Shown here: piece by piece, positions 1-64,000 of the stretch
Numbering within the stretch: the stretch's first letter is position 1
Layout: the number at the start of each line of letters is the position of its first letter
Source: Fibrobacter sp. UWB4
Lineage (GTDB): Bacteria > Fibrobacterota > Fibrobacteria > Fibrobacterales > Fibrobacteraceae
Reading direction: 5' to 3'
DNA length: 64,000 nucleotides
Assembly: GCF_002210345.1 (NCBI RefSeq)
Contig: NZ_MWQI01000001.1
Location: forward strand, 868,001 to 932,000
Translations under genes and position numbers: made by a program
Notes under the pieces: generated by a model
Databases searched by the model: none
What the model saw: the letters and a program-made list of their open reading frames with translations, nothing else
What the model was told of the DNA's origin: nothing

Positions 1-2
1 CT

Positions 3-116
3 AAGTATTGGGATATGCGTTGCAAGTACATGAAGCAAGTCAAGGAACGATTTGACGAAGTCGGTATTTCCATCCCGTTCCCGCAGCGCGTGGTACATAT
101 CGTTAAGGAAGGATAG
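3..116 (+). CDS. MscS-family mechanosensitive channel, C-terminal end (partial)
   Basis: Only the last 37 codons are in the window; the gene runs in from the left edge. The peptide ends with a stretch like FDEVGISIPFPQRVVHI, which matches the conserved end of the cytoplasmic cage domain of small-conductance mechanosensitive channels (an acidic helix, then an I-x-IPFPQ-x-V strand). Such channels release solutes during hypo-osmotic shock. The stop lies 9 bases before hemL, so the two may be co-transcribed. The call rests on a short conserved motif. Confidence 0.65.
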   Translation, partial: KYWDMRCKYMKQVKERFDEVGISIPFPQRVVHIVKEG

Positions 117-125
117 ATAATTTAT

Positions 126-1412
126 ATGAATCACTCTTTAAGCGAAAAGTTGTTTGCAGAAGCAAAAACGCTCATGCCGGGTGGCGTGAACAGTCCTGTA
201 CGTGCGTTTAGCAATGTGGGGGCGACGCCTCCGTTTATCAAGCGAGCCAAGGGCAGCCACATTTACGATGTGGATGGCAACGACTACATTGATTACGTGG
301 GCAGCTGGGGCCCGATGCTCCTGGGCCATGCGCACGATGCTGTAATTAAGGCGGTTGCCGACACGGCTCAGAATGGACTCAGCTTTGGCGCTCCGTGTGG
401 CTTGGAATCGGAACTCGCGAAGCTCGTGATGAGCCTTGTGCCGAGCGTCGAGATGATTCGCATGGTGAACAGTGGAACCGAAGCGACGATGAGTGCAATT
501 CGTGCGGCTCGCGGTTTTACGGGTCGCGATAAGATTGTGAAGTTCGAAGGTTGCTATCACGGCCATAGCGATAGCTTGCTCATCAAGGCGGGCTCGGGAA
601 TGCTCACGACGGGCAAGCCGAGCAGCAAGGGTGTGCCTGCGGACTTGGCAAAGTACACGCTCACGCTCCAGTACAACGATGTGGCGGGCGTTAAGGAACT
701 TTTCGACAAGATTGGTGACGAAATCGCAGGTGTGATTGTAGAACCGGTGGCTGGCAACATGGGCGTTGTCCCTGCGAAGCCGGAGTTCTTGCAGACGCTT
801 TCTGAAGAAACTAAAAAGCATGGCGCTTTGCTCATTGTCGATGAAGTCATGACCGGTTTCCGTGTCGGCATCCATTGTGCACAAGGTCTCTATGGCATTA
901 AGCCGGATCTCACCACGTTCGGTAAGATTATCGGCGGTGGCATGCCGGTGGGCGCATATGGCGGCCGCTTGGACGTGATGCAGCAAATTGCGCCGCTTGG
1001 TGGAATTTACCAGGCGGGCACACTTTCGGGCAATCCGGTCGCGATGGCGGCAGGTCTTGCAACGATGCGTGAACTTTCAACGCATCCTGAACATTACGTG
1101 CATGCCGAATCCATGACAAAACGCTTGATTGCAGGGCTTAAGACCGCTGCAACCGAAGCGGGCATTCCGCTTGCGACAAACCAGGTCGGTTCCATGGGCT
1201 GTATCTTCTTTACCGAAGGGCCGGTCACATGCTTTGCCGACGTGCAAAAGTCCGACTTGGAACTCTTCCGCCGTTACTTCCTTGGAATGCTCGATGAAGG
1301 ATTCTACTTTGCGCCGAGCCAGTTTGAAGCCATCTTCGTGAGCGCCGCTCACACCGAAGACGAAATCGACCGCACCATTGAAGCCGCTCGAAAAGTGTTT
1401 AAAGCGCTGTAG
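126..1412 (+). CDS. hemL: glutamate-1-semialdehyde 2,1-aminomutase
   Basis: PLP enzyme that converts glutamate-1-semialdehyde to 5-aminolevulinate in the C5 route of tetrapyrrole synthesis; cytosolic. The 428-aa length is normal for the family. Visible motifs are the N-terminal [12 protein letters not shown], the substrate-loop [22 protein letters not shown], the PLP-binding VDEVMTGFR, and the Schiff-base lysine near K267 in [18 protein letters not shown]. The start follows a purine-rich Shine-Dalgarno (AAGGAAGG) that overlaps the end of the upstream channel gene. A radical SAM enzyme of heme-biosynthesis type lies 6 kb downstream, which fits a local tetrapyrrole interest, but it is a separate unit. 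Confidence 0.97.
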
Positions 1413-1499
1413 TTCTGGAATGTTAAATTTTTATTATTTATTTTGATTGAATTATGTTATATATTATGGGTATCATAATCAACAAGATGGAGAATAAAA

Positions 1500-1799
1500 A
1501 TGAAAAAAATCATGATTCTTGCAGCTATTGGAAGTGCGGTCGTTCTCTCTGCTTGCGCTGCCGCTTCTAAAGCCTCGTCGGTTGTTACTGATGCCAGCGA
1601 TTGTACGGTTTCTAGTACCGATAACTCGGCTACAGCCACAACGAAAGGTGGCTCCGTTACATTCACGCAGACTGAAAACGGTTATTCCATGACTTATGGC
1701 GGTGTCCTAAGCTCCCTTGAACCAAAGGAATTTGATGTAAAGGTAGGTAAGGAACAGCTGCTTGATATGGCAAATAAATACTGCGCTGATAACAAGTAA
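1500..1799 (+). CDS. small secreted lipoprotein, unknown function
   Basis: A 99-aa protein with a lipoprotein signal peptide: MKK, a hydrophobic core, then the lipobox LSAC at residues 16-19. The mature part is Ser/Thr/Ala-rich and carries two further cysteines (in SDCTV and KYCADN) that could form one disulfide. It has its own upstream AT-rich region, a GGAG-type ribosome binding site about 7 bases before ATG, and is followed at once by a strong terminator, so it is probably monocistronic. It does not share the six-cysteine pattern of the lipoproteins at 6121-7507. No family recognised. Confidence 0.8.
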   Translation: MKKIMILAAIGSAVVLSACAAASKASSVVTDASDCTVSSTDNSATATTKGGSVTFTQTENGYSMTYGGVLSSLEPKEFDVKVGKEQLLDMANKYCADNK

Positions 1800-1810
1800 A
1801 GTTTAAAAAA

Positions 1811-1838
1811 ATCCGACTTCTTTAGAAGCCGGATTTTT
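1811..1838 (+). terminator. intrinsic terminator after the small lipoprotein
   Basis: A 10-base stem with one mismatch (ATCCG-CTTC against GAAG-CGGAT), a TTTA loop and a T tract. It begins 11 bases after the lipoprotein stop. An A tract on the other side would allow some activity on the minus strand too. Confidence 0.85.
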
Positions 1839-1888
1839 TAATGTCGCCCGCCCGTCTGTCTGCGACGGGACGTTTTTCGTTATTTCAT

Positions 1889-1994
1889 GTCATCCTGAGG
1901 CGAAGCCGAAGACTACTCAGAAGGCGAGTGTTGCAAAAATGAGTGAACTCATTTTTATAACCGAGCCGAGGAGTAGGGGCTTTGCCCCATCCAG
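1889..1994. repeat. dispersed intergenic repeat remnant
   Basis: Starts with GTCATCCTGAG, the core of a repeat found at several other intergenic sites in this window, continues with a GCGAAGCC segment and ends with a GGGGC/GCCCC hairpin plus CATCCAG. It fills the gap between the lipoprotein terminator and the 3' end of the acyl-CoA ligase gene. No gene is seen here. Confidence 0.5.
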
Positions 1995-3728
1995 TTACTT
2001 CTCGTTGTTTGCAACTGTTTCGCTTGCTGCGTTTTCCGCATTCGCTTCGTCCGGCGCCGTCACATTCTCAGCCGTATCCTTGTCGCGGATTGTTGCGCGG
2101 CGAATCTTTCCGCTGATCGTCTTCGGCAGTTCCGTCACAAAGTCAATGATGCGCGGACTCTTGTAGCTTGCGGCAATGTTCTTTGCAAAGAGCTGGATTT
2201 CCTTCGCAAGTTCCTTGGATGCTTCATAGCCCTTCTGCAAAACGACCGTTGCCTTGACCGCCTGCCCGCGAGACTTGTCTTCGACGCCCGTGACAGCGAC
2301 TTCCAATACGGCTGGGTGCTTGTGCAGCACTTCTTCCACTTCAAATGGGCTGATGCGGTAGCCGGAACTCTTGATCAAGTCATCGGTACGGCCCACAAAC
2401 CAGAAGAATCCGTCTTTGTCGCGGTAAGCCGTATCGCCAGTGTGGTATACGCCGCCTTCAAAGACTTTTTCGGTGCGTTCTGAATCGCGATAGTAACCGC
2501 CGAACATGCCAAAGGGCTTGCCTTGGTCAATCTTGATGATCAGTTCACCGACTTCATCGGCAGCGCAAGGTTTACCTTCGGCATTGATGATTTCCATCTG
2601 GTAACCCGGAGAGGGCTTGCCGATAGAACCCGGGTGCGGTTCGCTAAAGCCAAAGTTGCCCGTCGTGAGCGTGAGTTCGGTCTGTCCGTAGCCTTCCTGC
2701 ATGCGGATGCCCGTCTGCTCGAAGAACCTGTTGTAAATGTCCAAGTTCAAAGCTTCGCCAGCGGTCGTGCAGTACTGCAAACTTGAAAGGTCGTACTTGC
2801 TGAGGCCATGCTGCAAAATGTAGCGGTACACGGTCGGCGGTGCGCAGAATGTCGTCACCTTGTATTCCGCCATTTTCTCGAGGAGCTTGCCCGGGATGAA
2901 CGTGGTCATGTCGTAAGTGAATACAGCACTTCCTGCAATCCATTGCCCGTAAATCTTGCCCCAGAGAGCCTTGGCCCAGCCTGTTTCGGCGACGGTCAAA
3001 TGGCGGCCTCCGTCCACAACATGCTGCCAGTACTTGGCGGTCACAATGTGTCCGAGCGGATACGTATAAGTGTGTGCCACCATCTTCGGGTTTGAACTTG
3101 TGCCACTCGTGAAATAGACGATCATGATGTCGTCGTTATGCGTTGCGGCATCGCCAACGGGGCGTTCAAACGTCGATGGGAAAAGTTCATAGTCATCGTA
3201 GAAGCTGATCCAGTTCTGGCGAGCGGTCTGGCCGACAGTCACGAGCTTTTCGACCGATTCGCACTTGGACTTTGCTTTGTCCACTTCCTTTTGCAAGGCG
3301 GGATCGTCATACGTCACGACCATCTTGATTTCGGCGGCGTTGAATCGGTATTCCAAATCTTCGGCGGCGAGCATGTTAGTTGCCGGGATGGCAATCGCGC
3401 CAATGCGGTGCAGCGCCAGCAAGAAAAACCAGAATTCATAGCGGCGGCGCAAAATGAGCATCACGCGGTCGCCTTTTTTGATTCCTTGTTCTACGAGGAA
3501 ATTTGCCGTGCGCTGGGAGGCAAGTGACAAGTCCTTGAATGTGAAAATGTGGTCTTCGTCGTTGTCGTCGCACCACACGAGGGCTTCGCGCTTAGGCTCC
3601 GTCTTGGCATATTCGTCAACAACGTCATAAGCGAAGTTAAAATCGTTTGGAATCGTTATCTTGAAATTTTTATACAAGTCTTCATAAGACTTGTAATCAA
3701 TTTTAGATAGAAACTTATTTAAAATCAT
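1995..3728 (-). CDS. acyl-CoA synthetase, AMP-forming (medium-chain/ACSM-like)
   Basis: 577-aa member of the ANL adenylating superfamily, which activates a carboxylic acid with ATP and loads it on CoA. Motifs: P-loop YFTSGTSSNPKMVAHT (about 205-220), adenylation motif GYGQTE (about 345), YHTGDTAYRDKDGFFWFVGR with hinge region DDLIKSSGYRI, and the catalytic lysine in PKTISGKIRR near the C-terminus. The last ~30 residues are an Ala/Glu/Asn-rich tail not needed by the family. It is the last gene of a minus-strand operon after fabF, a small membrane protein and a deacetylase-like protein, which suggests its substrate is a fatty or modified acyl chain. Substrate specificity cannot be read from sequence. 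Confidence 0.9.
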   Translation of the reverse strand: MILNKFLSKIDYKSYEDLYKNFKITIPNDFNFAYDVVDEYAKTEPKREALVWCDDNDEDHIFTFKDLSLASQRTANFLVEQGIKKGDRVMLILRRRYEFWFFLLALHRIGAIAIPATNMLAAEDLEYRFNAAEIKMVVTYDDPALQKEVDKAKSKCESVEKLVTVGQTARQNWISFYDDYELFPSTFERPVGDAATHNDDIMIVYFTSGTSSNPKMVAHTYTYPLGHIVTAKYWQHVVDGGRHLTVAETGWAKALWGKIYGQWIAGSAVFTYDMTTFIPGKLLEKMAEYKVTTFCAPPTVYRYILQHGLSKYDLSSLQYCTTAGEALNLDIYNRFFEQTGIRMQEGYGQTELTLTTGNFGFSEPHPGSIGKPSPGYQMEIINAEGKPCAADEVGELIIKIDQGKPFGMFGGYYRDSERTEKVFEGGVYHTGDTAYRDKDGFFWFVGRTDDLIKSSGYRISPFEVEEVLHKHPAVLEVAVTGVEDKSRGQAVKATVVLQKGYEASKELAKEIQLFAKNIAASYKSPRIIDFVTELPKTISGKIRRATIRDKDTAENVTAPDEANAENAASETVANNEK

Positions 3729-3746
3729 CTGTGCGAAGTCCTGAAA

Positions 3747-4517
3747 TTACAAGTCCTTGTACATGATTTTTTCGCGCAAGGTCGAAATGTAGCGCACCAT
3801 GTTCAAAATGCGTTTTTCGCCAATTGTCCTGAAGTCTTTATCGTGGAACACCAGACGATGGACTCCACCCGGCAGGAGCATACGGAGGCAGGCGTAGGTC
3901 TGTGCAATACCGAGGAGCGGAGTTGGCAAAATCGAGAAGCTAAGCGTTGCAGAGTTCGTCTTCTTGATGTTGCCTTTGACTTTCTGGTAAATGCCGTGGA
4001 AATCTTCGTAGTAGTCGAAAATTTCAAGAGCCTGTTCCTTGAGGTACTTGTTGCCAAACCAGACCGGCGGGATAAAGCCGGAGGGCTTGCCGCTGCCGTG
4101 AGCCTTCCACAGTGCGAGACTGCGCTTGAGGAGTGCTTGCGTGAAGCGCTCGTCGATGCCTGCAAATTCCGCTTCGTTGTTCGAAACGAGGAGCGCGAGC
4201 TTGCCTGCTATGCTACGATTCAGCGAAAGATCTGCGCGGTGACGTGCACCGTGGAGCATGATCTCGTAACCTTCCTTGACGAACTTGTCGAGTTCTTCGC
4301 GGAACTGTTCGGCTTCGGATTCCGGGGCAGCACCAAATGCGGGGATGACCGCAATGCTGATAGGGGAGCCTGCCGCTTCTGCAAGCTTTCTAATCTGGAC
4401 GGATGCCTTCTTGAAGTTGTTCACGCTAAAGCTATGGTAGCAAAGAATGAACTTCTTCTTCTTCTGGAAGGTCGCTTCGGCCGCTTGGATGTCGGCGATA
4501 TCTTTATTCTGTTCCAT
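3747..4517 (-). CDS. polysaccharide deacetylase-like protein (DUF2334-type)
   Basis: 256 aa. The start of the barrel reads FILCYHSFSVNNF, followed by SISIAVIPAFG and the metal-motif-like EIMLHGARHR, which is the HGxxH arrangement of the NodB-fold carbohydrate esterase/DUF2334 group. No signal peptide is visible, so it is likely cytosolic. The gene starts 3 bases after the stop of a 43-aa membrane protein and lies between fabF and an acyl-CoA ligase, so it probably acts on the same product, perhaps removing an acyl group from a sugar or amino-sugar head group (inference). The first conserved Asp-Asp of classical deacetylases is not obvious, so activity is uncertain. Confidence 0.7.
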   Translation of the reverse strand: MEQNKDIADIQAAEATFQKKKKFILCYHSFSVNNFKKASVQIRKLAEAAGSPISIAVIPAFGAAPESEAEQFREELDKFVKEGYEIMLHGARHRADLSLNRSIAGKLALLVSNNEAEFAGIDERFTQALLKRSLALWKAHGSGKPSGFIPPVWFGNKYLKEQALEIFDYYEDFHGIYQKVKGNIKKTNSATLSFSILPTPLLGIAQTYACLRMLLPGGVHRLVFHDKDFRTIGEKRILNMVRYISTLREKIMYKDL

Positions 4518-4520
4518 AAG

Positions 4521-4652
4521 CTACTCTTGATCCTTAGATTTGGTAGAAACTTCTTCTTCCAACTTCTGCGAAATGAAGAGGTGGTAGAAAAAGAACAGTA
4601 TTGCGCTGCAAATGGTTGCTTTAATCCAGGATTTGAAAAGCCAATCAGACAT
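4521..4652 (-). CDS. small single-pass membrane protein (43 aa)
   Basis: A short ORF, easily missed. It encodes 43 aa: a polar start (MSDWLFKSWIK), one hydrophobic segment at about 12-27 (ATICSAILFFFYHLFI) and a charged tail (QKLEEEVSTKSKDQE). An AAAGGAG Shine-Dalgarno sits 5 bases before the ATG. It fills the gap between fabF (14 bases upstream) and the deacetylase-like gene (3 bases downstream), so it is translated as part of that operon. It could anchor the operon's enzymes at the membrane. No family recognised. Confidence 0.75.
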   Translation of the reverse strand: MSDWLFKSWIKATICSAILFFFYHLFISQKLEEEVSTKSKDQE

Positions 4653-4666
4653 AGCGGCTCCTTTGT

Positions 4667-5917
4667 TTAATCTTTAAACTTCTTGATGACGACAATGCCG
4701 TTGTGACCGCCAAAGCCAAGCGAGGCGGACACTGCAACATCGATGTTCCCTTCGACGCCCTTGTGCGGCACGTAGTCGAGGTCGCATTCGGCGTCCGGGT
4801 TGTCGAGGTTGATGGTGGCGGGATAGAACGAATCGCGGATGGCGAGTGTGCTGATCATCGCTTCGATAACGCCTGCTGCACCGACGCAGTGGCCGGTCAT
4901 GCTCTTGGTGCTGGAGACCTTGATCTTGTAGGCGTGTTCGCCGAGCGCAATTTTCAGCATCTGCGTTTCGGTGAGGTCGTTCAAGTGCGTCGAGGTACCG
5001 TGGGCATTGTAGTAGTCCACATCCGTTGGGGCTATGCCCGCATCTTTCAATGCCTTGACCATAGCCTTCGCGCAGGTTTCTCCACCCGGGCGCGGGCTTG
5101 TGATGTGGTAAGCGTCGGCAGAAGAACCGTAACCGGCGACCTCGGCGTAAATCTTTGCGCCGCGGGCCTTGGCGTGTTCGAGTTCTTCGAGCACGAGAAT
5201 GGCTCCTGCTTCACCCATGACAAAACCGCTGCGGTCCTTGTCGAACGGGCGAGATGCCTTTTCGGGGGTATCGTTGAACTTGTCGGTGAGGGCATGCATG
5301 CCCGCAAAGCTCTTGATGGAGTAGTCCGTGATGGCGCTTTCGGAACCGCCGGCGAGGCAGACGTCAAGTCTGCCCGAGCGGACGGCGTCAAGGGCAACGC
5401 CGATGGCGTCCGTGCCGGAGGCACAGGCGGTGCAGACCGTCCAGGCGGAGCCTGTGATTCCAAGTGCGATGGAGACGTTTGCGCAGGCTTCGTTTGCAAT
5501 CAGTTCGGGCATCGCAAGCGGCGAGACTCGGCGGCGGCCACCTTCGATGTACTTGAAATAAGTTTCTTCGACAACGTCCATGCCGGCAAGGCCGTTACCG
5601 GCGACAATGCCTGTGGTGTCCTCGGCGAGCTTTTCTCGGCTGAGGCTTGCGTCCTTGACCGCTTCGTTAGCGGCGGCGACGAGAAACTGCGTGAAGCGGG
5701 CCATGCGGCGGGCTTCCTTCGGGTCGATGCCGTGTTCTTCGGGCTTAAAATCCTTGACTTCTGCCGCAATTTTCACCGGGCAGTTTGTAGCATCGAACAA
5801 TGTGATCGGACCGATGCCGCACTTGCCAGCCTTGATGGCGTTCCAAAGTTCGGGGGCGGATTTACCTACGGGGGTCACCGCACCCATACCAGTAATTACA
5901 ATTCTTCTTCTATTCAT
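4667..5917 (-). CDS. fabF: beta-ketoacyl-ACP synthase II (KAS II, FabF-type)
   Basis: 416-aa thiolase-fold condensing enzyme that extends acyl-ACP with malonyl-ACP. The catalytic triad is visible: Cys at about 165 in VCTACASGTDA, His in NAHGTSTHLND and His in KSMTGHCVGAAG; the N-terminus has the usual RRIVITGMGAVTPVG. It is the first gene of a four-gene operon whose other members (small membrane protein, deacetylase-like protein, acyl-CoA ligase) are not those of the housekeeping fab cluster. It may therefore serve a special lipid pathway rather than bulk fatty acid synthesis (inference). The promoter is proposed at 6012-6041 and the 5' leader carries a palindromic repeat. Confidence 0.95.
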   Translation of the reverse strand: MNRRRIVITGMGAVTPVGKSAPELWNAIKAGKCGIGPITLFDATNCPVKIAAEVKDFKPEEHGIDPKEARRMARFTQFLVAAANEAVKDASLSREKLAEDTTGIVAGNGLAGMDVVEETYFKYIEGGRRRVSPLAMPELIANEACANVSIALGITGSAWTVCTACASGTDAIGVALDAVRSGRLDVCLAGGSESAITDYSIKSFAGMHALTDKFNDTPEKASRPFDKDRSGFVMGEAGAILVLEELEHAKARGAKIYAEVAGYGSSADAYHITSPRPGGETCAKAMVKALKDAGIAPTDVDYYNAHGTSTHLNDLTETQMLKIALGEHAYKIKVSSTKSMTGHCVGAAGVIEAMISTLAIRDSFYPATINLDNPDAECDLDYVPHKGVEGNIDVAVSASLGFGGHNGIVVIKKFKD

Positions 5918-5930
5918 AAAAATCTACAGT

Positions 5931-5959
5931 GTCATTCCCGCCTTAGAGCGGGAATCTCC
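5931..5959. repeat. palindromic intergenic repeat in the fabF leader
   Basis: Reads GTCATTCCCGCC, then TTAGA, then GGCGGGAAT-like GCGGGAATCTCC, forming a hairpin. Related short palindromes starting with GTCAT and ending with ATGAC or ATC-TCC occur at 19192-19217 and 53229-53257. It lies between the proposed fabF promoter and the fabF start, so it would be transcribed. Confidence 0.6.
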
Positions 5960-6011
5960 ATTTTCGAATCATTCTTTTCTAAGATAGTATTTTTAGAATG
6001 GTAACGTTAAT

Positions 6012-6041
6012 TATATAGTATTATAATGGGTTATATTGCAA
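6012..6041 (-). promoter_or_regulatory. proposed promoter of the fabF operon
   Basis: On the minus strand a TTGCAA -35 box (6036-6041) and a TATATA -10 box (6012-6017) are separated by 18 bases, about 90 bases before the fabF start. The match to a sigma-70-type consensus is good, but the surroundings are AT-rich. Confidence 0.5.
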
Positions 6042-6120
6042 AAATGACGTGAAAATAAGGCTTTTTTTGAAAATTATTTTGTTATTTTATGATAAAAATT
6101 AACCTCTCGAAGGAGAAATC

Positions 6121-6474
6121 ATGAAAAAAGTCGTTCTTGGTACTGTAATTGCAGCAGCTGCACTTTTTACAGGTTGTGAAGACGTCAAGGAAGTTACATC
6201 CTGTGATCTGAAGGGTTATGTTCTAGGGTATGACGTGCACGCGTGTGTGGAATCTGAGGATGATGCTTATATTAGGGCGGCTTGTACAAGCGAATATACT
6301 GGATTTTTGGGCTCGTCTTCTGTATCTTCTGCTGTTGTTAGTTCTGGTTGCTCGGGGCAGGCTACGAAAATCTGTAACTCGGTCCAAAATGGTGTAGAAT
6401 TGACTTTATATATGTATGGATCTGCGTTTAAGAATGTTGATTGCAAAGATTATGAAGATTATGCTCATAAGTGA
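6121..6474 (+). CDS. six-cysteine lipoprotein, first of three tandem paralogs
   Basis: 117 aa with a lipoprotein signal (MKKVVLGTVIAAAALFTGC, lipid Cys at 19). The mature part has the pattern TSCD-K ... H-x-CVES-x-D-x-x-I ... C ... GC-x-G ... K-x-C ... C, shared with the next two genes; the six cysteines after the lipidated one probably form three disulfides in the periplasm or on the surface. An AAGGAG ribosome binding site lies 6 bases before ATG. The long AT-rich spacer after it (6475-6695) holds no other gene that I can see. Function unknown; probably a Fibrobacter-restricted family. Confidence 0.8.
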   Translation: MKKVVLGTVIAAAALFTGCEDVKEVTSCDLKGYVLGYDVHACVESEDDAYIRAACTSEYTGFLGSSSVSSAVVSSGCSGQATKICNSVQNGVELTLYMYGSAFKNVDCKDYEDYAHK

Positions 6475-6695
6475 ACCTAGTTGATTTGTAGGCTTTTCGG
6501 TTCATTTGGTTTTAAAGTATTTTTTTTGAAGATTATTGTAAAAAGAATGAACATGCAATATGGCAAATTGGCTTTTTTTTGAGAATTTTAGACGTGTAAT
6601 GTAAATTTTTATAAATGATTGTCGTGAGTTTATTGTTTTTTTATAAATAATTTGTAATTTTTGCACAAATGTTATACACCAAAAAAGGAATTAAT

Positions 6696-7046
6696 ATGAA
6701 AAAAGTTGTTCTCGCTGCTGTGATTGCTTCTGCTGCTATTTTTGCAGGTTGCGAACTCAAGGCTGTTGATGATGTCACGTCCTGCGATGCAAAGGCTACC
6801 GCTTTTGGCATTTCCGTTCATAACTGCATTGAATCCACAAATGATGAATTTATCAGGAGCGAATGTGCAGATACCCGTGAAGATTATTCTGGCTATGGTT
6901 CTGCTACTGTTGGTTCTGGCTGCTCTGGTAGCGCTGTTAAGACTTGCGATTTCCGCGTCGATGGCACGGCAGTCACAGTCTATATTTATGATCAGGTTAC
7001 TGCACTGAAGTCTTGCGATGCTATCAGAGAAGGTTTTTACGACTAA
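6696..7046 (+). CDS. six-cysteine lipoprotein, second tandem paralog
   Basis: 116 aa from the ATG at 6696, chosen because it gives a clean lipoprotein signal (MKKVVLAAVIASAAIFAGC) preceded by AAAGGAA; an in-frame ATG nine codons earlier would add MLYTKKGIN and bury the signal. The mature part shares TSCDAK, HNCIES, a mid Cys, GSGCSG, KTC and KSCD with its neighbours. Cysteine spacing is kept while other residues diverge, as expected for a disulfide-stabilised extracellular domain. A strong terminator follows within 30 bases. Confidence 0.82.
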   Translation: MKKVVLAAVIASAAIFAGCELKAVDDVTSCDAKATAFGISVHNCIESTNDEFIRSECADTREDYSGYGSATVGSGCSGSAVKTCDFRVDGTAVTVYIYDQVTALKSCDAIREGFYD

Positions 7047-7073
7047 TTTGTTGTTATAGCTTTGATAACATTT

Positions 7074-7107
7074 TACCCGGCTTTTATTGAGCCGGGTAAT
7101 TTTTTTT
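7074..7107 (+). terminator. intrinsic terminator after the second six-cysteine lipoprotein
   Basis: Perfect 8-base stem TACCCGGC/GCCGGGTA with a 9-base loop and a run of T. Confidence 0.9.
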
Positions 7108-7186
7108 TAGTTGTACATTTTTCTGTTCTGTTGTACTCTGTTTTTGTAATTTATGCGCAAATTCAAATCAAAAAAAAGGAGTACAT

Positions 7187-7507
7187 ATGAAAAAAATGAT
7201 TCTTGGTGCTGCCATTGCGACGGCATCGTTATTCACAGGCTGCAAACTTTCTGCGGCTGATGATCTCACATCTTGCGACGTCAAGAGTACGTTCATAATC
7301 GATACTCATCAGTGTGTTGAATCTACTGATGCAGATGCAATCACCAGGTTCTGCTCTGAACAGAGATCAAAGCTGGTGACTGGTTCTGCAATCACTTCGG
7401 CTTCTGCATGTCCTGGTGGTGCTAAAAAGACCTGTAATGGCAAGTATGGTACGTACTACTTGTACGATGACTTCTCTGCAGTCACATCTTGCGATAATTA
7501 TAACTAA
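7187..7507 (+). CDS. six-cysteine lipoprotein, third tandem paralog
   Basis: 106 aa with lipoprotein signal MKKMILGAAIATASLFTGC and a good AAAAGGAG ribosome binding site. It keeps TSCDVKS, HQCVES, a mid Cys, SACPGG, KKTC and TSCD of the family. The three copies lie head to tail, and this copy and the second each have their own terminator, so at least the last two can be expressed separately. Its C-terminus is shorter than that of the other two. Function unknown. Confidence 0.82.
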   Translation: MKKMILGAAIATASLFTGCKLSAADDLTSCDVKSTFIIDTHQCVESTDADAITRFCSEQRSKLVTGSAITSASACPGGAKKTCNGKYGTYYLYDDFSAVTSCDNYN

Positions 7508-7532
7508 AATTGACGATGATCGTTCTTTGATG

Positions 7533-7558
7533 TGCCCGGTTGTAAAACCGGGCATTTT
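7533..7558 (+). terminator. intrinsic terminator after the third six-cysteine lipoprotein
   Basis: Perfect stem TGCCCGGTT/AACCGGGCA with a short GTAA-type loop and a short T tract. Confidence 0.85.
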
Positions 7559-7602
7559 CTATATTTGCTGGCGTAAAAAACAATTTGAATGAGGTCTATG
7601 GC

Positions 7603-8592
7603 ATGATCGTCTCTTGGATGACAACGAATAAGTGTAACTTGACGTGTAAACACTGCTATCAGGACGCAGGCGAAAACAAGTCTGCCGAACTCACGACATC
7701 AGAAGCGCTCAAGCTCATCGACGAGATTGCGAAGGCCGGATTCAAAATCATGATTTTCAGCGGTGGCGAGCCGATGACTCGCCCGGACATCGTTGAACTT
7801 GTGGCTCATGCCCGCGAACGTGGACTCCGCCCGGTGTTTGGCACGAATGGAACGCTCATCACGCATGATTTGGCTTTCAAGCTCAAGGAAGCGGGGGCCA
7901 TGGCAATGGGCATCAGCGTTGATAGCATTGACCCCAAGCGCCATAACGATTTCCGCGGCCTTCCGAACGCCTTTGAACTCACGTTGATGGGTATCGAAAA
8001 TTGCAAGGCGGCTGGCCTCCCGTTCCAGATTCACACGACCATCATGGACTGGAATCAGAACGAAATTTTTGACATCATGGACTGGGTCAAGGAAATCGGT
8101 GCCGTGAACCACCAGATCTTCTTCCTCATTCCGGTGGGTCGTGGTAAGGAAATCGAAGGTCATGCGCTTCGCGTTGCCGAATACGAAGGACTTCTCCGCA
8201 AGATTATGGAAAAGAGCCGCACACTCGGTATCCCGGTGAAGCCGACTTGCGCTCCGCAGTTCCTTCGCATTGCAGACCAGCTCGACATCAAGACGCGTTA
8301 CAGCCGCGGTTGCCTCGCGGGTCTTGACTACTGCATTGTAAGCCCGATTGGCAAGGTGCGCCCCTGCGCCTACATGATGGAAGAAGCGGGCGATGTTCAC
8401 GATACGCCGTTCGATGAAATTTGGGCCAATGCCGAAATCTTCAAACAATTGCGTACAAAGGCTTACAAGGGCGCTTGTTCCAAGTGCAAGTTCAATGACC
8501 GCTGTGGCGGTTGCCGCGCCCGAGCCGCTTACTACCATGACGGTGACTTCATGCAAGAAGATTCGTATTGCGCGTACGGGAGAGGGCTGTAG
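7603..8592 (+). CDS. radical SAM/SPASM protein of NirJ/AhbD heme-biosynthesis type
   Basis: 329 aa from the ATG at 7603; a TTG six codons earlier is in frame, but TGAGG sits 8 bases before this ATG. The radical SAM cluster motif CNLTCKHC is at about residues 10-17, then FSGGEP (SAM binding). The C-terminal SPASM region has CLAGLDYC, VRPC, CSKCKFNDRCGGCRARA and a last Cys in EDSYC, ligands for an auxiliary Fe-S cluster. The sequence has the feel of the NirJ/NirJ2/AhbD group, which modifies propionate side chains of siroheme-derived porphyrins. hemL 6 kb upstream is in keeping. Which step it catalyses (AhbC, AhbD or d1 heme) cannot be told. Confidence 0.82.
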   Translation: MIVSWMTTNKCNLTCKHCYQDAGENKSAELTTSEALKLIDEIAKAGFKIMIFSGGEPMTRPDIVELVAHARERGLRPVFGTNGTLITHDLAFKLKEAGAMAMGISVDSIDPKRHNDFRGLPNAFELTLMGIENCKAAGLPFQIHTTIMDWNQNEIFDIMDWVKEIGAVNHQIFFLIPVGRGKEIEGHALRVAEYEGLLRKIMEKSRTLGIPVKPTCAPQFLRIADQLDIKTRYSRGCLAGLDYCIVSPIGKVRPCAYMMEEAGDVHDTPFDEIWANAEIFKQLRTKAYKGACSKCKFNDRCGGCRARAAYYHDGDFMQEDSYCAYGRGL

Positions 8593-8643
8593 TTTAGTAG
8601 GAAGTAGACGGTAGGACAAATGCGTAAGTCAAGCATCGCGAAT

Positions 8644-8679
8644 GCGTCATCCTGACGACCGTAGGGAGGAAGGATCCAG
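8644..8679. repeat. dispersed GTCATCCTGA...GGATCCAG repeat
   Basis: One copy of the intergenic repeat whose ends are GTCATCCTGA and GGATCCAG. It follows a short stretch of GTAGGAAGTAGACGGTAGG, another simple sequence seen between genes elsewhere in the window (19245-19276, 42391-42420). Confidence 0.6.
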
Positions 8680-8731
8680 TCGCATTCTTTATTACTGTGT
8701 CATCCAGAACTGTTTTTCTTAGGAGTTAACG

Positions 8732-9052
8732 ATGATAGATTTTTTGAATTATACCAAAGATACAATTGCTTGGATTATCTTTCTTATCAATAGTTTTGTA
8801 ATTTTTTTCTTGACGGATAGAGGGCGTTTCACAAATCATCCATCCATAAAATGGAATGCTCGTTTTGTCCTTTTAGCCGTATTTTTTGGAGAAATGTGCA
8901 TTTTTTTTAGAAAGTTTCCGTGGGATTTTGAATATACAGGTATGAGAATTTTTTTATCTATACTATTTTGGTACATCTTTCTTTTTCCACAATTCTTTTC
9001 CGTCGATAATCCTAAACAAGAGCAGATAAAGAACAAAGACAACAAATCTTAG
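8732..9052 (+). CDS. small multi-pass membrane protein, unknown
   Basis: 106 aa with about three hydrophobic segments (about 12-30, 47-62 and 73-92), rich in Phe and Ile, ending in a Lys/Asn/Gln-rich tail. TTAGGAGTTAACG gives a clear Shine-Dalgarno before the ATG. AT content is higher than in the neighbouring genes. Its stop is 1 base before the proposed start of tadA. No family recognised. Confidence 0.7.
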   Translation: MIDFLNYTKDTIAWIIFLINSFVIFFLTDRGRFTNHPSIKWNARFVLLAVFFGEMCIFFRKFPWDFEYTGMRIFLSILFWYIFLFPQFFSVDNPKQEQIKNKDNKS

Positions 9053-9053
9053 T

Positions 9054-9653
9054 ATGAACAACATAACCGATAACAGCGCAAATCGATCTTCTGAAATTTC
9101 ACTGGATCCTTCGACTTCATCACTTCGTGATTTCGCTCAGGATGACAAATCACGTTCGTCTTTTTCTCAAGATGATGTTCGCTTTATGCGCATGGCGCTT
9201 CGTCAGGCGCAGATTGCTTTTGACATGAAGGAAATTCCGATCGGTTGCGTTATCGTGAAAGACGGAGTCGTGATAGGGAAGGGCTACAACCAGGTCGAAC
9301 AGCTCAAGGATGCAACCGCCCATGCCGAAATCATCGCGATTGGAACTGCCGCAAGTACGCTCGATAACTGGCGCTTGGACGGCTGTACGCTTTACGTTAC
9401 GCTCGAACCATGCCCCATGTGCGCAGGCGCTATACTCAATAGCCGAGTTTCCCGCATTGTTTACGGTTCTCCGGATTCCCGTTTTGGCGGTTGTGGCACG
9501 ACGATTGATGTCATTACCGGCAATGCCCTCAAGCGCGCGGTTGAAGTCACGGGCGGCGTTCTCGCCGATGAATGCCTCGGACTTTTGAAAGGCTTTTTCC
9601 AGCAGATGCGCCTCGAAAAAGGCGATACTGGCGCAAAACCTCCTACTCCGTAA
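9054..9653 (+). CDS. tadA: tRNA-specific adenosine deaminase
   Basis: Converts A34 to inosine in the tRNA-Arg(ACG) anticodon. The zinc and catalytic motifs of the cytidine-deaminase fold are intact: HAE at about 90-92 and EPCPMCAG at about 118-125, with the TadA-typical RIVYGSPDSRFGGCGT. The 199-aa frame is ~40 residues longer than usual at the N-terminus, and residues about 18-31 are encoded by the dispersed GGATCC-type repeat. The conserved domain begins at M45 (RFMRMALRQAQ), so the true start may be the ATG at 9186. Neither start has a strong ribosome binding site. Confidence 0.93.
   Translation: MNNITDNSANRSSEISLDPSTSSLRDFAQDDKSRSSFSQDDVRFMRMALRQAQIAFDMKEIPIGCVIVKDGVVIGKGYNQVEQLKDATAHAEIIAIGTAASTLDNWRLDGCTLYVTLEPCPMCAGAILNSRVSRIVYGSPDSRFGGCGTTIDVITGNALKRAVEVTGGVLADECLGLLKGFFQQMRLEKGDTGAKPPTP
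9102..9146. repeat. dispersed repeat copy inside the tadA reading frame
   Basis: Reads CTGGATCCTTCGACTTCATC, then CACTTCGTGATTTCGCTCAG, then GATGAC. It is the reverse form of the GTCATCCTGAG...GGATCCAG intergenic repeat and is translated in frame if tadA starts at 9054. Confidence 0.7.
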
Positions 9654-9676
9654 TATTTTTTACTTAAATTTAAGGC

Positions 9677-10516
9677 ATGAATTTTACCAAGTTTAGCGCT
9701 ATTTCTGCGCTCTCTGTTGCGCTTTTTTGCCTTTGTTCCTGCGAACGGAACGAGATTCATCTTTCTTTTAACACGCAAACCGTTTCCCCGCAGACGTTCG
9801 TTCTCGAATCGACGTTGAACGCAAGCATTCCTGGCGATTCCGTCAACGAACCTGAATCCATGCGAACACACGTGAATGTCCGCAGCACGATGAGTCTCCT
9901 CATGTCGTATGACGATGGCTCAGGCCGCTTCGAAATGAAAATCGATTCCGTCGATTACACAAGCGACAAGCGCTCTGTCGATGAATTCCGCAATATCGAA
10001 AAGTATTTATCTATTCAGAATTTCCAGTTCAAGCTTGATCATGATGGCATTATCACGGACCCGACCATCGAAAACGCGCTTGATATGCCGTCCGAAGATG
10101 ACCTGAACCTCATTCCGCTTTTCCTCAAGGCTCAGCCTCTTCTCCCTGAAAAGCCGGTGAAGCTTGGTGAATCCTGGGAACGCCAGATGCCGATTTTCGG
10201 CAAGGGCAATAGCTCCACGACTGTTTATAAAACGTTCACGCTGCAAGACGTTTACCTCCAGGATGGCGTGCGTATGGCTAAAATCCACATGGGCGTGAAA
10301 TACCTTGAACTCCCGGATACGACTTCGAATTTGCAGCTGAAGAGCAGTGACTATGTCGTGGGCGATGGCATGGTTCTCTTTGATGTCACTCATGGAATCA
10401 TCTCATCTGCCGAAATGAATCTCGTGGCTGTTATTGATGTGTGCGACCTCGTTGCCGGTGATACGCTTTCAAGCATGAATGTCAATCAGAAAATCACGTT
10501 GAGGAACATTCAATGA
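9677..10516 (+). CDS. lipoprotein, DUF6263-like, first gene of the motor operon
   Basis: 279 aa; signal peptide with lipobox LCSC (Cys about 22). The mature domain is beta-rich and contains PVKLGESWERQMPIF, which resembles the DUF6263 type of periplasmic lipoprotein (family assignment from memory, moderate). Its last codon overlaps the next start (ATGA at 10513-10516), so it is translationally coupled to the beta-helix protein. With the MotA/MotB-like pair downstream, it probably sits in the envelope as part of, or next to, a trans-envelope machine. Confidence 0.7.
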   Translation: MNFTKFSAISALSVALFCLCSCERNEIHLSFNTQTVSPQTFVLESTLNASIPGDSVNEPESMRTHVNVRSTMSLLMSYDDGSGRFEMKIDSVDYTSDKRSVDEFRNIEKYLSIQNFQFKLDHDGIITDPTIENALDMPSEDDLNLIPLFLKAQPLLPEKPVKLGESWERQMPIFGKGNSSTTVYKTFTLQDVYLQDGVRMAKIHMGVKYLELPDTTSNLQLKSSDYVVGDGMVLFDVTHGIISSAEMNLVAVIDVCDLVAGDTLSSMNVNQKITLRNIQ

Positions 10517-11229
10517 AAGATTTAATCCGTTCCTCTCTTGTTGCTGTAGCGACAATTGCCTGTGCGGCTGTTGCTTCTGGCATGCCGTTCCCTGTTGCCG
10601 AAAACAACAAGGTCTTTTTGCAAGAAAAAGACAGCCCTTATGTGCTCGAACAGGGCGTGGTTGTTGGTGCTACAGATACACTTGTTATTGAACCGGGCGT
10701 GACTGTCTTGATGGGCGAGTTTGCAAAACTCATGATCCAGGGGTCGGTAAAAATTGCAGGTACGAACGATAAACCCGTTATTTTTAGTGGCGCTGATTCT
10801 GTGGCGAACTGGAATGGTTTCCACATCATGTCTAGCGTGGTGCCGTTTGAAATCAAGAACCTGACCGTCGAGAATGCGTTTCGCAATACGATTTTCCGTT
10901 CTAGCGGAACTCTCGAAAACGTCAATTTCTTCAATAACTATTATGGCCTCTGGGTGGATGAAAGCCCCAATGTAACGCTTACGCGTTGCACGTTTGCTCA
11001 TAACCGTTACGCCTTGTCTGTGAGGGCTGGTCGTGTTGTTTCGAACGGCACAAGCATCTCCGAAAATGTCTACGGACTTTATCTCGAAACCGAAGGCAAG
11101 CTCGATGGTGATTCGGATTTGATCCGCAACAACCAGGAATCCGATATCCGCAGTGAAGCCGCTGATTTGAAGACGAGTAAAAAGCGCGTCCGCCGCAACG
11201 TGTGGCACAACATCGAAGCGCGTTTCTAA
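10513..11229 (+). CDS. secreted right-handed beta-helix protein
   Basis: 238 aa with a Sec signal peptide (MKDLIRSSLVAVATIACAAVASG). The mature part opens with VVVGATDTLVIEPGVTVLMG and then a series of short repeats (IQGSVKIAGTNDKPVIFSGAD, FEIKNLTVENA, GTLENVNFFNNYYGLWVDES, NVTLTRCTFAHNRYALSVR), the signature of PbH1/NosD-like parallel beta-helices. It ends in a basic stretch (KTSKKRVRRNVWHN). No catalytic residues can be named; beta-helices of this size usually bind polysaccharide or act as scaffold. It overlaps the upstream lipoprotein by 4 bases. Confidence 0.7.
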   Translation: MKDLIRSSLVAVATIACAAVASGMPFPVAENNKVFLQEKDSPYVLEQGVVVGATDTLVIEPGVTVLMGEFAKLMIQGSVKIAGTNDKPVIFSGADSVANWNGFHIMSSVVPFEIKNLTVENAFRNTIFRSSGTLENVNFFNNYYGLWVDESPNVTLTRCTFAHNRYALSVRAGRVVSNGTSISENVYGLYLETEGKLDGDSDLIRNNQESDIRSEAADLKTSKKRVRRNVWHNIEARF

Positions 11230-11238
11230 GAGGTTGTC

Positions 11239-12156
11239 GTGGAAGAAGCTTTCCGTAGAGCCATACGTAAGATGACTGGGGCAAGCGTTCGCTTGGCTGT
11301 GCGTCCGAATCGCTCGGCTATTGTCGCGACGCTTTCTCAGTCCATGATGGTCACGTGGTCGATTGCGCTCTTTGAACATCTCGATGCCATGCTTAACAAT
11401 CCGGCTGCAAATGTCGGCAGTTCCGAACTCATCTCATACAGCGAGTCTGCCTGGAAACTTTGCGAATCGGGATTCCCGCAGATTTTCAAGGATTGCGAAA
11501 AGCTTTACAGCGAGTTCCGCGCGAAGTGGATCCAGCGCTTTTCGACCGATGAAGTCTTGCGACTCTTGCTCGAAGGTGGCGATTTCTTGGTCCACGACGA
11601 AGAAAAGGGCTGGGCCTTAACGGTCAAGAACAACAAGCAGGACATCAACAACTTTTATTCGGCGACAATTCACTTGCTCGTGAGCGATGCAGAACCTTTG
11701 TTTGTGCGTATGCACGGCCGCGTGATGCAGTTACAAGAGAAGCTCTGCAAGTACTGGCTTTCTGAAAGTGCAGTGGACCCCGTATCGAAGCTATTGCCTT
11801 GCCTCGAAGCCTCGCTTCGCGAAAAAGAAAACGCCATGGTGGTCTCGCTACGTACGTCCTTGAACTCGCTTGCGAAAAAGCGCTTTGCGGCGGCTTTTGC
11901 CTCTAAAGGCCCGGTGCGTTACTATTCGTCCGCGATGTCCTGCGCCCGCAATGTGGGTCGTTACTGGAACCCGCATTACGCATACGAAAACTGCTTCCTT
12001 GCGTTTACGGATGATTTTTGTGATTACGCCCAGGGGCTTACGACTCAGGTTATCGAGTGGTACCAGAGCAAGTGGTCCCTTTTCCTTCGCGGGTTCTCTC
12101 GCGGTCAGTTGAACTTGTTTGAAACAGTCGCTCCTTATCAAGCGCAGAATGTGTAG
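11239..12156 (+). CDS. unrecognised helical cytosolic protein in the motor operon
   Basis: 305 aa, no signal peptide or membrane segment, mostly helical in character. The start is GTG at 11239, chosen because AAGAGG lies 5-10 bases before it and it falls directly after the stop of the beta-helix gene. Seven bases separate its stop from the MotA-like gene. I recognise no domain. Position between an envelope gene pair and the motor pair suggests a cytosolic partner of the motor, for example one that contacts the long cytoplasmic tail of the MotA-like protein (inference). Confidence 0.65.
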   Translation: MEEAFRRAIRKMTGASVRLAVRPNRSAIVATLSQSMMVTWSIALFEHLDAMLNNPAANVGSSELISYSESAWKLCESGFPQIFKDCEKLYSEFRAKWIQRFSTDEVLRLLLEGGDFLVHDEEKGWALTVKNNKQDINNFYSATIHLLVSDAEPLFVRMHGRVMQLQEKLCKYWLSESAVDPVSKLLPCLEASLREKENAMVVSLRTSLNSLAKKRFAAAFASKGPVRYYSSAMSCARNVGRYWNPHYAYENCFLAFTDDFCDYAQGLTTQVIEWYQSKWSLFLRGFSRGQLNLFETVAPYQAQNV

Positions 12157-12163
12157 GTAAAAA

Positions 12164-14008
12164 ATGAAAAATGCATTCAATACGATTCTAATTTTGACGG
12201 TGGTGGGTTTTGTAGCCCTTATCGCAGGCGCTCTCTACTTTGGCGCCCCGGCGTTTGGCTGGATCATCATGATCGCCATCATGGCTGTTTACTTGGTGGA
12301 GCAATTTTCTGCCATCCGCAAGATGAAGCAGATTATCACCGAAGACGAAATTATCGATTCTTGCGAAAAAGGAAACGCTTATCCAGAATCTGGAACGGGC
12401 GTTGTCGCGAAGAGAATTGAACTTGCAAAGCGTCTGTTGCAAAAGAACATCCGCCTCGATTCCCCGATTGCTTTTGACGTGCTCTCGTCGGGGTCTTCGA
12501 TTCCGCTCAACCGCAGCGTGGGTTCGACGGTCATTCTCCTTGGCCTTATGGGTACGTTCTTCGGCCTTATGCAGTCTGTGGCGACCGCCGGTGGTGCGAT
12601 TGACAATTCTACGACTCAGGGAACACTCGATACGATTCAGGTGCTCTTCCAGAACATGAAGGGCATTTTCGGTACTAGCCTTTGTGGTTTGTTTGCCGCC
12701 TTGATTCTGGGGGCAAGCCGCACGGTGCTTAGCTCCAAGCGCGATGAATTCATGGCGCACCTCGATACATTCACGCTAGACATGCAAGAAGATGAAGCCG
12801 CAGAAGGCGTGATTGAAGAAGACAAGAACGAGCTTGAACGCCTCTTTGAATCTGTCGAAAAGAATTTGTCCGTGATTGCGTCTTCCGTGAAGGAAGGCTT
12901 GGCTGGCGTCGTTTCGATGGTGGGCGAGGAACTCTCTACTATGACCTCGAAGTTGAACCAGGATGTTGTGGAATCTGTCCAGAAGGTTTCTACTGAAATG
13001 ACCTCCTCTATTAAGGTTATGAATAGCTCACTTGAAGGTGCTGTGGCGAATGCCTTCAGCCCGATCAATGAAAATATCGGTGCGCTCTCCAAGTCTGTTG
13101 AGGCTATCCCGTCGAAACTCGATGATAAACTCAATGGTATTTCTGTCGCCTTGAATGCTAGCCTCGAAGGTCTTTCTTCAGGCGTAAAGTCTTCGCTTGA
13201 TGGAGTTTCTGGCAATGTGGAATCGGCTCTTTCCAAGGTCGCCGTAGATGTCAAGGCTGGCCTTGATGGCGTTGCTTCCGATGTTAAAGCAGGGCTTCAG
13301 GATGTGGCGAAAGGCACGATGGATGTGGCATACCTTACAAAGGATGCAATGGACGAAGCTTCTAAGAGCATTGGTGATTCCGTTGCCGAACAGGTCAAGC
13401 AGTCCAGCGAACAGTGGGAAAGCTTTATGCAGCGCCTCGAAGACAAGACGACTGCCAACGTGGATTCCCAGCGCGAAGGTCTTGAAACGCTCAAGAACGT
13501 GGCTCTCCAGGTTGCCGAAAAGGCTCAGGCCGGTTCTGCAGAACTCTCCCAGAACGTCTCCGAAAAGCTCGGTGCCCTTTCCTCCGACATTCTCGGCGCA
13601 TTCCAGAAGCTTTCCGAAACGTCGAGTGTACTTCTCGAAGCTCAAAAGGCTCTTACCGAAAGCATCGACAATCGCGTGGTCAAGGAAAAAGAAGCCACGG
13701 ATGCTCTTGGCGGAAACATCGTGGAAACCGCAGAACTTATGCGCGTGAACCAGTCCGAACTCAGCGCGAACCTCGAAATGCTGCGTAGCGGCCTTGAAAC
13801 GATTCTTGAAAAGCTCTCCGGTGATACCGCAGAACACGAAGAAGAAGACAACTTTGTCGAACACTTGAACCAGTCTCTCGAAGCCTTCCACGAACGCGCG
13901 AGCGAAGTGCTCATGGAAAATGCGGTCAAGACTCAGGAAATCTTGCTCGAAGTTCTCGAACAGACACAGCGTTCTGCAATCCCCGCTCAACCTAAAGCTG
14001 AAGGTTAA
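12164..14008 (+). CDS. MotA/TolQ/ExbB-family channel protein with a very long cytoplasmic tail
   Basis: 614 aa. Membrane segments are seen at about 8-28, 30-46, 119-141 and 168-187. The family signature is GSTVILLGLMGTFFGLMQS (119-137) followed by GIFGTSLCGLFAALIL (167-182), the proton-channel helices of MotA/TolQ/ExbB proteins. From about 200 to the end the protein is a long, Ser/Ala/Val-rich, amphipathic helical region with repeating units of the type VKAGLDGVASDVKAGLQDV, predicted coiled coil or tail bundle. This shape is like ZorA of Zorya systems. The partner MotB-like gene follows 2 bases later. Ion-driven rotation or torque is inferred from the family. Confidence 0.85.
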   Translation: MKNAFNTILILTVVGFVALIAGALYFGAPAFGWIIMIAIMAVYLVEQFSAIRKMKQIITEDEIIDSCEKGNAYPESGTGVVAKRIELAKRLLQKNIRLDSPIAFDVLSSGSSIPLNRSVGSTVILLGLMGTFFGLMQSVATAGGAIDNSTTQGTLDTIQVLFQNMKGIFGTSLCGLFAALILGASRTVLSSKRDEFMAHLDTFTLDMQEDEAAEGVIEEDKNELERLFESVEKNLSVIASSVKEGLAGVVSMVGEELSTMTSKLNQDVVESVQKVSTEMTSSIKVMNSSLEGAVANAFSPINENIGALSKSVEAIPSKLDDKLNGISVALNASLEGLSSGVKSSLDGVSGNVESALSKVAVDVKAGLDGVASDVKAGLQDVAKGTMDVAYLTKDAMDEASKSIGDSVAEQVKQSSEQWESFMQRLEDKTTANVDSQREGLETLKNVALQVAEKAQAGSAELSQNVSEKLGALSSDILGAFQKLSETSSVLLEAQKALTESIDNRVVKEKEATDALGGNIVETAELMRVNQSELSANLEMLRSGLETILEKLSGDTAEHEEEDNFVEHLNQSLEAFHERASEVLMENAVKTQEILLEVLEQTQRSAIPAQPKAEG

Positions 14009-14010
14009 TC

Positions 14011-14661
14011 ATGCGTCGCAATAGAGACGAAAATAGCAATCCATGGATGGCGTACACGGACTTGGGCGTTGCCCTCGTTTCGCTCTTTATCCTTGCGTTT
14101 GTGGCGATGGCGACCCTCAAGGAACAGAAAGCGGAAGACCTCACGCGTACAGAAGAAGAAGTGCTCAGCTGCCAGGAACAGATGCGTAAGATTGCGGCAG
14201 AACGCAATGCGCTTTTGTCCAAGAGCTTGCAGACCTCCATCGAAGCAGGCCTTATTGCGCTCGAAGATGGCAAAATCCAGATCCAGGCGAGCTTCCTTTT
14301 CCCGATCAACGGTGCAAACCTCACCAAGGAAGGCGAGGGCGTGATCCGCGGCATCAGCAAGGGCCTTTTGGAAGCTCTTGATTCTACTGACGTGATCATG
14401 GTGAGTGGCTTTACGGATGATATTCCTTTTAGCGGCTCGACATCGTATACGAACTGGAACCTTTCTACGGAACGTGCCGTGAACGTGGTCAAGATGCTCG
14501 TGAAAATGGGCTTCCCGCCCGACAGGCTTTTTGCCGCAGGCTTTGGCGAACACCGTCCGAAGTACCCGAACGATAGCGATGAACACCGTCGCTTGAACCG
14601 TCGTGTGGAAATCGGCGTGACTCCGCTCCAGTCGAACAAAACAGCAGAGGTGACGCCCTAA
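14011..14661 (+). CDS. MotB/ZorB-like protein: one TM helix plus OmpA-like peptidoglycan-binding domain
   Basis: 216 aa. A short cytosolic start leads into one TM helix at about 14-36 (AYTDLGVALVSLFILAFVAM) with an Asp at about 17 in the place of the proton-carrying Asp of MotB/ExbD. A short helical linker follows (residues ~40-80), then an OmpA-like domain (about 95-205) with the peptidoglycan-binding pattern NWNLSTERAVNVVKMLV ... GFGEHRPKYPND ... RRLNRRVEI. It should anchor the MotA-like protein to the cell wall. It starts 2 bases after the MotA-like stop and overlaps the next gene by 1 base. Confidence 0.88.
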   Translation: MRRNRDENSNPWMAYTDLGVALVSLFILAFVAMATLKEQKAEDLTRTEEEVLSCQEQMRKIAAERNALLSKSLQTSIEAGLIALEDGKIQIQASFLFPINGANLTKEGEGVIRGISKGLLEALDSTDVIMVSGFTDDIPFSGSTSYTNWNLSTERAVNVVKMLVKMGFPPDRLFAAGFGEHRPKYPNDSDEHRRLNRRVEIGVTPLQSNKTAEVTP

Positions 14662-15326
14662 TGGAAGAGCTTGCCGAAAAACTATCTGGAATCAAGGAGA
14701 GTATTGATGCCATTCGCAAGACTGGCAAGCTTTCGCATTGGCGGATGGTTTATGCGGATACGCTTTGCACACGTGCCCAGGAATACGTGGCTGTGGATCG
14801 CTATCCAGAGGCGAAGCTCGTTGCTGAAAAGCTGGAGCGTTGGATTCATGCGCACAAGCCTGCTCTCGAGACGAACAAGGCTGATACGCGCCCTCCGATG
14901 ATTTTCTGGAATGTGGACTTGCTGAACAAGATTGTTGCACGAATCCGTTCGACACTTGAAACGAAGAAAATGCTTGTTCCGGCGACCGAACGCGATTCCA
15001 TCAACCGTCGCCTGAATCTTGTCGAAACCTGGATCCAGAAGGGCGAATACCTTGTGGCGCACGATGAACTTTTGGCGCTCCGCAGTGCCTTGATTGCGCG
15101 ACTCCGCCGAAGCTACCGCGCCCGAGTTGTTGCCACTTCGGCCTATAGCGGCGGCTTTGTTCAACCGACAAGTTCTATGGTCGGCCTGTACAACTCGCTC
15201 CATACGCTCGAAGAAACGTTCCACATTGTGGGCGAACACGACCCGATCTGGATCGAAGATTTTCTCGAAATTTACAACGATTTGTTCAGAATCGTGGATA
15301 GATTAGTACCCCAGGAAAAAAAGTAA
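14661..15326 (+). CDS. unrecognised helical protein, last gene of the motor operon
   Basis: 221 aa, soluble, highly charged and helical, with no signal peptide. Its ATG overlaps the stop of the MotB-like gene (TAATG), so it is translationally coupled and expected in proportion to the motor. No domain is recognised. Like the 305-aa protein at 11239, it may be a cytosolic adaptor or effector of the motor. No terminator is evident in the 39 bases before the FISUMP lipoprotein gene, so read-through into that gene is possible. Confidence 0.65.
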   Translation: MEELAEKLSGIKESIDAIRKTGKLSHWRMVYADTLCTRAQEYVAVDRYPEAKLVAEKLERWIHAHKPALETNKADTRPPMIFWNVDLLNKIVARIRSTLETKKMLVPATERDSINRRLNLVETWIQKGEYLVAHDELLALRSALIARLRRSYRARVVATSAYSGGFVQPTSSMVGLYNSLHTLEETFHIVGEHDPIWIEDFLEIYNDLFRIVDRLVPQEKK

Positions 15327-15365
15327 TTGTATATTATTCATAGCTAAACTTTATAAGGAATAGTT

Positions 15366-16670
15366 ATGAGTACAATTTTTAATTTCAAAAATTTCATCAC
15401 CTTGGCGGCTGCGGCATCGCTTTTTGGTGTTGTGGGGTGTTCTTCGCAAGAAGAAATAACTTTACCCGGTTCATCCAGAGCTGAAATTAAAGATGGTAAG
15501 CTAATCGATCCTCGCGATGGCAATGAATATGGAGTCGCCAAGATTGGCGATCTCTTTTGGATGACTGAAAATTTGCGTTATGCAGATTCTACAGCTATGC
15601 CAAGTCTCAAGGAAAATTCCTGGTGTCATCAGGATGATAAAAACTGTTCCAAGTATGGTCGCCTGTATTCCTGGACTGCGGCTATGAATCTTGAAAAAGA
15701 GTACTTAACGGTTCCTTTGTTTGCCGCTTATACAGAAACCCAGGGCGTTTGTCCTGATGGCTGGCGTGTTCCGAATACGACGGAATGGGAAAGAATGCTT
15801 GCCTATGTGGATTCTAATAATGGTGGTGAAGGAAATGGCACTAGCCTAAAATCAGTCGATGGTTGGGATAAAGCGGATAGCGTAAACACTCCGGCAAACC
15901 GTTTTGGCTTTAATGGTAAGGCTTCCGGGCGTCGCAATAACGATGGCGAAACATTTATGAGCGTAGGCAAATATGCCTTTTTCTGGTCTGCATCAGAAAA
16001 GGATGATGGAACGGCTTATGGCTGGCATTTACGCCATGACATGAATGAGTTCTTGCCCGGTAATTTTTACAAGGATCATGGAATGTCTGTGCGCTGTGTT
16101 ACCGATTTGAGGTCGGTTGATTATTCAGGTGCTTTGGATTCTTCGTATCTTGAAAAGATTCCGCATGATTATGGCACTTTGAAAATAGAAGGTAAAACAT
16201 ACAGGACAACGACAGCTTTTGGAGTTACATGGATGGCTGATAACATGAACTTGGATGTAAAGGGCAGCCATTGCTATAACGATGAAAAGGCAAAATGTGA
16301 AGAATACGGTCGTCTTTATACGCTTGAGGCTGCGAAGTCTATTTGCCCAGAAGGTTGGCGCTTGCCGAAACGCTCCGATTATCATGCTTTAGTCCGCAAG
16401 GCCGGATCCGCTTCTGCATTACGCTCGGTTGACGGATGGAATGCCAAGGCTTCTAAGGGCCTTAATTTCTGGGGCTTTGATGCAAAGCCTGCTGGCGGCA
16501 AGGATGGTGGTGATTATTTTGATCTCAAGTCGAGCGCGTATTTCTGGATCGACAATGAATCGGATAATGTTGCTATTGCTTTGTGGATCAATTATTATGA
16601 AAGTGCCCCCACGGTCATTGAACGCCCTGCAACAAGCGAGTTTTCTGTACGTTGCGTCAAAGAGGAATAA
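15366..16670 (+). CDS. lipoprotein with two FISUMP (Fibrobacter major paralogous) domains
   Basis: 434 aa with lipoprotein signal (lipobox VVGC, Cys about 28). Two tandem copies of the Fib_succ_major domain are clear. The first, about 50-245, has NEYGVAKIGDLFWMTENLRY, YGRLYSWTAAMN, CPDGWRVPNTTEWERM and ends in SVRCV. The second, about 275-434, has TAFGVTWMADNMNLD, YGRLYTLEAAKSICPEGWRLP and ends in FSVRCVKEE. The fold belongs to the formylglycine-generating-enzyme/C-type-lectin-like group. The family is very abundant in Fibrobacter, which is the main taxonomic marker here. Function unknown, probably surface exposed. Confidence 0.92.
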   Translation: MSTIFNFKNFITLAAAASLFGVVGCSSQEEITLPGSSRAEIKDGKLIDPRDGNEYGVAKIGDLFWMTENLRYADSTAMPSLKENSWCHQDDKNCSKYGRLYSWTAAMNLEKEYLTVPLFAAYTETQGVCPDGWRVPNTTEWERMLAYVDSNNGGEGNGTSLKSVDGWDKADSVNTPANRFGFNGKASGRRNNDGETFMSVGKYAFFWSASEKDDGTAYGWHLRHDMNEFLPGNFYKDHGMSVRCVTDLRSVDYSGALDSSYLEKIPHDYGTLKIEGKTYRTTTAFGVTWMADNMNLDVKGSHCYNDEKAKCEEYGRLYTLEAAKSICPEGWRLPKRSDYHALVRKAGSASALRSVDGWNAKASKGLNFWGFDAKPAGGKDGGDYFDLKSSAYFWIDNESDNVAIALWINYYESAPTVIERPATSEFSVRCVKEE

Positions 16671-16698
16671 TTAAAAATAGAATTTCAGAATTGCAAAA

Positions 16699-16728
16699 AA
16701 CGAGTCCTTGCGGACCCGTTTTTTTTTG
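16699..16728 (+). terminator. intrinsic terminator after the FISUMP gene
   Basis: Stem AACG-GTCC/GGAC-CGTT (one mismatch), TTGC loop, then nine T. Confidence 0.88.
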
Positions 16729-16744
16729 CATTGTAGTAACAGTG

Positions 16745-16804
16745 TTATGGTTTGAATGGCGGAATATAATCATCGCCATCGTTACTGCGACTATGCGGTT
16801 CCAT
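16745..16804 (-). CDS. 19-aa micropeptide ORF with a very strong ribosome binding site
   Basis: The minus strand reads AAAAGGAGGGTGTAT directly before an ATG, an almost ideal Shine-Dalgarno at ideal spacing, and opens a 19-codon frame: MEPHSRSNDGDDYIPPFKP, then TAA. The peptide is hydrophilic, acidic in the middle (NDGDD) and ends Pro-Pro-Phe-Lys-Pro. It ends opposite the FISUMP terminator. It may be a micropeptide, a leader peptide or chance. The strength of the ribosome binding site in an otherwise empty gap argues against chance. Confidence 0.45.
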   Translation of the reverse strand: MEPHSRSNDGDDYIPPFKP

Positions 16805-16864
16805 ATACACCCTCCTTTTCCTTTTTGATGCTTCAAATATATTTAGTCATGTGTCTTTTTCTAT

Positions 16865-16895
16865 GTGAACAATATCACTGTGTGAGGATGTTCAC
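16865..16895. promoter_or_regulatory. 31-bp nested palindrome, possible operator between divergent ORFs
   Basis: Outer arms GTGAACA and TGTTCAC are perfect inverted repeats, and an inner TCAC-TGT-GTGA is a second, concentric palindrome. It lies 60 bases upstream of the micropeptide start (minus) and 87 bases upstream of the phosphotransferase start (plus), as expected of an operator for a dimeric or tetrameric repressor. The rest of 16671-16982 holds a terminator and AT-rich sequence only. Confidence 0.5.
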
Positions 16896-16982
16896 TTTAT
16901 CGATTCTTTGAAAATTTCAAAAAAATGGCAAAAAGCAAATTTTTTTGTGATTTGCGTCTAAAAATGGTTTATTTTTCTTTTT

Positions 16983-17837
16983 ATGGAGAAAATAAATTTA
17001 TCAGAATGGACGATGTTTAGCAATCGTCATAATTCCGAGAACTTCAATAGTCCGGATGGCAAGTGGATGCTGAAATTAGGCTTTCCGGGTTTTTGCTCGA
17101 CAAAGGAAGAATTGCTCCGTGAGCAGAATATTTGCCGGAAGGTGGTTCCGCTTGGAATTCCGACGCCACGAGTTGGCGACATTGTCGAACAGGATGGACG
17201 TCTGGGGTTGATTTATGAGCGCATCGATGGCAAGCGTTCTATTTCGAAATGCGTAGGCGAAGACCCTGAAAGACTTGAAGAATATATCAAAATCTTTGCG
17301 GATAATTGCAAAAAATTGCATTCGACATCATGTGCTCCAGGGGCTTTTCAGGATGCGGAAGAAAAATATTCCCGATTGCTGGATTCCTCGAAAATGATTG
17401 TTGGAGACGTTGCCGAATATGCTCGGCAGCTGATAAAAGATACGCCAAAGGTTTTGCGTTGCCTTCATGGGGATTTGCAGACGGGCAATTTAATTATTAA
17501 TGATAATGGGGCATATTTTATTGATCTTGGCGAATTTGCATGTGGCAATCCACTTTATGATTTAGGTTGTTATTACTATTTCTGTCATTATTTGCCAGAT
17601 GATTTTTTATTGGCGGCGCATTATATGGATGCAGCGACCATGCGCAAATGTTGGATCGCATTTGCAAAGTATTACTTTGGTGCGGATAGTCCTGAAATTT
17701 TATCTTTGGTAGATGCTCGCGTCAAGCCGTACGTGCTGTTCCCGATTCTCGATTTTGAGCACTTGCTGGCTGAAAGCGAAAATTTAAAATACCTGGAAAT
17801 GAATTTCCAGGTAGCTAAAAAAGACTTGGGATTGTAA
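16983..17837 (+). CDS. APH-like phosphotransferase, Fibrobacter paralogous family (TIGR02172-like)
   Basis: 284-aa kinase-fold protein of the aminoglycoside/choline phosphotransferase superfamily. The catalytic loop is CLHGDLQTGNLIIN (about 160-173) and the metal-binding DLGEF (about 181) is a DxD/DFG-type site, followed by GNPLYDLGCYYY. The N-lobe has WMLKLGFPG with a possible ATP-binding lysine. A Fibrobacter-specific paralog family of such kinases is known (TIGR02172; from memory). The substrate is unknown. The start has no Shine-Dalgarno; a TTGTGA/TTTATT promoter-like pair 9 bases before ATG suggests a leaderless or very short-leader mRNA. Confidence 0.8.
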   Translation: MEKINLSEWTMFSNRHNSENFNSPDGKWMLKLGFPGFCSTKEELLREQNICRKVVPLGIPTPRVGDIVEQDGRLGLIYERIDGKRSISKCVGEDPERLEEYIKIFADNCKKLHSTSCAPGAFQDAEEKYSRLLDSSKMIVGDVAEYARQLIKDTPKVLRCLHGDLQTGNLIINDNGAYFIDLGEFACGNPLYDLGCYYYFCHYLPDDFLLAAHYMDAATMRKCWIAFAKYYFGADSPEILSLVDARVKPYVLFPILDFEHLLAESENLKYLEMNFQVAKKDLGL

Positions 17838-17843
17838 GCGATA

Positions 17844-19160
17844 TTACTCGTTAATTCCATAGAGCCGGTTGTGCGCAAGGCAATTGGCTAATTTTTTGTA
17901 TTCCGTGACGAATGCTTCGTGGGCGGGGGCATCGCCGAGTGCTCTGTAGAGGGCACTGGAGAGCGTTCCGCGTTCGAGCATCTTTTCCATGAAGCTTTGT
18001 GAGACTTCGGTGAGGTCGTTTTTCACGACGCTGTAGATGTGCTTCCAGATGTCGCCAGCGGTAACCGTGGAGGCTGTGGAAGTGGTCGCGGGGGAGGTCG
18101 CGAAATTCATGCCAAATACGGAGAGGTATTCTTGCCAGTCGATGGTCGCATTTTCGGCGTCTTTCACGGTCTTGGCGAGCAGTTCGGCAAGGCGTGTCGT
18201 GTCAAAATTGCGCAAGAATTCGCGGTATTCCTTGAGCGTATGTGGCACGGAATTTGCGGCGGATGCGTTTTCGCGAGATGCCGCGAACTTGCCGTTCACA
18301 ATCGCCTTGAGTGTTGCTATTTCAAGCTCTACAATGGCGATGTCGGCATTCGGGCATTCCTGAATATCGACAAGGCGGATTTCGATAGCCCCGCGGTCAA
18401 AGCGGGCGATGGCACCACGACTGTTCAAGAAGAAATGATTGAGCAAGTGTTCGGTATCGTACGGGGCGATAGCCTTCTTAACTTTGTCAAAAATCATCTT
18501 ATTGTATTCATCGTAGCTGTACGCCTGTTCCGGGATGACTTGGCCTGTGATTTCAGGGACCTTGTCTTGGTTGTGGCGATAAACTTCGATGCGGGCATCG
18601 CGATAGCCGGTGTATTTGCCGTCGAGATACGGGCTGCTTGCGGCAATGGCTGGAATCAGCGGCAACAGCAAGCGAATTGCTGCGTGGAGTTCACCAAATT
18701 CTTCGTCGCCGTCAAAAGAAAGGTTCAGGTGCGTACTTTGCAAGTTCGCCCAGCCATGACCTTTGCAGTTGAAAATGCGGTCGTAAGTCTGGTAAATATC
18801 GAGGCAATCGTACGGCCAAAGTTGCATTTCTGCCGGATCCATGAACGGATGGCAGGCGCTTGGCAAAAGCATCGCGTTGATCTTTTCGAGCTTCTTGTTC
18901 GCACGGCGAATCTCGTGGAAGAATCGCTTGCCAAGTCCGTCAAAAGTGGACTTGGGGTGTGCGCACTTGAATTCCAGCACGTGGCTTACGAGTTCGTTCG
19001 AAAGTCCGATATCATCGTATTCAACATCTGAAAGTTGATTGCCGTCCTTGTCTTTTCCGAGCGGGACATCGGCGCGAGGCAGCACGTTGAGCGTGTCGCG
19101 ATCGACAATCATGAATTCCATTTCAACGCCGAAGCGTTCCCAAATTTTAAAGTTGCTCAT
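17844..19160 (-). CDS. glutamate-cysteine ligase family 2 (GCS2/YbdK-like) protein
   Basis: 438 aa. The N-terminus RFGVEMEFMIVDRDT holds the glutamates of the ATP/metal site, NELVSHVLEFKCAHP is typical, and GWANLQSTHLNLSFDGDEEFGELHAAIRLLLPLIPAIAASSP is the COG2170 signature; RFDRGAIEIRLVDIQECPNADIAI completes the active site. The family forms gamma-glutamyl or related amide bonds with ATP. It lies next to an ATP-grasp ligase on the same strand (gap 116 bases), a pairing seen in several bacteria. The product of the pair is not known. Confidence 0.85.
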   Translation of the reverse strand: MSNFKIWERFGVEMEFMIVDRDTLNVLPRADVPLGKDKDGNQLSDVEYDDIGLSNELVSHVLEFKCAHPKSTFDGLGKRFFHEIRRANKKLEKINAMLLPSACHPFMDPAEMQLWPYDCLDIYQTYDRIFNCKGHGWANLQSTHLNLSFDGDEEFGELHAAIRLLLPLIPAIAASSPYLDGKYTGYRDARIEVYRHNQDKVPEITGQVIPEQAYSYDEYNKMIFDKVKKAIAPYDTEHLLNHFFLNSRGAIARFDRGAIEIRLVDIQECPNADIAIVELEIATLKAIVNGKFAASRENASAANSVPHTLKEYREFLRNFDTTRLAELLAKTVKDAENATIDWQEYLSVFGMNFATSPATTSTASTVTAGDIWKHIYSVVKNDLTEVSQSFMEKMLERGTLSSALYRALGDAPAHEAFVTEYKKLANCLAHNRLYGINE

Positions 19161-19191
19161 AGTAAGTAAATTTATTTGATTTTATTGTTAT

Positions 19192-19217
19192 GTCATGCCC
19201 GCCTCCGCGGGGATGAC
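19192..19217. repeat. GTCATGCCCG...GGATGAC palindromic repeat and simple repeat
   Basis: A GTCAT/ATGAC-ended hairpin with GCCCGCCTCCGCGGGG core. It is followed at 19245-19276 by two 14-base units of CTACTTCCTACCGT type. Both lie between the ATP-grasp gene stop and the GCS2 gene start... that is, in the spacer between two same-strand genes. Confidence 0.55.
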
Positions 19218-19276
19218 AAGTAAGAAAAAACGTTCCTATTGCATTCCTGTCTACTTCCTACCGTCTACTTCCTACT

Positions 19277-20779
19277 TTATAAAAACATATCCCTTTCGTG
19301 TTGGAGCACTTTCTGTTGTGCTGCGTTTTGGCGGTCTTCGATGCGGTGGCGCAAGCTCCTCATGATGGCAAGATAAATCTTCTTTTTGCCAACTTGGTCT
19401 TCGATCCCGTGGTCGATACTCGGGTTGTCATTCACTTCGATTACAACCGGATGACCGTTGATTTCCTTGAGGTCCACGCCGTAAAGCCCGTTACCGATAA
19501 GGCTTGCGACGCGGAGGGCCGTTTTCACGATGCCGTGTGGAACGCTTTCAATCGGGAGGCAATCCCATTTGCCACAAACAGCGTTTTTGTCTTTGCTATC
19601 CCAGTTGTAAATTTGCCAGTGGTCCTTTGCCATGTAGTATTTGCAGGCAAAGAGCGGCTTTCCGTCGAGAATGCCGATTCTCCAGTCAAATTCCGTGGGC
19701 GTAAATTCCTGTGCGATGAGCAAGTCGCTGTGCTCGAACATTGTGTCGAGAATTTTTTCGAGTTCTTCCTTGTTGTTCGCCTTTTTGACGCCCATGCTGA
19801 AGCTTGAATCCGGCGTCTTGATGACCATCGGGAATCCGATTTCCTTAGCGAGTGTGTGGCGGTTTTCGCTGTGGGCGATAATTGTCTTCGGGGAGGGAAT
19901 CTTGCCGACCGTCATCAATTCTTGCAAATAAACTTTGTTGGAGCAACGTAAAATGCTGTCAGGGTCGTCAATGACGGCGATGCCTTCGCTCTGGGCGCGG
20001 CGTGCAAATGCGTATGTGTGGTGGTTGACGTTTGTCGTTTCGCGAATGAAAATGGCATCGAATTCACCGACGCGATGGTAGTCCGTCTTGGTAATCATTT
20101 CCACGCGGAAACCCGTGTCTTGCGCGGCTTCGATAAAGAGCTGGATGGCTTCCTTGTTGCTCGGCGGTTCCACTTCTTCGGGGTTCGTTAAAATGCCAAG
20201 GTCATACACGTAGTCTTCCGTCTTGGGGGAGACGTAGCGGTCTTTCTGGAAGTATTCAATGGCGAACTGGTCTACCATTTCCTTGTGCGTTTCGGGAATT
20301 TCGTCAACGCTAATTGGGCGGATGGACTGGATAAACCATTTTTGCTTGAAGACAAATTTTGCACGCAGGAGCGGTGCCTGGAAAACGCGGTAAAGAGCCT
20401 GCGATAGTTCTAGGTATTGCGCACTGACGTTTTGCCCAAAGTAAATGGAAAGCACGAATTCCGTGCCCGTCAGCTTGTGCAGGCTCTTTTGGATCAGCTC
20501 GTCGATTTCATCGCTGATGATTTTCACGACTGCCGGGGCCTTGAAGTCGCGGATGTTCTTGACGTTCGGGATGACCTTGTGCCCGCGCGCTTCGGCAAGC
20601 AGGCTTACATAATAGCCCTTGCTCTGGTAGCTGTAGTCTTTGCACAAGTTGAAAACGCGAACGTTTTTCTGAGTTGTAAATTCTGGATTAGTAAGGTAGT
20701 CTTTTGCCGAGACGATTTCGGCTTCGGGAATGTGGAACTTCCAATTCTTTGGCGTGTTCACGACAATTATTTTTTTCAT
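19277..20779 (-). CDS. RimK-like ATP-grasp ligase with N-terminal RLAN-type domain
   Basis: 500 aa from the ATG at 20779 (MKKIIVVNTP); an in-frame TTG 17 codons earlier is less likely. The N-terminal half (~1-210) resembles the RimK-like ATP-grasp N-terminal (RLAN) domain; the C-terminal half is ATP-grasp, with KTPDSSFSMGVKK (glycine-poor nucleotide loop), IAQEFTPTEFDWRIGILDG and the Mg-binding GVDLKEINGHPVVIEVNDNPSIDHG. It should join an amino acid or amine to a carboxylate with ATP. The neighbouring GCS2 protein (117 bases away) is the known genomic partner of RLAN ATP-grasp proteins, suggesting a peptide-like small molecule or protein tag. Confidence 0.85.
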   Translation of the reverse strand: MKKIIVVNTPKNWKFHIPEAEIVSAKDYLTNPEFTTQKNVRVFNLCKDYSYQSKGYYVSLLAEARGHKVIPNVKNIRDFKAPAVVKIISDEIDELIQKSLHKLTGTEFVLSIYFGQNVSAQYLELSQALYRVFQAPLLRAKFVFKQKWFIQSIRPISVDEIPETHKEMVDQFAIEYFQKDRYVSPKTEDYVYDLGILTNPEEVEPPSNKEAIQLFIEAAQDTGFRVEMITKTDYHRVGEFDAIFIRETTNVNHHTYAFARRAQSEGIAVIDDPDSILRCSNKVYLQELMTVGKIPSPKTIIAHSENRHTLAKEIGFPMVIKTPDSSFSMGVKKANNKEELEKILDTMFEHSDLLIAQEFTPTEFDWRIGILDGKPLFACKYYMAKDHWQIYNWDSKDKNAVCGKWDCLPIESVPHGIVKTALRVASLIGNGLYGVDLKEINGHPVVIEVNDNPSIDHGIEDQVGKKKIYLAIMRSLRHRIEDRQNAAQQKVLQHERDMFL

Positions 20780-20910
20780 AATGTTTGCACGTGTGGCGTC
20801 TTCATGGCGAAGTTGCGTCGTGCGTGCCAAAAACCTCTTTGCTTTTTGACGCTATAAAGATAGCTCAATATTTCAAGAAATGTAAAGCGGCGTTGAAAAA
20901 AGGTTAAAAG

Positions 20911-20939
20911 AAAACGGGCTGGAAATGTCCAGACCGTTT
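20911..20939 (-). terminator. intrinsic terminator after the Rpn gene
   Basis: On the minus strand AAACGG-CTGGA pairs with TCCAG-CCGTTT (one internal mismatch) around a CATT loop, followed by TTCTTTT. It lies 27 bases after the Rpn stop. Confidence 0.75.
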
Positions 20940-20965
20940 AAGGATGTATAAAAGATTTCTTAGTA

Positions 20966-21976
20966 TCACAAATTTGCTTTTATTGCGAGAACTTCGGATT
21001 CAGGGAGCTTGGAAATTCGCATAACTTTTTCCACTGAATCGCCATCCGCAAGCATGGCTGCTGCCATTTCACGAAGACCTTCGGCTCTTCCTTCGGCGCG
21101 TCCTTCGGCTCTACCCTCTGCTCTACCTTCGGCTCTTCCTTGAACTCTTCCTTCTGCACGTCCCTCTTCGAGGCCTTCTTTACGGGCGTGTTTCTTTTCA
21201 ACATAGAGTTCGTACTTGTGGTCGCTCATTTTCATAGCCTCGCTAACAAGAAATTCTTCTGTAAATATACTCAATTTAGCTTTTTCCTGCAATAGAGCGA
21301 ATGGAGAGCCTTCGGGGACGGATACGGGCGTTTCGTTGTTCAATCCATCAATTACGCGGAGCCATTCAGCGATTCGGCTGTTGTCGGTGGCGAAGTTCCC
21401 TTTTAAAAATTTGGGAATTTCAACGAGCGTAATGGTTTGCTTGTCGTAGAATTCTTCGTTTTCCTGATTTTTGAGGCGAATACAGTGTCTGTAATTAGGT
21501 GAATTGGGGAATCCGTCAAACATTTGGAGACTGATAAGGTTCAGATTCTGCAAAGCGTAGTCTTCTCCTTTGATGCGGCTTGCAATAGTGTGTTTTGCCG
21601 TGTAAAGAACCAAACGGCCGTTGTACGAATCGTCCTCGACATGTTGCACTTCAAGTACAATTCGGTCAAGCCGCTGATCGGTAGCCACGATGTCCGATGT
21701 GATACTTTTGCCGAATGCATCGGGGAGGGCTGGGTTTATATAGGCAAGGTTGTTGATGCAGTCACTTCCGATGAGTCCAAGAACCGCATTGAGAAAATCA
21801 ATGGTAATTTTTTCATTCTCAGGACTCCCGAAAAGAATTTTAAACACATTGTCATTGTAGATGTACATGAACTTATAGCGTTCATTGTATTTAGCGATGC
21901 AAGCGGCTGTGTTGCCACCTGCTTTGTGTGTTTCGCTAATGTCCTTGAGCATTGCTGCATATTGTTCTTTAGTCAT
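20966..21976 (-). CDS. Rpn-family recombination-promoting nuclease (PD-(D/E)XK, transposase_31-like)
   Basis: 336 aa. The start NERYKFMYIYNDNVFKILFGSPENEKITIDFLNAVL is typical for the PD-(D/E)XK transposase/Rpn group, and the catalytic core is D95 in SDIVATD with E109-V-Q111 in IVLEVQHVED. Rpn proteins cleave DNA and promote RecA-independent recombination. Residues about 270-300 are seven four-residue units of RAEG type, a Gly/Arg/Glu repeat. The start has a clear AAAAGGAG ribosome binding site. There is no transposon end nearby; the gene stands alone with palindromes upstream (22009-22085). Confidence 0.87.
   Translation of the reverse strand: MTKEQYAAMLKDISETHKAGGNTAACIAKYNERYKFMYIYNDNVFKILFGSPENEKITIDFLNAVLGLIGSDCINNLAYINPALPDAFGKSITSDIVATDQRLDRIVLEVQHVEDDSYNGRLVLYTAKHTIASRIKGEDYALQNLNLISLQMFDGFPNSPNYRHCIRLKNQENEEFYDKQTITLVEIPKFLKGNFATDNSRIAEWLRVIDGLNNETPVSVPEGSPFALLQEKAKLSIFTEEFLVSEAMKMSDHKYELYVEKKHARKEGLEEGRAEGRVQGRAEGRAEGRAEGRAEGRAEGLREMAAAMLADGDSVEKVMRISKLPESEVLAIKANL
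21077..21169 (-). repeat. in-frame 12-bp tandem repeat in the Rpn gene
   Basis: Codes for EEG followed by RAEG, RVQG and five more RAEG units. The 12-base unit is nearly identical across copies, so the array can grow or shrink by slippage without breaking the frame. Many Rpn proteins carry similar variable arrays before their C-terminal helix. Confidence 0.85.
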
Positions 21977-22008
21977 AGATCTCCTTTTCTGTCGAATGGC
22001 GGAAAAGC

Positions 22009-22085
22009 GTGTACGTCTAAAAAACGTACACTTTGAGTGTATTGTTGTTGATGAATCATTTAAAGCCGATACACTTCAGTGCTAT
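22009..22085. promoter_or_regulatory. series of inverted repeats upstream of the Rpn gene
   Basis: Three palindromes in a row: GTGTACGT/ACGTACAC (22009-22031), the overlapping TACACT-TTG-AGTGTA (22027-22041), and GATA-CACT-TC-AGTG-CTATC (22067-22085). They start 33 bases upstream of the Rpn start. They could be operator sites or a folded RNA/DNA element. Confidence 0.5.
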
Positions 22086-22341
22086 CGGGATATGTATCGC
22101 AGCGTATTCCGCATGGGTCTTCCAAGGCAGGGGTGGTCTAAGCCACCGCTTCCGTCAATACCGGACCTACAACTGCGAGAAGGAATGTTCCCGCTCGTGG
22201 ATGCGTACGCCTCTGTCAGCGGGCCTTTCTCGTCGTATAATAAAAAAGATAATTGAAAAACAACGGGTAGTAGGGCGCGTTGCGGACGATAAAACACTAA
22301 AAATACACATTTTCAACGTGAAAAAATGTATCTTATTTTAT
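22086..22341. other. unassigned intergenic sequence with coding-like texture
   Basis: About 250 bases between the Rpn palindromes and the start of the outer-membrane protein gene. 22090-22240 is GC-richer than its surroundings, contains GGTGG/CCACC hairpin arms (about 22131-22146) and is open in more than one frame on both strands without a convincing start. It may be a degenerate gene fragment or repeat. From 22250 the sequence is AT-rich and should hold the promoter of the next gene. Confidence 0.4.
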
Positions 22342-23604
22342 ATGTGTATGCGAAATTGTCTTTTATTTGTTTTGCTGTTGAATGTCTTTACATTTGCGGC
22401 TTCGTGTAATATTTATCCGTTACCCACATTTGCCGATTCTCCCGAAAAACAAACTTTGGCGAAAGTTAGAGATTCTCTATTAACGTCCTTGCAGGTCCAG
22501 GATTCGAATGAAGTTTTTCGACTTGTAAATGTGTTGAAAAATTCTGGTTATGACGAACGTGCGTTGGATAATTATGAACTGTTGCAGATTTATCTTATGA
22601 TGAATCAATATGATTCAGCTTTAGTTACGTTGGTAAGAGAACATTACCGTTATATTACTGATAGTTATGTTGATGATGAAAGTGGTTGTTGTAGTCATGT
22701 CGCTCCATATTCTGCTTTTGATGATAAACTAGTTGATTATCTTAATAAAAAAATAGATTTGACAAAAAACGCAAATTTTCAGAAGTTGTTAGAGCGCATA
22801 TCAGATGGAACGGCTAAGCAGGAATATAGGGATTTCGCTAGTTTGATGAAAGTTATATTGAAACATACGAGCTTAAGAGATAAACATAAATATTGTGATG
22901 CGAGCCATGATTGGAATTGTCAAGAAAATAGAGATGCTGTTCAACGAGTCCGTTTTTTGGGGTATTACACTACGGATGATGTAAAAGATACTCTTTTCTT
23001 TGATTCGTTGATAGAAAAATTGATTGCTTTCCAAAACAAATATCCTGAGTCAGAATTTAATCCTTGGGTAATGAAACAAGTGGAGTCGAAAAAGGTTTCT
23101 CGTGAATTTGATTTTAAACGTAGGCATTATTATAGAGAACGTTTTTATACAGGCGGTATAGGAGGAGAATATTTTATTGGTCCATCAAATTCCAGTTTTG
23201 AATTGAATGTTGTGCTTCAATATAAGCGTTTTATTTTAACGGCTAATTATGGGCAGGATGATGATTTCCTGTATGGTTGGAATGTCTTGCTGGGTGTAGA
23301 TGTTTTTGAAAATAAGTTCTTCAAAATTGTTCCTTTTGTCGGTGGATATGATCCTTGGATGGCGGGCTTGCAATTTGAATTTAGACCATGGATTTCTGAA
23401 ATGGGACATGATGCTCCAATTGGTGGCTATTTATCTCTTAAAGCTAAGTATGTGTTTAAATACGGTGAAAATGGTTGTGAATCGGGGACTGCTAAAGATG
23501 GCGTAATGCGTTGTTATGTTGATGGAATTCCTGCAGGTCGTGAAAGTGATAAAAAGCTAGCTAAGCATAGATTCTATCTTGGTGTTGGTTTCCATATTTG
23601 GTAG
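22342..23604 (+). CDS. putative outer-membrane protein, beta-barrel-like C-terminus
   Basis: About 420 aa from ATG 22342 (MCMRNCLLFVLLLNVFTFAASC), which gives a signal peptide, possibly a lipoprotein type (AASC). A GTG at 22318 (VKKC) is an alternative; an in-frame ATG far upstream at 22033 would add an unlikely leader made of intergenic sequence. The N-terminal ~270 residues are helical and charged. The last ~150 residues alternate in the way of membrane beta-strands (ELNVVLQYKRFILTANYG, WNVLLGVDVF, GGYLSLKAKYVF) and end with HRFYLGVGFHIW, an aromatic C-terminus typical of barrels. AT-rich. No named family. Confidence 0.6.
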   Translation: MCMRNCLLFVLLLNVFTFAASCNIYPLPTFADSPEKQTLAKVRDSLLTSLQVQDSNEVFRLVNVLKNSGYDERALDNYELLQIYLMMNQYDSALVTLVREHYRYITDSYVDDESGCCSHVAPYSAFDDKLVDYLNKKIDLTKNANFQKLLERISDGTAKQEYRDFASLMKVILKHTSLRDKHKYCDASHDWNCQENRDAVQRVRFLGYYTTDDVKDTLFFDSLIEKLIAFQNKYPESEFNPWVMKQVESKKVSREFDFKRRHYYRERFYTGGIGGEYFIGPSNSSFELNVVLQYKRFILTANYGQDDDFLYGWNVLLGVDVFENKFFKIVPFVGGYDPWMAGLQFEFRPWISEMGHDAPIGGYLSLKAKYVFKYGENGCESGTAKDGVMRCYVDGIPAGRESDKKLAKHRFYLGVGFHIW

Positions 23605-23635
23605 CGTTTAGAGATTTTTTTCTACATTTCCCTCT

Positions 23636-26600
23636 ATGCTTACCATTTCGGAATTCCTTCAAGAAAATTCGTTCCCTGCGATTTCGCTTTTTGAAAATGC
23701 TGATAACGAGGCCATTCACGTCAATGGTGCGTCGGTTCCGCTTGCCTCAATGATGGTCGCGAACCGTTTCTTGAAAAGTCCGCAGAACATTCTGGTGATT
23801 GCGAAAGATTACCGCAGTGCCGAAGTCTGGGTCGAGAATCTCGAAAGCATGGTGGGCGAGGAGTTTGTTCGCTTTTTCCCGTCGCTCGGGTTGAAACCTT
23901 ACGAAATCAAGGTGCCGTTCGAGGGCGTGCTTGAAGAACGTCTGAAGTTCTTCCGCGATGTTTCGCATACCGAAAAGCCGTTCGTTGTCGTTTGTCCGCT
24001 CGATGCATTCTTGATGAAGCTTCCGGAACCGGGCGAAATTATGCGTCAAGTGCGTTCGCTCAAGGTGGGCGACCAGCTGGAGCCTTCGTCTTTACGCCCG
24101 TGGTTCCTTGATCACGGCTTTACGGAACAGCCGATGGTAAGCGGCGTGGGCGAGTTTTCGATTCGCGGTTGCATTGTCGATGTGAACTGCTTGCTTTATC
24201 CGCACCCGATTCGTATTGAATTTTATGGCGACGAGATTGAATCCATCCGTGCGTTCGATATTTTCTCGCAGCGCTCGTTGGAGCAGATGACGCATATCGA
24301 GTTCTTCCCGATGGGGGAATTTACGGTGCCAGAATCGGTGATGGCGGGCGAGGAATGTTCTACGGAAGCGCTGTGGTGGCATCGTCCGAATCACCAGCGT
24401 TTGGTGGCGAGCCTCCTGGATTACATGCCACGTGCGTCGCTTGTATTCGAGGAACTTTCGTTGCTTTCGGAAACGGCTTCAAAGATGTATGGTGCGTTCC
24501 GCGGTGCTTATGATGAAGCCCGCGTAGCTGATGCTGGAATTGCGGCCCCTGCGGATATTTGGTTCAAAATTGGCGAACTTTCGCGTTTGTTCGTAGGCCG
24601 CGCGTCGCTGGATATGACGCGAGTCAAAGTCGATGACGGCAACTGGCACGAAATGCACATGCGTCCGCAGGACTTTACGTCGAACGGCACAGATGCCGTC
24701 GCAAAAGAAATTGAGGAATTTTATGACAAGGGCGGACGCATTTATGTGATGGCGCAGACGCTTGGCGGCGTGAACCGCTTGCGTGAAATTTTTGATGGCT
24801 TGCCGGTCGAAGATTATTTTATCGGAAACTTGAGCGAAGGCTTTTGGCTCGAAGACGATAATGTCGCGTTCCTCACGGAATCGAGAATTCTAAACCGCCA
24901 TGCGAACAAGGCCCGCAAGCACAAGATTGCGGGATCGGTGACGAATGCGTTGATGGTGGAATCGCTCAACCGCGGTGACCTCGTCGCTCACGAAGACCAC
25001 GGCATCGGCCGCTACTTGGGACTTGTCCGTGTGGAAGTCAACGGCGGTATGGTTGACTGCGCATTGCTTGAATACGATGGCGGCGACCGCTTGAAGTTCC
25101 CGGTGTCGGACTTGCAGAAGATTGAGCGTCTCGATCGTTCCGAAGATGTCGAAACGAAGCTCGACCGTCTTGGCAGTAAGACTTGGGAAAACATCAAGAA
25201 ACGCGTCAAGGAAAAGGTCATCAAGATTGCGCGTGACCTCGTGGAACTTTATGCCAAGCGCGAACTCGTCGAAGGTTTCGGTTTCCCGCCCGATGGCAAC
25301 ATGCAGAAGGAATTCGAGGAATCGTTTGAATACGATCCGACGCCAGACCAGCTCCGTGCTACGGCCGACATCAAACGCGATATGGAAAGCCGTCGCCCGA
25401 TGGACCGCTTGATTTGCGGTGATGTGGGCTTTGGAAAGACCGAAGTTGCGATGCGAGCGGCGTTCAAGTGTGTGGCCTCCAACAAGCAGGTCGCTATTCT
25501 CGTGCCGACCACGATTTTAGCAGCGCAGCATTATGAAAATTTCTGCGAACGCTTTGCCGCCTATCCAGTCAACATCGCCTTGATGAACCGCTACAAGAGT
25601 GCCAAAGAAAAGAAGGAAATTTTCAAGCAGATTGCGGAAGGTTCCGTGAACATCGTCATCGGAACGCATGCGCTGTTGTCGAACAAGAGCGAGTTTAAGG
25701 ACTTGGGACTTTTGATTATCGACGAAGAACAAAAGTTCGGCGTGAAGCAAAAGGAAAAACTCCGCCAGCTCCGTCTTGCCGTCGATACGCTCAGCATGAG
25801 TGCGACTCCGATTCCGCGTTCGTTGCATTTGAGCATGACGGGCGTTCGCGACATTTCACTTATTAATACGCCGCCCATTAACCGTTTGCCGGTGGAAACA
25901 AAGCTGATGCAGCGCGATGACGAAGTCTTGAAGAACGCGATTCTCGATGAACTCGCCCGTGGCGGCCAGGTGTTCGTGGTGAATGACCGCGTACAGACGA
26001 TTACCAAACTTGCCGAAGATATCGAAGCGATGGCTCCTGAAGCGAAGGTTGCTGTGGCTCATGGTCAAATGGAAGACCACGAGCTTGAACGCGTGATGGA
26101 TGCGTTCCTTTCGCGTAAGTTCGATATTCTCGTGAGCACGAGCATCATTGAATCCGGCTTGGATGTACCGAACGCAAACACGATTATCATTATGAATGCG
26201 CACCATTTTGGCATTAGCCAGCTTTACCAGATGCGTGGTCGTGTGGGCCGTAGCAGCGTCTTGGCAAAGGCGTTCCTCGTCATTCCGCAGCGCGGTGAAA
26301 TCTCGCAAGAATCGATGCGCCGCCTTAAGGCTTTGGAACAGTTTACCGACCTCGGTAGCGGTTACCAGCTTGCTATGCGAGACCTTGAAATTCGCGGAGC
26401 GGGCAATTTGCTTGGCCAGGAACAGCATGGTTTTATTGCCGAAGTCGGCTTTGAAACGTATGTGCGTCTGGTGCGCGAAGCGGTCGAAATGCTTCGCGGC
26501 GGAGCTCTCGAAAAGCCAATACAACCGCGTGTGGAAATCGGCGTGGATGCTTACCTTCCCGAAGATTACGTGGAAGATGGTCTCACGAGAATCTCGCTGT

Positions 26601-27034
26601 ACCAGCGTATTGCCCGCATCACGTCGCAGGCGGATGTGCAGAACATCGAAAGCGAATTGCAGGACCGCTTTGGCCCTGTGCCGACACCGGCGAAGATGCT
26701 TTTGCTCGTGACCGAACTTGGACTTTTGGCAGGTCGCTTGCGCATTCAGGGGCTTGCGCTCCGCAAGGGCGTCATTGTTGCGACATTTGCAGAAACGCCG
26801 TCGCCGGACCCGCGTGTGCTTGGTGAAATCAGCAGCCTTTGCACATGTAGTATGCGTTACCTGGGGATGTCGCCGTTGCAGGCGGTGTTTGAGGTCGGGC
26901 GCGGAACTCCCGTGGAAATGGCAAAAAAGACGCTCGAAGTGTTCCGGGCGTTTGCAAATATTCAAGTTCAGGCGGCGACCGTCAGGTCGGCAGATCCGTT
27001 ACTCACGGCACTTGGCGTAGGCGAGTCGAACTGA
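23636..27034 (+). CDS. mfd: transcription-repair coupling factor
   Basis: 1132-aa SF2 translocase that removes stalled RNA polymerase and recruits UvrA. In order: UvrB-like N-terminal module (~1-330), the RNAP-interacting CarD-like domain with GDLVAHEDHGIGRYLGL (~445-461), helicase motif I GDVGFGKTEVAMRAAF (~597), Walker B DEEQ (~700), motif VI region QLYQMRGRVGRS (~862) and the TRCF C-terminal domain. Length is normal. It overlaps the convergent tatD-like gene by 36 bases at its 3' end. No strong Shine-Dalgarno before the ATG. Confidence 0.97.
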   Translation: MLTISEFLQENSFPAISLFENADNEAIHVNGASVPLASMMVANRFLKSPQNILVIAKDYRSAEVWVENLESMVGEEFVRFFPSLGLKPYEIKVPFEGVLEERLKFFRDVSHTEKPFVVVCPLDAFLMKLPEPGEIMRQVRSLKVGDQLEPSSLRPWFLDHGFTEQPMVSGVGEFSIRGCIVDVNCLLYPHPIRIEFYGDEIESIRAFDIFSQRSLEQMTHIEFFPMGEFTVPESVMAGEECSTEALWWHRPNHQRLVASLLDYMPRASLVFEELSLLSETASKMYGAFRGAYDEARVADAGIAAPADIWFKIGELSRLFVGRASLDMTRVKVDDGNWHEMHMRPQDFTSNGTDAVAKEIEEFYDKGGRIYVMAQTLGGVNRLREIFDGLPVEDYFIGNLSEGFWLEDDNVAFLTESRILNRHANKARKHKIAGSVTNALMVESLNRGDLVAHEDHGIGRYLGLVRVEVNGGMVDCALLEYDGGDRLKFPVSDLQKIERLDRSEDVETKLDRLGSKTWENIKKRVKEKVIKIARDLVELYAKRELVEGFGFPPDGNMQKEFEESFEYDPTPDQLRATADIKRDMESRRPMDRLICGDVGFGKTEVAMRAAFKCVASNKQVAILVPTTILAAQHYENFCERFAAYPVNIALMNRYKSAKEKKEIFKQIAEGSVNIVIGTHALLSNKSEFKDLGLLIIDEEQKFGVKQKEKLRQLRLAVDTLSMSATPIPRSLHLSMTGVRDISLINTPPINRLPVETKLMQRDDEVLKNAILDELARGGQVFVVNDRVQTITKLAEDIEAMAPEAKVAVAHGQMEDHELERVMDAFLSRKFDILVSTSIIESGLDVPNANTIIIMNAHHFGISQLYQMRGRVGRSSVLAKAFLVIPQRGEISQESMRRLKALEQFTDLGSGYQLAMRDLEIRGAGNLLGQEQHGFIAEVGFETYVRLVREAVEMLRGGALEKPIQPRVEIGVDAYLPEDYVEDGLTRISLYQRIARITSQADVQNIESELQDRFGPVPTPAKMLLLVTELGLLAGRLRIQGLALRKGVIVATFAETPSPDPRVLGEISSLCTCSMRYLGMSPLQAVFEVGRGTPVEMAKKTLEVFRAFANIQVQAATVRSADPLLTALGVGESN

Positions 27035-27754
27035 TTCCAGACGCCCTTCAAGTTCTTCAAGAAGCTCTGCCGGTTCCAGAAACGATTCGTCTGCATCGGT
27101 CTCGAAGAATACGTTGCTTTCGGGAATGAACTTGATGGCGGCTGCGGTCGATTTCTTGCGGAAACTGTCCTCGTGCAGGGAAAAGAGAGCTCCATAGGAG
27201 AGGGCTTTTTTCACGAAATTTGCATCCCCGCCAAAACGGTGGAAAATCGGGCGTGGTGCTTCTTGAAGCCGCGATAGCACGTGTAAATGCTCCGCCTCTT
27301 GACCTTGTGAAATCTCTTGCGGAAAACCGGCTTCTGTCAAAAGTTTCAGCACATGCATATAGTCCCCAACGCAATGAATTTGCAAATCACGCTTGAGTTC
27401 AAGGGCGAGTTTGGCCTGTTCCAAAAAAATCTTGTCCTGTGTGCCGTCGTTATATCCTGGATAGCGCTTGTCGATACCCGCTTCGCCGACCATGGCGAGC
27501 GGGTCTTCTTTGAGATGTTGGCGTAAATCAGCAAGCGTTTTATCCGTCACTTGCGTTGCAATCATTGGATGGAGGCCATAAGAGACCTTAAAGGGCTTTA
27601 TTTCCGTTGAAAAATCCACTTTTAGCTTGTTGACCTCGTCCCATTCCCAGGGTTCGCAGGCAATAGCGACAAAATCGTAATTTTTGTCTAAAAGCAGCTG
27701 TGTGAGTTGCCTTTTTTGGGGTAATCGAGCCAAATGAATGTGAAAATCGAACAT
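26999..27754 (-). CDS. TatD-family metal-dependent hydrolase
   Basis: 251 aa. The metal motifs of the TIM-barrel amidohydrolase family are present: FDFHIHL at the N-terminus, YGLHP (~80), GEAGIDKRY (~113) and DLQIHCVG (~150). The later conserved histidine and Asp sites (FHRFGGD, FETDADESF) are recognisable, though shorter than in E. coli TatD. Such enzymes act as 3'-5' DNA exonucleases or deacylases. The final 12 codons overlap the end of mfd on the opposite strand. Confidence 0.85.
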   Translation of the reverse strand: MFDFHIHLARLPQKRQLTQLLLDKNYDFVAIACEPWEWDEVNKLKVDFSTEIKPFKVSYGLHPMIATQVTDKTLADLRQHLKEDPLAMVGEAGIDKRYPGYNDGTQDKIFLEQAKLALELKRDLQIHCVGDYMHVLKLLTEAGFPQEISQGQEAEHLHVLSRLQEAPRPIFHRFGGDANFVKKALSYGALFSLHEDSFRKKSTAAAIKFIPESNVFFETDADESFLEPAELLEELEGRLESVRLAYAKCRE

Positions 27755-27896
27755 AATAGCCCCCTATAGCTTTAAAATACAAAGAATTTATGGAAAATCA
27801 AAATTATTCGCTTGTTTTTTCGGGCAAAAAAGCCTAGTTTAAGTCTGTTGGTGCGCCAACCCAAGTTTTTGTGAACTCATCATTAAAGGAGTCGCT

Positions 27897-28094
27897 ATGC
27901 GCGATTTACTAGAAAAAGCTCTGAATAAAGGTTTGACTGTCTGCTTTACATCTGAAAATGGCTTTGATGTCATTCGAATTTCTTCCGGTAACGAAGTTGT
28001 TGCAAGTTGCAGTCTTGGGTCGAATAGCTTCCGCGCTTCGGTCGAAGAATCCCTCCAGTCGCTTTTGCTAGACTTGGAACGCAAGGGCTTTTAG
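27897..28094 (+). CDS. small acidic/hydrophilic protein (65 aa), unknown
   Basis: 65 aa starting MRDLLEKALNKGLTVCF and ending LLLDLERKGF, with a predicted helix-strand-strand-helix layout. AAAGGAG lies 6 bases before the ATG, and a terminator follows at 28171. No signal peptide or membrane segment. No family recognised; a chance ORF is unlikely given the ribosome binding site and dedicated terminator. Confidence 0.7.
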   Translation: MRDLLEKALNKGLTVCFTSENGFDVIRISSGNEVVASCSLGSNSFRASVEESLQSLLLDLERKGF

Positions 28095-28104
28095 CTGTGG
28101 GCGC

Positions 28105-28151
28105 GGTCGCCTTGGCGACCTTTGAGCAATGGGCTAGCAACCTTCGGTTGC
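28105..28151. repeat. two short hairpins after the 65-aa gene
   Basis: GGTCGCC-TT-GGCGACC (28105-28120) and GCAACC-TTC-GGTTGC (28137-28151) are perfect inverted repeats with tiny loops, 11 to 57 bases after the stop of the 65-aa gene. Confidence 0.6.
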
Positions 28152-28170
28152 TTTGGGCTTTATCATATGA

Positions 28171-28206
28171 AAAATCCTGCGAGTTCATCGCAGGATTTTT
28201 TGTTTT
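28171..28206 (+). terminator. intrinsic terminator after the 65-aa gene
   Basis: Perfect 11-base stem AAAATCCTGCG/CGCAGGATTTT with an AGTTCAT loop and T tract. Confidence 0.88.
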
Positions 28207-28222
28207 ATGACATTTGTGCAAT

Positions 28223-28331
28223 AGGACCGAGCGGTCTCCAGTGAGCAAAAAGCCCCTGTTATCAAACAGGGGCTGTTGCGAGAGCGAGGTCCTGACGAAA
28301 TCTAGATCAGCGAAAGGACCGAGCGGTCTCC
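28223..28331. repeat. 17-bp direct repeat with internal palindrome flanking a terminator
   Basis: AGGACCGAGCGGTCTCC occurs at 28223-28239 and, without change, at 28315-28331, directly after the porin stop. Each copy contains the palindrome GACCG-AG-CGGTC. The porin terminator lies between the two copies. Confidence 0.8.
28246..28274 (-). terminator. intrinsic terminator of the porin-like gene
   Basis: On the minus strand AGCCCCTGTT pairs perfectly with AACAGGGGCT around TGAT, followed by five T. Confidence 0.85.
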
Positions 28332-29870
28332 TTAGTTTATACGGCCCACAAGGTTGCCAGAGAGCATGAAGTCCTTAGAAGCCTTATAGCTGTGGAAACC
28401 TGCAGAGAGGGAGAAGCGGTCCGTGAGAGCCTTTTCAAGGTAAATGGCTGCAAGAACATCCTTTACATGCTTGGTGTGGCCTTCATAGAACCCATGTTCT
28501 TTACGGTTATAGACGTATTCGGCTTCGAGGATAACGCGGTCAACAGTCTTGAAGTTGAGTTCGATGCCGCCAGTAACAGGCACGGCAAGGTCGTCAGACA
28601 GATCCATCAAGGCTGCTTCGCCAAACAACGTGAGGAAGTTTGGAATGATCGGAGCGCGGACCTTCAAGGATGCATTGTGGAAAATCTTTGCATCGTTGTC
28701 GTGAACCTTGTCAAAGATGTTGCTGCGGTAGCCGAGCTGGATATCGAACAATTCAAGGCTCGGGAGGTCGTGGAAGTTGAATACGACGCGGAGGTCACCC
28801 TTGTTGAGGTAGGAAGCCTTGCTGATGAAGGAAAGGGCGATGTCCATGTTTTCGTTGGCGATGAAGCCGAATTCAAACTGGTTTTCAGGATCCTGGGTAG
28901 AAAGGAAGCCGTTCTTGTAGCCATCGATGTAGCCACCGAAGTAGTCTCCGTTCTTGTCAGTGTTGTCCCAACGACCGACCTTGAAGCTGAACCAGTTCTT
29001 GCTCTGGTATGCCCAAGCTTCGTCGAGCGAGAAGTAGTCTTCGACGCTGCTCATTTCTTCGTTGATGTTGTCGGTCTTTAGGTCGCCCGGGTAGAATGCA
29101 AGGGCGACTTTACCCTTGAAATTTTCCGTTTCGGCGAGAATGGCGAGATTGGCCTTGCCGCTCCATTTTTCGAGGTTGTTCGATTCATCGTCATCTTCGG
29201 AGGTCCAGAAAACCTTGCCAGCTTCGAGTTCGAAGTCTGCATTGATATCGAAGTTGATTTCGTTTACAGTGAACACTGCATTTTCGATCATCTTCTTTTT
29301 CTTGCGGTTTGTGGTCGAAGAAGGTTCTGTGGCGGCGACTTCTTCAGCAGGTGCAACTTCTGTCGGAACTTCAACTGCCGGGGCCGGTTCTGCCTTGATT
29401 TCCGGAGCCTTGACTTCTGCAACCGGAGCCGGAGCTTCTGGAGCCTTGACTTCTGCAACTGGTGCGGGGGCTGCTTCTGGAGCCGGTGCTACGGCGGCCG
29501 GTGCTTCAACCGGTGCAACTTCGGCCTTGGCTTCTTCTACCTTTGCTTCAACGGCTTTTGCCGCTTCTTCAGCTTTGGCTTCGGCTGCTGGTCCTTGTTC
29601 GGCTACAGCGGCTTTTGCATCTGTCGTTGTCTTTGCTGCTTCTTGAACCTTTGCGTCTGCGGTGGCCTTTGCGTTATCTACAGCCTTGGTTGCATCGGCT
29701 TTTGCCTTTTCGACCTTGGCTTTTTTCTTTGCGGTTACAGCTTTTGCTTTTGAAACAGCTGCTTTTGCTTCTACGGCCGGTTTTTCTGTTGCTGCTTTAA
29801 CATCTTCTGCTGCGGGAGCTGCAAAAACGAATGCTGCCAGCAAACAGGACGCAAGAAACATTTTCTTCAT
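28332..29870 (-). CDS. porin-like outer-membrane protein with Ala/Lys/Glu/Pro-rich N-terminal region
   Basis: 512 aa with a Sec signal peptide (MKKMFLASCLLAAFVFA). Residues ~19-105 are Ala/Lys/Val-rich with heptad-like periodicity (histone-H1-like), ~105-190 are Pro/Ala/Glu-rich with imperfect repeats of APAPVAEVKAPE, and a basic patch NRKKKK (~200) comes before the barrel. From ~205 the protein reads as a substrate-channel-type beta-barrel (FDINADFELEAGKVFW, WFSFKVGRWDN, LRVVFNFHDL, RVILEAEYVYN) and ends DFMLSGNLVGRIN. The head may span the periplasm and bind peptidoglycan, as in OprP/SLH-type anchored porins (inference). Strong AAGGAG ribosome binding site; its own terminator. Confidence 0.75.
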   Translation of the reverse strand: MKKMFLASCLLAAFVFAAPAAEDVKAATEKPAVEAKAAVSKAKAVTAKKKAKVEKAKADATKAVDNAKATADAKVQEAAKTTTDAKAAVAEQGPAAEAKAEEAAKAVEAKVEEAKAEVAPVEAPAAVAPAPEAAPAPVAEVKAPEAPAPVAEVKAPEIKAEPAPAVEVPTEVAPAEEVAATEPSSTTNRKKKKMIENAVFTVNEINFDINADFELEAGKVFWTSEDDDESNNLEKWSGKANLAILAETENFKGKVALAFYPGDLKTDNINEEMSSVEDYFSLDEAWAYQSKNWFSFKVGRWDNTDKNGDYFGGYIDGYKNGFLSTQDPENQFEFGFIANENMDIALSFISKASYLNKGDLRVVFNFHDLPSLELFDIQLGYRSNIFDKVHDNDAKIFHNASLKVRAPIIPNFLTLFGEAALMDLSDDLAVPVTGGIELNFKTVDRVILEAEYVYNRKEHGFYEGHTKHVKDVLAAIYLEKALTDRFSLSAGFHSYKASKDFMLSGNLVGRIN

Positions 29871-29999
29871 TTGGATCTCCTTGGTATAAATCCGGGTTTG
29901 AATACTCGATTAAATGTTAGCAAAATAATCTTAATCTTTTTTTTACTACATATAATGCCCCCAATAATCTAATTTAAATATCCAAAAGAGGTGATCGTT

Positions 30000-31070
30000 T
30001 TGAAAAAATTATTGTTGGTGATGTTGGTGGGTTTGTCGGCGAGCGTGTTTGCTCAAATGAAGCTAGATGTCTATAAGAAGATTAATGGTGCTGTAGACGA
30101 AAATCGCCCCCTTGGATATTTGATGTCGTCCGATGCCATCAAGGAACTTCCGATTCCTAAGGACCGCATCGAGCACGAAAGCTACGTGGATGTCCAGGAG
30201 AAGGTCCGTGGCAAAAATGGAAAATACCAGACGGTCACCAAGAAGCAAAAGGTGGTGACTTACGAAGAAGTGGAACCAAAAGTTCCACCTCGCTATGTGC
30301 CGGTAAATTGCAAGTTTGGCGATGTCTGGGTCAAGCGTTCGGAACTGGACCGCTTTATGCAGGAATACGTGGACTTGAGTGGGGAATACGTCTCTGAAAC
30401 GGGACGTGTTGTGCTCAAGAGTTCGCCGAGCAATGCGAGCCGCTTTAACATCATCGTGCAGAACGGCAAGGACGATAACGTGGCTGAAATCGAAATGGGC
30501 AATCTTGAAAAGAAAAACATCAATGGCCATGCGCGTTTTGTCTATAAAGAAGATGGCTGCGCCGTAGGCGTGGATGTGTTTAACCGTGTTGTCCGTGTGG
30601 CCCAGCGTGGTTGCGAAGATTACAATGCCGGCGAATACACGCTTGCGGGGAATTATCCGACGTTCAAAGGGAACAATCGCATCGTCGAAACGTTTAATTT
30701 GGATTCCTATAGTTTTTCTTACCCTAAATACCTCTGGTGTGCGAGCGGTTATGATACGTGCGAACCGCTGAAAGATGAACACGGAATTGTGAACATCACC
30801 TGGAGCAAGGATGGTCACGGGACGATTGAACGCAAGGCGGGGAGTACGGTGCATACGTACCGTGCGATGGAACGCGTGATCCCGCACAAGCGCGACTACT
30901 TTATGGGCGAAAAGCCGATTGCGATCAAGACCAAGCGCACCGACATGAGCGGTGAATGGATGAACTGGTATTTCTATCCGCGCGCAGGCCGCTTCAAGAT
31001 GATGCGATCCGGGCAGCGCTATGATGCCGCTTACATGGAAATTTACGAACCGGTCAAAGAAGATGATTAA
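30000..31070 (+). CDS. secreted protein of unknown function (356 aa)
   Basis: The start is taken as TTG at 30000 because AAGAGGTGA lies just before it; the resulting signal peptide is MKKLLLVMLVGLSASVFA with cleavage before Q. GTG at 29991 would overlap the ribosome binding site. The mature protein has no recognised domain; it is beta-rich, with a paired-cysteine region (YLWCASGYDTCEP) and a C-terminal segment rich in Tyr/Arg. It is followed, with 8 bases of overlap, by a PIN-domain gene, so the two are probably co-translated though functionally unrelated. Confidence 0.65.
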   Translation: MKKLLLVMLVGLSASVFAQMKLDVYKKINGAVDENRPLGYLMSSDAIKELPIPKDRIEHESYVDVQEKVRGKNGKYQTVTKKQKVVTYEEVEPKVPPRYVPVNCKFGDVWVKRSELDRFMQEYVDLSGEYVSETGRVVLKSSPSNASRFNIIVQNGKDDNVAEIEMGNLEKKNINGHARFVYKEDGCAVGVDVFNRVVRVAQRGCEDYNAGEYTLAGNYPTFKGNNRIVETFNLDSYSFSYPKYLWCASGYDTCEPLKDEHGIVNITWSKDGHGTIERKAGSTVHTYRAMERVIPHKRDYFMGEKPIAIKTKRTDMSGEWMNWYFYPRAGRFKMMRSGQRYDAAYMEIYEPVKEDD

Positions 31071-31512
31071 GTCGATTGAACAGAGTCGTATTTTGTTTTT
31101 GGATTCGGGGCCGCTCGTTAGGCTTTTGCAGATGCACCCGGATTATTACCCGATTGTGTCGGGTGTGCTCGATGGCGTGTACGAGAACAATGTGCAAGTC
31201 TTGGTTTCGTCTGTGACTTTATTTGAAATTTGCAAGAAGGCGTATGGAGCAAACGACGGTGTGCTTGCTAGGCAGTATCGTGAATTCTTCGAGAAGTCCG
31301 CGAATGTGCGCCTTTGTGAAGTGAATGCTGATGTGTCTCTCAAGGCGGCTGAACTTTTTGCGGCTGCAGCCCGTACAAACCACAAGCTGACCGAAGCGGA
31401 ATCGCTGCGCTTGGCGACTGCTTTTGTGAATGGTGCCGATTGCATCCTTACGGAATGCGCAAACTTCCGCGATGCAACCGATGCACTCGTCGTTACGTTA
31501 GACGAAATTTAA
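31063..31512 (+). CDS. PIN-domain protein (VapC-like), no antitoxin adjacent
   Basis: 149 aa. PIN-fold acidic residues: D in ILFLDSGPLV (~14), E in VTLFEICKKAYG (~54), E in KLTEAESLRLATAF (~110) and a late acidic/Cys site in DCILTECANFRDA. VapC proteins cleave RNA, often tRNA. No small DNA-binding antitoxin gene lies on either side; instead the start overlaps the end of a secreted-protein gene by 8 bases. It may be a domesticated RNase or an orphan toxin. Confidence 0.8.
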   Translation: MIKSIEQSRILFLDSGPLVRLLQMHPDYYPIVSGVLDGVYENNVQVLVSSVTLFEICKKAYGANDGVLARQYREFFEKSANVRLCEVNADVSLKAAELFAAAARTNHKLTEAESLRLATAFVNGADCILTECANFRDATDALVVTLDEI

Positions 31513-31535
31513 TAGCGTTTTTGTATATTCTGTTC

Positions 31536-32519
31536 ATGCGCTATTTTTTGCTTTTGCTTATAACTCTATTCTTTGTGGGCTGCAAGGATTCTTTGCCCTT
31601 AAGAGAGTCCTCCCTGCATAATATAACCGAAGGGTGTGCCTTTTCTGTTCATGGATATGAATTACTCCATGTTCGTCTTAATGGCAAATGGGATTCGTTG
31701 ATGGCGGCCTGCGATACTGTTTTTGTTGTGGATACCATTCCTGTTTATGATACTCTATACAGCGATACTGTTTTTGAACGTTACACAAGCTTTGTTTTTG
31801 GCCAGCGGGACAAGGGGGCGCTAGATACGATAACGGCTCTGACGGAGGATTCCCTATTTTCAGGTAGAAAGTGCGGAGAATCGGTATATTGTCGGCTAGA
31901 TTCGTTGGAGAAAACTTTTTCATGTGTTCAGTCTTCGCACAAATGCCCTATTGTTCGTTATAAAAAAAGGCTCCCGATGATGGTTGTTGACATAAACAGT
32001 AACGGGGCGAAATGTGACAAGCGGAATAAAGTTCTTTGCATCAGGGATTCGATTCTCGTGGATTCGTTGATTCGCGGAACTGTTTCGAAAAAGGTGACGA
32101 CGTACTTGAATTACGGCAAAAAAGCATGGACTGATTACGTTCCTTGGATAAACGCGCCTCTTTTTGATAAAGATCGGTTCCGTGCGGCTTTGGATACTTT
32201 AGATTTGCGCCATCCGACTTTTGGTATGGATACGCTTGAATCTGGGTATTTTATTTATTGGGAAGGCTTGCCGCAATGGGTAAAGCGGGGAAGTATTGAT
32301 TCGAAGGTGAAAGCTGTTCATTACGTATATGCGTCCTCAAAAAAGCGGTTTCCTACAGATTATGTCAAGGAACCATTTTTCTTTGTCAATGGGCTAGAAA
32401 AGCCTTTGGAAAAAGATACTCTTGTCACTTGGACTTTGAAATACCATTATCTGGACGGTAATTTCGAAGGGAATTCTGATTCACTATCAATCGTCACGTT
32501 GTTCAAGTCTGGAAAATAA
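31536..32519 (+). CDS. lipoprotein, unknown function (327 aa)
   Basis: The ATG at 31536 gives a textbook lipoprotein signal MRYFLLLLITLFFVGC; frames upstream of it run into the PIN gene. The mature part has several cysteines and Asp/Thr/Tyr-rich segments of the type VFVVDTIPVYDTLYSDTVFE, reminiscent in style of the lipoprotein at 44529-45395 (which has YKDTIYDTTYQN), so the two may belong to one loose Fibrobacter family. AT-rich compared with gatB downstream. No domain recognised. Confidence 0.75.
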   Translation: MRYFLLLLITLFFVGCKDSLPLRESSLHNITEGCAFSVHGYELLHVRLNGKWDSLMAACDTVFVVDTIPVYDTLYSDTVFERYTSFVFGQRDKGALDTITALTEDSLFSGRKCGESVYCRLDSLEKTFSCVQSSHKCPIVRYKKRLPMMVVDINSNGAKCDKRNKVLCIRDSILVDSLIRGTVSKKVTTYLNYGKKAWTDYVPWINAPLFDKDRFRAALDTLDLRHPTFGMDTLESGYFIYWEGLPQWVKRGSIDSKVKAVHYVYASSKKRFPTDYVKEPFFFVNGLEKPLEKDTLVTWTLKYHYLDGNFEGNSDSLSIVTLFKSGK

Positions 32520-32652
32520 AGGCTTGTATCTTTTCGGGTCGAGGGTGATGAATTGACTTTGTTGCTTTTTTTGTGGCTTTTCTAAGTTCTAATTTCAAAG
32601 CTCTAAGTTCTAATTACTATCTTTCCCCGCGTAAAATTTATTGGAGTTTAAC

Positions 32653-34110
32653 ATGTCTAATTACTGTCCTGTTATTGGTCTCGAAATCCATTGCCAGCTT
32701 GCCACTAAGACAAAGATGTTCTGTGGCTGCGAAATTGAAGTGAACACAAGCCCGAACAAGCACGTTTGCCCTGTTTGCCTCGGTATGCCGGGTGCAATGC
32801 CGGTGCCGAACAAGAAGGCTGTGGAATACGCCATTCGCTTGGGTCTCGCTCTCAACTGCGAAATCGATTTGAACGCCATGTGGACTCGTAAGAACTACTT
32901 CTACCCGGATCTTCCGAAGGGTTACCAGATCACGCAGACGGGTGGACTTCCGGTGTATGACCATCCGATTTGCAAGAACGGCTGGCTCGAAATCGTGAAG
33001 GCCGACGGCACCAAGAAGCGCGTGGGCATTACCCGTATCCACATGGAAGAAGACGCTGGCAAGCTCATCCACGACATGAGCCCGTCCCAGAGCCATTTTG
33101 ACGCAAACCGCTGCGGTACGCCGCTTTGCGAAATCGTGACTGAACCGGACATCCGTAGCCCGGAAGAAGCCGTGCTCGTCTTGAAGAAGATCAAGCAGAC
33201 GCTCGAATACACACGCGTTTCTAACGCCAACATGGAAAACGGCAACATGCGCTGCGATGGTAACATTTCCCTCCGCGCATCTGAAGACGCTCCGTTCGGT
33301 ATCCGCGCCGAAATCAAGAACTTGAACAGCTTCACGAACCTCGAAAAGGCTCTCTACTGCGAAATGAACCTCCAGGCATCGACGCTCGATGCAGGCAAGG
33401 AAGTCGAACAGTGCACCAAGCGTTATGATCCCAACGCGGACAAGACGATTGTGATCCGCTCTAAGGAAGACGCTCACGACTACAAGTACTTCCCGGAACC
33501 GGATATGGTTCGCCTCGTGACCGACCCAGCCTTCGTCGAAGAAATCCGCCGCACCCTTCCGGAACTGCCGGATGCACGCCGCGAACGCTTCATGAAGGAC
33601 TTCGGCGTTTCTGAATACGACGCCCAGGTGCTGACCGAAGACCGCGATGTGAGCGAATGGTACGACACCGCCGCCAAGAACTGCAAGAACGGCAAGGTGC
33701 TCGCCAACTGGGTCATCACGGAACTCCTCGCTAAGATGAAGGACCTCGAAGGTGGCCTCTCCGCTCTCAAGATAAAGCCGGAACAGCTCTGCGCTCTCGT
33801 GAACCTCATTGCAGACAACACCATCAACGGTAAGATTGCAAAGACGGTGTTTGCAGAAATGTTCGAAACGGGCAAGGATCCTGAAGTTATCGTGAAGGAA
33901 AAGGGCCTCGTGCAGGTGACCGACACTGCCGCTATTGAAGCCGTTGTTCGTGAAGTCTGCGCTGCTAACGCTGCCCAGTTTGCTGAATTCAAGGCAGGCA
34001 AGGTCGCTCTCAAGGGCTTCCTCGTGGGTATGACGATGCGCAAGTCCGGTGGCAAGGCTAACCCGGGTCTCGTGAACCAGATTCTCGACAAGCTCGCTAA
34101 GGAAGGGTAA
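32653..34110 (+). CDS. gatB: aspartyl/glutamyl-tRNA(Asn/Gln) amidotransferase subunit B
   Basis: 485 aa from the ATG at 32653 with TTGGAG upstream. The N-terminus YCPVIGLEIHCQL and the zinc-site region FCGCEIEVNTSPNKHVCPVCLGMPGAMPVPN are diagnostic, as are ITRIHMEEDAGKLIHD and the C-terminal tRNA-binding GatB_Yqey domain ending in KANPGLVNQILDKLA. GatB phosphorylates and amidates misacylated Glu-tRNA(Gln) or Asp-tRNA(Asn) in the GatCAB complex. gatA and gatC are not adjacent. The upstream spacer contains two CTAAGTTCTAATT simple repeats. Confidence 0.97.
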   Translation: MSNYCPVIGLEIHCQLATKTKMFCGCEIEVNTSPNKHVCPVCLGMPGAMPVPNKKAVEYAIRLGLALNCEIDLNAMWTRKNYFYPDLPKGYQITQTGGLPVYDHPICKNGWLEIVKADGTKKRVGITRIHMEEDAGKLIHDMSPSQSHFDANRCGTPLCEIVTEPDIRSPEEAVLVLKKIKQTLEYTRVSNANMENGNMRCDGNISLRASEDAPFGIRAEIKNLNSFTNLEKALYCEMNLQASTLDAGKEVEQCTKRYDPNADKTIVIRSKEDAHDYKYFPEPDMVRLVTDPAFVEEIRRTLPELPDARRERFMKDFGVSEYDAQVLTEDRDVSEWYDTAAKNCKNGKVLANWVITELLAKMKDLEGGLSALKIKPEQLCALVNLIADNTINGKIAKTVFAEMFETGKDPEVIVKEKGLVQVTDTAAIEAVVREVCAANAAQFAEFKAGKVALKGFLVGMTMRKSGGKANPGLVNQILDKLAKEG

Positions 34111-34112
34111 TA

Positions 34113-34243
34113 AGACGAGAGAACGCTCGCTACGGCGGGCTACAGACGAGAGACGAAAGAGTGCTTTTTTCGAAATTGAAAAGACGTCATTGCGAGCCCA
34201 AGGTCACTGAGCGTAGTCGAAGTGGGGGCGTGGCAATCCAGGG
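34113..34243. repeat. purine-rich GACGAGAGACGAAAGA repeat and dispersed GTCATTGCGAG repeat
   Basis: Two repeats lie side by side. 34143-34160 is CAGACGAGAGACGAAAGA, whose core recurs at 59025-59042 in the bioD start. 34185-34243 begins CGTCATTGCGAGCCC and ends GTGGCAATCCAGGG, a hairpin-forming dispersed element that runs into the coding frame of the next gene. Confidence 0.6.
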
Positions 34244-34553
34244 CAGTTTGTTGCTCGTGGTTTTGTTCGCACTCTTCCTTGCTTTCCCGTCCTCTGCCTC
34301 TGCAAAGATGGACCGTTCGGACAGTTCCTATGTCAGTACGCTGAACATGACCGACGAGCAGAAGGAAAAGGTCTACGGCGTTGATTCTGCGACTCTCGCC
34401 AAAGGTCCGACGCTCCAGGAACTTAACGAAGAAAATCCGACTTACGTTAAACGCGAATACGACCACAAACAGCAAGTCGTGGTCGGCAGCGTGGTGATGT
34501 TCTGCGTTGCCCTCGCGATGGTCCTGATGAACAATTACAATCCAAAAAGGTAG
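34161..34553 (+). CDS. small membrane protein with repeat-encoded N-terminus, unknown
   Basis: Up to 130 aa from GTG 34161. The true core is a hydrophobic segment or signal peptide (SLLLVVLFALFLAFPSSASA), a hydrophilic middle (DSSYVSTLNMTDEQKEKVYG, SATLAKGPTLQELN) and a second TM segment (VVVGSVVMFCVALAMVLM) near the C-terminus. Residues ~9-27 are encoded by the dispersed repeat, so the start may really be GTG 34230 (V24) or a nearby TTG. Downstream is a stretch of TTACTAG-type simple sequence. No family recognised. Confidence 0.6.
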   Translation: MLFSKLKRRHCEPKVTERSRSGGVAIQGSLLLVVLFALFLAFPSSASAKMDRSDSSYVSTLNMTDEQKEKVYGVDSATLAKGPTLQELNEENPTYVKREYDHKQQVVVGSVVMFCVALAMVLMNNYNPKR

Positions 34554-34557
34554 TTAT

Positions 34558-34630
34558 GAGTTTGAAGTTACTAGAATTTCATTTCTAGATTTACTAGTAA
34601 CTAATAACTATTAACTAGTAACTAAACACT
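34558..34630. repeat. TTACTAG/AACTA simple-sequence spacer
   Basis: Degenerate repeats of ACTAGTAACTA type fill the gap before purO. A very similar stretch follows purO at 35366-35450, so this gene is bracketed by the same kind of sequence. Related stretches lie at 39778-39838. Confidence 0.6.
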
Positions 34631-35365
34631 ATGAACTACACAGAAGAAGCAAAACAGAATTTCAACGACCTCTCCAAGAACCCGTATCCGGGCCGTGGCA
34701 TCGTGCTTGGCACAAGCGCCGATGGCAAGTCCTATGTGCAGGTTTACTGGATCATGGGCCGTAGCGTGAACAGCCGCAACCGCGTGTTTGAAATCGAAGC
34801 CGACACTGGTTTTATGAAGACCAAGGCTTTCGATGAATCCAAGCTCACGGACCCGCACCTCATCATTTACTATCCGGCTCGCCACACGAAAGACGTGCAG
34901 ATCATCACGAACGGCGACCAGACGGACACGATTTACAACGCCATCAAGCTTGGTGGTACGTTCGAAAGCGCTCTCCGCACTCGCCAGTACGAAGACGACG
35001 CTCCGAACTTCACGCCGCGTATTTCCGGCATCCACTACAAGAATGCTGAACCGGCTGTCTACAAGCTCTCCATCCTCAAGAGCCGAAACAACAGCGAAGA
35101 CGCTGGCTGCGAACGCATGACGTTTGAATTCGAAAAGGCTCTCCCGGGTCTTGGTCACTTCATCAGCACGTACGAAACCGATGGCAAGCCGATTCCCTCT
35201 TTCAATGGCTTCCCGAAACTCATGCCGATTTTCAACACTGCTGAAGAAACGCTCAAGGCTTACTGGGACGCTCTCAACGCTGATAACAAGGTCTCTTTGA
35301 TGGTCAAGTGGATCGACCGCGAAACCTTCGAAGCCAAGACGATTATCGTGAATAAGAACGTGTAA
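34631..35365 (+). CDS. purO: IMP cyclohydrolase, archaeal PurO-like type
   Basis: 244 aa. The N-terminus NDLSKNPYPGRGIVLGTSADGKSYVQVYWIMGRSVNSRNRVF is the signature of the IMP_cyclohyd (PurO-like) family, an NTN-hydrolase-fold enzyme that closes the ring of FAICAR to IMP, the last purine step. This is not the usual PurH N-terminal domain. The AICAR transformylase domain is found alone at 38663-39715, lacking its own cyclohydrolase, so the two genes together replace bifunctional PurH. Confidence 0.85.
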   Translation: MNYTEEAKQNFNDLSKNPYPGRGIVLGTSADGKSYVQVYWIMGRSVNSRNRVFEIEADTGFMKTKAFDESKLTDPHLIIYYPARHTKDVQIITNGDQTDTIYNAIKLGGTFESALRTRQYEDDAPNFTPRISGIHYKNAEPAVYKLSILKSRNNSEDAGCERMTFEFEKALPGLGHFISTYETDGKPIPSFNGFPKLMPIFNTAEETLKAYWDALNADNKVSLMVKWIDRETFEAKTIIVNKNV

Positions 35366-35450
35366 GAGTTAAGAGTTCCGAGTTACTAGTTACTAGAAAA
35401 TTTCATATAAAGATATTCTATTAACTAGTAGCTAAGTTCTAGTAACTGCG
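35366..35450. repeat. TTACTAG/AACTAG simple-sequence spacer after purO
   Basis: Same type of degenerate ACTAG-rich sequence as 34558-34630. It separates the convergent purO and GntR-type genes. No terminator hairpin of the usual type is visible here, though the self-complementary CTAG units can pair. Confidence 0.55.
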
Positions 35451-35461
35451 GCGAAGCCGAC

Positions 35462-36853
35462 TTACTTCTCAATGACCTGCCCCAGAATTTGGTGCAGGCG
35501 TTTTTTGTTCCCGAAACCATCGGGATTTTCGATGTAGTAGAAAATTTGTTTGATAAGCGCACTCGTGTTGAAATCGTACGAGGCGATTCGGAGCAAGTAG
35601 CTTTCGGCGGAGTTGTCGAATCCGAGAACGTTCGGGTCGGCTTTGTCGCCCGGCAATGTGCAATCGCCGTCATCGCTCATTTCGTAAAAGAGTCCTGCGA
35701 CTTCATCGTTCACACAGACCCAGCAGTTGCAATCCCCAGGCACATTCTTGGCGAATTGCAAAAGCTTTTTCTTCACGAGGTTACGGGCGTATGATTCGAC
35801 GGAAAATCTCGAAACTTTCTGCCTTGCGATTTCCTTGTAGTCCCACGGGCTTGCAAATTCGTCATCGGTAAATGCAATGACTTCTATCCCCGAATTCATG
35901 AGGCCCGTCAAGCGGTCCTTGGACCAGGAACTGTTATGGTACGGCGAGAAATAGCAGACCTTCTTGAAGCCTTTCTGCAACAGGTATTTGCCGAGCTGCT
36001 GGCCTGGAATTTCTCCGAATGTCGAGTTGAAAAACGCCCAGTTGTTCTTGCTCAAGAATCTTGGCGGGATGTTCTGCAGCGGGTGCTCCCACCAAACGGA
36101 AACGGGGTATTTTACGCCGTAAAAGAGCTGCAAAAGCGCATGTGGATTCTGCACCAAGAGCGTCGAGAGCACTGCACCGATGGCGTTCGGATAATCTGTC
36201 AGGTGGCAGACTTTTCCGCTGCGGTCAATGAGCTTGCCGCTTTCTTCGTTGATGCCGAGCAGAATGAGCTTGAAATGCTGTTCACCGGCAGTCTGGTAAA
36301 CGAGGCGCAAGAAGTCGAGTTCTCGTTCGCTTTCTGCGGTAAAGCCGCCCCAAGAATTGCATCTCGTGACGAACAAAATTTCGCTGAAATTCTTGGTGGT
36401 CTTTGTCTTGAGCGGGGAGGCAAATGCGTACAGGCGCCCACGGCGCACAAGAATGCCCTGGTTCACTTTGTGGATCAGGAACTTGCGGAGAATCGTCTGC
36501 GATACGTTATAGCGGTCGGAAAGTTCCTTGGCGAGCGGCAGATTCTTGTTCGGGTCGAGGAATCCTTTTTCCCAGTCTGTAGAAAATTCGCGTTCAAGGC
36601 GCTCGAGCACGGTCTCGTGATGAACCGTCTTTGAAAGCATTTGTGCAAGATCATTGGCGTCAGGAGCCTTGCCCCAGAAGAATCCCTTGCCGCGGATGCT
36701 GTAGATGAGTCCTTCTTCGGAGAGCTGCTTGAGCACTCCTTGAATGGTTCCCGACGAGACTCCAAACGTTTTCATCAGCTTGCGCACGGACGGGAGCATT
36801 TCCCCGTCCTTCAGCTCTTGCTGCAAAATCGCTTGTTTGATCTCGTCGCGCAT
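35462..36853 (-). CDS. GntR-type transcriptional regulator with two winged-helix regions and a sensor domain
   Basis: 463 aa. Residues 1-65 are a GntR winged helix (MLPSVRKLMKTFGVSSGTIQGVLKQL then GLIYSIRGKGFFW). A second HTH-like stretch is at about 105-150 (NLPLAKELSDRYNVSQTILRKFL then GILVRRGRLYAF). The C-terminal ~300 residues look like a LacI/periplasmic-binding-type sensor (VCYFSPYHNSSWSKDRLTGLMNSGIEVIAF, CNCWVCVNDEVAGLFYEM). It starts 3 bases after the trmFO stop in a minus-strand operon with AICAR transformylase, so a role in nucleotide or carbohydrate control is possible but unproved. Confidence 0.75.
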   Translation of the reverse strand: MRDEIKQAILQQELKDGEMLPSVRKLMKTFGVSSGTIQGVLKQLSEEGLIYSIRGKGFFWGKAPDANDLAQMLSKTVHHETVLERLEREFSTDWEKGFLDPNKNLPLAKELSDRYNVSQTILRKFLIHKVNQGILVRRGRLYAFASPLKTKTTKNFSEILFVTRCNSWGGFTAESERELDFLRLVYQTAGEQHFKLILLGINEESGKLIDRSGKVCHLTDYPNAIGAVLSTLLVQNPHALLQLFYGVKYPVSVWWEHPLQNIPPRFLSKNNWAFFNSTFGEIPGQQLGKYLLQKGFKKVCYFSPYHNSSWSKDRLTGLMNSGIEVIAFTDDEFASPWDYKEIARQKVSRFSVESYARNLVKKKLLQFAKNVPGDCNCWVCVNDEVAGLFYEMSDDGDCTLPGDKADPNVLGFDNSAESYLLRIASYDFNTSALIKQIFYYIENPDGFGNKKRLHQILGQVIEK

Positions 36854-36856
36854 ATT

Positions 36857-38188
36857 TTATGCCTTGTTTCGGGCCGCAATCCATTCGCGAACGGCTCGTT
36901 CGGCTCGTTCGGCAAGAATTTCTTTCTTGTTTTTTTTCTTGAGTCCTTCGTGATGGGGGAGGAGGCCGAAGTTGAAGTTCATCGGCTGGAAGTCCTCGTT
37001 CTCTTCGACAAGGCGGTTCATCAAGGAGCCGATGCAGCTTTCGTCTGGAAGCGGATCGGAATGCCCATGCAAAATCGTCTGAGCCATGTTCCAGGCGGCG
37101 TACCAGCCAGTTGCCACTGCTTCGGTATAGCCTTCAGAACCCGTAATCTGGCCTGCAAACCATGTGGGCGGAATGCCCTTGGCGCATTCAAGTTCCGGGC
37201 GCAAACGGAGCGTTTTATCGAGGAACTTCGGCGATTCGATGAACGTGTTGCGGTGCATGCAGCCGAGGCGCGCAAACTTTGCGTTTCGCAATGCGGGCAC
37301 CATGGTAAAGATCTCCTTTTGCGTACCCCACTTGAGGCGCGTCTGGAAACCGACCATGTTGAACAACGTCTTCTGCTTGTTTTCGGCACGGAGCTGGATC
37401 ACAGCATACCACAGATGTCCGTTGTTTCCAAGCCCAAGCCCGATGGGGCGCATGGGCCCGTGGCGGAGAGTTTCGTAGCCACGACGCGCCATTTCTTCGA
37501 CCGGCAGGCAACCTTCAAAAAGTTCGCGTTTTTCGAACGGGCGCGGTTCTGTCGCTTCTGCTTCGCAGAGCTTGTTTACAAATTCAGTATAAGTTTCCTT
37601 GTCCAGCGGGCAGTTGATAAAGTCTGCCGTTTCGCCCTTTTCCCAGCGGTTCATGTAGAACGCATGGTTAAAGTCAATGCTGTCCGTCTCGACGACTGGC
37701 GCAATTGCATCAAAGAAGTGCAGACGGTTACTGCCAAGGCGCTTGAAAATATCGTCGGCGAGAGCATCACTTGCCAAAGGACCTGCGGCAACAAGCGTCG
37801 GGCAATCGCCTTCGAGGCTCGTCACTTCTTCGCGGTGCAGTGTGATGTTCGGGAATTCTGCAATCTTCTTTTCGACAAGTTCACTAAAAATGTCGCGGTT
37901 CACCGTCAGGGAATCGCCTGCTGGCACTGCCGCTTCACGCGCGCAATCCAGGAGGAAACTCCCGAGCAGAGTGAGTTCCGCTTTTAAAAGGCCATGGGCA
38001 CTAGTTATGCCTAAAGCCTTGAAACTGTTAGAACAGACGAGTTGGGCTAGGTGTCCATCCCTGTGGGCGGGCGTCTGCCTGTTGGGGCGCATTTCGTACA
38101 AATCTACCTGAAAACCACGGCTTGCCAATTGTAAAGCCGCTTCGCAGCCTGCAAGACCGCCACCAATAACACGTACTCGTTCGTTCAT
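36857..38188 (-). CDS. trmFO: methylenetetrahydrofolate-tRNA-(uracil-5-)-methyltransferase
   Basis: 443-aa FAD enzyme that makes ribothymidine at tRNA position 54 with methylene-tetrahydrofolate. The N-terminal dinucleotide fold VRVIGGGLAGCEAALQLASRG and YEMRPNRQTPAHRDGHLAQLVCSNSFK are diagnostic; GQITGSEGYTEAVATGWYAAWN is the second FAD motif. Length is normal. It overlaps nothing but lies 1 base after the stop of the 151-aa protein and 3 bases before the regulator, inside an operon with the AICAR transformylase; both enzymes use one-carbon folates. Confidence 0.97.
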   Translation of the reverse strand: MNERVRVIGGGLAGCEAALQLASRGFQVDLYEMRPNRQTPAHRDGHLAQLVCSNSFKALGITSAHGLLKAELTLLGSFLLDCAREAAVPAGDSLTVNRDIFSELVEKKIAEFPNITLHREEVTSLEGDCPTLVAAGPLASDALADDIFKRLGSNRLHFFDAIAPVVETDSIDFNHAFYMNRWEKGETADFINCPLDKETYTEFVNKLCEAEATEPRPFEKRELFEGCLPVEEMARRGYETLRHGPMRPIGLGLGNNGHLWYAVIQLRAENKQKTLFNMVGFQTRLKWGTQKEIFTMVPALRNAKFARLGCMHRNTFIESPKFLDKTLRLRPELECAKGIPPTWFAGQITGSEGYTEAVATGWYAAWNMAQTILHGHSDPLPDESCIGSLMNRLVEENEDFQPMNFNFGLLPHHEGLKKKNKKEILAERAERAVREWIAARNKA

Positions 38189-38189
38189 T

Positions 38190-38645
38190 TTAATTCACAA
38201 CAATTTTTCTATAGCTCTTCGCGTTACCGATCCAGAGCTTGACCAACAATTCTTCGAGGGATGCAGTGCTTACGCATTCCGGGTCCGCATCCTGAATTTC
38301 GTCCGAAATAAGATTCGCCTGAGTCAAGTTCAGCATGCCGTAGTACAAAGCCTCAAGCAACTGAGACAAGAACTCGGGCGAAACCTTAGCGACAGACTCC
38401 ATATCATTCAATGGCGGGAGCTGCGTTTTATCCGGCTGGAACTGATCCAAGTTATCCATAGTCCACATGTCGGTCGCCTTGCTCATTTCGGGCGAGGGCG
38501 CAATACCGCTAAGCTTGGAACGGTAATCACTCCATTCCTTGGCGGTTGTTTTCCCGGCCTTGCGGACAGACTTCAAGAAGGAGAGGACTGCGTAATACAG
38601 GTCCTTCTCCCTTTGGTTTGATTCTTTCTGAGAAACTGGAATCAT
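38190..38645 (-). CDS. hypothetical helical protein (151 aa)
   Basis: Soluble, helical, with Gln/Ser/Leu-rich surface and no recognised domain. It lies 17 bases after the AICAR transformylase stop and 1 base before trmFO. The middle contains DMWTMDNLDQFQPDKTQLPP, and the C-terminal part looks like a four-helix region (SPEFLSQLLEALYYGMLNL). It is a real gene by position and codon use. Confidence 0.7.
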   Translation of the reverse strand: MIPVSQKESNQREKDLYYAVLSFLKSVRKAGKTTAKEWSDYRSKLSGIAPSPEMSKATDMWTMDNLDQFQPDKTQLPPLNDMESVAKVSPEFLSQLLEALYYGMLNLTQANLISDEIQDADPECVSTASLEELLVKLWIGNAKSYRKIVVN

Positions 38646-38662
38646 TCTTACCTTATAATGAA

Positions 38663-39715
38663 TTAGTGGCGGAAATGGCGCATTCCGGTGAACACCATCG
38701 CAATGCCGAACTTGTCTGCAGATTCGATGGAGAGGTCATCCTTCTTGGAGCCACCCGGCTGAACAATGTAACGGACGCCAGCATCGTGTGCGGCTTCGAC
38801 GTTGTCCGGGAACGGGAAGAATGCGTCAGAACCCATAACGACTTCGCCGAAGACCTTCTTTTCGAGAGCCTTGAGACCGGCTTCGTTCACGAGCTTGCCG
38901 TTTTCGTCGAAGAATTCCTTTGCTTCCGGGAGGCGGGCGACGTTGTCGCGGACTCGCGGCTGGCAGAGGCGGAGGTTGGAGTCGATGCGGTTCGGCTGGC
39001 CTGGGCCAAGACCCATCACCTGGAAGTAACCCGGCTTGTATTCGTAGCACATCACGATAGCGTTAGACTTTGTATGCTTGGTGACGAGCCAAGTGAAGCG
39101 GGCGAGGTCTTCCTTGTTCTTCGGGAACTGGGCCTTCGTCACGCATTCGAACTTTTCCCAAGTACCGATGTCGCGGTCCTGGACGAGCATGCCGCCGATC
39201 ACGTGCTTGTAAACCTTGCAAGGCGTAGCCTTCTTGATTTCGCCAACTTCGAGGAGGCGAATGTCCTTGGACTTGTTCTTGAGGAATTCGAGAGCGTCGT
39301 CATCGAAAGCCGGAGCGAGCAAGATTTCAACGAACTTGCCCTTGAGGAATTCGGCAGTCTGGAGATCGACCTTGCGGGTCACTGCAATTACGGAACCGAA
39401 AGCGGACACCGGGTCACCAGCCCAAGCGGCTTCGAGAGCTTCACGGAGCGTTTCGCCCGTAGCAAGTCCACACGGATTCATGTGCTTCACGATCACGACA
39501 GCATTGCCGTCGCTGAATTCGCGAGCCATTTCGAGGGCTGCGTCAGCATCGACGATGTTGTTGAAAGAAAGTTCCTTGCCCCAGAGCTGCTTGGCAGAAG
39601 CGAGGTTTGCTTCGGTGCAGGTCGGGTCGCGGTAGAATACAGCGGACTGGTGGGAGTTTTCACCGTAGCGCATCGGCTGCGGGTCAACGAATTTCAAAAC
39701 GAGTTCTTCGGACAT
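38663..39715 (-). CDS. stand-alone AICAR formyltransferase (PurH C-terminal domain only)
   Basis: 350 aa from ATG 39715 with AAAGGAAATG upstream; an in-frame start 21 codons earlier reads through a terminator hairpin. The protein aligns in style with the AICARFT half of Pur[15 protein letters not shown]-like [27 protein letters not shown], the catalytic KH in [12 protein letters not shown], and [21 protein letters not shown] with [10 protein letters not shown]. The ~200-residue cyclohydrolase domain is absent, and PurO at 34631 supplies that step. It transfers a formyl group from 10-formyl-THF to AICAR. First gene of the operon with trmFO. Confidence 0.9.
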
Positions 39716-39752
39716 ATCATTTCCTTTGTGGATTTTTCCGAAGGAAATATAG

Positions 39753-39777
39753 AAAAAATGCCCACGCACGGTGGGCA
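39753..39777 (-). terminator. terminator between the NifU-like gene and the AICAR transformylase gene
   Basis: On the minus strand TGCCCAC pairs perfectly with GTGGGCA around CGTGC and is followed by six T. It lies 62 bases after the NifU-like stop and 38 bases before the transformylase start. It could be a plain terminator or an attenuator for the purine gene. Confidence 0.8.
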
Positions 39778-39838
39778 CAAAACTAATAACTAAAGACTAA
39801 CAGCCAATGACCATTGACTAATGACTATCGGCTAATAA

Positions 39839-40660
39839 TTAGAACAAACTAGCGGGAGGATTGTTGTCGTCCAATCCTGGAACATCCGGATTCTGGGGGA
39901 TGTTTGCAAGTGGGTCTTCCGGTTCAACGATCAAGTTGTAATAGACATTGTTCTTGAGCTCGTCTTCGATGTAGAAGAGTGTGCCGCCCATTGCGCTGCC
40001 GCATCCGGCGCAAGCACCCTGGTAACGGATTTGCAGGCGGTTGTCGTCTGTCAAGTCGAGAATCTGCACATCGCCACCGTCGCCTTGGAGCGTTCCGCGG
40101 ACGGTCTGGTGGAGCCATGCTTCAATCTTTTCGATCTTTTGAGCCTTGGTGAGCGCGTTCCATTCGGCATCGGCTTCGGCACGGCCTTCTGCGGTTTGCG
40201 TACGGTACTTGATGCGTTCCATCTTCTCGCGAACGATAATTGCTGTAGCTTTCTTTTCGGGGTAGACGAGCAGAATTTTCGAGATGAGCGTGTTCATCTG
40301 CTTGATTTCTACGGCGTCTTCCGGGATGGCTCGCACGTCCGGCGTGTCGCGCAGTTCTTCTTCGAGGCTTTCGGCGGTAATCTTGCAGGCGTCATCGACC
40401 GTCGCCATCTGAATCTTGCGGCAGAACGAATCGGCAAGGGCTGTAAAGAGCGGGCCGCCGTACGTAAAGAATCGCGTTTCCAGAATTTTGTCGCATTCCG
40501 GGTCGATCATCAGGTAGACCTTGAGGCTCGCTTCCTTCACATCGACTAGGGCGAGGCCTTTTTCATCGGCTTCAATCTGGAAAATAGCCCCACGGTACTT
40601 GGGTGCTTTGGCAATATCTTGTAATTTCTGAGAAAATTTTGCGCTTTGTTCTTCGTTCAT
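39839..40660 (-). CDS. NifU-like Fe-S scaffold/carrier with degenerate IscU-like N-terminus
   Basis: 273 aa. The N-terminal ~125 residues follow the IscU/NifU-N pattern (VKVYLMIDPECDKILETRFFTYGG, DACKIT) but the usual cysteine in the TYGC position is Gly, and the late HCS motif is absent, so it is unlikely to build a cluster there. The C-terminal domain (~176-245) has TLQGDGGDVQILDL and the conserved CxxC as GACAGCGSAMGG (C217, C220) of Nfu/NifU-C domains. A short Asp/Pro-rich tail ends the protein. Probably a cluster carrier. Confidence 0.8.
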   Translation of the reverse strand: MNEEQSAKFSQKLQDIAKAPKYRGAIFQIEADEKGLALVDVKEASLKVYLMIDPECDKILETRFFTYGGPLFTALADSFCRKIQMATVDDACKITAESLEEELRDTPDVRAIPEDAVEIKQMNTLISKILLVYPEKKATAIIVREKMERIKYRTQTAEGRAEADAEWNALTKAQKIEKIEAWLHQTVRGTLQGDGGDVQILDLTDDNRLQIRYQGACAGCGSAMGGTLFYIEDELKNNVYYNLIVEPEDPLANIPQNPDVPGLDDNNPPASLF

Positions 40661-40748
40661 GCGCGCTAATTTAGAAATTTATGACGCTTTTGGGGAGGGT
40701 TTTGTAAAACCTAGCGTAAATATAGGGTTTTGGTATGAGAAAAAGATA

Positions 40749-40880
40749 TGCCCGCGCTATGGCGGGCACTCTAAATCAGTATCACCGTCATGTTGAGTGG
40801 CTTAGCCACGAAACATCCAGTTATTTCTTGTCATGCAAGATTTAACTGGATCCTTCACCCTTGCTGGGTTCAGGATGACG
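40749..40880. repeat. cluster of palindromic and dispersed repeats (fills 40661-40985)
   Basis: Contains TGCCCGC-GCTATG-GCGGGCA (40749-40768), then a dispersed element from GTCATGTTGAGTGG (40787) through two ATCCAG/CTGGATCC half-sites to CAGGATGAC (40880). The two halves (about 40787-40822 and 40850-40880) face each other. The rest of 40881-40985 reads GC-rich with further small inverted repeats (AGCGCTAGCCTTAGCGGCT). No gene is seen in 40661-40985. Confidence 0.6.
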
Positions 40881-40985
40881 CCGAGGGGCGCGACGCTCGC
40901 CTCCTACGCGTTGCGCTTTTCAAGCGCTAGCCTTAGCGGCTCGGTCATAGAAAAATGCAAGCATTTTTCTGCGACTCTCGCCTTA

Positions 40986-42236
40986 TCAGGCTTTAATTAT
41001 AGTATCCTTGGCGAGGACGACGATGCCGGATTCGGTCACGTGGAAGAGCTGCTTGTCGCGTTCCAGGTCGTAACCAATCTGGAAACCGGCCGGAATATGC
41101 AAGCCCTTTTCAACGATGGCGCGACGCACCTTGGCACCCGGGCCAATCGTCACGTTCGGGAAGAGGATGGATTCTTCGACGAGAGCGTCCTTCTGGATGG
41201 TGACACCCGGCGAGAGAATGCTCTTCACAACCGTACCACCACCGATAATGCAGCCTGCAGAAACGATGGAATCGACGGCTGCGCCCTGATGGCTTTCGTT
41301 GTCGCCCGCAAAGAAACGTGCTGGCGGCTGGTTCCAGTTGTATGTGCGGATCGGCCAGTAGTTGTTGTAAAGATCGAACGGCGGATTTTCAGAGCAAAGG
41401 TCCATGTTGGCTTCGAAGAATGCGTCAAGCGTACCCACGTCGCGCCAGTAGCCCTTCGTAGAAGCCTTTTCGCCACGCACGATGTTCGTGTTGAAGTCGT
41501 AGACGTACACCGGGTATTCCTTGTACAAGCGCGGAATGATGTGTTTGCCAAAGTCCGTTGCACCGTCGTTTGCGCCCTTCAAGAGTTCGCGTACGAGGAA
41601 CTTGCTTGTGAAAAGGTAGTTGCCCATGCTGGCGAGGCACCAACCCGGACGGTTCGGCATCTGCTTCGGTTCCTTCGGCTTTTCTTCGAAACCGATCATG
41701 CGGTTGTCCGCGTCAATCTCGATAATGCCGAATTCGCGAGCTTCTTCGACCGGCACTGGAATAGCCGCAATCGTGAGGAGGGCCGCACGGCTCAAGTGGA
41801 AATCAATCATCTGGTTGATGTCCATCTTGTAAATGTGGTCGCCACCGAAAATTGCCACGAGGTCCGGGCGTTCGTCGGTAATCAAGTTGATGTTCTGGAA
41901 AATGGCGTCGGCAGTACCGCGGTACCATTCATCGCCAGTGCGCATCTGTGCAGGAACAAGGTCTACATACTGGTCTAGGCTTGCGTTCAGGCTCCAGGCG
42001 GCAGAAATGTGCTTGTTCAATGAATCGCTCTTGAACTGCGTCAAAACCTTGATCTTGAAAATGCCGGAGTTGATGAAGTTGTTAAGAACAAAGTCGATAA
42101 TGCGGTAGGTTCCGCCAAAGTGTACGGCGGGTTTTGCACGGTCGCGGGTGAGGGGCTGCAGACGGCTCCCTTGTCCACCAGCCATGATCATGCAAAGGAT
42201 ATTCTTTTGATGTTCTCTTGAGTATGACCAGCTCAT
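40986..42236 (-). CDS. glgC: glucose-1-phosphate adenylyltransferase
   Basis: 416 aa, makes ADP-glucose for glycogen. The N-terminal nucleotidyl-transferase motif is MIMAGGQGSRLQPLTRDRAKPAVHFGG, followed by IFGGDHIYKMD and the glucose-1-P site around EFGIIEIDADNRMIGFEEKP; the C-terminal left-handed beta-helix is seen in repeats such as VDSIVSAGCIIGGGTVVKSIL. Ribosome binding site AGAGGAA 6 bases before ATG. Fibrobacter stores glycogen, so a functional gene is expected. The gene is alone, with repeats downstream. Confidence 0.96.
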   Translation of the reverse strand: MSWSYSREHQKNILCMIMAGGQGSRLQPLTRDRAKPAVHFGGTYRIIDFVLNNFINSGIFKIKVLTQFKSDSLNKHISAAWSLNASLDQYVDLVPAQMRTGDEWYRGTADAIFQNINLITDERPDLVAIFGGDHIYKMDINQMIDFHLSRAALLTIAAIPVPVEEAREFGIIEIDADNRMIGFEEKPKEPKQMPNRPGWCLASMGNYLFTSKFLVRELLKGANDGATDFGKHIIPRLYKEYPVYVYDFNTNIVRGEKASTKGYWRDVGTLDAFFEANMDLCSENPPFDLYNNYWPIRTYNWNQPPARFFAGDNESHQGAAVDSIVSAGCIIGGGTVVKSILSPGVTIQKDALVEESILFPNVTIGPGAKVRRAIVEKGLHIPAGFQIGYDLERDKQLFHVTESGIVVLAKDTIIKA

Positions 42237-42437
42237 GAAATTCCTCTGTAAATTCTATTTCGTAATAACTGCCCATAAAATACCATTTTTTTTGCTAAAA
42301 ACATTAAAATTTTGAATTTTTGTTAAAAAAAACAAACCGAAATAGGCGGTTCGCGGTAAAAAACGTTTTGAAAGGGTGGTACCCGTTTAAAACTTCCTAC
42401 TGTCAACTTCCTACCGCCAACTAATCCCTAAAATTCA

Positions 42438-42491
42438 TTGACCAATACCCATATTTTTTGCTATCTTGTAGCGCGTTCGAAATATCTCGAA
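42438..42491 (+). promoter_or_regulatory. proposed pckG promoter with a palindrome near the transcription start
   Basis: TTGACC (42438-42443) and TATCTT (42462-42467), spaced by 18 bases, form a good sigma-70-type promoter. The palindrome TTCGA-AATATC-TCGAA (42476-42491) covers the expected start site, 32 bases before the ATG, where a repressor or a leader hairpin could act. Upstream (42391-42420) are CTTCCTAC simple repeats. Confidence 0.5.
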
Positions 42492-42522
42492 ATCTAACAC
42501 GTTAAACCAATAGGAGCTCATA

Positions 42523-44385
42523 ATGAGTCTTACTCTTAACGATATCAAGCACCCGAAAATCAGTACTTGGGTGAATGAAATGATTGCCATGTGCGAACCG
42601 GACAACGTCGTCGTCGTTGATGGTTCTCAGGAAGAATATGATGCCCTCATGCAGAAGTGCGTCAAGGCTGGCCTCGCAACGAAGCTTGCTAAGAAGGAAA
42701 ACTGCTACTTGTTCCGTTCTCTTCCGTCTGACGTGGCTCGCGTCGAATCCCGTACGTTCATCTCCTCCGTCAAGGAAGAAGATGCAGGTCCGACCAACCA
42801 CTGGATCGACCCGTCTGAACTCAAGCAGACGATGCGTAAGCTCTACAAGGGTTGTATGCACGGCCGTACCATGTACGTGATCCCGTTCTGCATGGGCCCG
42901 CTCGGCTCCCCGATTTCCAAGAACGGTATCGAAGTCACTGACTCCGAATACGTCGTTCTCAACATGGACATCATGACTCGCGCTGGCAAGAAGGTTCTCG
43001 ATATCTTCAACGCTGACGTGAACGCTGAATTCGTTCCGTGCCTCCACTCCGTTGGTAAGCCGCTCCGCGAATGCGAAAGCGACAACGGCATCTGGCCGTG
43101 CGCTGACGTTGAATATAAGTACATCACGCAGTTCCCGGAAGAACGCCTCATTTGGTCCTACGGTTCCGGTTACGGTGGAAACGCCCTCCTCGGCAAGAAG
43201 TGCTTTGCTCTCCGCATTGCTACCGTTCTCGCTCGCGACGAAGGCTGGCTCGCTGAACACATGCTCATCCTCAAGCTCACCAACCCGAAGGGCGAAGTCA
43301 AGTATGTGACTGGCGCATTCCCGTCTGCTTGCGGTAAGACGAACCTCGCCATGCTCATCCCGACTATCCCGGGCTGGAAGGTCGAAACCATCGGTGACGA
43401 CATTGCATGGATGAAGTTTGGCAAGGATGGCCGCCTCTATGCTATCAACCCGGAAGCTGGCTTCTTCGGCGTTGCCCCGGGTACTTCTGCAGAATCCAAC
43501 AAGAACGCTCTTGTTTCTGCTGAAAAGAACACGATCTACACGAACTGCGCTCTCACTGAAGACGGCGACGTGTGGTGGGAAGGCATCGGCTACCCGGCAC
43601 AGGGCAAGCTCGTTGACTGGAAGGGCAAGACCCGTGACGCTCTCCCGAAGGACAAGGCTCCTAAGGGCGAAGAAATGGCTCACCCGAACGCTCGCTTCAC
43701 CGCTCCGGCTAAGCAGTGCCCGTGCATTGCTAAGGAATGGGAAGATCCGGCAGGCGTGCCTATCTCTGCAATCCTCTTCGGTGGCCGTCGTCCGTCCACC
43801 ATTCCTCTGGTCCACCAGTCCCTCAGCTGGAACCACGGCGTGTTCCTCGGCTCCATCGTTGGTTCCGAAATCACGGCTGCCTCTACGATTGACGCCTCTC
43901 AGGTCGGTAAGATCCGTCGCGACCCGTTCGCAATCCTCCCGTTCTGCGGCTACAACATGGGTGACTACTTCAAGCACTGGATCGAAATCGGTCAGAAGTC
44001 CACTGAAGACAAGCTTCCGAAGATCTTCTACGTGAACTGGTTCCGCAAGGATGCCAACAACGAAAAGCTTCCGGGTGGCTTCATGTGGCCGGGTTACGGC
44101 GACAACAGCCGCGTGCTCGCTTGGATCTTCGACCGCTGCAACGGTGTTGACAACGCTGTCGAAACTCCGATCGGTTACATGCCGAAGGAAGGCGCCATCA
44201 ATACTGATGGTCTCGCTGACTACTATAAGGAAACCCTCCCGCAGATCACGAAGGTTGACGTGGAAGGCTGGAAGAAGGAACTCGCTGACGTTAAGGAAAA
44301 CCACTATCCGAAGTTCGGCAAGCACCTCCCGAAGGAACTCTCCGAAATCATCGACATGATCCAGGACCGTTTGAATAAGGCATAA
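42523..44385 (+). CDS. pckG: phosphoenolpyruvate carboxykinase (GTP)
   Basis: 620 aa, GTP type. Converts oxaloacetate to PEP, or in fermenting cells PEP plus CO2 to oxaloacetate on the route to succinate. Motifs: the kinase-1a loop [13 protein letters not shown] (~268-280), metal site DDIAWMKF (~298), [12 protein letters not shown] and the C-terminal nucleotide region [13 protein letters not shown]. Ribosome binding site TAGGAG 6 bases before ATG. Codon use is strongly biased (high expression), which also creates a long open frame on the opposite strand. Confidence 0.97.
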
Positions 44386-44445
44386 TTGTTGCCGCGGCCT
44401 AAGGTCGCGACACTCTGCTGTGTCTAGTTCCTAGCGAACTTAAAT

Positions 44446-44477
44446 ACCCTTGCGATGAAAGTCGCAAGGGTGTTTTT
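44446..44477 (+). terminator. intrinsic terminator of pckG
   Basis: Perfect 9-base stem ACCCTTGCG/CGCAAGGGT, 8-base loop, then GTTTTTG. Confidence 0.88.
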
Positions 44478-44528
44478 GTATAAAGTCGTTGGTTTGGCTT
44501 TAGAGAAGCTTTGTTCTAAAACTCTTCC

Positions 44529-45395
44529 TTATTCAAATTTTGTCGTTATATCAAGCGTATCGCCGCGACCATATTGGTCCTTGTAGACAAGTTTCCACGA
44601 AATTGTGGTGTCTTTATAGGCTTGAATTGTTGTATTGATGAGTTCGTAATTGACTACTTTAGCTTTTTCCGGCAAAGACGAGTAATAGCATGTGCCTGGG
44701 TAGAAGTTGTACATTATTCGTGACGAATCTTGTTGACATGTCTTTTCACCTGTAGTCTTGTTTGTAAATAAATTTAATTGAATATACCAATCTTTGGGGC
44801 TTTTGTGTGCTTCCGGAACATAAGCGTCTTCGAGGTCCAGAGTTAGGCTATCCGGCAAACCAATAGCTTCCAGATAATAATTTGAACTGAACGAGAGTAG
44901 TATTGAACAAGGGTTTCCAGAAATTTTTGAAAAAAGCTTTGCTACGGAATCTCGTTTGAATGTTGGTATTTTTGCAGTGGGTATGTAATGGACTAAAGCT
45001 TCTTTGCCAAAGTTTAAATTCTGGTAAGTCGTATCGTAAATGGTGTCTTTGTAACCGGGGCATTCGATAGGATTATCATAGGCGTCTTTACAATACAATA
45101 CTCGATCATAAACTTGATCACAGTCGTAATTGGTCACTCGACGGCAACTAAAGCTAGAATCTTTAACGTTACAATCCGAAGCGTTCCATTCGCTTGTATC
45201 TCCGTTAAATTCCTGAATGCGGTATATCGTCACATTTTGGTGTAGTGTGCTATCTGCAATCGAAGCGTAATCTTCAAGGGGAATCTCTTTTGCGGGTTCC
45301 GCGCTATGGATCCTGTTTTCGTCATTTGTACATGCAAATAGACTAAATGATAGGCAAATTAATGATATAGACGTGAATTTACAGGATGTCTTCAT
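44529..45395 (-). CDS. lipoprotein, unknown function (288 aa)
   Basis: Signal peptide with lipobox LFAC (Cys about 22). The mature part is rich in Thr, Asp, Tyr and Cys (ASDCNVKDSSFSCRRV, DCDQVYDRVLYCKDA, ECPGYKDTIYDTTY), a composition shared with the lipoprotein at 31536-32519. Ribosome binding site TTGGAG. AT-rich, as are other accessory genes here. Divergent from the large sulfatase-like gene, with a 225-base shared AT-rich promoter region (45396-45620) in which nothing else is seen. Confidence 0.75.
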   Translation of the reverse strand: MKTSCKFTSISLICLSFSLFACTNDENRIHSAEPAKEIPLEDYASIADSTLHQNVTIYRIQEFNGDTSEWNASDCNVKDSSFSCRRVTNYDCDQVYDRVLYCKDAYDNPIECPGYKDTIYDTTYQNLNFGKEALVHYIPTAKIPTFKRDSVAKLFSKISGNPCSILLSFSSNYYLEAIGLPDSLTLDLEDAYVPEAHKSPKDWYIQLNLFTNKTTGEKTCQQDSSRIMYNFYPGTCYYSSLPEKAKVVNYELINTTIQAYKDTTISWKLVYKDQYGRGDTLDITTKFE

Positions 45396-45620
45396 TTTTT
45401 ACTCCAAGTGGAAACTCCTTCTGTAAATAAAAATAGATAAAGTTCGTACGAAAAACAATAATTTGTGTGAACGGATTATAAAGAAATTCAGTAAAAGATG
45501 TTTATAAGATAAACCTAATACTATAAAATAGCCCAAATAGGCTATTGAGTTTGTTGTAATGTTGTGGTAATTTTATTGTATCATTGTAATTCATAACAAG
45601 GTTTATCTATCGAGGGAAAA

Positions 45621-48575
45621 ATGGAAGAAAATGAAAATAAGTTAGCGTCAAGTGTATATACGCGTATAAAAAATCATTATGAAGCGTTGCGCAGTGATAT
45701 TGGGCATGATCAAAGACGCTCTTCTGAATACGGCTTTGCAAATTGTAAATGTTGCATGACGAATTATCCAGATATTCAATCTGTTTGGTCTCAGAAAAAT
45801 TACAAGTTTTTAGAAAACGCATATGATCCTAAAGATTGCAATGATGCCAACAGTCATTTGTGCGTTCACCCGAACCTCTGGGAAAACGGTGCCAGTAACC
45901 ATTTATCGGGTGTGTTTGAAGTTTTAAAGGATAAAATTTATCAGGTTCGTGGGTATGACATGTCCAACATTACTTTCGTAAGGAGTAACCCTAATGGGAA
46001 CGATGCTCCTCGTTGGTTTGTTATGGATACGCTGATGAGCAACGAATGTACAGACGCGGCGATGATACTGTTTGAACGGTACTTGCGGCAGGATTTGTTA
46101 AAATCAACGTATCCTGATTACATGCTGAAAGGTTCTGTTGTCGGCATGATTATCAGCCATTCCCATATTGACCATTATGGCGGTATGGAAACCGTTATGG
46201 ATTACTTTATCGATCCCAAGAATCCTGACAATAAAGGGAAAATCATCGAAAATAGCGATGATGAAGATGATGGGAAAAACACCGAAAATGCCAAAGAATC
46301 CAAGGATGACGTAAAAAAAGTCGCCAACTGTTTTATCCTTGCGCCCGCAGGTTTTTACGACCATGCCGTCAGCGAAAATGTTTACTTGGGCAATGCCATG
46401 GGGCGCAGGGCCTCTTATCAGTATGGAAGTTTCATCAAGCCGAAGAACGATAATGATCTCTGCGGCGAAATCAGTATCGGCATTGGGCAAGGGCAGTCTA
46501 CCGGGAAACCTTCCGCAGTGGGTCGGCCGACAATCGAAATTTCGGAAAATGTCAAATTGCAACTTGACGAAATTGTTGTTGAATGCCAGTTGACTCCGGG
46601 AACAGAAGCTCCTGCCGAAATGAACAATTATATTCTAGATTATAAGGCTTTGTGGCTTGCTGAAAACTGTTCTGGTACGTTGCACAACCTCTACACTCTT
46701 CGTGGTGCAGAAATTCGCGATGCAAAGGCTTGGGCGCATTTCTTGATGGAAGCCGCCGTTAAATATGGCAATGATGCCAAGGTTATTTTCCAGAGCCATA
46801 ACTGGCCTCACTGGCAAAATGATACAACTGGAAAAGTTGTAAACAAATCGGTTCCTACAGTTGATATCCGTAACTTTATTATCGAAACTGCGGCCATTTA
46901 CAAGTACATCCACGATCAGACGCTCCTTTATATGAACATGGGCTACAAGATGAATGAGGTCGCGGACATGCTCGTATTGCCGAGGGGTATGCAGAAAAAT
47001 TGGACCCTTAAGCCATTTTACGGGACGCCTGTACATAATGCGAAAGCCGTGTATCAGAAATATCTTGGTTGGTACGATGCCAATCCGATCCACCTTCAGG
47101 AACTTCCGCCAGAACAGTTGGCCAAGGAAACTCTTCGTTATGTGATGGCCGGGAGCCGTGAAAAGATGCTGTCCATGATTGGCGAAGATATCGCTAAAGG
47201 CAACTACTGGATTGCGGCCTACATGTCGAACCAGATGATTCTTTCTGGCGACTGCGACGACATCGCAGACAATGTCAGGAATCTTTGCGCTACAGCGTTG
47301 CGACAGCTCGGTTACCAGAGCGAATCGGGAACTTGGCGTAATGCATACTTGAGCGCTGCATACGAACTTGTTAACCCCAAGCTTCAGCCGGATCAGGATA
47401 AGTCCGACCAGTTGGCTCAAATGCCTCCAGAAACATTACTTGATTATATATCGATTTTCTTTGACGGTGAATTGGCGGCAGCAAAAGTCGATTGTGATAA
47501 AGTCCTTGCGGTCCTGAAGGACAATAATTATACGTATTTCACGTTTGTCGTTAAGAACGGTGCAATTCTCTATTACGAAATCACGGCTAATGAATATAAC
47601 AGCTCTAAAAGTAAAATTGATGTCACTTTTGATGAACTCAAGAGCGTTGCTGTCGGCGCGTATAAAGGTAAATGTGGTGTCCTTCGCGATATATCTAACG
47701 CCTTGATAAATGTCGCAAGTTACAAGCGCTTTAAATATTTCGATATAGTTGGTCGGCATGATAGCGAAGTGATGGTGCGTAACGGTAAAACTTTTGATTT
47801 GAAAAAAGAAGTATATGACTGCATCCAGCTGCTTGAAAAATATGTCGGAAAGCTCGAAAATGAAAAATCTGTTGTTGTTCTTTCTAACGTTGATAAGCTT
47901 TGCTGGCACAATTATTACCAGCTGTTGAAAAAGGACACTCGTGTTACTCTTGATGGCGATTTCTTCATCCCAGGTGACGAAACCATGGGCATTGGAAATG
48001 ATGGCAAATTTATGCAGTATGAATTGTACTATACCTTGTACACTCTTTATAGATACTTGTACCGTAGCTATTTAAAGAATGATTACGGCTATAAAGGGAA
48101 CAACTTTGACGAAGAATCTTTTGCAAAGTTGAAACAAAGTATTGTACTGCTTGAAACGTATGTTGCCGATTATTACCTTGGTGATTCTGAATCGAAAGTT
48201 TATTTTGAAAAGGGCGATTTTGAAGCATGGCGCTACCTGAACAATTATACCACTCCATTGTTGGAACAGTCCCCGTTCAGAATTGCAAATTTCTTCAAGG
48301 AACTTTACAAGCGCTATAAAGAGCTTTCGTGCGAAATTAAATCTACCGTGAAAAATTTCTTCTTGGAGTCCATCAAGGGCAATAAAGAATGGATCAAGGT
48401 CTATAATGCATCACACAGCAGGATCCAGTGCAACAATGTTGAATTGAACGGCGTAAGCCAAAATGATTCCATTGTTGTCGATGTAGCCCATATCAAAGAT
48501 GTTGCAATTGTAGAATCTTTCTACGAGACTGGTAAAGAGAAATTTGTCACTGGTAGACTTGTCTATCGAAAATAG
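45621..48575 (+). CDS. large alkylsulfatase-like metallo-beta-lactamase-fold protein
   Basis: 984 aa. The core follows linear-alkylsulfatases of the SdsA/BDS1 type: zinc motif HSHIDHYGG (H180, H182, D184, H185), APAGFYDHAVSENVYLGNAMGRRASYQYG, QLTPGTEAPAEMNNYI, LHNLYTLRGAEIRDAKAW, FQSHNWPHW. Unlike known members (~650 aa) it has an acidic low-complexity insert at about 199-225 and ~300 extra C-terminal residues of unknown fold. No signal peptide, so it is cytosolic, whereas many alkylsulfatases are exported. AT-rich with a GAGGG ribosome binding site; possibly acquired. Substrate could be an alkyl or sugar sulfate. Confidence 0.8.
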   Translation: MEENENKLASSVYTRIKNHYEALRSDIGHDQRRSSEYGFANCKCCMTNYPDIQSVWSQKNYKFLENAYDPKDCNDANSHLCVHPNLWENGASNHLSGVFEVLKDKIYQVRGYDMSNITFVRSNPNGNDAPRWFVMDTLMSNECTDAAMILFERYLRQDLLKSTYPDYMLKGSVVGMIISHSHIDHYGGMETVMDYFIDPKNPDNKGKIIENSDDEDDGKNTENAKESKDDVKKVANCFILAPAGFYDHAVSENVYLGNAMGRRASYQYGSFIKPKNDNDLCGEISIGIGQGQSTGKPSAVGRPTIEISENVKLQLDEIVVECQLTPGTEAPAEMNNYILDYKALWLAENCSGTLHNLYTLRGAEIRDAKAWAHFLMEAAVKYGNDAKVIFQSHNWPHWQNDTTGKVVNKSVPTVDIRNFIIETAAIYKYIHDQTLLYMNMGYKMNEVADMLVLPRGMQKNWTLKPFYGTPVHNAKAVYQKYLGWYDANPIHLQELPPEQLAKETLRYVMAGSREKMLSMIGEDIAKGNYWIAAYMSNQMILSGDCDDIADNVRNLCATALRQLGYQSESGTWRNAYLSAAYELVNPKLQPDQDKSDQLAQMPPETLLDYISIFFDGELAAAKVDCDKVLAVLKDNNYTYFTFVVKNGAILYYEITANEYNSSKSKIDVTFDELKSVAVGAYKGKCGVLRDISNALINVASYKRFKYFDIVGRHDSEVMVRNGKTFDLKKEVYDCIQLLEKYVGKLENEKSVVVLSNVDKLCWHNYYQLLKKDTRVTLDGDFFIPGDETMGIGNDGKFMQYELYYTLYTLYRYLYRSYLKNDYGYKGNNFDEESFAKLKQSIVLLETYVADYYLGDSESKVYFEKGDFEAWRYLNNYTTPLLEQSPFRIANFFKELYKRYKELSCEIKSTVKNFFLESIKGNKEWIKVYNASHSRIQCNNVELNGVSQNDSIVVDVAHIKDVAIVESFYETGKEKFVTGRLVYRK

Positions 48576-48603
48576 TTGAATTTACTCCTAGCAGTAAAAT
48601 CCT

Positions 48604-48633
48604 AGACCGTAGTTTTATAGACTACGGTCTTTA
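48604..48633 (+). terminator. intrinsic terminator between convergent genes
   Basis: AGACCGTAG/CTACGGTCT perfect stem with an 8- to 9-base AT-rich loop and a short T tract. It ends directly next to the EamA stop, so it may serve mainly the sulfatase-like gene. Confidence 0.8.
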
Positions 48634-49515
48634 ACGTTTATTCAAAATGACGACTGCCGAGAGAATGAGGAAAATGCCGAGTCCAGAGAGCAACGTCAAT
48701 GCTTCAGAGAAATAGGTGATGCCGACAATTGTCGCGACCATGGGTTCGACGGTAGCGAGAATGCCCGCCTTGCTCGCTTCTACATTGCGCAGCCCGAGTG
48801 TGTACAGAAGGAACGGAATTACGGCCGTGAGTAGTGCCGTGAGTAAGCTCAATAGAACGAGTCCGTTAAAGTCCGTGGCGTTAGAAAATTTGGATAACAT
48901 ATCGACAGGATGGTTGATGAACCAAGACCCGATGGCGGCAATCAAAAATGTATAGGTCGTGACGGTGTAGGGCGAATACTTGCGTAATGCGACTGTCCCC
49001 AGGATGCTGTAAAGTCCATAGCCAATGCTGGAGCCAAGACCGAACATCAGCCCTGTTGCGGTAATCCCACCGCCGGAAAATCCTGAAACTAGGACGCAGC
49101 CGGCAAAAGCCAAGGCGAGTGCGATGACCTTTCGGCTGTTAATCTTTTCGTGGAAGAGTACCGCCGACATCAGCATAATCCAGATGGGCGAGGTGTACAG
49201 GAGTATTGCCGCCGTAGAAAGAGGCATGATCGTGATGGCCGAAAAATAGCAGACCGTAAAGAGCAAAATGCTCCCGAGGCCAAGTCCCAGGAAAAGCGGA
49301 ATGTCCCGCAGAGAAATCTTGAAACCAGCGCGATTCTTGATGAACAAAATCAAGGAAAAGAATAAAGCGGCAAGCGTAATTCTTATGGACACAATCTGGA
49401 TGGCGCTAAAGCCGAATTCGGCAAGCTTCCGGACGAAAATGCCCATGCATCCCCAAAAGCTAGCAGCAATAATGATTAGAATCGGTCCGATTTTTTGATG
49501 TGTCAATTTATCCAT
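48631..49515 (-). CDS. EamA/DMT-family transporter
   Basis: 294 aa with about ten hydrophobic helices in two EamA repeats: ASFWGCMGIFVRKLAEFG starts the first, and GLGSSIGYGLYSILGTVALRKYSP the second; the end of each repeat shows the typical LxxxEP-like ATVEPMVATIVGITYFSEALT. Drug/metabolite transporters of this type export amino acids, nucleosides or metabolites; the substrate is not evident. It is alone and convergent with the sulfatase-like gene. Confidence 0.88.
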   Translation of the reverse strand: MDKLTHQKIGPILIIIAASFWGCMGIFVRKLAEFGFSAIQIVSIRITLAALFFSLILFIKNRAGFKISLRDIPLFLGLGLGSILLFTVCYFSAITIMPLSTAAILLYTSPIWIMLMSAVLFHEKINSRKVIALALAFAGCVLVSGFSGGGITATGLMFGLGSSIGYGLYSILGTVALRKYSPYTVTTYTFLIAAIGSWFINHPVDMLSKFSNATDFNGLVLLSLLTALLTAVIPFLLYTLGLRNVEASKAGILATVEPMVATIVGITYFSEALTLLSGLGIFLILSAVVILNKR

Positions 49516-49645
49516 AGGACATTAAATCTAGTATATATAAAGTTTTTGCTATTGTCATTTTATCAAAACGAATTCGATTTTAGCTGTTTAAAAAGCGATT
49601 TTCCAAATTTATTTTATAGTAAGTTAGGTTCAAATGGGAGGCTTT

Positions 49646-51142
49646 ATGACTTTTTCAATTAAGGGAATTTCTCTTTTTGTGGGTTCCATCGCATTTTTTG
49701 GCACCCTTGCCAGTGCTGCAACGATAAACGTTGACATAGGCAAAGAATACCAACGTATCAGCGGCTTTGGCGCCGCATCAGCATGGGCCGGTTCCATCAC
49801 CGACAAAAATGCGGCCTTCCTTTGGGATTCCACTAGCGGCGCAGGACTTACGCTGCACCGCATCCGTATCGCCCCGGACGGCACCACTTCCGAAACAAGT
49901 ATCGCCAAAAAAGCGAGTGAATATGGCGTCAAAGTCTGGGCTGCCCCATGGACATCCAGATACACCGTAAATTACGACGGCGACAAAAAGCATTTGGATT
50001 TCAATCACGCCCAGGACTGGGCAAACACCATCTTGAAGTTTACGCAAGATATGCGTAAAGCTGGAGTCAACCTGTACGCGATTTCGTCGCAAAACGAACC
50101 CGACGGCACCGGCGATAACCACTACGAACCCGATGAATTGGCCCGTTGGGTTGGTGACTATCTTGGCCCGACCCTTGATACCACGGGCATCAAAATCATT
50201 GGCACAGAAGCCATCAACTGGTACGGATTTCCTAATTACAAAAAAGCATTCTTCAACAATCCCGCCGCCTTAAAATACACGGACATTTTTGGAACGCACG
50301 AATACGGTGGAGACCCCGCCGCTTACCCTGAAATTCACGAAGCCGGCAAGGAATTCTGGGAAACCGAAGTCTACGATCTCGGAAGCAATAAGGAAGACGT
50401 TGGCATGGGAAGCGCACTCCGCGTTGCAAACATGATCCACGATGCTCTTACAATTTCGAATATGAACGCTTGGCATTTCTGGTGGATTTATTCTTGCAGT
50501 GAACCCAGCTGCGGCAACGGAGCCCTCTGGCCGCAAGGACAAGGCAACCCCGACAATGTGGAGCCTACCAAGCGACTCTGGGTCATGGGGAACTTCAGCC
50601 GCTTCGCGCGACCCGGCTCTTGGAGAATCGACGCTACCAAGAATCCCGAAAGAGATGTAAAGGTCACCGCCTACCGCGATTCCCTCAAGACGAAAATCGC
50701 AGTCGTCATTCTCAATTCCAAGAACGAAGAATTCAAGGCGGACTTTGACTTCGGAAGCACAAAAATTGGAAACTTCAAGCCTTACGTCACCGATGACAAC
50801 AACAACCTCAAGGAAGGGAACGAAGTCAAGGTAGACGATACAAAGTGCAGTTACAGCGCCCCAGCCCGCAGTGCAACGACCGTCGAATTCATTCTATGGC
50901 AAGAGCCAAAGGTCGAGCCTCCCAAAGATTCTACAGCATCAATTGCTTTCGGTAGACTTTCTGTTCCCCAAAGCCGTCAAAGCTCATATAAAGTATTTAG
51001 CCCGATTGGCTCGTTTATCGGCGAATTTCAGGCCGAACATATCGGCGAACTCCGCAACGCCATGACAAGCGCGGGCTTAGGTCGCGGCGTATACATGGTT
51101 AAATGCGGGAATGCAAAGACGCAACGGATGGTGTTGAGATAG
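49646..51142 (+). CDS. secreted GH30 (glucuronoxylanase-like) with C-terminal sorting tail
   Basis: 498 aa from ATG 49646 (an ATG 4 codons earlier overlaps the GGGAGG ribosome binding site). Signal peptide to about ASAA. The (beta/alpha)8 GH30 domain starts YQRISGFGAASAWAGSI; acid/base Glu in SSQNEPDG (~151) and nucleophile Glu in WETEVYDLG (~241); HFWWIYS is the typical post-nucleophile strand. After a beta-sandwich comes a ~55-residue tail (SYKVFSPIGSFIGEF ... GLGRGVYMVKCGNAKTQRMVLR) resembling the basic C-terminal modules of Fibrobacter fibrolytic enzymes and type IX CTDs. Acts outside the cell on xylan. Substrate subfamily is not fixed. Confidence 0.88.
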   Translation: MTFSIKGISLFVGSIAFFGTLASAATINVDIGKEYQRISGFGAASAWAGSITDKNAAFLWDSTSGAGLTLHRIRIAPDGTTSETSIAKKASEYGVKVWAAPWTSRYTVNYDGDKKHLDFNHAQDWANTILKFTQDMRKAGVNLYAISSQNEPDGTGDNHYEPDELARWVGDYLGPTLDTTGIKIIGTEAINWYGFPNYKKAFFNNPAALKYTDIFGTHEYGGDPAAYPEIHEAGKEFWETEVYDLGSNKEDVGMGSALRVANMIHDALTISNMNAWHFWWIYSCSEPSCGNGALWPQGQGNPDNVEPTKRLWVMGNFSRFARPGSWRIDATKNPERDVKVTAYRDSLKTKIAVVILNSKNEEFKADFDFGSTKIGNFKPYVTDDNNNLKEGNEVKVDDTKCSYSAPARSATTVEFILWQEPKVEPPKDSTASIAFGRLSVPQSRQSSYKVFSPIGSFIGEFQAEHIGELRNAMTSAGLGRGVYMVKCGNAKTQRMVLR

Positions 51143-51185
51143 CGCGATTACCATCGGCTCTCGATAAATTCCTTGAAAGGCTTTG

Positions 51186-51342
51186 TTAACGGATCGTTGC
51201 TGTAGCTTTTTCAATTTCATCGAAAAAACGTTTGGTGGCGTCTGCATTGGCTTTGCGGGCGTCTTCAGCGGCTTCCCTCATAATTTGGGCAAGCTTTTCG
51301 TCGCAACACTCGTTTTACACGTTTTTCCTTGGTGAGAGTCAT
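51186..51342 (-). pseudogene. small frameshifted ORF next to the toxin-antitoxin pair
   Basis: On the minus strand an ATG at 51342 opens MTLTKEKRVK, then the frame is lost at a run of four A; adding one A restores a single frame that continues NECCDEKLAQIMREAAEDAR ... FFDEIEKATATIR and ends at TAA. The second part is clearly coding-like (regular Ala/Glu/Lys/Arg helix). A sequencing slip or a true mutation both fit. The gene would be ~53 aa and lie just after the PIN-like toxin gene. Confidence 0.45.
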
Positions 51343-51355
51343 CAGCGGGATAAAG

Positions 51356-51847
51356 CTACTTCAAGTTTTCTATAAAAGAATTGAGAAGCGTTTCGCTGAT
51401 ATGCCTTTTGGACATCCGAAGAATTTCTGCGCAAGCCAATGCTTCTTCCTTATTTAACAATCCATTCTCGTTGGCGGCAATCAAGATTCCAATCGTGCCG
51501 GTGATGCGAAGCTTCATCGTCGTGGCTACATGCCTTGCACGAACTTCATCAACAATCAAAAGATCGCTTTTGTTTTCGTCAGAATAAACGATGGCTTCGC
51601 TTTCGCCAAGGTCTAAGCCCGTTATACGCATCAGCATGCCGACGGCATTGCTGTTGCTGACAGAAACCCTTTTGAAAAATTCACAAGACTTCACCTGCTC
51701 GGCTTCTTCTAGAAACGCCTGGTTTGAAGTCAATTCTTCGTAAACGGCCTCAGGAAGCAGGACCTCGCCAAACAGTTTTCCAAGAATGTCAAGACGGTTG
51801 ATTTTAAGGAAAGAGATTATCGGAGTTGCATCAGATACGACAATCAT
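51356..51847 (-). CDS. PIN-like toxin, DUF3368 family
   Basis: 163 aa starting MIVVSDATPIISFLKINRLDIL, the DUF3368 signature; PIN acidic residues in the first strand (D6), in GLDLGESEAIVYSDE (~82-90) and in LLIVDEVRARHVA. This is the toxin partner of UPF0175 antitoxins, and the gene starts 2 bases after the antitoxin stop. Likely an RNase. The pair lies in an accessory islet with a frameshifted small ORF and an HNH endonuclease. Confidence 0.85.
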   Translation of the reverse strand: MIVVSDATPIISFLKINRLDILGKLFGEVLLPEAVYEELTSNQAFLEEAEQVKSCEFFKRVSVSNSNAVGMLMRITGLDLGESEAIVYSDENKSDLLIVDEVRARHVATTMKLRITGTIGILIAANENGLLNKEEALACAEILRMSKRHISETLLNSFIENLK

Positions 51848-51849
51848 TC

Positions 51850-52122
51850 TTACCTCTTGGAAAGGAGTTCCATGACGTTGGCGGCATCCTGCTTGGCTTC
51901 ATCCCAGCTCTGGTCGATATAGGGAATGCCCTCGCTTCCGTATAGTTCGATAAGTTCCCATTTGGAAATGCCCAAAATTTCAGCGGCACGCCCATGGGAA
52001 ATAGTCTCGTTCTTGATAAACGGATACAACAGCAACGCATTGCGACGGAGTTCGTCGCTCTTGTTATCGCACACCATAAGGTCTGCAATATCTTCTGGAA
52101 TGTCTATTGTTACTGTCTGCAT
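51850..52122 (-). CDS. UPF0175 antitoxin (HTH-type)
   Basis: 90 aa: VTIDIPEDIADLM start, ELRRNALLLYPFIKNETISHGRAAEILGISKWELIELYGSEGIPYI (helix-turn-helix), typical UPF0175. First gene of the TA operon, with a strong GGGAGGGAGG ribosome binding site and a promoter at 52140-52168. The antitoxin likely represses its own promoter. Confidence 0.87.
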   Translation of the reverse strand: MQTVTIDIPEDIADLMVCDNKSDELRRNALLLYPFIKNETISHGRAAEILGISKWELIELYGSEGIPYIDQSWDEAKQDAANVMELLSKR

Positions 52123-52139
52123 AGGATTCCTCCCTCCCC

Positions 52140-52168
52140 AATATACATTTTTGGGGGCGAAAACGCAA
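52140..52168 (-). promoter_or_regulatory. proposed promoter of the UPF0175/DUF3368 operon
   Basis: On the minus strand TTGCGT (52163-52168) and TATATT (52140-52145) are spaced by exactly 17 bases, 17 bases before the start codon's 5' side, leaving a short leader that holds the ribosome binding site. Confidence 0.6.
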
Positions 52169-52444
52169 GTTTGGGAAGATGTGGCGTCTAAATACGCTTG
52201 TTTCTATGCAAAACATTCACAAATTTGTACAACTTTGTCTCGTAAATTACAGAAAATGGGCGTTTCCACATATATATGTGCGGTCGGGCTATATTCTAGG
52301 GGCAATCGCCTGCGCTTACGCTTGTCGCCAGCCTCCTAGAACCAAGCCTCGCTCCGCGAGTCTTGTCCCCAAAGGGTCACTATCCCTAGCGCATAAAATA
52401 TTTTTAAGTCCAAAAAATGTATATTGAGAATAATCAAAGTGAGA
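52169..52444. other. intergenic sequence between the TA operon and the HNH gene
   Basis: 52169-52290 is AT-mixed without features; 52291-52400 has a GC-rich repeat-like stretch (CAATCGCCTGCGCTTACGC, then TCGCTCCGCGAG) similar in texture to other dispersed repeats; 52400-52444 is AT-rich with a TATATT before the HNH gene. No ORF with a credible start. Confidence 0.4.
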
Positions 52445-53176
52445 ATGGCTATGCCGCAAACCGATATCAATAAAACTTTTAATTTCGTTTTAGATGAGTA
52501 TAAAAGAAATACTCCAGACAGTGAGTTGATTGATGATGTTAAAAATGTTGCTGCAAAACTGGACAAGAAATCGGTGACAATAGCTGAATATGAACAGAAC
52601 GGAAAATTCCACCCTTGCACATTGCAACGCCGTTTTGGTTCTTGGTTTAAGGTTCTAGAAATTTGCGGCTTAGAACCCAGTAGAAGTAAGCTAAACATTT
52701 CTAAGGAAGAACTGTTTTCTAATTTAGAGAGAATTTGGATTAGCTTAGGAAGGCAACCGAGATATAATGAAATTAAAAAGCCTTTTTCAAAATATTCTGC
52801 GGGAACATATGAAAATAAGTTTGGTAGTTTTCATGAAGCTTTAGAGTCGTTTGTTGCTTATATGTCAAATGGGTCTGAAAGTAGCCAAAATGATTCGAGT
52901 GAGAATGTTTCTTTTATTGAAAATAAAACGGCTTCAAAGATTGCTCACAAAACAAAAAGGGAAATATCCGACAGACTTCGTTTCCAAATTTTAATGAGAG
53001 ATGGTTTTACATGTAAAACTTGTGGACGTAGTCCAATTAATGAAAAAGGTGTGAAATTACATGTTGACCATATTGTTCCTTGGTCCAAAGGCGGGGAAAC
53101 AATTCCAGATAATTTGGAAACAAAATGTGAACAATGTAATCTTGGCAAAGGGAATGCTTTTGTTGACAAAAAATAG
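52445..53176 (+). CDS. HNH endonuclease with two homing-endonuclease-associated repeats
   Basis: 243 aa from ATG 52445 (or 52451). Two N-terminal HNR-type repeats: about 20-75 (SVTIAEYEQNGKFHPCTLQR, FGSWFKVLEICGLEPS) and about 80-135 (LERIWISLGRQPRYNEIKKP, FGSFHEALESFVAY). The C-terminal HNH domain is RFQILMRDGFTCKTCGRSP ... LHVDHIVPWSKGGE ... NLETKCEQCNLGKGN, with two CxxC zinc knuckles and the His-Asn/His catalytic site. HNR-HNH proteins are found in mobile and anti-phage contexts. AT-rich; followed by a strong terminator. Confidence 0.85.
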   Translation: MAMPQTDINKTFNFVLDEYKRNTPDSELIDDVKNVAAKLDKKSVTIAEYEQNGKFHPCTLQRRFGSWFKVLEICGLEPSRSKLNISKEELFSNLERIWISLGRQPRYNEIKKPFSKYSAGTYENKFGSFHEALESFVAYMSNGSESSQNDSSENVSFIENKTASKIAHKTKREISDRLRFQILMRDGFTCKTCGRSPINEKGVKLHVDHIVPWSKGGETIPDNLETKCEQCNLGKGNAFVDKK

Positions 53177-53186
53177 AAAAGATTAT

Positions 53187-53218
53187 AAAAAAGGAATTTC
53201 GTAACGGAATTCCTTTTT
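53187..53218 (+). terminator. intrinsic terminator of the HNH gene
   Basis: AAAAAAGGAATT pairs with AATTCCTTTTT around TTCGTAACGG; the loop itself contains CG-TAA-CG pairing. Confidence 0.88.
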
Positions 53219-53228
53219 CTATGCTAAA

Positions 53229-53522
53229 GGAGATTCCGGCACGGAGGCCGGAATGACATTTGTGAGCAGGGGCAAGCCAGGCGTTGCGGGCTGGCGTCTG
53301 AAGCCCGCTAGAAAAGGTAGCGGAAGACCCGGCTTGGGTGGGGTATAAAAAGGAGAAGCCCGCTTGCGCGGGCTTGACACTAAGGGTGGGACGGGGCTGA
53401 AGCGAGGGGACAACTACATAAGGCGAGCGTCGTGCCGGCAAGTTTACTTGCAGGCATGATTGAGCCGAACAGTTGGGACTAAGCGAAGCGATAGCCCCAC
53501 GCTTTCCCCTCTTCCATCCGCC
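53229..53522. repeat. repeat-rich spacer between the HNH gene and carB
   Basis: Contains GGAGATTCCGGC-ACGGA-GGCCGGAATGAC (53229-53257, the GTCAT-type palindrome), several GGCTTG/CAAGCC hairpins, and AAGCCCGC-TTGC-GCGGGCTT (about 53355-53375), which on the minus strand is followed by a T-rich stretch and could end carAB transcription. The rest is GC-rich without a credible gene. Confidence 0.55.
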
Positions 53523-56500
53523 TTACTTCTTCACATGCCTGTGGTACTCCTGCAAGCTGCATACTTCGAATCTTCCGAAGTCGTGCTTGTCCATGAGGCC
53601 TTCCACGGTAGAGGTGAGGGCGGCGATGGTCGTCGTGATAGGAATGCCCGAGACAACGGCCTTGGAGCGCATCTGGATTTCGTCGACCATGGCTTCTGCG
53701 CCGGTTTCGGTGGTGTTCACGATCCACTGCACTTCCTTATCGTGGATAAGGTCGAGCAGGTTCGGACGGCCACGGGAGATGCGGAACACGGCGCGAGTCT
53801 TGATGCCTTCGTTGTAGAGCATGGTGGAGGTGCCGCGGGTGGCGTACAGTTCGTATCCGAGGTTCACGAGCTGGCGAATAAGCGGTACTGCCTTCTGCTT
53901 GTCTTCGTCCTTGAGCGAGACGAAGATGTTGCCCTGGCTCGGGACCTTGTTGCCGGAAGCCAGCTGGCTCTTGAGGTAGGCGAGGCCGCGGTCGCGATCG
54001 AGGCTCATGACTTCACCGGTAGACTTCATTTCCGGAGAAAGCGTGATATCGACGCCCGGGAACTTGACGAACGGGAACACGGCTTCCTTGACGCTCACGT
54101 AAGGCACGCGGACTTCTTCGGTAAAGCCAATCTGTTCGAGAGATTCACCGGTCATGCAGCGTGTGGCATAGCTTGCAAGCGGCACGCCGATGGACTTGGA
54201 CACAAACGGCACCGTGCGGGATGCACGCGGGTTCACTTCGATCATGTAGAGTTCGCCATCCTTGACGGCGAGCTGCATGTTCATGAGACCAACGACGTGG
54301 AGTTCCTTAGCAAATTCCTTGGCGAATTCACGGACCTTGTCCTGAATTTCTTTGGAGAGGGTCATCGGCGGGATGACGCTGGCGGAGTCACCAGAGTGGA
54401 TGCCTGCGGGTTCCACGTGTTCCATGATGGCACCGATAACGGTGTGCTTGCCGTCGCTGATGCAATCAACATCGAGTTCGGTGGCGTCTTCGAGGAAGCG
54501 GTCGATGAGGATCGGCTTGCCTTCGCCAATGGCGGCAGCTTCTTCCACGAACTTGCGGAGGTACTTTTCCTTGTAGACAATCACCATGCCGCGGCCACCG
54601 AGAACGAAGCTCGGGCGCACGAGAACCGGGTAACCGATCTTATCGACAATGGCGAGGGCTTCTTCGACGTTGTGTGCAATGCCGCTTTCGGCCTGCTTGA
54701 TGCCAATCTTGGTGACGAGTTGCTTGAAGAAGTCGCGGTCTTCGGCGAGGTCGATGTCTTCGGGGCTTGTTCCGATGACATTTGCACCAGCCTTCTTGAG
54801 ACGCATGGCGAGGTTCAGCGGAGTCTGACCACCGAACTGAACAATCACGCCCGCGCACTTTTCGCGTTCGTAAATGCCCATCACGTCTTCGAGCGTCAGC
54901 GGTTCAAAGTAGAGCTTGTCCGAAGTATCGTAGTCGGTAGAAACCGTTTCGGGGTTAGAGTTCACCATGATGACTTCGAAGCCGTGCTTGCGGAGCGTGA
55001 ATGCAGCGTGGCAGCAGCAGTAGTCAAATTCAATGCCCTGGCCGATTCTGTTCGGACCGCCGCCGAGCACCATAATGCGTTTTTTGCTCTGGTGACCCGG
55101 AATTTCGCGGACCGGTTCGGTATTGTCGGCGTAGCAGCTATAGTAGTAAGGAGTGATAGCTTCGAATTCGCCGGCGCATGTATCGACGGAGTAGTAGCTC
55201 GGGATGAGGCCGATCTGCTTACGTACTGCCATGACTTCTTCCGGAGTCTTGTGGAAGAGGTAACCGATCTGGATATCGCTGAAGCCGAATTCCTTGGCCT
55301 GGCGGAAGAGAGCCTTATCCTTGGCGAGGTTTTCGAGAGAACCGGCTGCTGTGATTTCGTCTTCGAAGCAGGCTAGTTCTTCGAGGTGACGGAGGAAGTA
55401 GCGGTCGATTCTGGTCACATCGTAAAGTTTTTCGATGTCCCAGCCGCGACGGAATGCTTCGTAGACCACGAAGATGCGTTCTGCACTCGGGCGGGCGACT
55501 TCCTTGGCGAGCGTTTCGTCGTCGTATTCCTTGAACTTTTCGCACTTGGCGCAAGCACCGAATCCGCCGAATCCCGTTTCGAGAGAGCGGAGAGCCTTCT
55601 GCATGGCCTGCTTGAAGTTGGTACCGATGGCCATCGCTTCGCCTACAGACTTCATCTGGGTGCCCAGCGTGGAATCGGCCTTCGGGAACTTTTCGAAGGT
55701 GAAGCGCGGAACCTTCACGACGACGTAGTCGAGAGCCGGTTCGAAGCAGCTCGGAGTCGTTTGCGTAATGTCATTGCGGAGTTCGTCGAGTGTGTAGCCC
55801 ACGGCGAGGAGAGCTGCAATCTTTGCGATGGGGAAGCCCGTTGCCTTGGAGGCAAGAGCGGAAGAACGGGACACACGCGGGTTCATTTCGATGATGATGC
55901 GGCGGCCGGTCTTCGGTTCGATAGCCCACTGCACGTTAGAACCACCGGTTTCTACGCCGATGGCTTCCATGACCTTCAAGGAGTCATCACGCATAGCCTG
56001 GTAAGCGCGGTCATCAAGGCTCTGGATCGGAGCGACCGTGATGGAGTCACCCGTGTGAACGCCCATCGGGTCGAGGTTTTCAATGGAGCACACGATAACG
56101 GCATTGCCCTTCTTATCGCGCATGACTTCCATTTCGAATTCTTTCCAGCCAAGCAGCGATTCTTCGATAAGCACTTCGTTGTTGAGCGAGGCGTCCAAGC
56201 CGCGGTTCACGATGGTTTCGAATTCTTCTTCGTTGTGGGCGATACCGCCACCAGTACCACCAAGCGTAAAGCCCGGACGGATGATCAAGGGCCAGCTTCC
56301 GATGGTGTGGGCGATAGCGGTTGCTTCGCTCATGGAGTGTGCGGAACCGGAACGGGGGAGGTCAAGCCCAATCTTGAGCATGGCTTCCTTGAACAAGTGA
56401 CGGTCTTCGGCGCGCTGGATGGATTCGGCTTTAGCACCAATGAGTTCCACCTGGTAGCGGTCGAGAATACCGCGTTCGTTGAGTTCCATGGCGAGGTTCA

Positions 56501-56786
56501 AAGCGGTCTGGCCACCGAGTGTGGGGAGCAATGCATCGGGGCGTTCGCGACGGATAATTTCGTGCAAAATATCGACGCTCAGCGGTTCGATGTAGGTGCG
56601 GTCAGCCATTTCCGGGTCGGTCATGATGGTTGCTGGGTTGGAGTTCACGAGCACCACTTCGTAACCTTCACGACGAAGCACCTTACAGGCCTGTACGCCG
56701 GAGTAGTCGAATTCGCAGCCCTGGCCAATCACAATCGGGCCAGAACCAATGAGCATAATCTTCTTGATGTCGGTACGCTTAGGCAT
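53523..56786 (-). CDS. carB: carbamoyl-phosphate synthase large subunit
   Basis: 1087 aa from ATG 56786 (MPKRTDIKK), with AAGGGAGGC just before it; an earlier in-frame ATG 8 codons upstream lies inside carA. Two ATP-grasp halves are visible (first [18 protein letters not shown], second [18 protein letters not shown]), with [13 protein letters not shown] and [13 protein letters not shown] repeats, and the C-terminal MGS-like allosteric domain ([15 protein letters not shown]). It makes carbamoyl phosphate for pyrimidines and arginine. It overlaps carA by 8 bases, so translation is coupled. Confidence 0.97.
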
Positions 56787-57909
56787 TCTTGCCTCCCTTG
56801 AAATCTTCAATCATCTTCTTAAATTCTTCAAACAAGTACATGGAATCGTTCGGACCCGGGGCAGATTCCGGATGGTACTGCACGCTGAATGCCGGGAACT
56901 TTTTGTGGCGGATGCCTTCGACCGTGTTGTCGTTCAGGTTGATGTGCGTGACTTCGACATCGGCGGGGAGAGATGTTTCGTCAATGGCGTAGTTGTGGTT
57001 CTGCGACGTGATTTCGACAGCGCCCGTCAAGAGGTTCTTGACCGGATGGTTGCAGCCGTGGTGGCCGAACTTGAGCTTGGAAACTTTAGCACCGAGAGCA
57101 AGGCCGAGGAGCTGGTTACCCAGGCAGATGCCCATGAGTGGAATCTTGCCGAGGAGCTGCTTGACCATGTTGTAAACCTGCGGGAGGCTGTTCGGGTCGG
57201 CAGGGCCGTTGGAGAGGAATACGCCATCCGGCTTCTGTTCCATGATCTTTTCGTAGCTCGTGCCAATCGGCATGACCGTGATGCGCATGTCCTGAGCGAC
57301 GAGGTTTCTCAAGATGTTCGTCTTGATACCGAAATCGAGAGCAACGATATGGTACTTGCCTTCGTTGTTGAATTCGTAGCCGTTCGGGTCGGAGACCTTG
57401 CTCGCGTAGTCCTGACCGTCGAGGCCTTCCCAAGCTTTCGCCTTTGCGATTGCTTCAGCTTCGGTCATTTCCGTGTCTTCGACGTGGAGGTAAGCCTTCT
57501 GGGCACCGTGGGTGCGGAGGTGGAGCGTGAGGGCGCGAGTATCGACGCCTGCAATGCCAGCCTTCTTCTGGGCGAGCATATAATCATGAAGCGATTCTTC
57601 GTTCAGTTCCTTGGAAACCCAGTCGAGGGAGTTCACGACAATGCCGTTCAAGAAAACCTGGCGAGATTCGGACTTTTCAAAGTTCGTAGCGTAAGCGCCA
57701 ACTTCGGCCGTGGTGAAAACCACGAACTGACCGGCGTAAGACGGGTCGGTCAAAATCTGCTTGTAGCCAGCCATACCAGTATTGAACACGGCTTCGCCTA
57801 CGGTGTCTTTCTTTTCGCCAAAGGCGTAACCGTGGAATACGGCTCCGTCAGCCAAGGCTATAAAAGCCTTGCGCTCGCGCTTTGCTTTCCATTGAAATTT
57901 TTCGTTCAT
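56779..57909 (-). CDS. carA: carbamoyl-phosphate synthase small subunit
   Basis: 376 aa. N-terminal CPSase domain ([40 protein letters not shown]) and C-terminal class I glutaminase with the nucleophile Cys in [15 protein letters not shown] and the catalytic His-x-Glu in [10 protein letters not shown]. Delivers ammonia from glutamine to CarB. The gene is preceded at 13 bases by the end of a leader ORF that spans a terminator; see the leader entries. Weak ribosome binding site (ACGAG). Confidence 0.97.
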
Positions 57910-57922
57910 GATTTACTCGTTG

Positions 57923-58204
57923 CTAGAATGTAAAAAGCGGGTGTTTCCACGCCGTCATCCTGAGTGAAGTGCGTAGCACGAAAACGAAGGATCCAGGGCT
58001 GAAATAACTGGATTCTTTGCTTCGCTCAGAATGACGATGCAGTGTACAATAAAAAAGGCAAAAGCTAAATGCCTTTGCCTTAAAAATAAAACTCTTGAAA
58101 AAATGAATAGTCTTGTCAAAAACTGAAACCCAACCGACCTTTTTGTGGGCCGAAACTGCTTCCTTGAAGGCGAGTTCGAAGTCGACAAGTTCCATTCTTT
58201 TCAT
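57923..58204 (-). CDS. proposed carAB leader peptide ORF spanning an attenuator
   Basis: 93 codons from ATG 58204, ending 13 bases before carA. The start lies at or just past the expected transcription start, so it may be leaderless; ATG 58195 (MELVDFELAFKEA) is an alternative with a short leader. The first half is normal peptide; the middle is Phe-rich because of U-rich codons (IHFFKSFIFKAKAFSFCLF), and the last third is encoded by the dispersed GTCATCCTGAG repeat. A terminator hairpin lies inside the frame. This layout is that of the pyrBI leader of enteric bacteria. Confidence 0.5.
   Translation of the reverse strand: MKRMELVDFELAFKEAVSAHKKVGWVSVFDKTIHFFKSFIFKAKAFSFCLFYCTLHRHSERSKESSYFSPGSFVFVLRTSLRMTAWKHPLFTF
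57953..58036. repeat. dispersed repeat, inverted pair, in the carAB leader
   Basis: From CGTCATCCTGAGTGAAG to GGATCCAG, a short loop (GGCTGAAATAA), then CTGGATTC to CTTCGCTCAGAATGACG: two inverted copies able to form a long hairpin. Located between the leader terminator and carA. Confidence 0.75.
58055..58081 (-). terminator. intrinsic terminator inside the carAB leader (proposed attenuator)
   Basis: On the minus strand AAGGCAAA pairs with TTTGCCTT (near-perfect) around an inner GC-AUUUAG-type loop, followed by six T. It lies about 125 bases after the promoter start site and 146 bases before carA. The RNA before it (58082-58126) is U-rich with tracts of 5 and 6 U. Confidence 0.75.
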
Positions 58205-58212
58205 CGGGGGTA

Positions 58213-58241
58213 ATTATAGTAAATTGACCGGTTCGCGACAA
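58213..58241 (-). promoter_or_regulatory. proposed carAB promoter with a C tract at the start site
   Basis: On the minus strand TTGTCG (58236-58241) and a perfect TATAAT (58213-58218), spacer exactly 17. The sequence after the -10 box is TACCCCCGATG, so transcription would start at or just after a run of five C, a setting known elsewhere for nucleotide-sensitive start-site choice. Confidence 0.7.
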
Positions 58242-58315
58242 TCCATTTTAAAAAATTTTTTGATCAATTTTTGCAGTTTTTGCAGGGCTTTTTTCATTTG
58301 ACAAAAAATGTAAAA

Positions 58316-59056
58316 TCAAAAGGGGGCAACGCCTAAATCGGAGGCTCCTGATTTTACTTTAGCAAGGATTTCGAGGCCGGTGAGTTTTTGCATCATGCGG
58401 ATGTTGTCGTCTTCCATTTCAAGATTATTGCTTTCGCCATAGCGGTTCACGATGATCCCGCGAATGTCGAGACCGCGGCTTTTGGCATATTCGACTGTGA
58501 GAACGCAGGCGTTGATGGAGCCTAGCGCAGCTGTTGTGACTATAAGCAACGGAAGATCGACCGTTTTCATGATGTCTTCAAGAAAGATCTTTTTGCCGTT
58601 CGGGTCGGAGTTGCCCAAGCTGTCTACATCGTCGCGGATGGGACAGATGATGCCGCCGGAACCTTCGACAAAGACGAATTTGTGTCGGGTGCATGCTTCG
58701 TTGAAATCAACGGCAACTTTCGAAAGTTCAACCGGGTTTCCTTCTTTGCGGGCGGCAAGGTGTGGCGATACCGCTTCCTTGTATACATAGCTGACCAGCT
58801 GTTCTTGCGTGTCGGGGAGTCCTGCAATGCGCTTGACGTAGTCGGCATCGCCTGCAATCCATTGACCGTCGCGGAGTTCTGCACCGCTGAGAGCTGCCTT
58901 GTAGTAGCCGGCGTCAATTCCCGAATCTCTCCATTTCTTGACAAGGAGTGCCGTAATGAAAGTCTTGCCGACATCCGTGCCGGTAGCCGTAACGAAGTAA
59001 CCTTTTGATTTAGATGAGAGACTAGAGACGAGAGACGAAAGATTTTTGTTACACAT
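58316..59056 (-). CDS. bioD: dethiobiotin synthetase
   Basis: 246 aa. P-loop GTDVGKTFITALL (~25-37), YYKAALSG, and the DAPA-binding/second nucleotide region FVEGSGGIICPI. It carboxylates diaminopelargonate to dethiobiotin. Residues 6-16 (LSSLVSSLSSK) are encoded by the purine-rich intergenic repeat also seen at 34143-34160; no later in-frame start exists before the P-loop, so the repeat must be translated. The ATG overlaps the bioF stop by 8 bases. Last gene of the biotin operon; no terminator is visible. Confidence 0.95.
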   Translation of the reverse strand: MCNKNLSSLVSSLSSKSKGYFVTATGTDVGKTFITALLVKKWRDSGIDAGYYKAALSGAELRDGQWIAGDADYVKRIAGLPDTQEQLVSYVYKEAVSPHLAARKEGNPVELSKVAVDFNEACTRHKFVFVEGSGGIICPIRDDVDSLGNSDPNGKKIFLEDIMKTVDLPLLIVTTAALGSINACVLTVEYAKSRGLDIRGIIVNRYGESNNLEMEDDNIRMMQKLTGLEILAKVKSGASDLGVAPF

Positions 59057-60248
59057 AGTTTGTTGATTTTATAACTTGGGCAATTGCTTTTGCTGCGCGT
59101 TCGAGTTCTTCGTGCGTGTGCGTGGCCATGAGGCTTGCGCGGAGTCTCGCTTGTCCTTTCGCTACTGTGGGGTAGCGGATTGCAGGAATCACGTAGCCGC
59201 GCTCGAGAAGTTTTGCGGACGCGTTGAGTGCAGTCGCTTCATCTCCAATGATAACCGGAATGATTGCAGATGGTGACTGCGGTACGTTTAAGCCTTCCCG
59301 TTGTAAAGCCTCGCAGAAAAATTTCACGTTTTCTTGCAGTTGCTGAACGCGTTCCGGGTGTGATTCCAGGAATCGCAAGTTCCTGAGTGCGCCTGCGGCC
59401 ATTGCCGGCGACATCGCTGTCGTGAAAATGAAACTGCGAGACTTGTTTTTCAGAAATTCAATGAGTTGTTTTTTTCCAGCGACGAAACCGCCTTCGCATG
59501 CAATGGCTTTGCTCAAGGTGCCTACGGTGACGTCGGCATGTTCGCATCCGTAATGTTCGGCAAGCCCGCGTCCTGTTCGCCCAATGACGCCTGTGGCGTG
59601 TGCTTCGTCAATCATCAAGAGGCAGTTGTATGTGTGCGCAATTCGCAAAAGCTCTGGCAAGTTTGCAAGGTCACCGTCCATGCTGAAAACTGCATCTGTG
59701 ACGATTAGCATTTTTTGATTCGTTGCATTTTCCTGGATGGCGCGCTCCAGGTCTGTCATGTCGTTGTGCTTGTAAACTACACATGTAGCGCGTGAAAGTC
59801 GGATGCCGTCGATAATGCTTGCGTGGTTCAGGGCATCGCTAAAGATAATGTCGCTTTTGCCGCACAAAGCAGAAATCGTCCCGACGTTTGCCATGTAGCC
59901 AGTGTTGAATGTAATTGCCGCCTCTTCGCCCTTGAACTTTGCGAGTTCGATTTCGAGTTCGTCGTGAGGTGTTTTATTGCCAGTCGTAAGGCGTGCGCCT
60001 CCGCTTCCCGTTCCCCAGTCAAGAACGGCTTGTGCCATCGCTTGTTTTAATTCTGGGATGTTGGCCAAGTCGAGATAAGAGTTGGAGGCGAGAAGAAGTT
60101 GTTCGCTTGATGCGTGAGCATCGGCAACGTGAATCTTTACATGCGATGATTCAGGGGTTTCCATCGTACGCAAGGTACGGTAGGTGTTGTTGAGCTTTGC
60201 CGTCTCTAAAACATCTTTTGTAAAATCGTCAAGAAGTTTGCTATTCAT
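59049..60248 (-). CDS. bioF: 8-amino-7-oxononanoate synthase
   Basis: 399 aa PLP enzyme; joins pimeloyl thioester and alanine. Motifs: NSYLDLAN, GSGGARLTTGNKTPHDELE, DEAHATGVIGRTGRG and the Schiff-base lysine in VTVGTLSKAIACEGGF (~K240). Starts 1 base after the bioW stop. Similar to KBL enzymes, but context settles the call. Confidence 0.93.
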   Translation of the reverse strand: MNSKLLDDFTKDVLETAKLNNTYRTLRTMETPESSHVKIHVADAHASSEQLLLASNSYLDLANIPELKQAMAQAVLDWGTGSGGARLTTGNKTPHDELEIELAKFKGEEAAITFNTGYMANVGTISALCGKSDIIFSDALNHASIIDGIRLSRATCVVYKHNDMTDLERAIQENATNQKMLIVTDAVFSMDGDLANLPELLRIAHTYNCLLMIDEAHATGVIGRTGRGLAEHYGCEHADVTVGTLSKAIACEGGFVAGKKQLIEFLKNKSRSFIFTTAMSPAMAAGALRNLRFLESHPERVQQLQENVKFFCEALQREGLNVPQSPSAIIPVIIGDEATALNASAKLLERGYVIPAIRYPTVAKGQARLRASLMATHTHEELERAAKAIAQVIKSTNYV

Positions 60249-60249
60249 T

Positions 60250-61017
60250 CTAATCCACTAATACTTTTTTCTTTTGCAAGTATTCAATGCAGTCTTTCGC
60301 TTTTGCCTTTCGTGAATCGAACAAGAAAATGCGGCCTCCGTTTTCGTCGCCCATTTTCTTCATCTTCATAATGCGTATATAGCCGAGTTCCTTACTTGCG
60401 ACATAGCCTGTTACATAATTCGGGTCGTCGCTCACGCAAAATTCTGCGACCATTCCCGGGGCATTTGCAACTTTGGTCGCAAGCACGATGGCTTCGTTAA
60501 AGTGATTTTTGCAGCCATCGACTTCGCTTGAATGGAGTGCGTCCATGTATGTCGCGCGTACACCGCGTTCGTGGTCGGGCTCGAGGCGCTCGCCGGTCGC
60601 TATGTCATAGAGCATCGCTCCTCGCATAGGGAATGTCTCGCGCAAGAGTGCCTGCAATTTTATACGCAGTTCCTTGAGATTTTTCGCGGAATCGGTCGCG
60701 TTTTCGGAACTCATCAGCGGTGCGATTAAATCAAAAGCCTTGTCCAGTCCCTGTTCTGCGCTTTCGACATCTATGCGTGTCACGGGGAGCGCCTTTAAAA
60801 TCTGGATATCGTTTTCGTTTACTTTTTCAATCTTGACGTTTATAAAGTCCGGGTCGCCTTTGGAATGTGTCATTGCACGGCGAACCATTGCTGAACATAC
60901 CGCTTCTACGGAGTCTCTCGTTACAATTCGTTCGGCGCCGGATATGTGTTGTTCGTGTGCGCCCTCACCTTCGCCGATATGCTGTGATGCGCGCATCTTT
61001 AAACTGTAGTAGTCCAT
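60250..61017 (-). CDS. bioW: 6-carboxyhexanoate-CoA ligase (pimeloyl-CoA synthetase)
   Basis: 255 aa. The start DYYSLKMRASQHIGEGEGAHEQHISGAERIV is diagnostic for BioW, as are FPMRGAMLYDIATGERLEPDHERGVRATYMD and the C-terminal GGRIFLF. It activates free pimelate with ATP and CoA, so this organism uses the BioW route, as Bacillus does, and not BioC/BioH. It lies 24 bases after bioA and 1 base before bioF. Confidence 0.93.
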   Translation of the reverse strand: MDYYSLKMRASQHIGEGEGAHEQHISGAERIVTRDSVEAVCSAMVRRAMTHSKGDPDFINVKIEKVNENDIQILKALPVTRIDVESAEQGLDKAFDLIAPLMSSENATDSAKNLKELRIKLQALLRETFPMRGAMLYDIATGERLEPDHERGVRATYMDALHSSEVDGCKNHFNEAIVLATKVANAPGMVAEFCVSDDPNYVTGYVASKELGYIRIMKMKKMGDENGGRIFLFDSRKAKAKDCIEYLQKKKVLVD

Positions 61018-61041
61018 TTTTATTCCCAGCGAATTATCTCT

Positions 61042-62385
61042 TTACTCGTGAAATTCGTCATCGCCTTCAATAACTGGCGCTGGCTTACATTCTCCAATAA
61101 GTTTAATCGCTTCGCAAATGCGGTCCAGTTCTGCATCTGTCGTAATGAGCGGAGGCATGGTGTAGACGTAATTGCAGAACGGCCTGAGCCATACGCCCGT
61201 TTCGCGGATGACCTTCTGGATGTCTTCGGCAGTGGGCTTCGCCTTGAGTTCCAGGACGCCGATGGCGCCCAGTACGCGGACATCGGCTGCATTCTCGAGT
61301 GAACGGAGGGGTTCAAGGTTAGCACGGAGGCGCTTTTCGATGCGGGCGACGCTTGTTGCGTAATCGCGGCTCTCGAACAGGGAAAGCGATGCGATGCCTG
61401 CTGCGCATGCAAGCGGGTTTGCCATGTAGGTTGGCCCGTGCATGAATGCCGAAATTTTGCTATTCGTGATGGTTTCGGCCACTTTTTCGGAAGCGACGCA
61501 GGCTGCCATCGTTATTGAACCACCCGTCAAAGCCTTGCCGATGCACATGATGTCAGGCTTGATATAGTCGTTCTCGCCACAGCTTTTTGCGTCATTGGCG
61601 GTATGCATCATTGCGAATTTTGGACCCGTACGGAAAAATCCCGAAGCGATTTCGTCTAAAATAAGCAAGATGCCATAGCGGTTGCAGAGTTCGCGAAGCT
61701 TTTTAAGGTAATGGGCATTGTAAAGCCACATGCCGTTTCCGCCCTGAAAAACCGGTTCGCAAATTACAGCGGCTATTTCGTTTTTGTGCTGTTCGACGAT
61801 TTGTTCCATCGATGTAAAATCGCTATCGTCCCACACGCCGTCGGCCCTGCAATTGGGGCGTTCTGCAAAATAATGGTGCGGCATGATACCACGGAAAAGC
61901 GTGTGCATTCCATCGGGATCGCTAAGTGCCATAGCGCCAGCGGTATCGCCGTGGTAGCCGCCTTTGAGTGCGACCAACTTGCAGCGCTCCGGCCTCCCGA
62001 GCGCATACTGGTATTGCACGGCCATCTTGGCAGCGCATTCTACAGCGATGCTCCCGGAATCGGCAAAAAAGATTTTGTTCAGGCCGTTAGGCAAAAAGTT
62101 CACCAGCTTTTCACCCAGCTCAATTGCTGGTTCGTGCGTGAAGCCGCCGAACATCACGTGGCACATTTTTTCGCTTTGTTTCTGAATGGCTTCGACAATT
62201 TCGGGTGCGTTATGCCCATGAGCCATGCACCACCAGCTCGAAACGGCATCAATAAGTTTCAGCCCGTCGGCGGTTTCAATTGTTGTTCCGTGGGCAGCCT
62301 TCGCCAAAAAACGAGAAGGCCCCTTATGTAGCGCTGCATAAGGGTGCCATAAATATTCGTTATCAAATTTTAAAAGCTTTTCCAT
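61042..62385 (-). CDS. bioA: adenosylmethionine-8-amino-7-oxononanoate aminotransferase
   Basis: 447 aa from ATG 62385 (MEKLLKFDNEYLWHPYA). Class III aminotransferase: ISAVSSWWCMAHGHN-like AVSSWWCMAHGHNAPEI, YHGDTAGAM, DEIASGFFRTG and the PLP lysine in CIGKALTGGS. WHPYAA and SWWC are typical of BioA. First gene of bioA-W-F-D; bioB is not in the window. Only 70 bases separate it from pyrG, with a 14-bp perfect palindrome (62414-62427) in between. Confidence 0.95.
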   Translation of the reverse strand: MEKLLKFDNEYLWHPYAALHKGPSRFLAKAAHGTTIETADGLKLIDAVSSWWCMAHGHNAPEIVEAIQKQSEKMCHVMFGGFTHEPAIELGEKLVNFLPNGLNKIFFADSGSIAVECAAKMAVQYQYALGRPERCKLVALKGGYHGDTAGAMALSDPDGMHTLFRGIMPHHYFAERPNCRADGVWDDSDFTSMEQIVEQHKNEIAAVICEPVFQGGNGMWLYNAHYLKKLRELCNRYGILLILDEIASGFFRTGPKFAMMHTANDAKSCGENDYIKPDIMCIGKALTGGSITMAACVASEKVAETITNSKISAFMHGPTYMANPLACAAGIASLSLFESRDYATSVARIEKRLRANLEPLRSLENAADVRVLGAIGVLELKAKPTAEDIQKVIRETGVWLRPFCNYVYTMPPLITTDAELDRICEAIKLIGECKPAPVIEGDDEFHE

Positions 62386-62413
62386 TTGGTGCGCAATATA
62401 GAAAATCAAATCT

Positions 62414-62427
62414 CCATAGCGCTATGG
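62414..62427. promoter_or_regulatory. 14-bp perfect palindrome between pyrG and bioA
   Basis: CCATAGCGCTATGG. It is not a BirA-type site (no TTGTAAACC half-sites), and no T tract follows on the minus strand, so it is not a usual terminator. It could be an operator for the biotin operon. Confidence 0.4.
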
Positions 62428-62455
62428 TCTGGCAAGTACGTCGCTTGCCTCGCTT

Positions 62456-64000
62456 TTATTTTTTCTCGTCGGCGGCCTTCAAAAGTCCAAGGAAGAGCGG
62501 GGCCGGGTGGATCAGCGAGGACTTCAGTTCTGGGTGGAACTGGCAGGCCATAAAGTAGGGGTGGTCCGTGAGTTCCATAATCTGCATAATGTCTTCGTTG
62601 GCAGCTTTTCCGGAGAAAATGAGCTTTTGCTGGTTTGCGCCCGTCGGGTCACCCTGTTCAATCTGAGCGACGTACTGCGGATTCACTTCGTAGCGGTGGC
62701 GGAAGCGTTCGCGGATGGCGGTAGAACCGTAAACCTGGGCGGCAAGGCTTCCTTCCTTGATGACAACGTCGTGACCGCCAAGGCGCATCGTCGCACCCAA
62801 ATCCTTGATGTGTTCCTGGCCAGGGAGGAACGCAATGACCGGAACTTCGACGTGGTTCGTTTCGCTTTCCATTTCGATTGTGCCTGCGCCCTGCATGCCG
62901 CAGACGTGGCGCGCAAATTCGACGACGGAGAGCTGCATGCCGTAACAAATGCCGAGGAACGGGATCTTGTTTTCGCGCACATAGCGGATGACCTGGATCT
63001 TGCCTTCGATACCGCGGCTACCGAAACCGCCTGGAACGATGACTGCGTCGATTCCCTTGAGTGCGGTTTCGACAGAAACGGTACCATTTTCAATTTTTTC
63101 CGTATCGACCCAGCGGATGTTGGCATGCAAATCCAAATGGGCGGAGGCATGTGTAATCGCTTCGACAACAGATGCGTAAGAATCTTCGAGGGCGAGGTAC
63201 TTGCCGCAAATGGCAACGGTAAGCGTCTTGCGCGGATTCACGGAATTGCGCTTGAGGGCGTCCACGAGCTTGCTCCATTGATCAAGTTTCGGCGGGGCGT
63301 AAATGCCTAGCGTCTTGGAAAGAATCTCGGGAATGCCTTCGGCATCGTAAACGAGCGGGCATTCGTAAACGTGCTTCACGTCAATGCCAGAGATGATGTG
63401 GTCAGCTGGCAAGTTGCAGAACAAGCCGATTTTTGCCTTGAGGTGCGGCTTGATATATTCTTCGCAACGACCGATAACGATTTCCGGGTAAATGCCGAGC
63501 TTGTTCAAATCACGCACGGACATCTGCGTGGGCTTGGATTTCTGTTCGTTCACGCCAGACGGAATCGGGACGTAGGTGAGGTGTACGAAAATCGCATTGT
63601 GGTCGCCAACTTCGTGACTTAGCTGGCGAGCTGCTTCGATGTAAAACTGGTTTTCGAGATCGCCTACGGTACCGCCGATTTCAATCAACAGCACATCCGC
63701 TTTTTCCTGGTTTGCAATTCTGTAGAACTGTTCCTTGATAAGGTCTGTCACGTGCGGGATGAACTGCACCGTATGACCGAGATAGTCGCCGCGACGTTCC
63801 TTTTCGAGAATCATCTTGAAAATGCGACCCATCGTGAGGCTCCAATCTTTCTTGGCGGTCACGTTCAAAAAGCGTTCGTAGTGGCCGAAGTCCATATCGC
63901 ATTCGCCACCGTCATCCAAAACAAAAACTTCACCATGTTCGGTCGGGTTCATTGTGCCCGGGTCCGTGTTCAGGTAACCATCGCATTTGACTGGAACCAC
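62456..64000 (-). CDS. pyrG: CTP synthase (5' end outside the window)
   Basis: 514 residues are visible; about the first 30 of the usual ~545 are missing because the gene runs past the right edge. Synthetase domain: DPGTMNPTEHGEVFVLDDGGECDMDFGHYERFL, EIGGTVGDLEN. Glutaminase domain: VPGGFGSRGIEGK, nucleophile Cys in GICYGMQLSVVEFAR (~365 of the visible part), and HPE in FHPELKSSLIHP. It makes CTP from UTP. Located near carAB, but separated by the biotin operon. Confidence 0.97.
   Translation of the reverse strand: MVPVKCDGYLNTDPGTMNPTEHGEVFVLDDGGECDMDFGHYERFLNVTAKKDWSLTMGRIFKMILEKERRGDYLGHTVQFIPHVTDLIKEQFYRIANQEKADVLLIEIGGTVGDLENQFYIEAARQLSHEVGDHNAIFVHLTYVPIPSGVNEQKSKPTQMSVRDLNKLGIYPEIVIGRCEEYIKPHLKAKIGLFCNLPADHIISGIDVKHVYECPLVYDAEGIPEILSKTLGIYAPPKLDQWSKLVDALKRNSVNPRKTLTVAICGKYLALEDSYASVVEAITHASAHLDLHANIRWVDTEKIENGTVSVETALKGIDAVIVPGGFGSRGIEGKIQVIRYVRENKIPFLGICYGMQLSVVEFARHVCGMQGAGTIEMESETNHVEVPVIAFLPGQEHIKDLGATMRLGGHDVVIKEGSLAAQVYGSTAIRERFRHRYEVNPQYVAQIEQGDPTGANQQKLIFSGKAANEDIMQIMELTDHPYFMACQFHPELKSSLIHPAPLFLGLLKAADEKK

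Follow-up and report, generated by a model that had tools for sequence, protein, structure and literature searches.

The window analysed here is a 64,000-nt stretch of the genome of Fibrobacter sp. UWB4 (NZ_MWQI01000001.1), and coordinates are positions within it. It bears carA and carB on the minus strand, preceded by a short leader ORF with a promoter of its own, a U-rich segment and an intrinsic terminator (Table 1). The biotin cluster (bioA, bioW, bioF, bioD) lies on this strand as well, immediately upstream of the leader (58316-62409). A preliminary description of this DNA had reported the promoter (TTGTCG-17-TATAAT), a U-rich stretch with runs of 5 and 6 U before a clear terminator, and an ORF passing through this terminator to end 13 bases before carA (ATG at 57909); all of them were retrieved at their minus-strand places, and the ORF crosses the terminator in frame. 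Two of its points have to be amended. The ORF had been described as beginning at the start site, and its ATG indeed lies next to the predicted start in the C tract, but it is better called essentially leaderless. Concerning its span, the claimed ORF is there, but its codons 57-84 run through a dispersed repeat inserted at 57953-58036, which has 27 genome matches. The repeat is missing from the same spot in most relatives, where the leader ORF ends directly at carA, while several relatives harbor other repeats between terminator and carA, by which the leader frame is usually not closed.

Table 1. Features of the carAB leader region and the genes that follow it, in window coordinates
Feature	Position	Strand	Remarks
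-35 hexamer	58236-58241	-	TTGTCG, from sequence; TTGTC retained by most type I relatives
-10 hexamer	58213-58218	-	TATAAT; spacer of 17 nt to the -35 hexamer
Start-site region	58205-58210	-	CCCCCG; predicted +1 inside (inferred, unmapped)
Leader ORF	57923-58204	-	93 codons; near-leaderless ATG at 58204
U-rich segment	58082-58123	-	55% U; 5- and 6-U runs; putative UTP-sensitive pause region
Intrinsic terminator stem-loop	58055-58081	-	11 pairs, 5-nt loop, -15.5 kcal/mol; U run after
Dispersed palindromic repeat	57953-58036		Inserted between terminator and carA
carA	56779-57909	-	Carbamoyl-phosphate synthase small subunit; TIGR01368, 439 bits
carB ORF	53523-56810	-	Overlaps the carA end; NF003671, 1609 bits

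The U content of the segment before the stem compares with 23% for the remaining leader, and the pattern of the terminator hairpin occurs only once in the genome. Nevertheless, counts of such motifs in the window alone are no better than those in shuffled sequences (one promoter versus 1.0 expected, two terminators versus 1.3 expected), and for this reason the case rests on the relatives.

Conservation of the leader in Fibrobacter

A protein search located carA in the genus, and the DNA preceding it was read in 58 Fibrobacter genomes and in one genome of a sister genus. The promoter, the ATG, the short ORF, the U-rich stretch and the terminator are present in all 58 Fibrobacter genomes with a readable carA upstream region, as well as in the genome of the sister genus. 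The preliminary description had named the absence of the leader ORF, the U tracts and the hairpin from relatives as a ground for its refutation; all three are kept in every relative tested. Additional copies away from carA, before pyrG and carB, were found by a search with the type II peptide described below, giving 71 leaders together with the carA copies. The sequences are related, so that the counts are not independent.

The distance from the ATG to the terminator stem takes 11 values across the 71 leaders, from 62 to 188 nt. The carA leaders contribute nine of them (62, 95, 125, 128, 131, 134, 140, 143 and 188 nt) and the other copies add 116 and 146 nt. Every one equals 2 modulo 3, therefore the leader ORF passes through the terminator in frame in every case, and despite the kinship of the sequences at least 10 length changes must have occurred, each of them keeping the frame. 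Through the terminator, frame 0 is open in 58/58 genomes, frame +1 in 1/58 and frame +2 in 7/58. The leader stop overlaps the carA ATG (ATGA, -4) in 31/58, is found 3 nt before it in 9, and falls between -8 and +26 nt of it in 55/58. Where repeats or other insertions have widened the spacer to at least 60 nt, the frame is still open to carA in 17 of 24 cases, versus 5.4 expected from shuffles. In many relatives the gap between stem and carA is only 38-48 nt, which leaves no room for another promoter. Among type I genomes, identity is at background level above the promoter (0.28-0.32) and rises to 0.57 over the promoter itself and to 0.78 within the leader, so that the leader and its own promoter form the conserved unit; the upstream neighbour genes vary between relatives.

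A -10-like box (TANNNT) is established 7-9 nt before the leader ATG in 58/58 leaders (about 7 in shuffles), and the ORF starts with CC(G/T)ATG in 58/59, the exception being L054 with TCGATG. With the box at this distance, transcription is expected to start no more than about three bases from the AUG; the predicted 5′ UTR is approximately 0-5 nt (the start is unmapped), which would render the leader ORF essentially leaderless and the transcript too short at its 5′ end to hold a Shine-Dalgarno sequence. Even in the DNA upstream of the leader ATG, Shine-Dalgarno-like letters are seen in 2/58 only. Near-leaderless promoters occur elsewhere in the window too, thus such geometry by itself lacks specificity. 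In genus g4, which belongs to the same family, carA has no such leader; the gene itself appears near-leaderless there (L069-L073, L083-L086), its own ATG being preceded at 5-7 nt by a TANNTT-like box and a mostly C-rich tract.

The terminator stem and its U-tail are present in all 59 leaders examined (mean -14.7 kcal/mol). The 42 nt preceding the stem consist of 51% U and 20% A in the Fibrobacter leaders, and this bias extends to synonymous sites: among codons ending in a pyrimidine, the share ending in U is 79% before the stem, versus 35% in the N-terminal part of the ORF and 24% in carA, and Ile codons ATT and ATC stand at 98:6 versus 206:278. The U-rich codons also encode a hydrophobic segment, which could be held against a nucleotide-level role. 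Because synonymous sites favor U, however, the two can be separated, and the codon counts argue that selection acts on the nucleotide U and not merely on hydrophobic residues or A+T.

Leader types and distribution

Type I leaders, including that of the window, encode MKRMELVDFELAFKEAVSAHKKVGW.., whereas type II leaders encode MKISESIEAHMSAAVAAISQRNQ.. in their place. The same leader was found before pyrG in 7 genomes and before a separate carB in 6, each copy retaining the U-rich part and the 5′ hairpin as well as the frame. Within the order, the type II leader was not found outside Fibrobacter and one sister genus (2 of 12 genera positive). In the window's genome, inspection by eye revealed no leader before pyrR-pyrB, pyrD, argF or its own pyrG. 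This pyrG (62456-64000, L103) is clearly unlike the leader-controlled pyrG of close relatives, suggesting a replacement. A PyrR homologue is located directly upstream of pyrB in the same genome (L135, 924-2424), without a carA-type leader. Downstream of pyrG in a relative, a Fibro-purF RNA (RF02974, 87.5 bits) was detected (L089, 4325-4398).

Long-range pairing between codons 3-9 and the U-rich part of type I leaders was better within than between genomes (permutation 0.003, nine related sequences). RNAalifold favors a different type I fold over this pairing, without clear compensatory support.

Probable attenuation mechanism and its alternatives

The anatomy of the leader, its frame and its U bias are conserved, and it is used on carA, carB and pyrG. 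All features that define a pyrBI attenuator at the sequence level are present, namely a promoter, a terminator inside the ORF, an ORF crossing it, a U-rich region and the lack of an antiterminator; consensus folds revealed none, and the terminator arms are not shared. The pyrBI-type reading of the preliminary description gains support from the conserved features, the synonymous U bias, the missing antiterminator and the recurrence of this leader before carB and pyrG. We consider it probable that a translation-coupled attenuator of the pyrBI design precedes carAB and responds to pyrimidine nucleotides. Transcription would begin in the C-rich tract, and a ribosome would load on the AUG at or beside the 5′ end and translate the short ORF through the terminator up to carA. 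With pyrimidine triphosphates plentiful, polymerase would outrun the ribosome, the hairpin at 58081-58055 would form and transcription would end. With UTP low, polymerase would be slowed in the U-rich stretch, allowing the ribosome to close up and cover the hairpin sequence; transcription would then continue into carA, and the ribosome, finishing beside the carA start, may help its translation. For the leader of the window, UTP is the likelier signal, its sensing being inferred. The start site, UTP-dependent pausing, ribosome catch-up and re-initiation are likewise all inferences, and there are no expression data.

The strongest rival places the main sensor at the start site. High CTP would favor a start at C, whereupon the folded 5′ end would mask the AUG, prevent leader translation and leave the terminator active; low CTP would shift the start to G or A, freeing the AUG so that the translated leader prevents termination. 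Support for this scheme comes from the type II leaders. Their 5′ hairpin CCGAU/AUCGG, which includes the start codon, is present in 45/45 carA, carB and pyrG leaders (one with a U-G pair), a second hairpin (CGUUGC/GCAACG) in 44-45 of 45, and third codon positions are 99% invariant inside the two hairpins versus 77% outside; L025 keeps AUCGG despite a different reading frame. No double compensatory changes were seen in the type II hairpins. Folding predicts that AUG accessibility rises from about 0.01-0.34 for a start at C to about 0.76-0.98 for a start at A. That the hairpin would hide the AUG only for C starts suggests an added CTP-sensitive switch in type II, as far as folding predictions can tell. 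The presence of this leader on pyrG and the near-leaderless carA of genus g4 after mostly C-rich tracts also agree with a role for CTP. However, the window's type I leaders have no conserved 5′ hairpin (-2.5 kcal/mol in L002 and weaker still in most type I relatives), the start sites are unmapped, and the geometry, as noted, is unspecific. The preliminary suggestion that the C tract may add CTP-sensitive control in this way draws support from the predicted C-dependent hairpin of type II, but not directly from the window's own leader. As the main sensor, CTP-sensitive start-site switching remains possible but somewhat doubtful.

Two further points weigh against the pyrBI-type reading. One is pyrG: sensing of UTP alone suits carAB well but pyrG poorly, because CTP synthase consumes UTP; a CTP-dependent start would resolve this misfit for type II. 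The other is the N-terminal peptide SIEAH..AV..IS.RNQ, which is kept across synonymous change in type II leaders, in L059 and in L068 of the sister genus, and is not required by a pure pyrBI mechanism. Because start-site switching and UTP attenuation can operate jointly, our confidences in the two readings overlap. Their combination, in which CTP-dependent start choice would gate leader translation, UTP-dependent pausing would gate the arrival of the ribosome, and the whole would have moved among carA, carB and pyrG, is put forward only tentatively and is on balance rather unlikely.

The same peptide, observed in L022 and other type II leaders of two genera and unexplained by the pure pyrBI mechanism, raises the possibility of nascent-peptide arrest, by which it would stall the ribosome on a metabolite (e.g., arginine or a pyrimidine) and so decide terminator formation. 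Its retention despite synonymous turnover speaks for such a role, but the type I peptide of the window differs, most of the segment is missing from L025 and L053 although they keep the start, the U-rich part and the terminator, and the type II leader shows three times the amino-acid change of carA. No run of regulatory codons was found in the leaders either, Arg codons being absent from 24/58 U-rich segments, and we consider peptide arrest improbable. The search of the leader peptides against Pfam returned nothing above the cut-off. Classical amino-acid attenuation was rejected separately, the his/trp type because the ORF crosses the terminator, Arg codons are missing from those 24 segments and there is no antiterminator, and arginine-codon attenuation on the same Arg codon count.

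Even less probable is an action of PyrR, of a different RNA-binding regulator or of a riboswitch on the leader RNA, with the ORF being incidental. The PyrR homologue adjoining pyrB and the two conserved type II hairpins would suit it, but the ORF frame is strictly kept, and searches of the window and of the relatives' leaders matched no Rfam family, the PyrR attenuator loop (RF00515) included. A resemblance to the PyrR loop in type II (AAUCCAUCGAGGCA) was rejected, since its letters vary among relatives, are absent from type I and have no Rfam match. Finally, a promoter lacking regulation, followed by a partial terminator and an ORF open by chance, which the shuffle-like motif counts of the window alone would allow, is hardly credible given the conserved frame, U bias and geometry and the reuse on three pyrimidine genes, and a chance origin of the leader features is already excluded by the comparative sequence data.

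Comparison with known systems

No prior paper on such an attenuator was found in the literature searched (most subscription journals were not covered), and there is no Rfam family for it. Attenuation of the pyrBI type needs ribosomes close behind polymerase, therefore a conserved case would be sequence evidence for transcription-translation coupling. If our reading is true, this coupling is functional in Fibrobacterota, for which no examination was found in the literature searched, and a pyrBI-like element is used on carA, carB and pyrG instead of pyrB; the leader also represents a natural reporter for coupling. Type II leaders would, if the start-site switch is real, combine in about 150 bases start-site switching and coupled attenuation, which are known separately, and under the two-signal reading a single leader would integrate both pyrimidine triphosphates.

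Mycobacteria possess leaderless short-ORF attenuators based on cysteine codons; the near-leaderless short ORF is common to both systems, while the cysteine codons and the unrelated genes set them apart. The carA (SRC-12-1) motif of beta-proteobacteria is likewise an RNA element directly upstream of carA, described as an extended imperfect hairpin and possible riboswitch, with no leader ORF through a terminator described (PMC8632094). The carAB operon of Escherichia coli shares the genes and the pyrimidine response inferred here. It is controlled from two promoters, by a number of DNA-binding proteins and by reiterative transcription that depends on UTP, and its P2 promoter is stated to be free of attenuation (PMC6245113). 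Start-site switching of E. coli pyrC and pyrD (original papers cited in PMC5730371) resembles the Fibrobacter case in its C-rich start and in a hairpin that, in type II, is predicted to close completely only on transcripts begun at C. In pyrC and pyrD the structure masks the ribosome site of the enzyme gene itself, whereas in Fibrobacter the hidden AUG would belong to a terminator-controlling leader ORF, and the hairpin is not conserved in type I.

The closest counterpart is pyrBI (pyrL) of E. coli and Salmonella, in whose established scheme the ribosome, aided by pausing, covers a terminator inside the leader ORF (PMC5021804; PMC4824070). Both have a leader ORF crossing an intrinsic terminator, U runs before the stem, no antiterminator and a pyrimidine gene downstream, and the 3-nt gap between pyrL and pyrB is identical in 9 Fibrobacter leaders. 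The enteric leader has a Shine-Dalgarno sequence where the Fibrobacter start is near-leaderless, and its U content before the stem, measured likewise for E. coli pyrL, is lower (33% versus 51%). A U-run start site for reiterative transcription is absent from the C-rich Fibrobacter start region, but UTP-dependent reiterative transcription is an accessory trait of the enteric pyrBI promoter and not of the attenuator. While the pyrBI-type design is known, its occurrence in the phylum Fibrobacterota, its target genes carA, carB and pyrG, the near-leaderless start and a possible second signal would be new.
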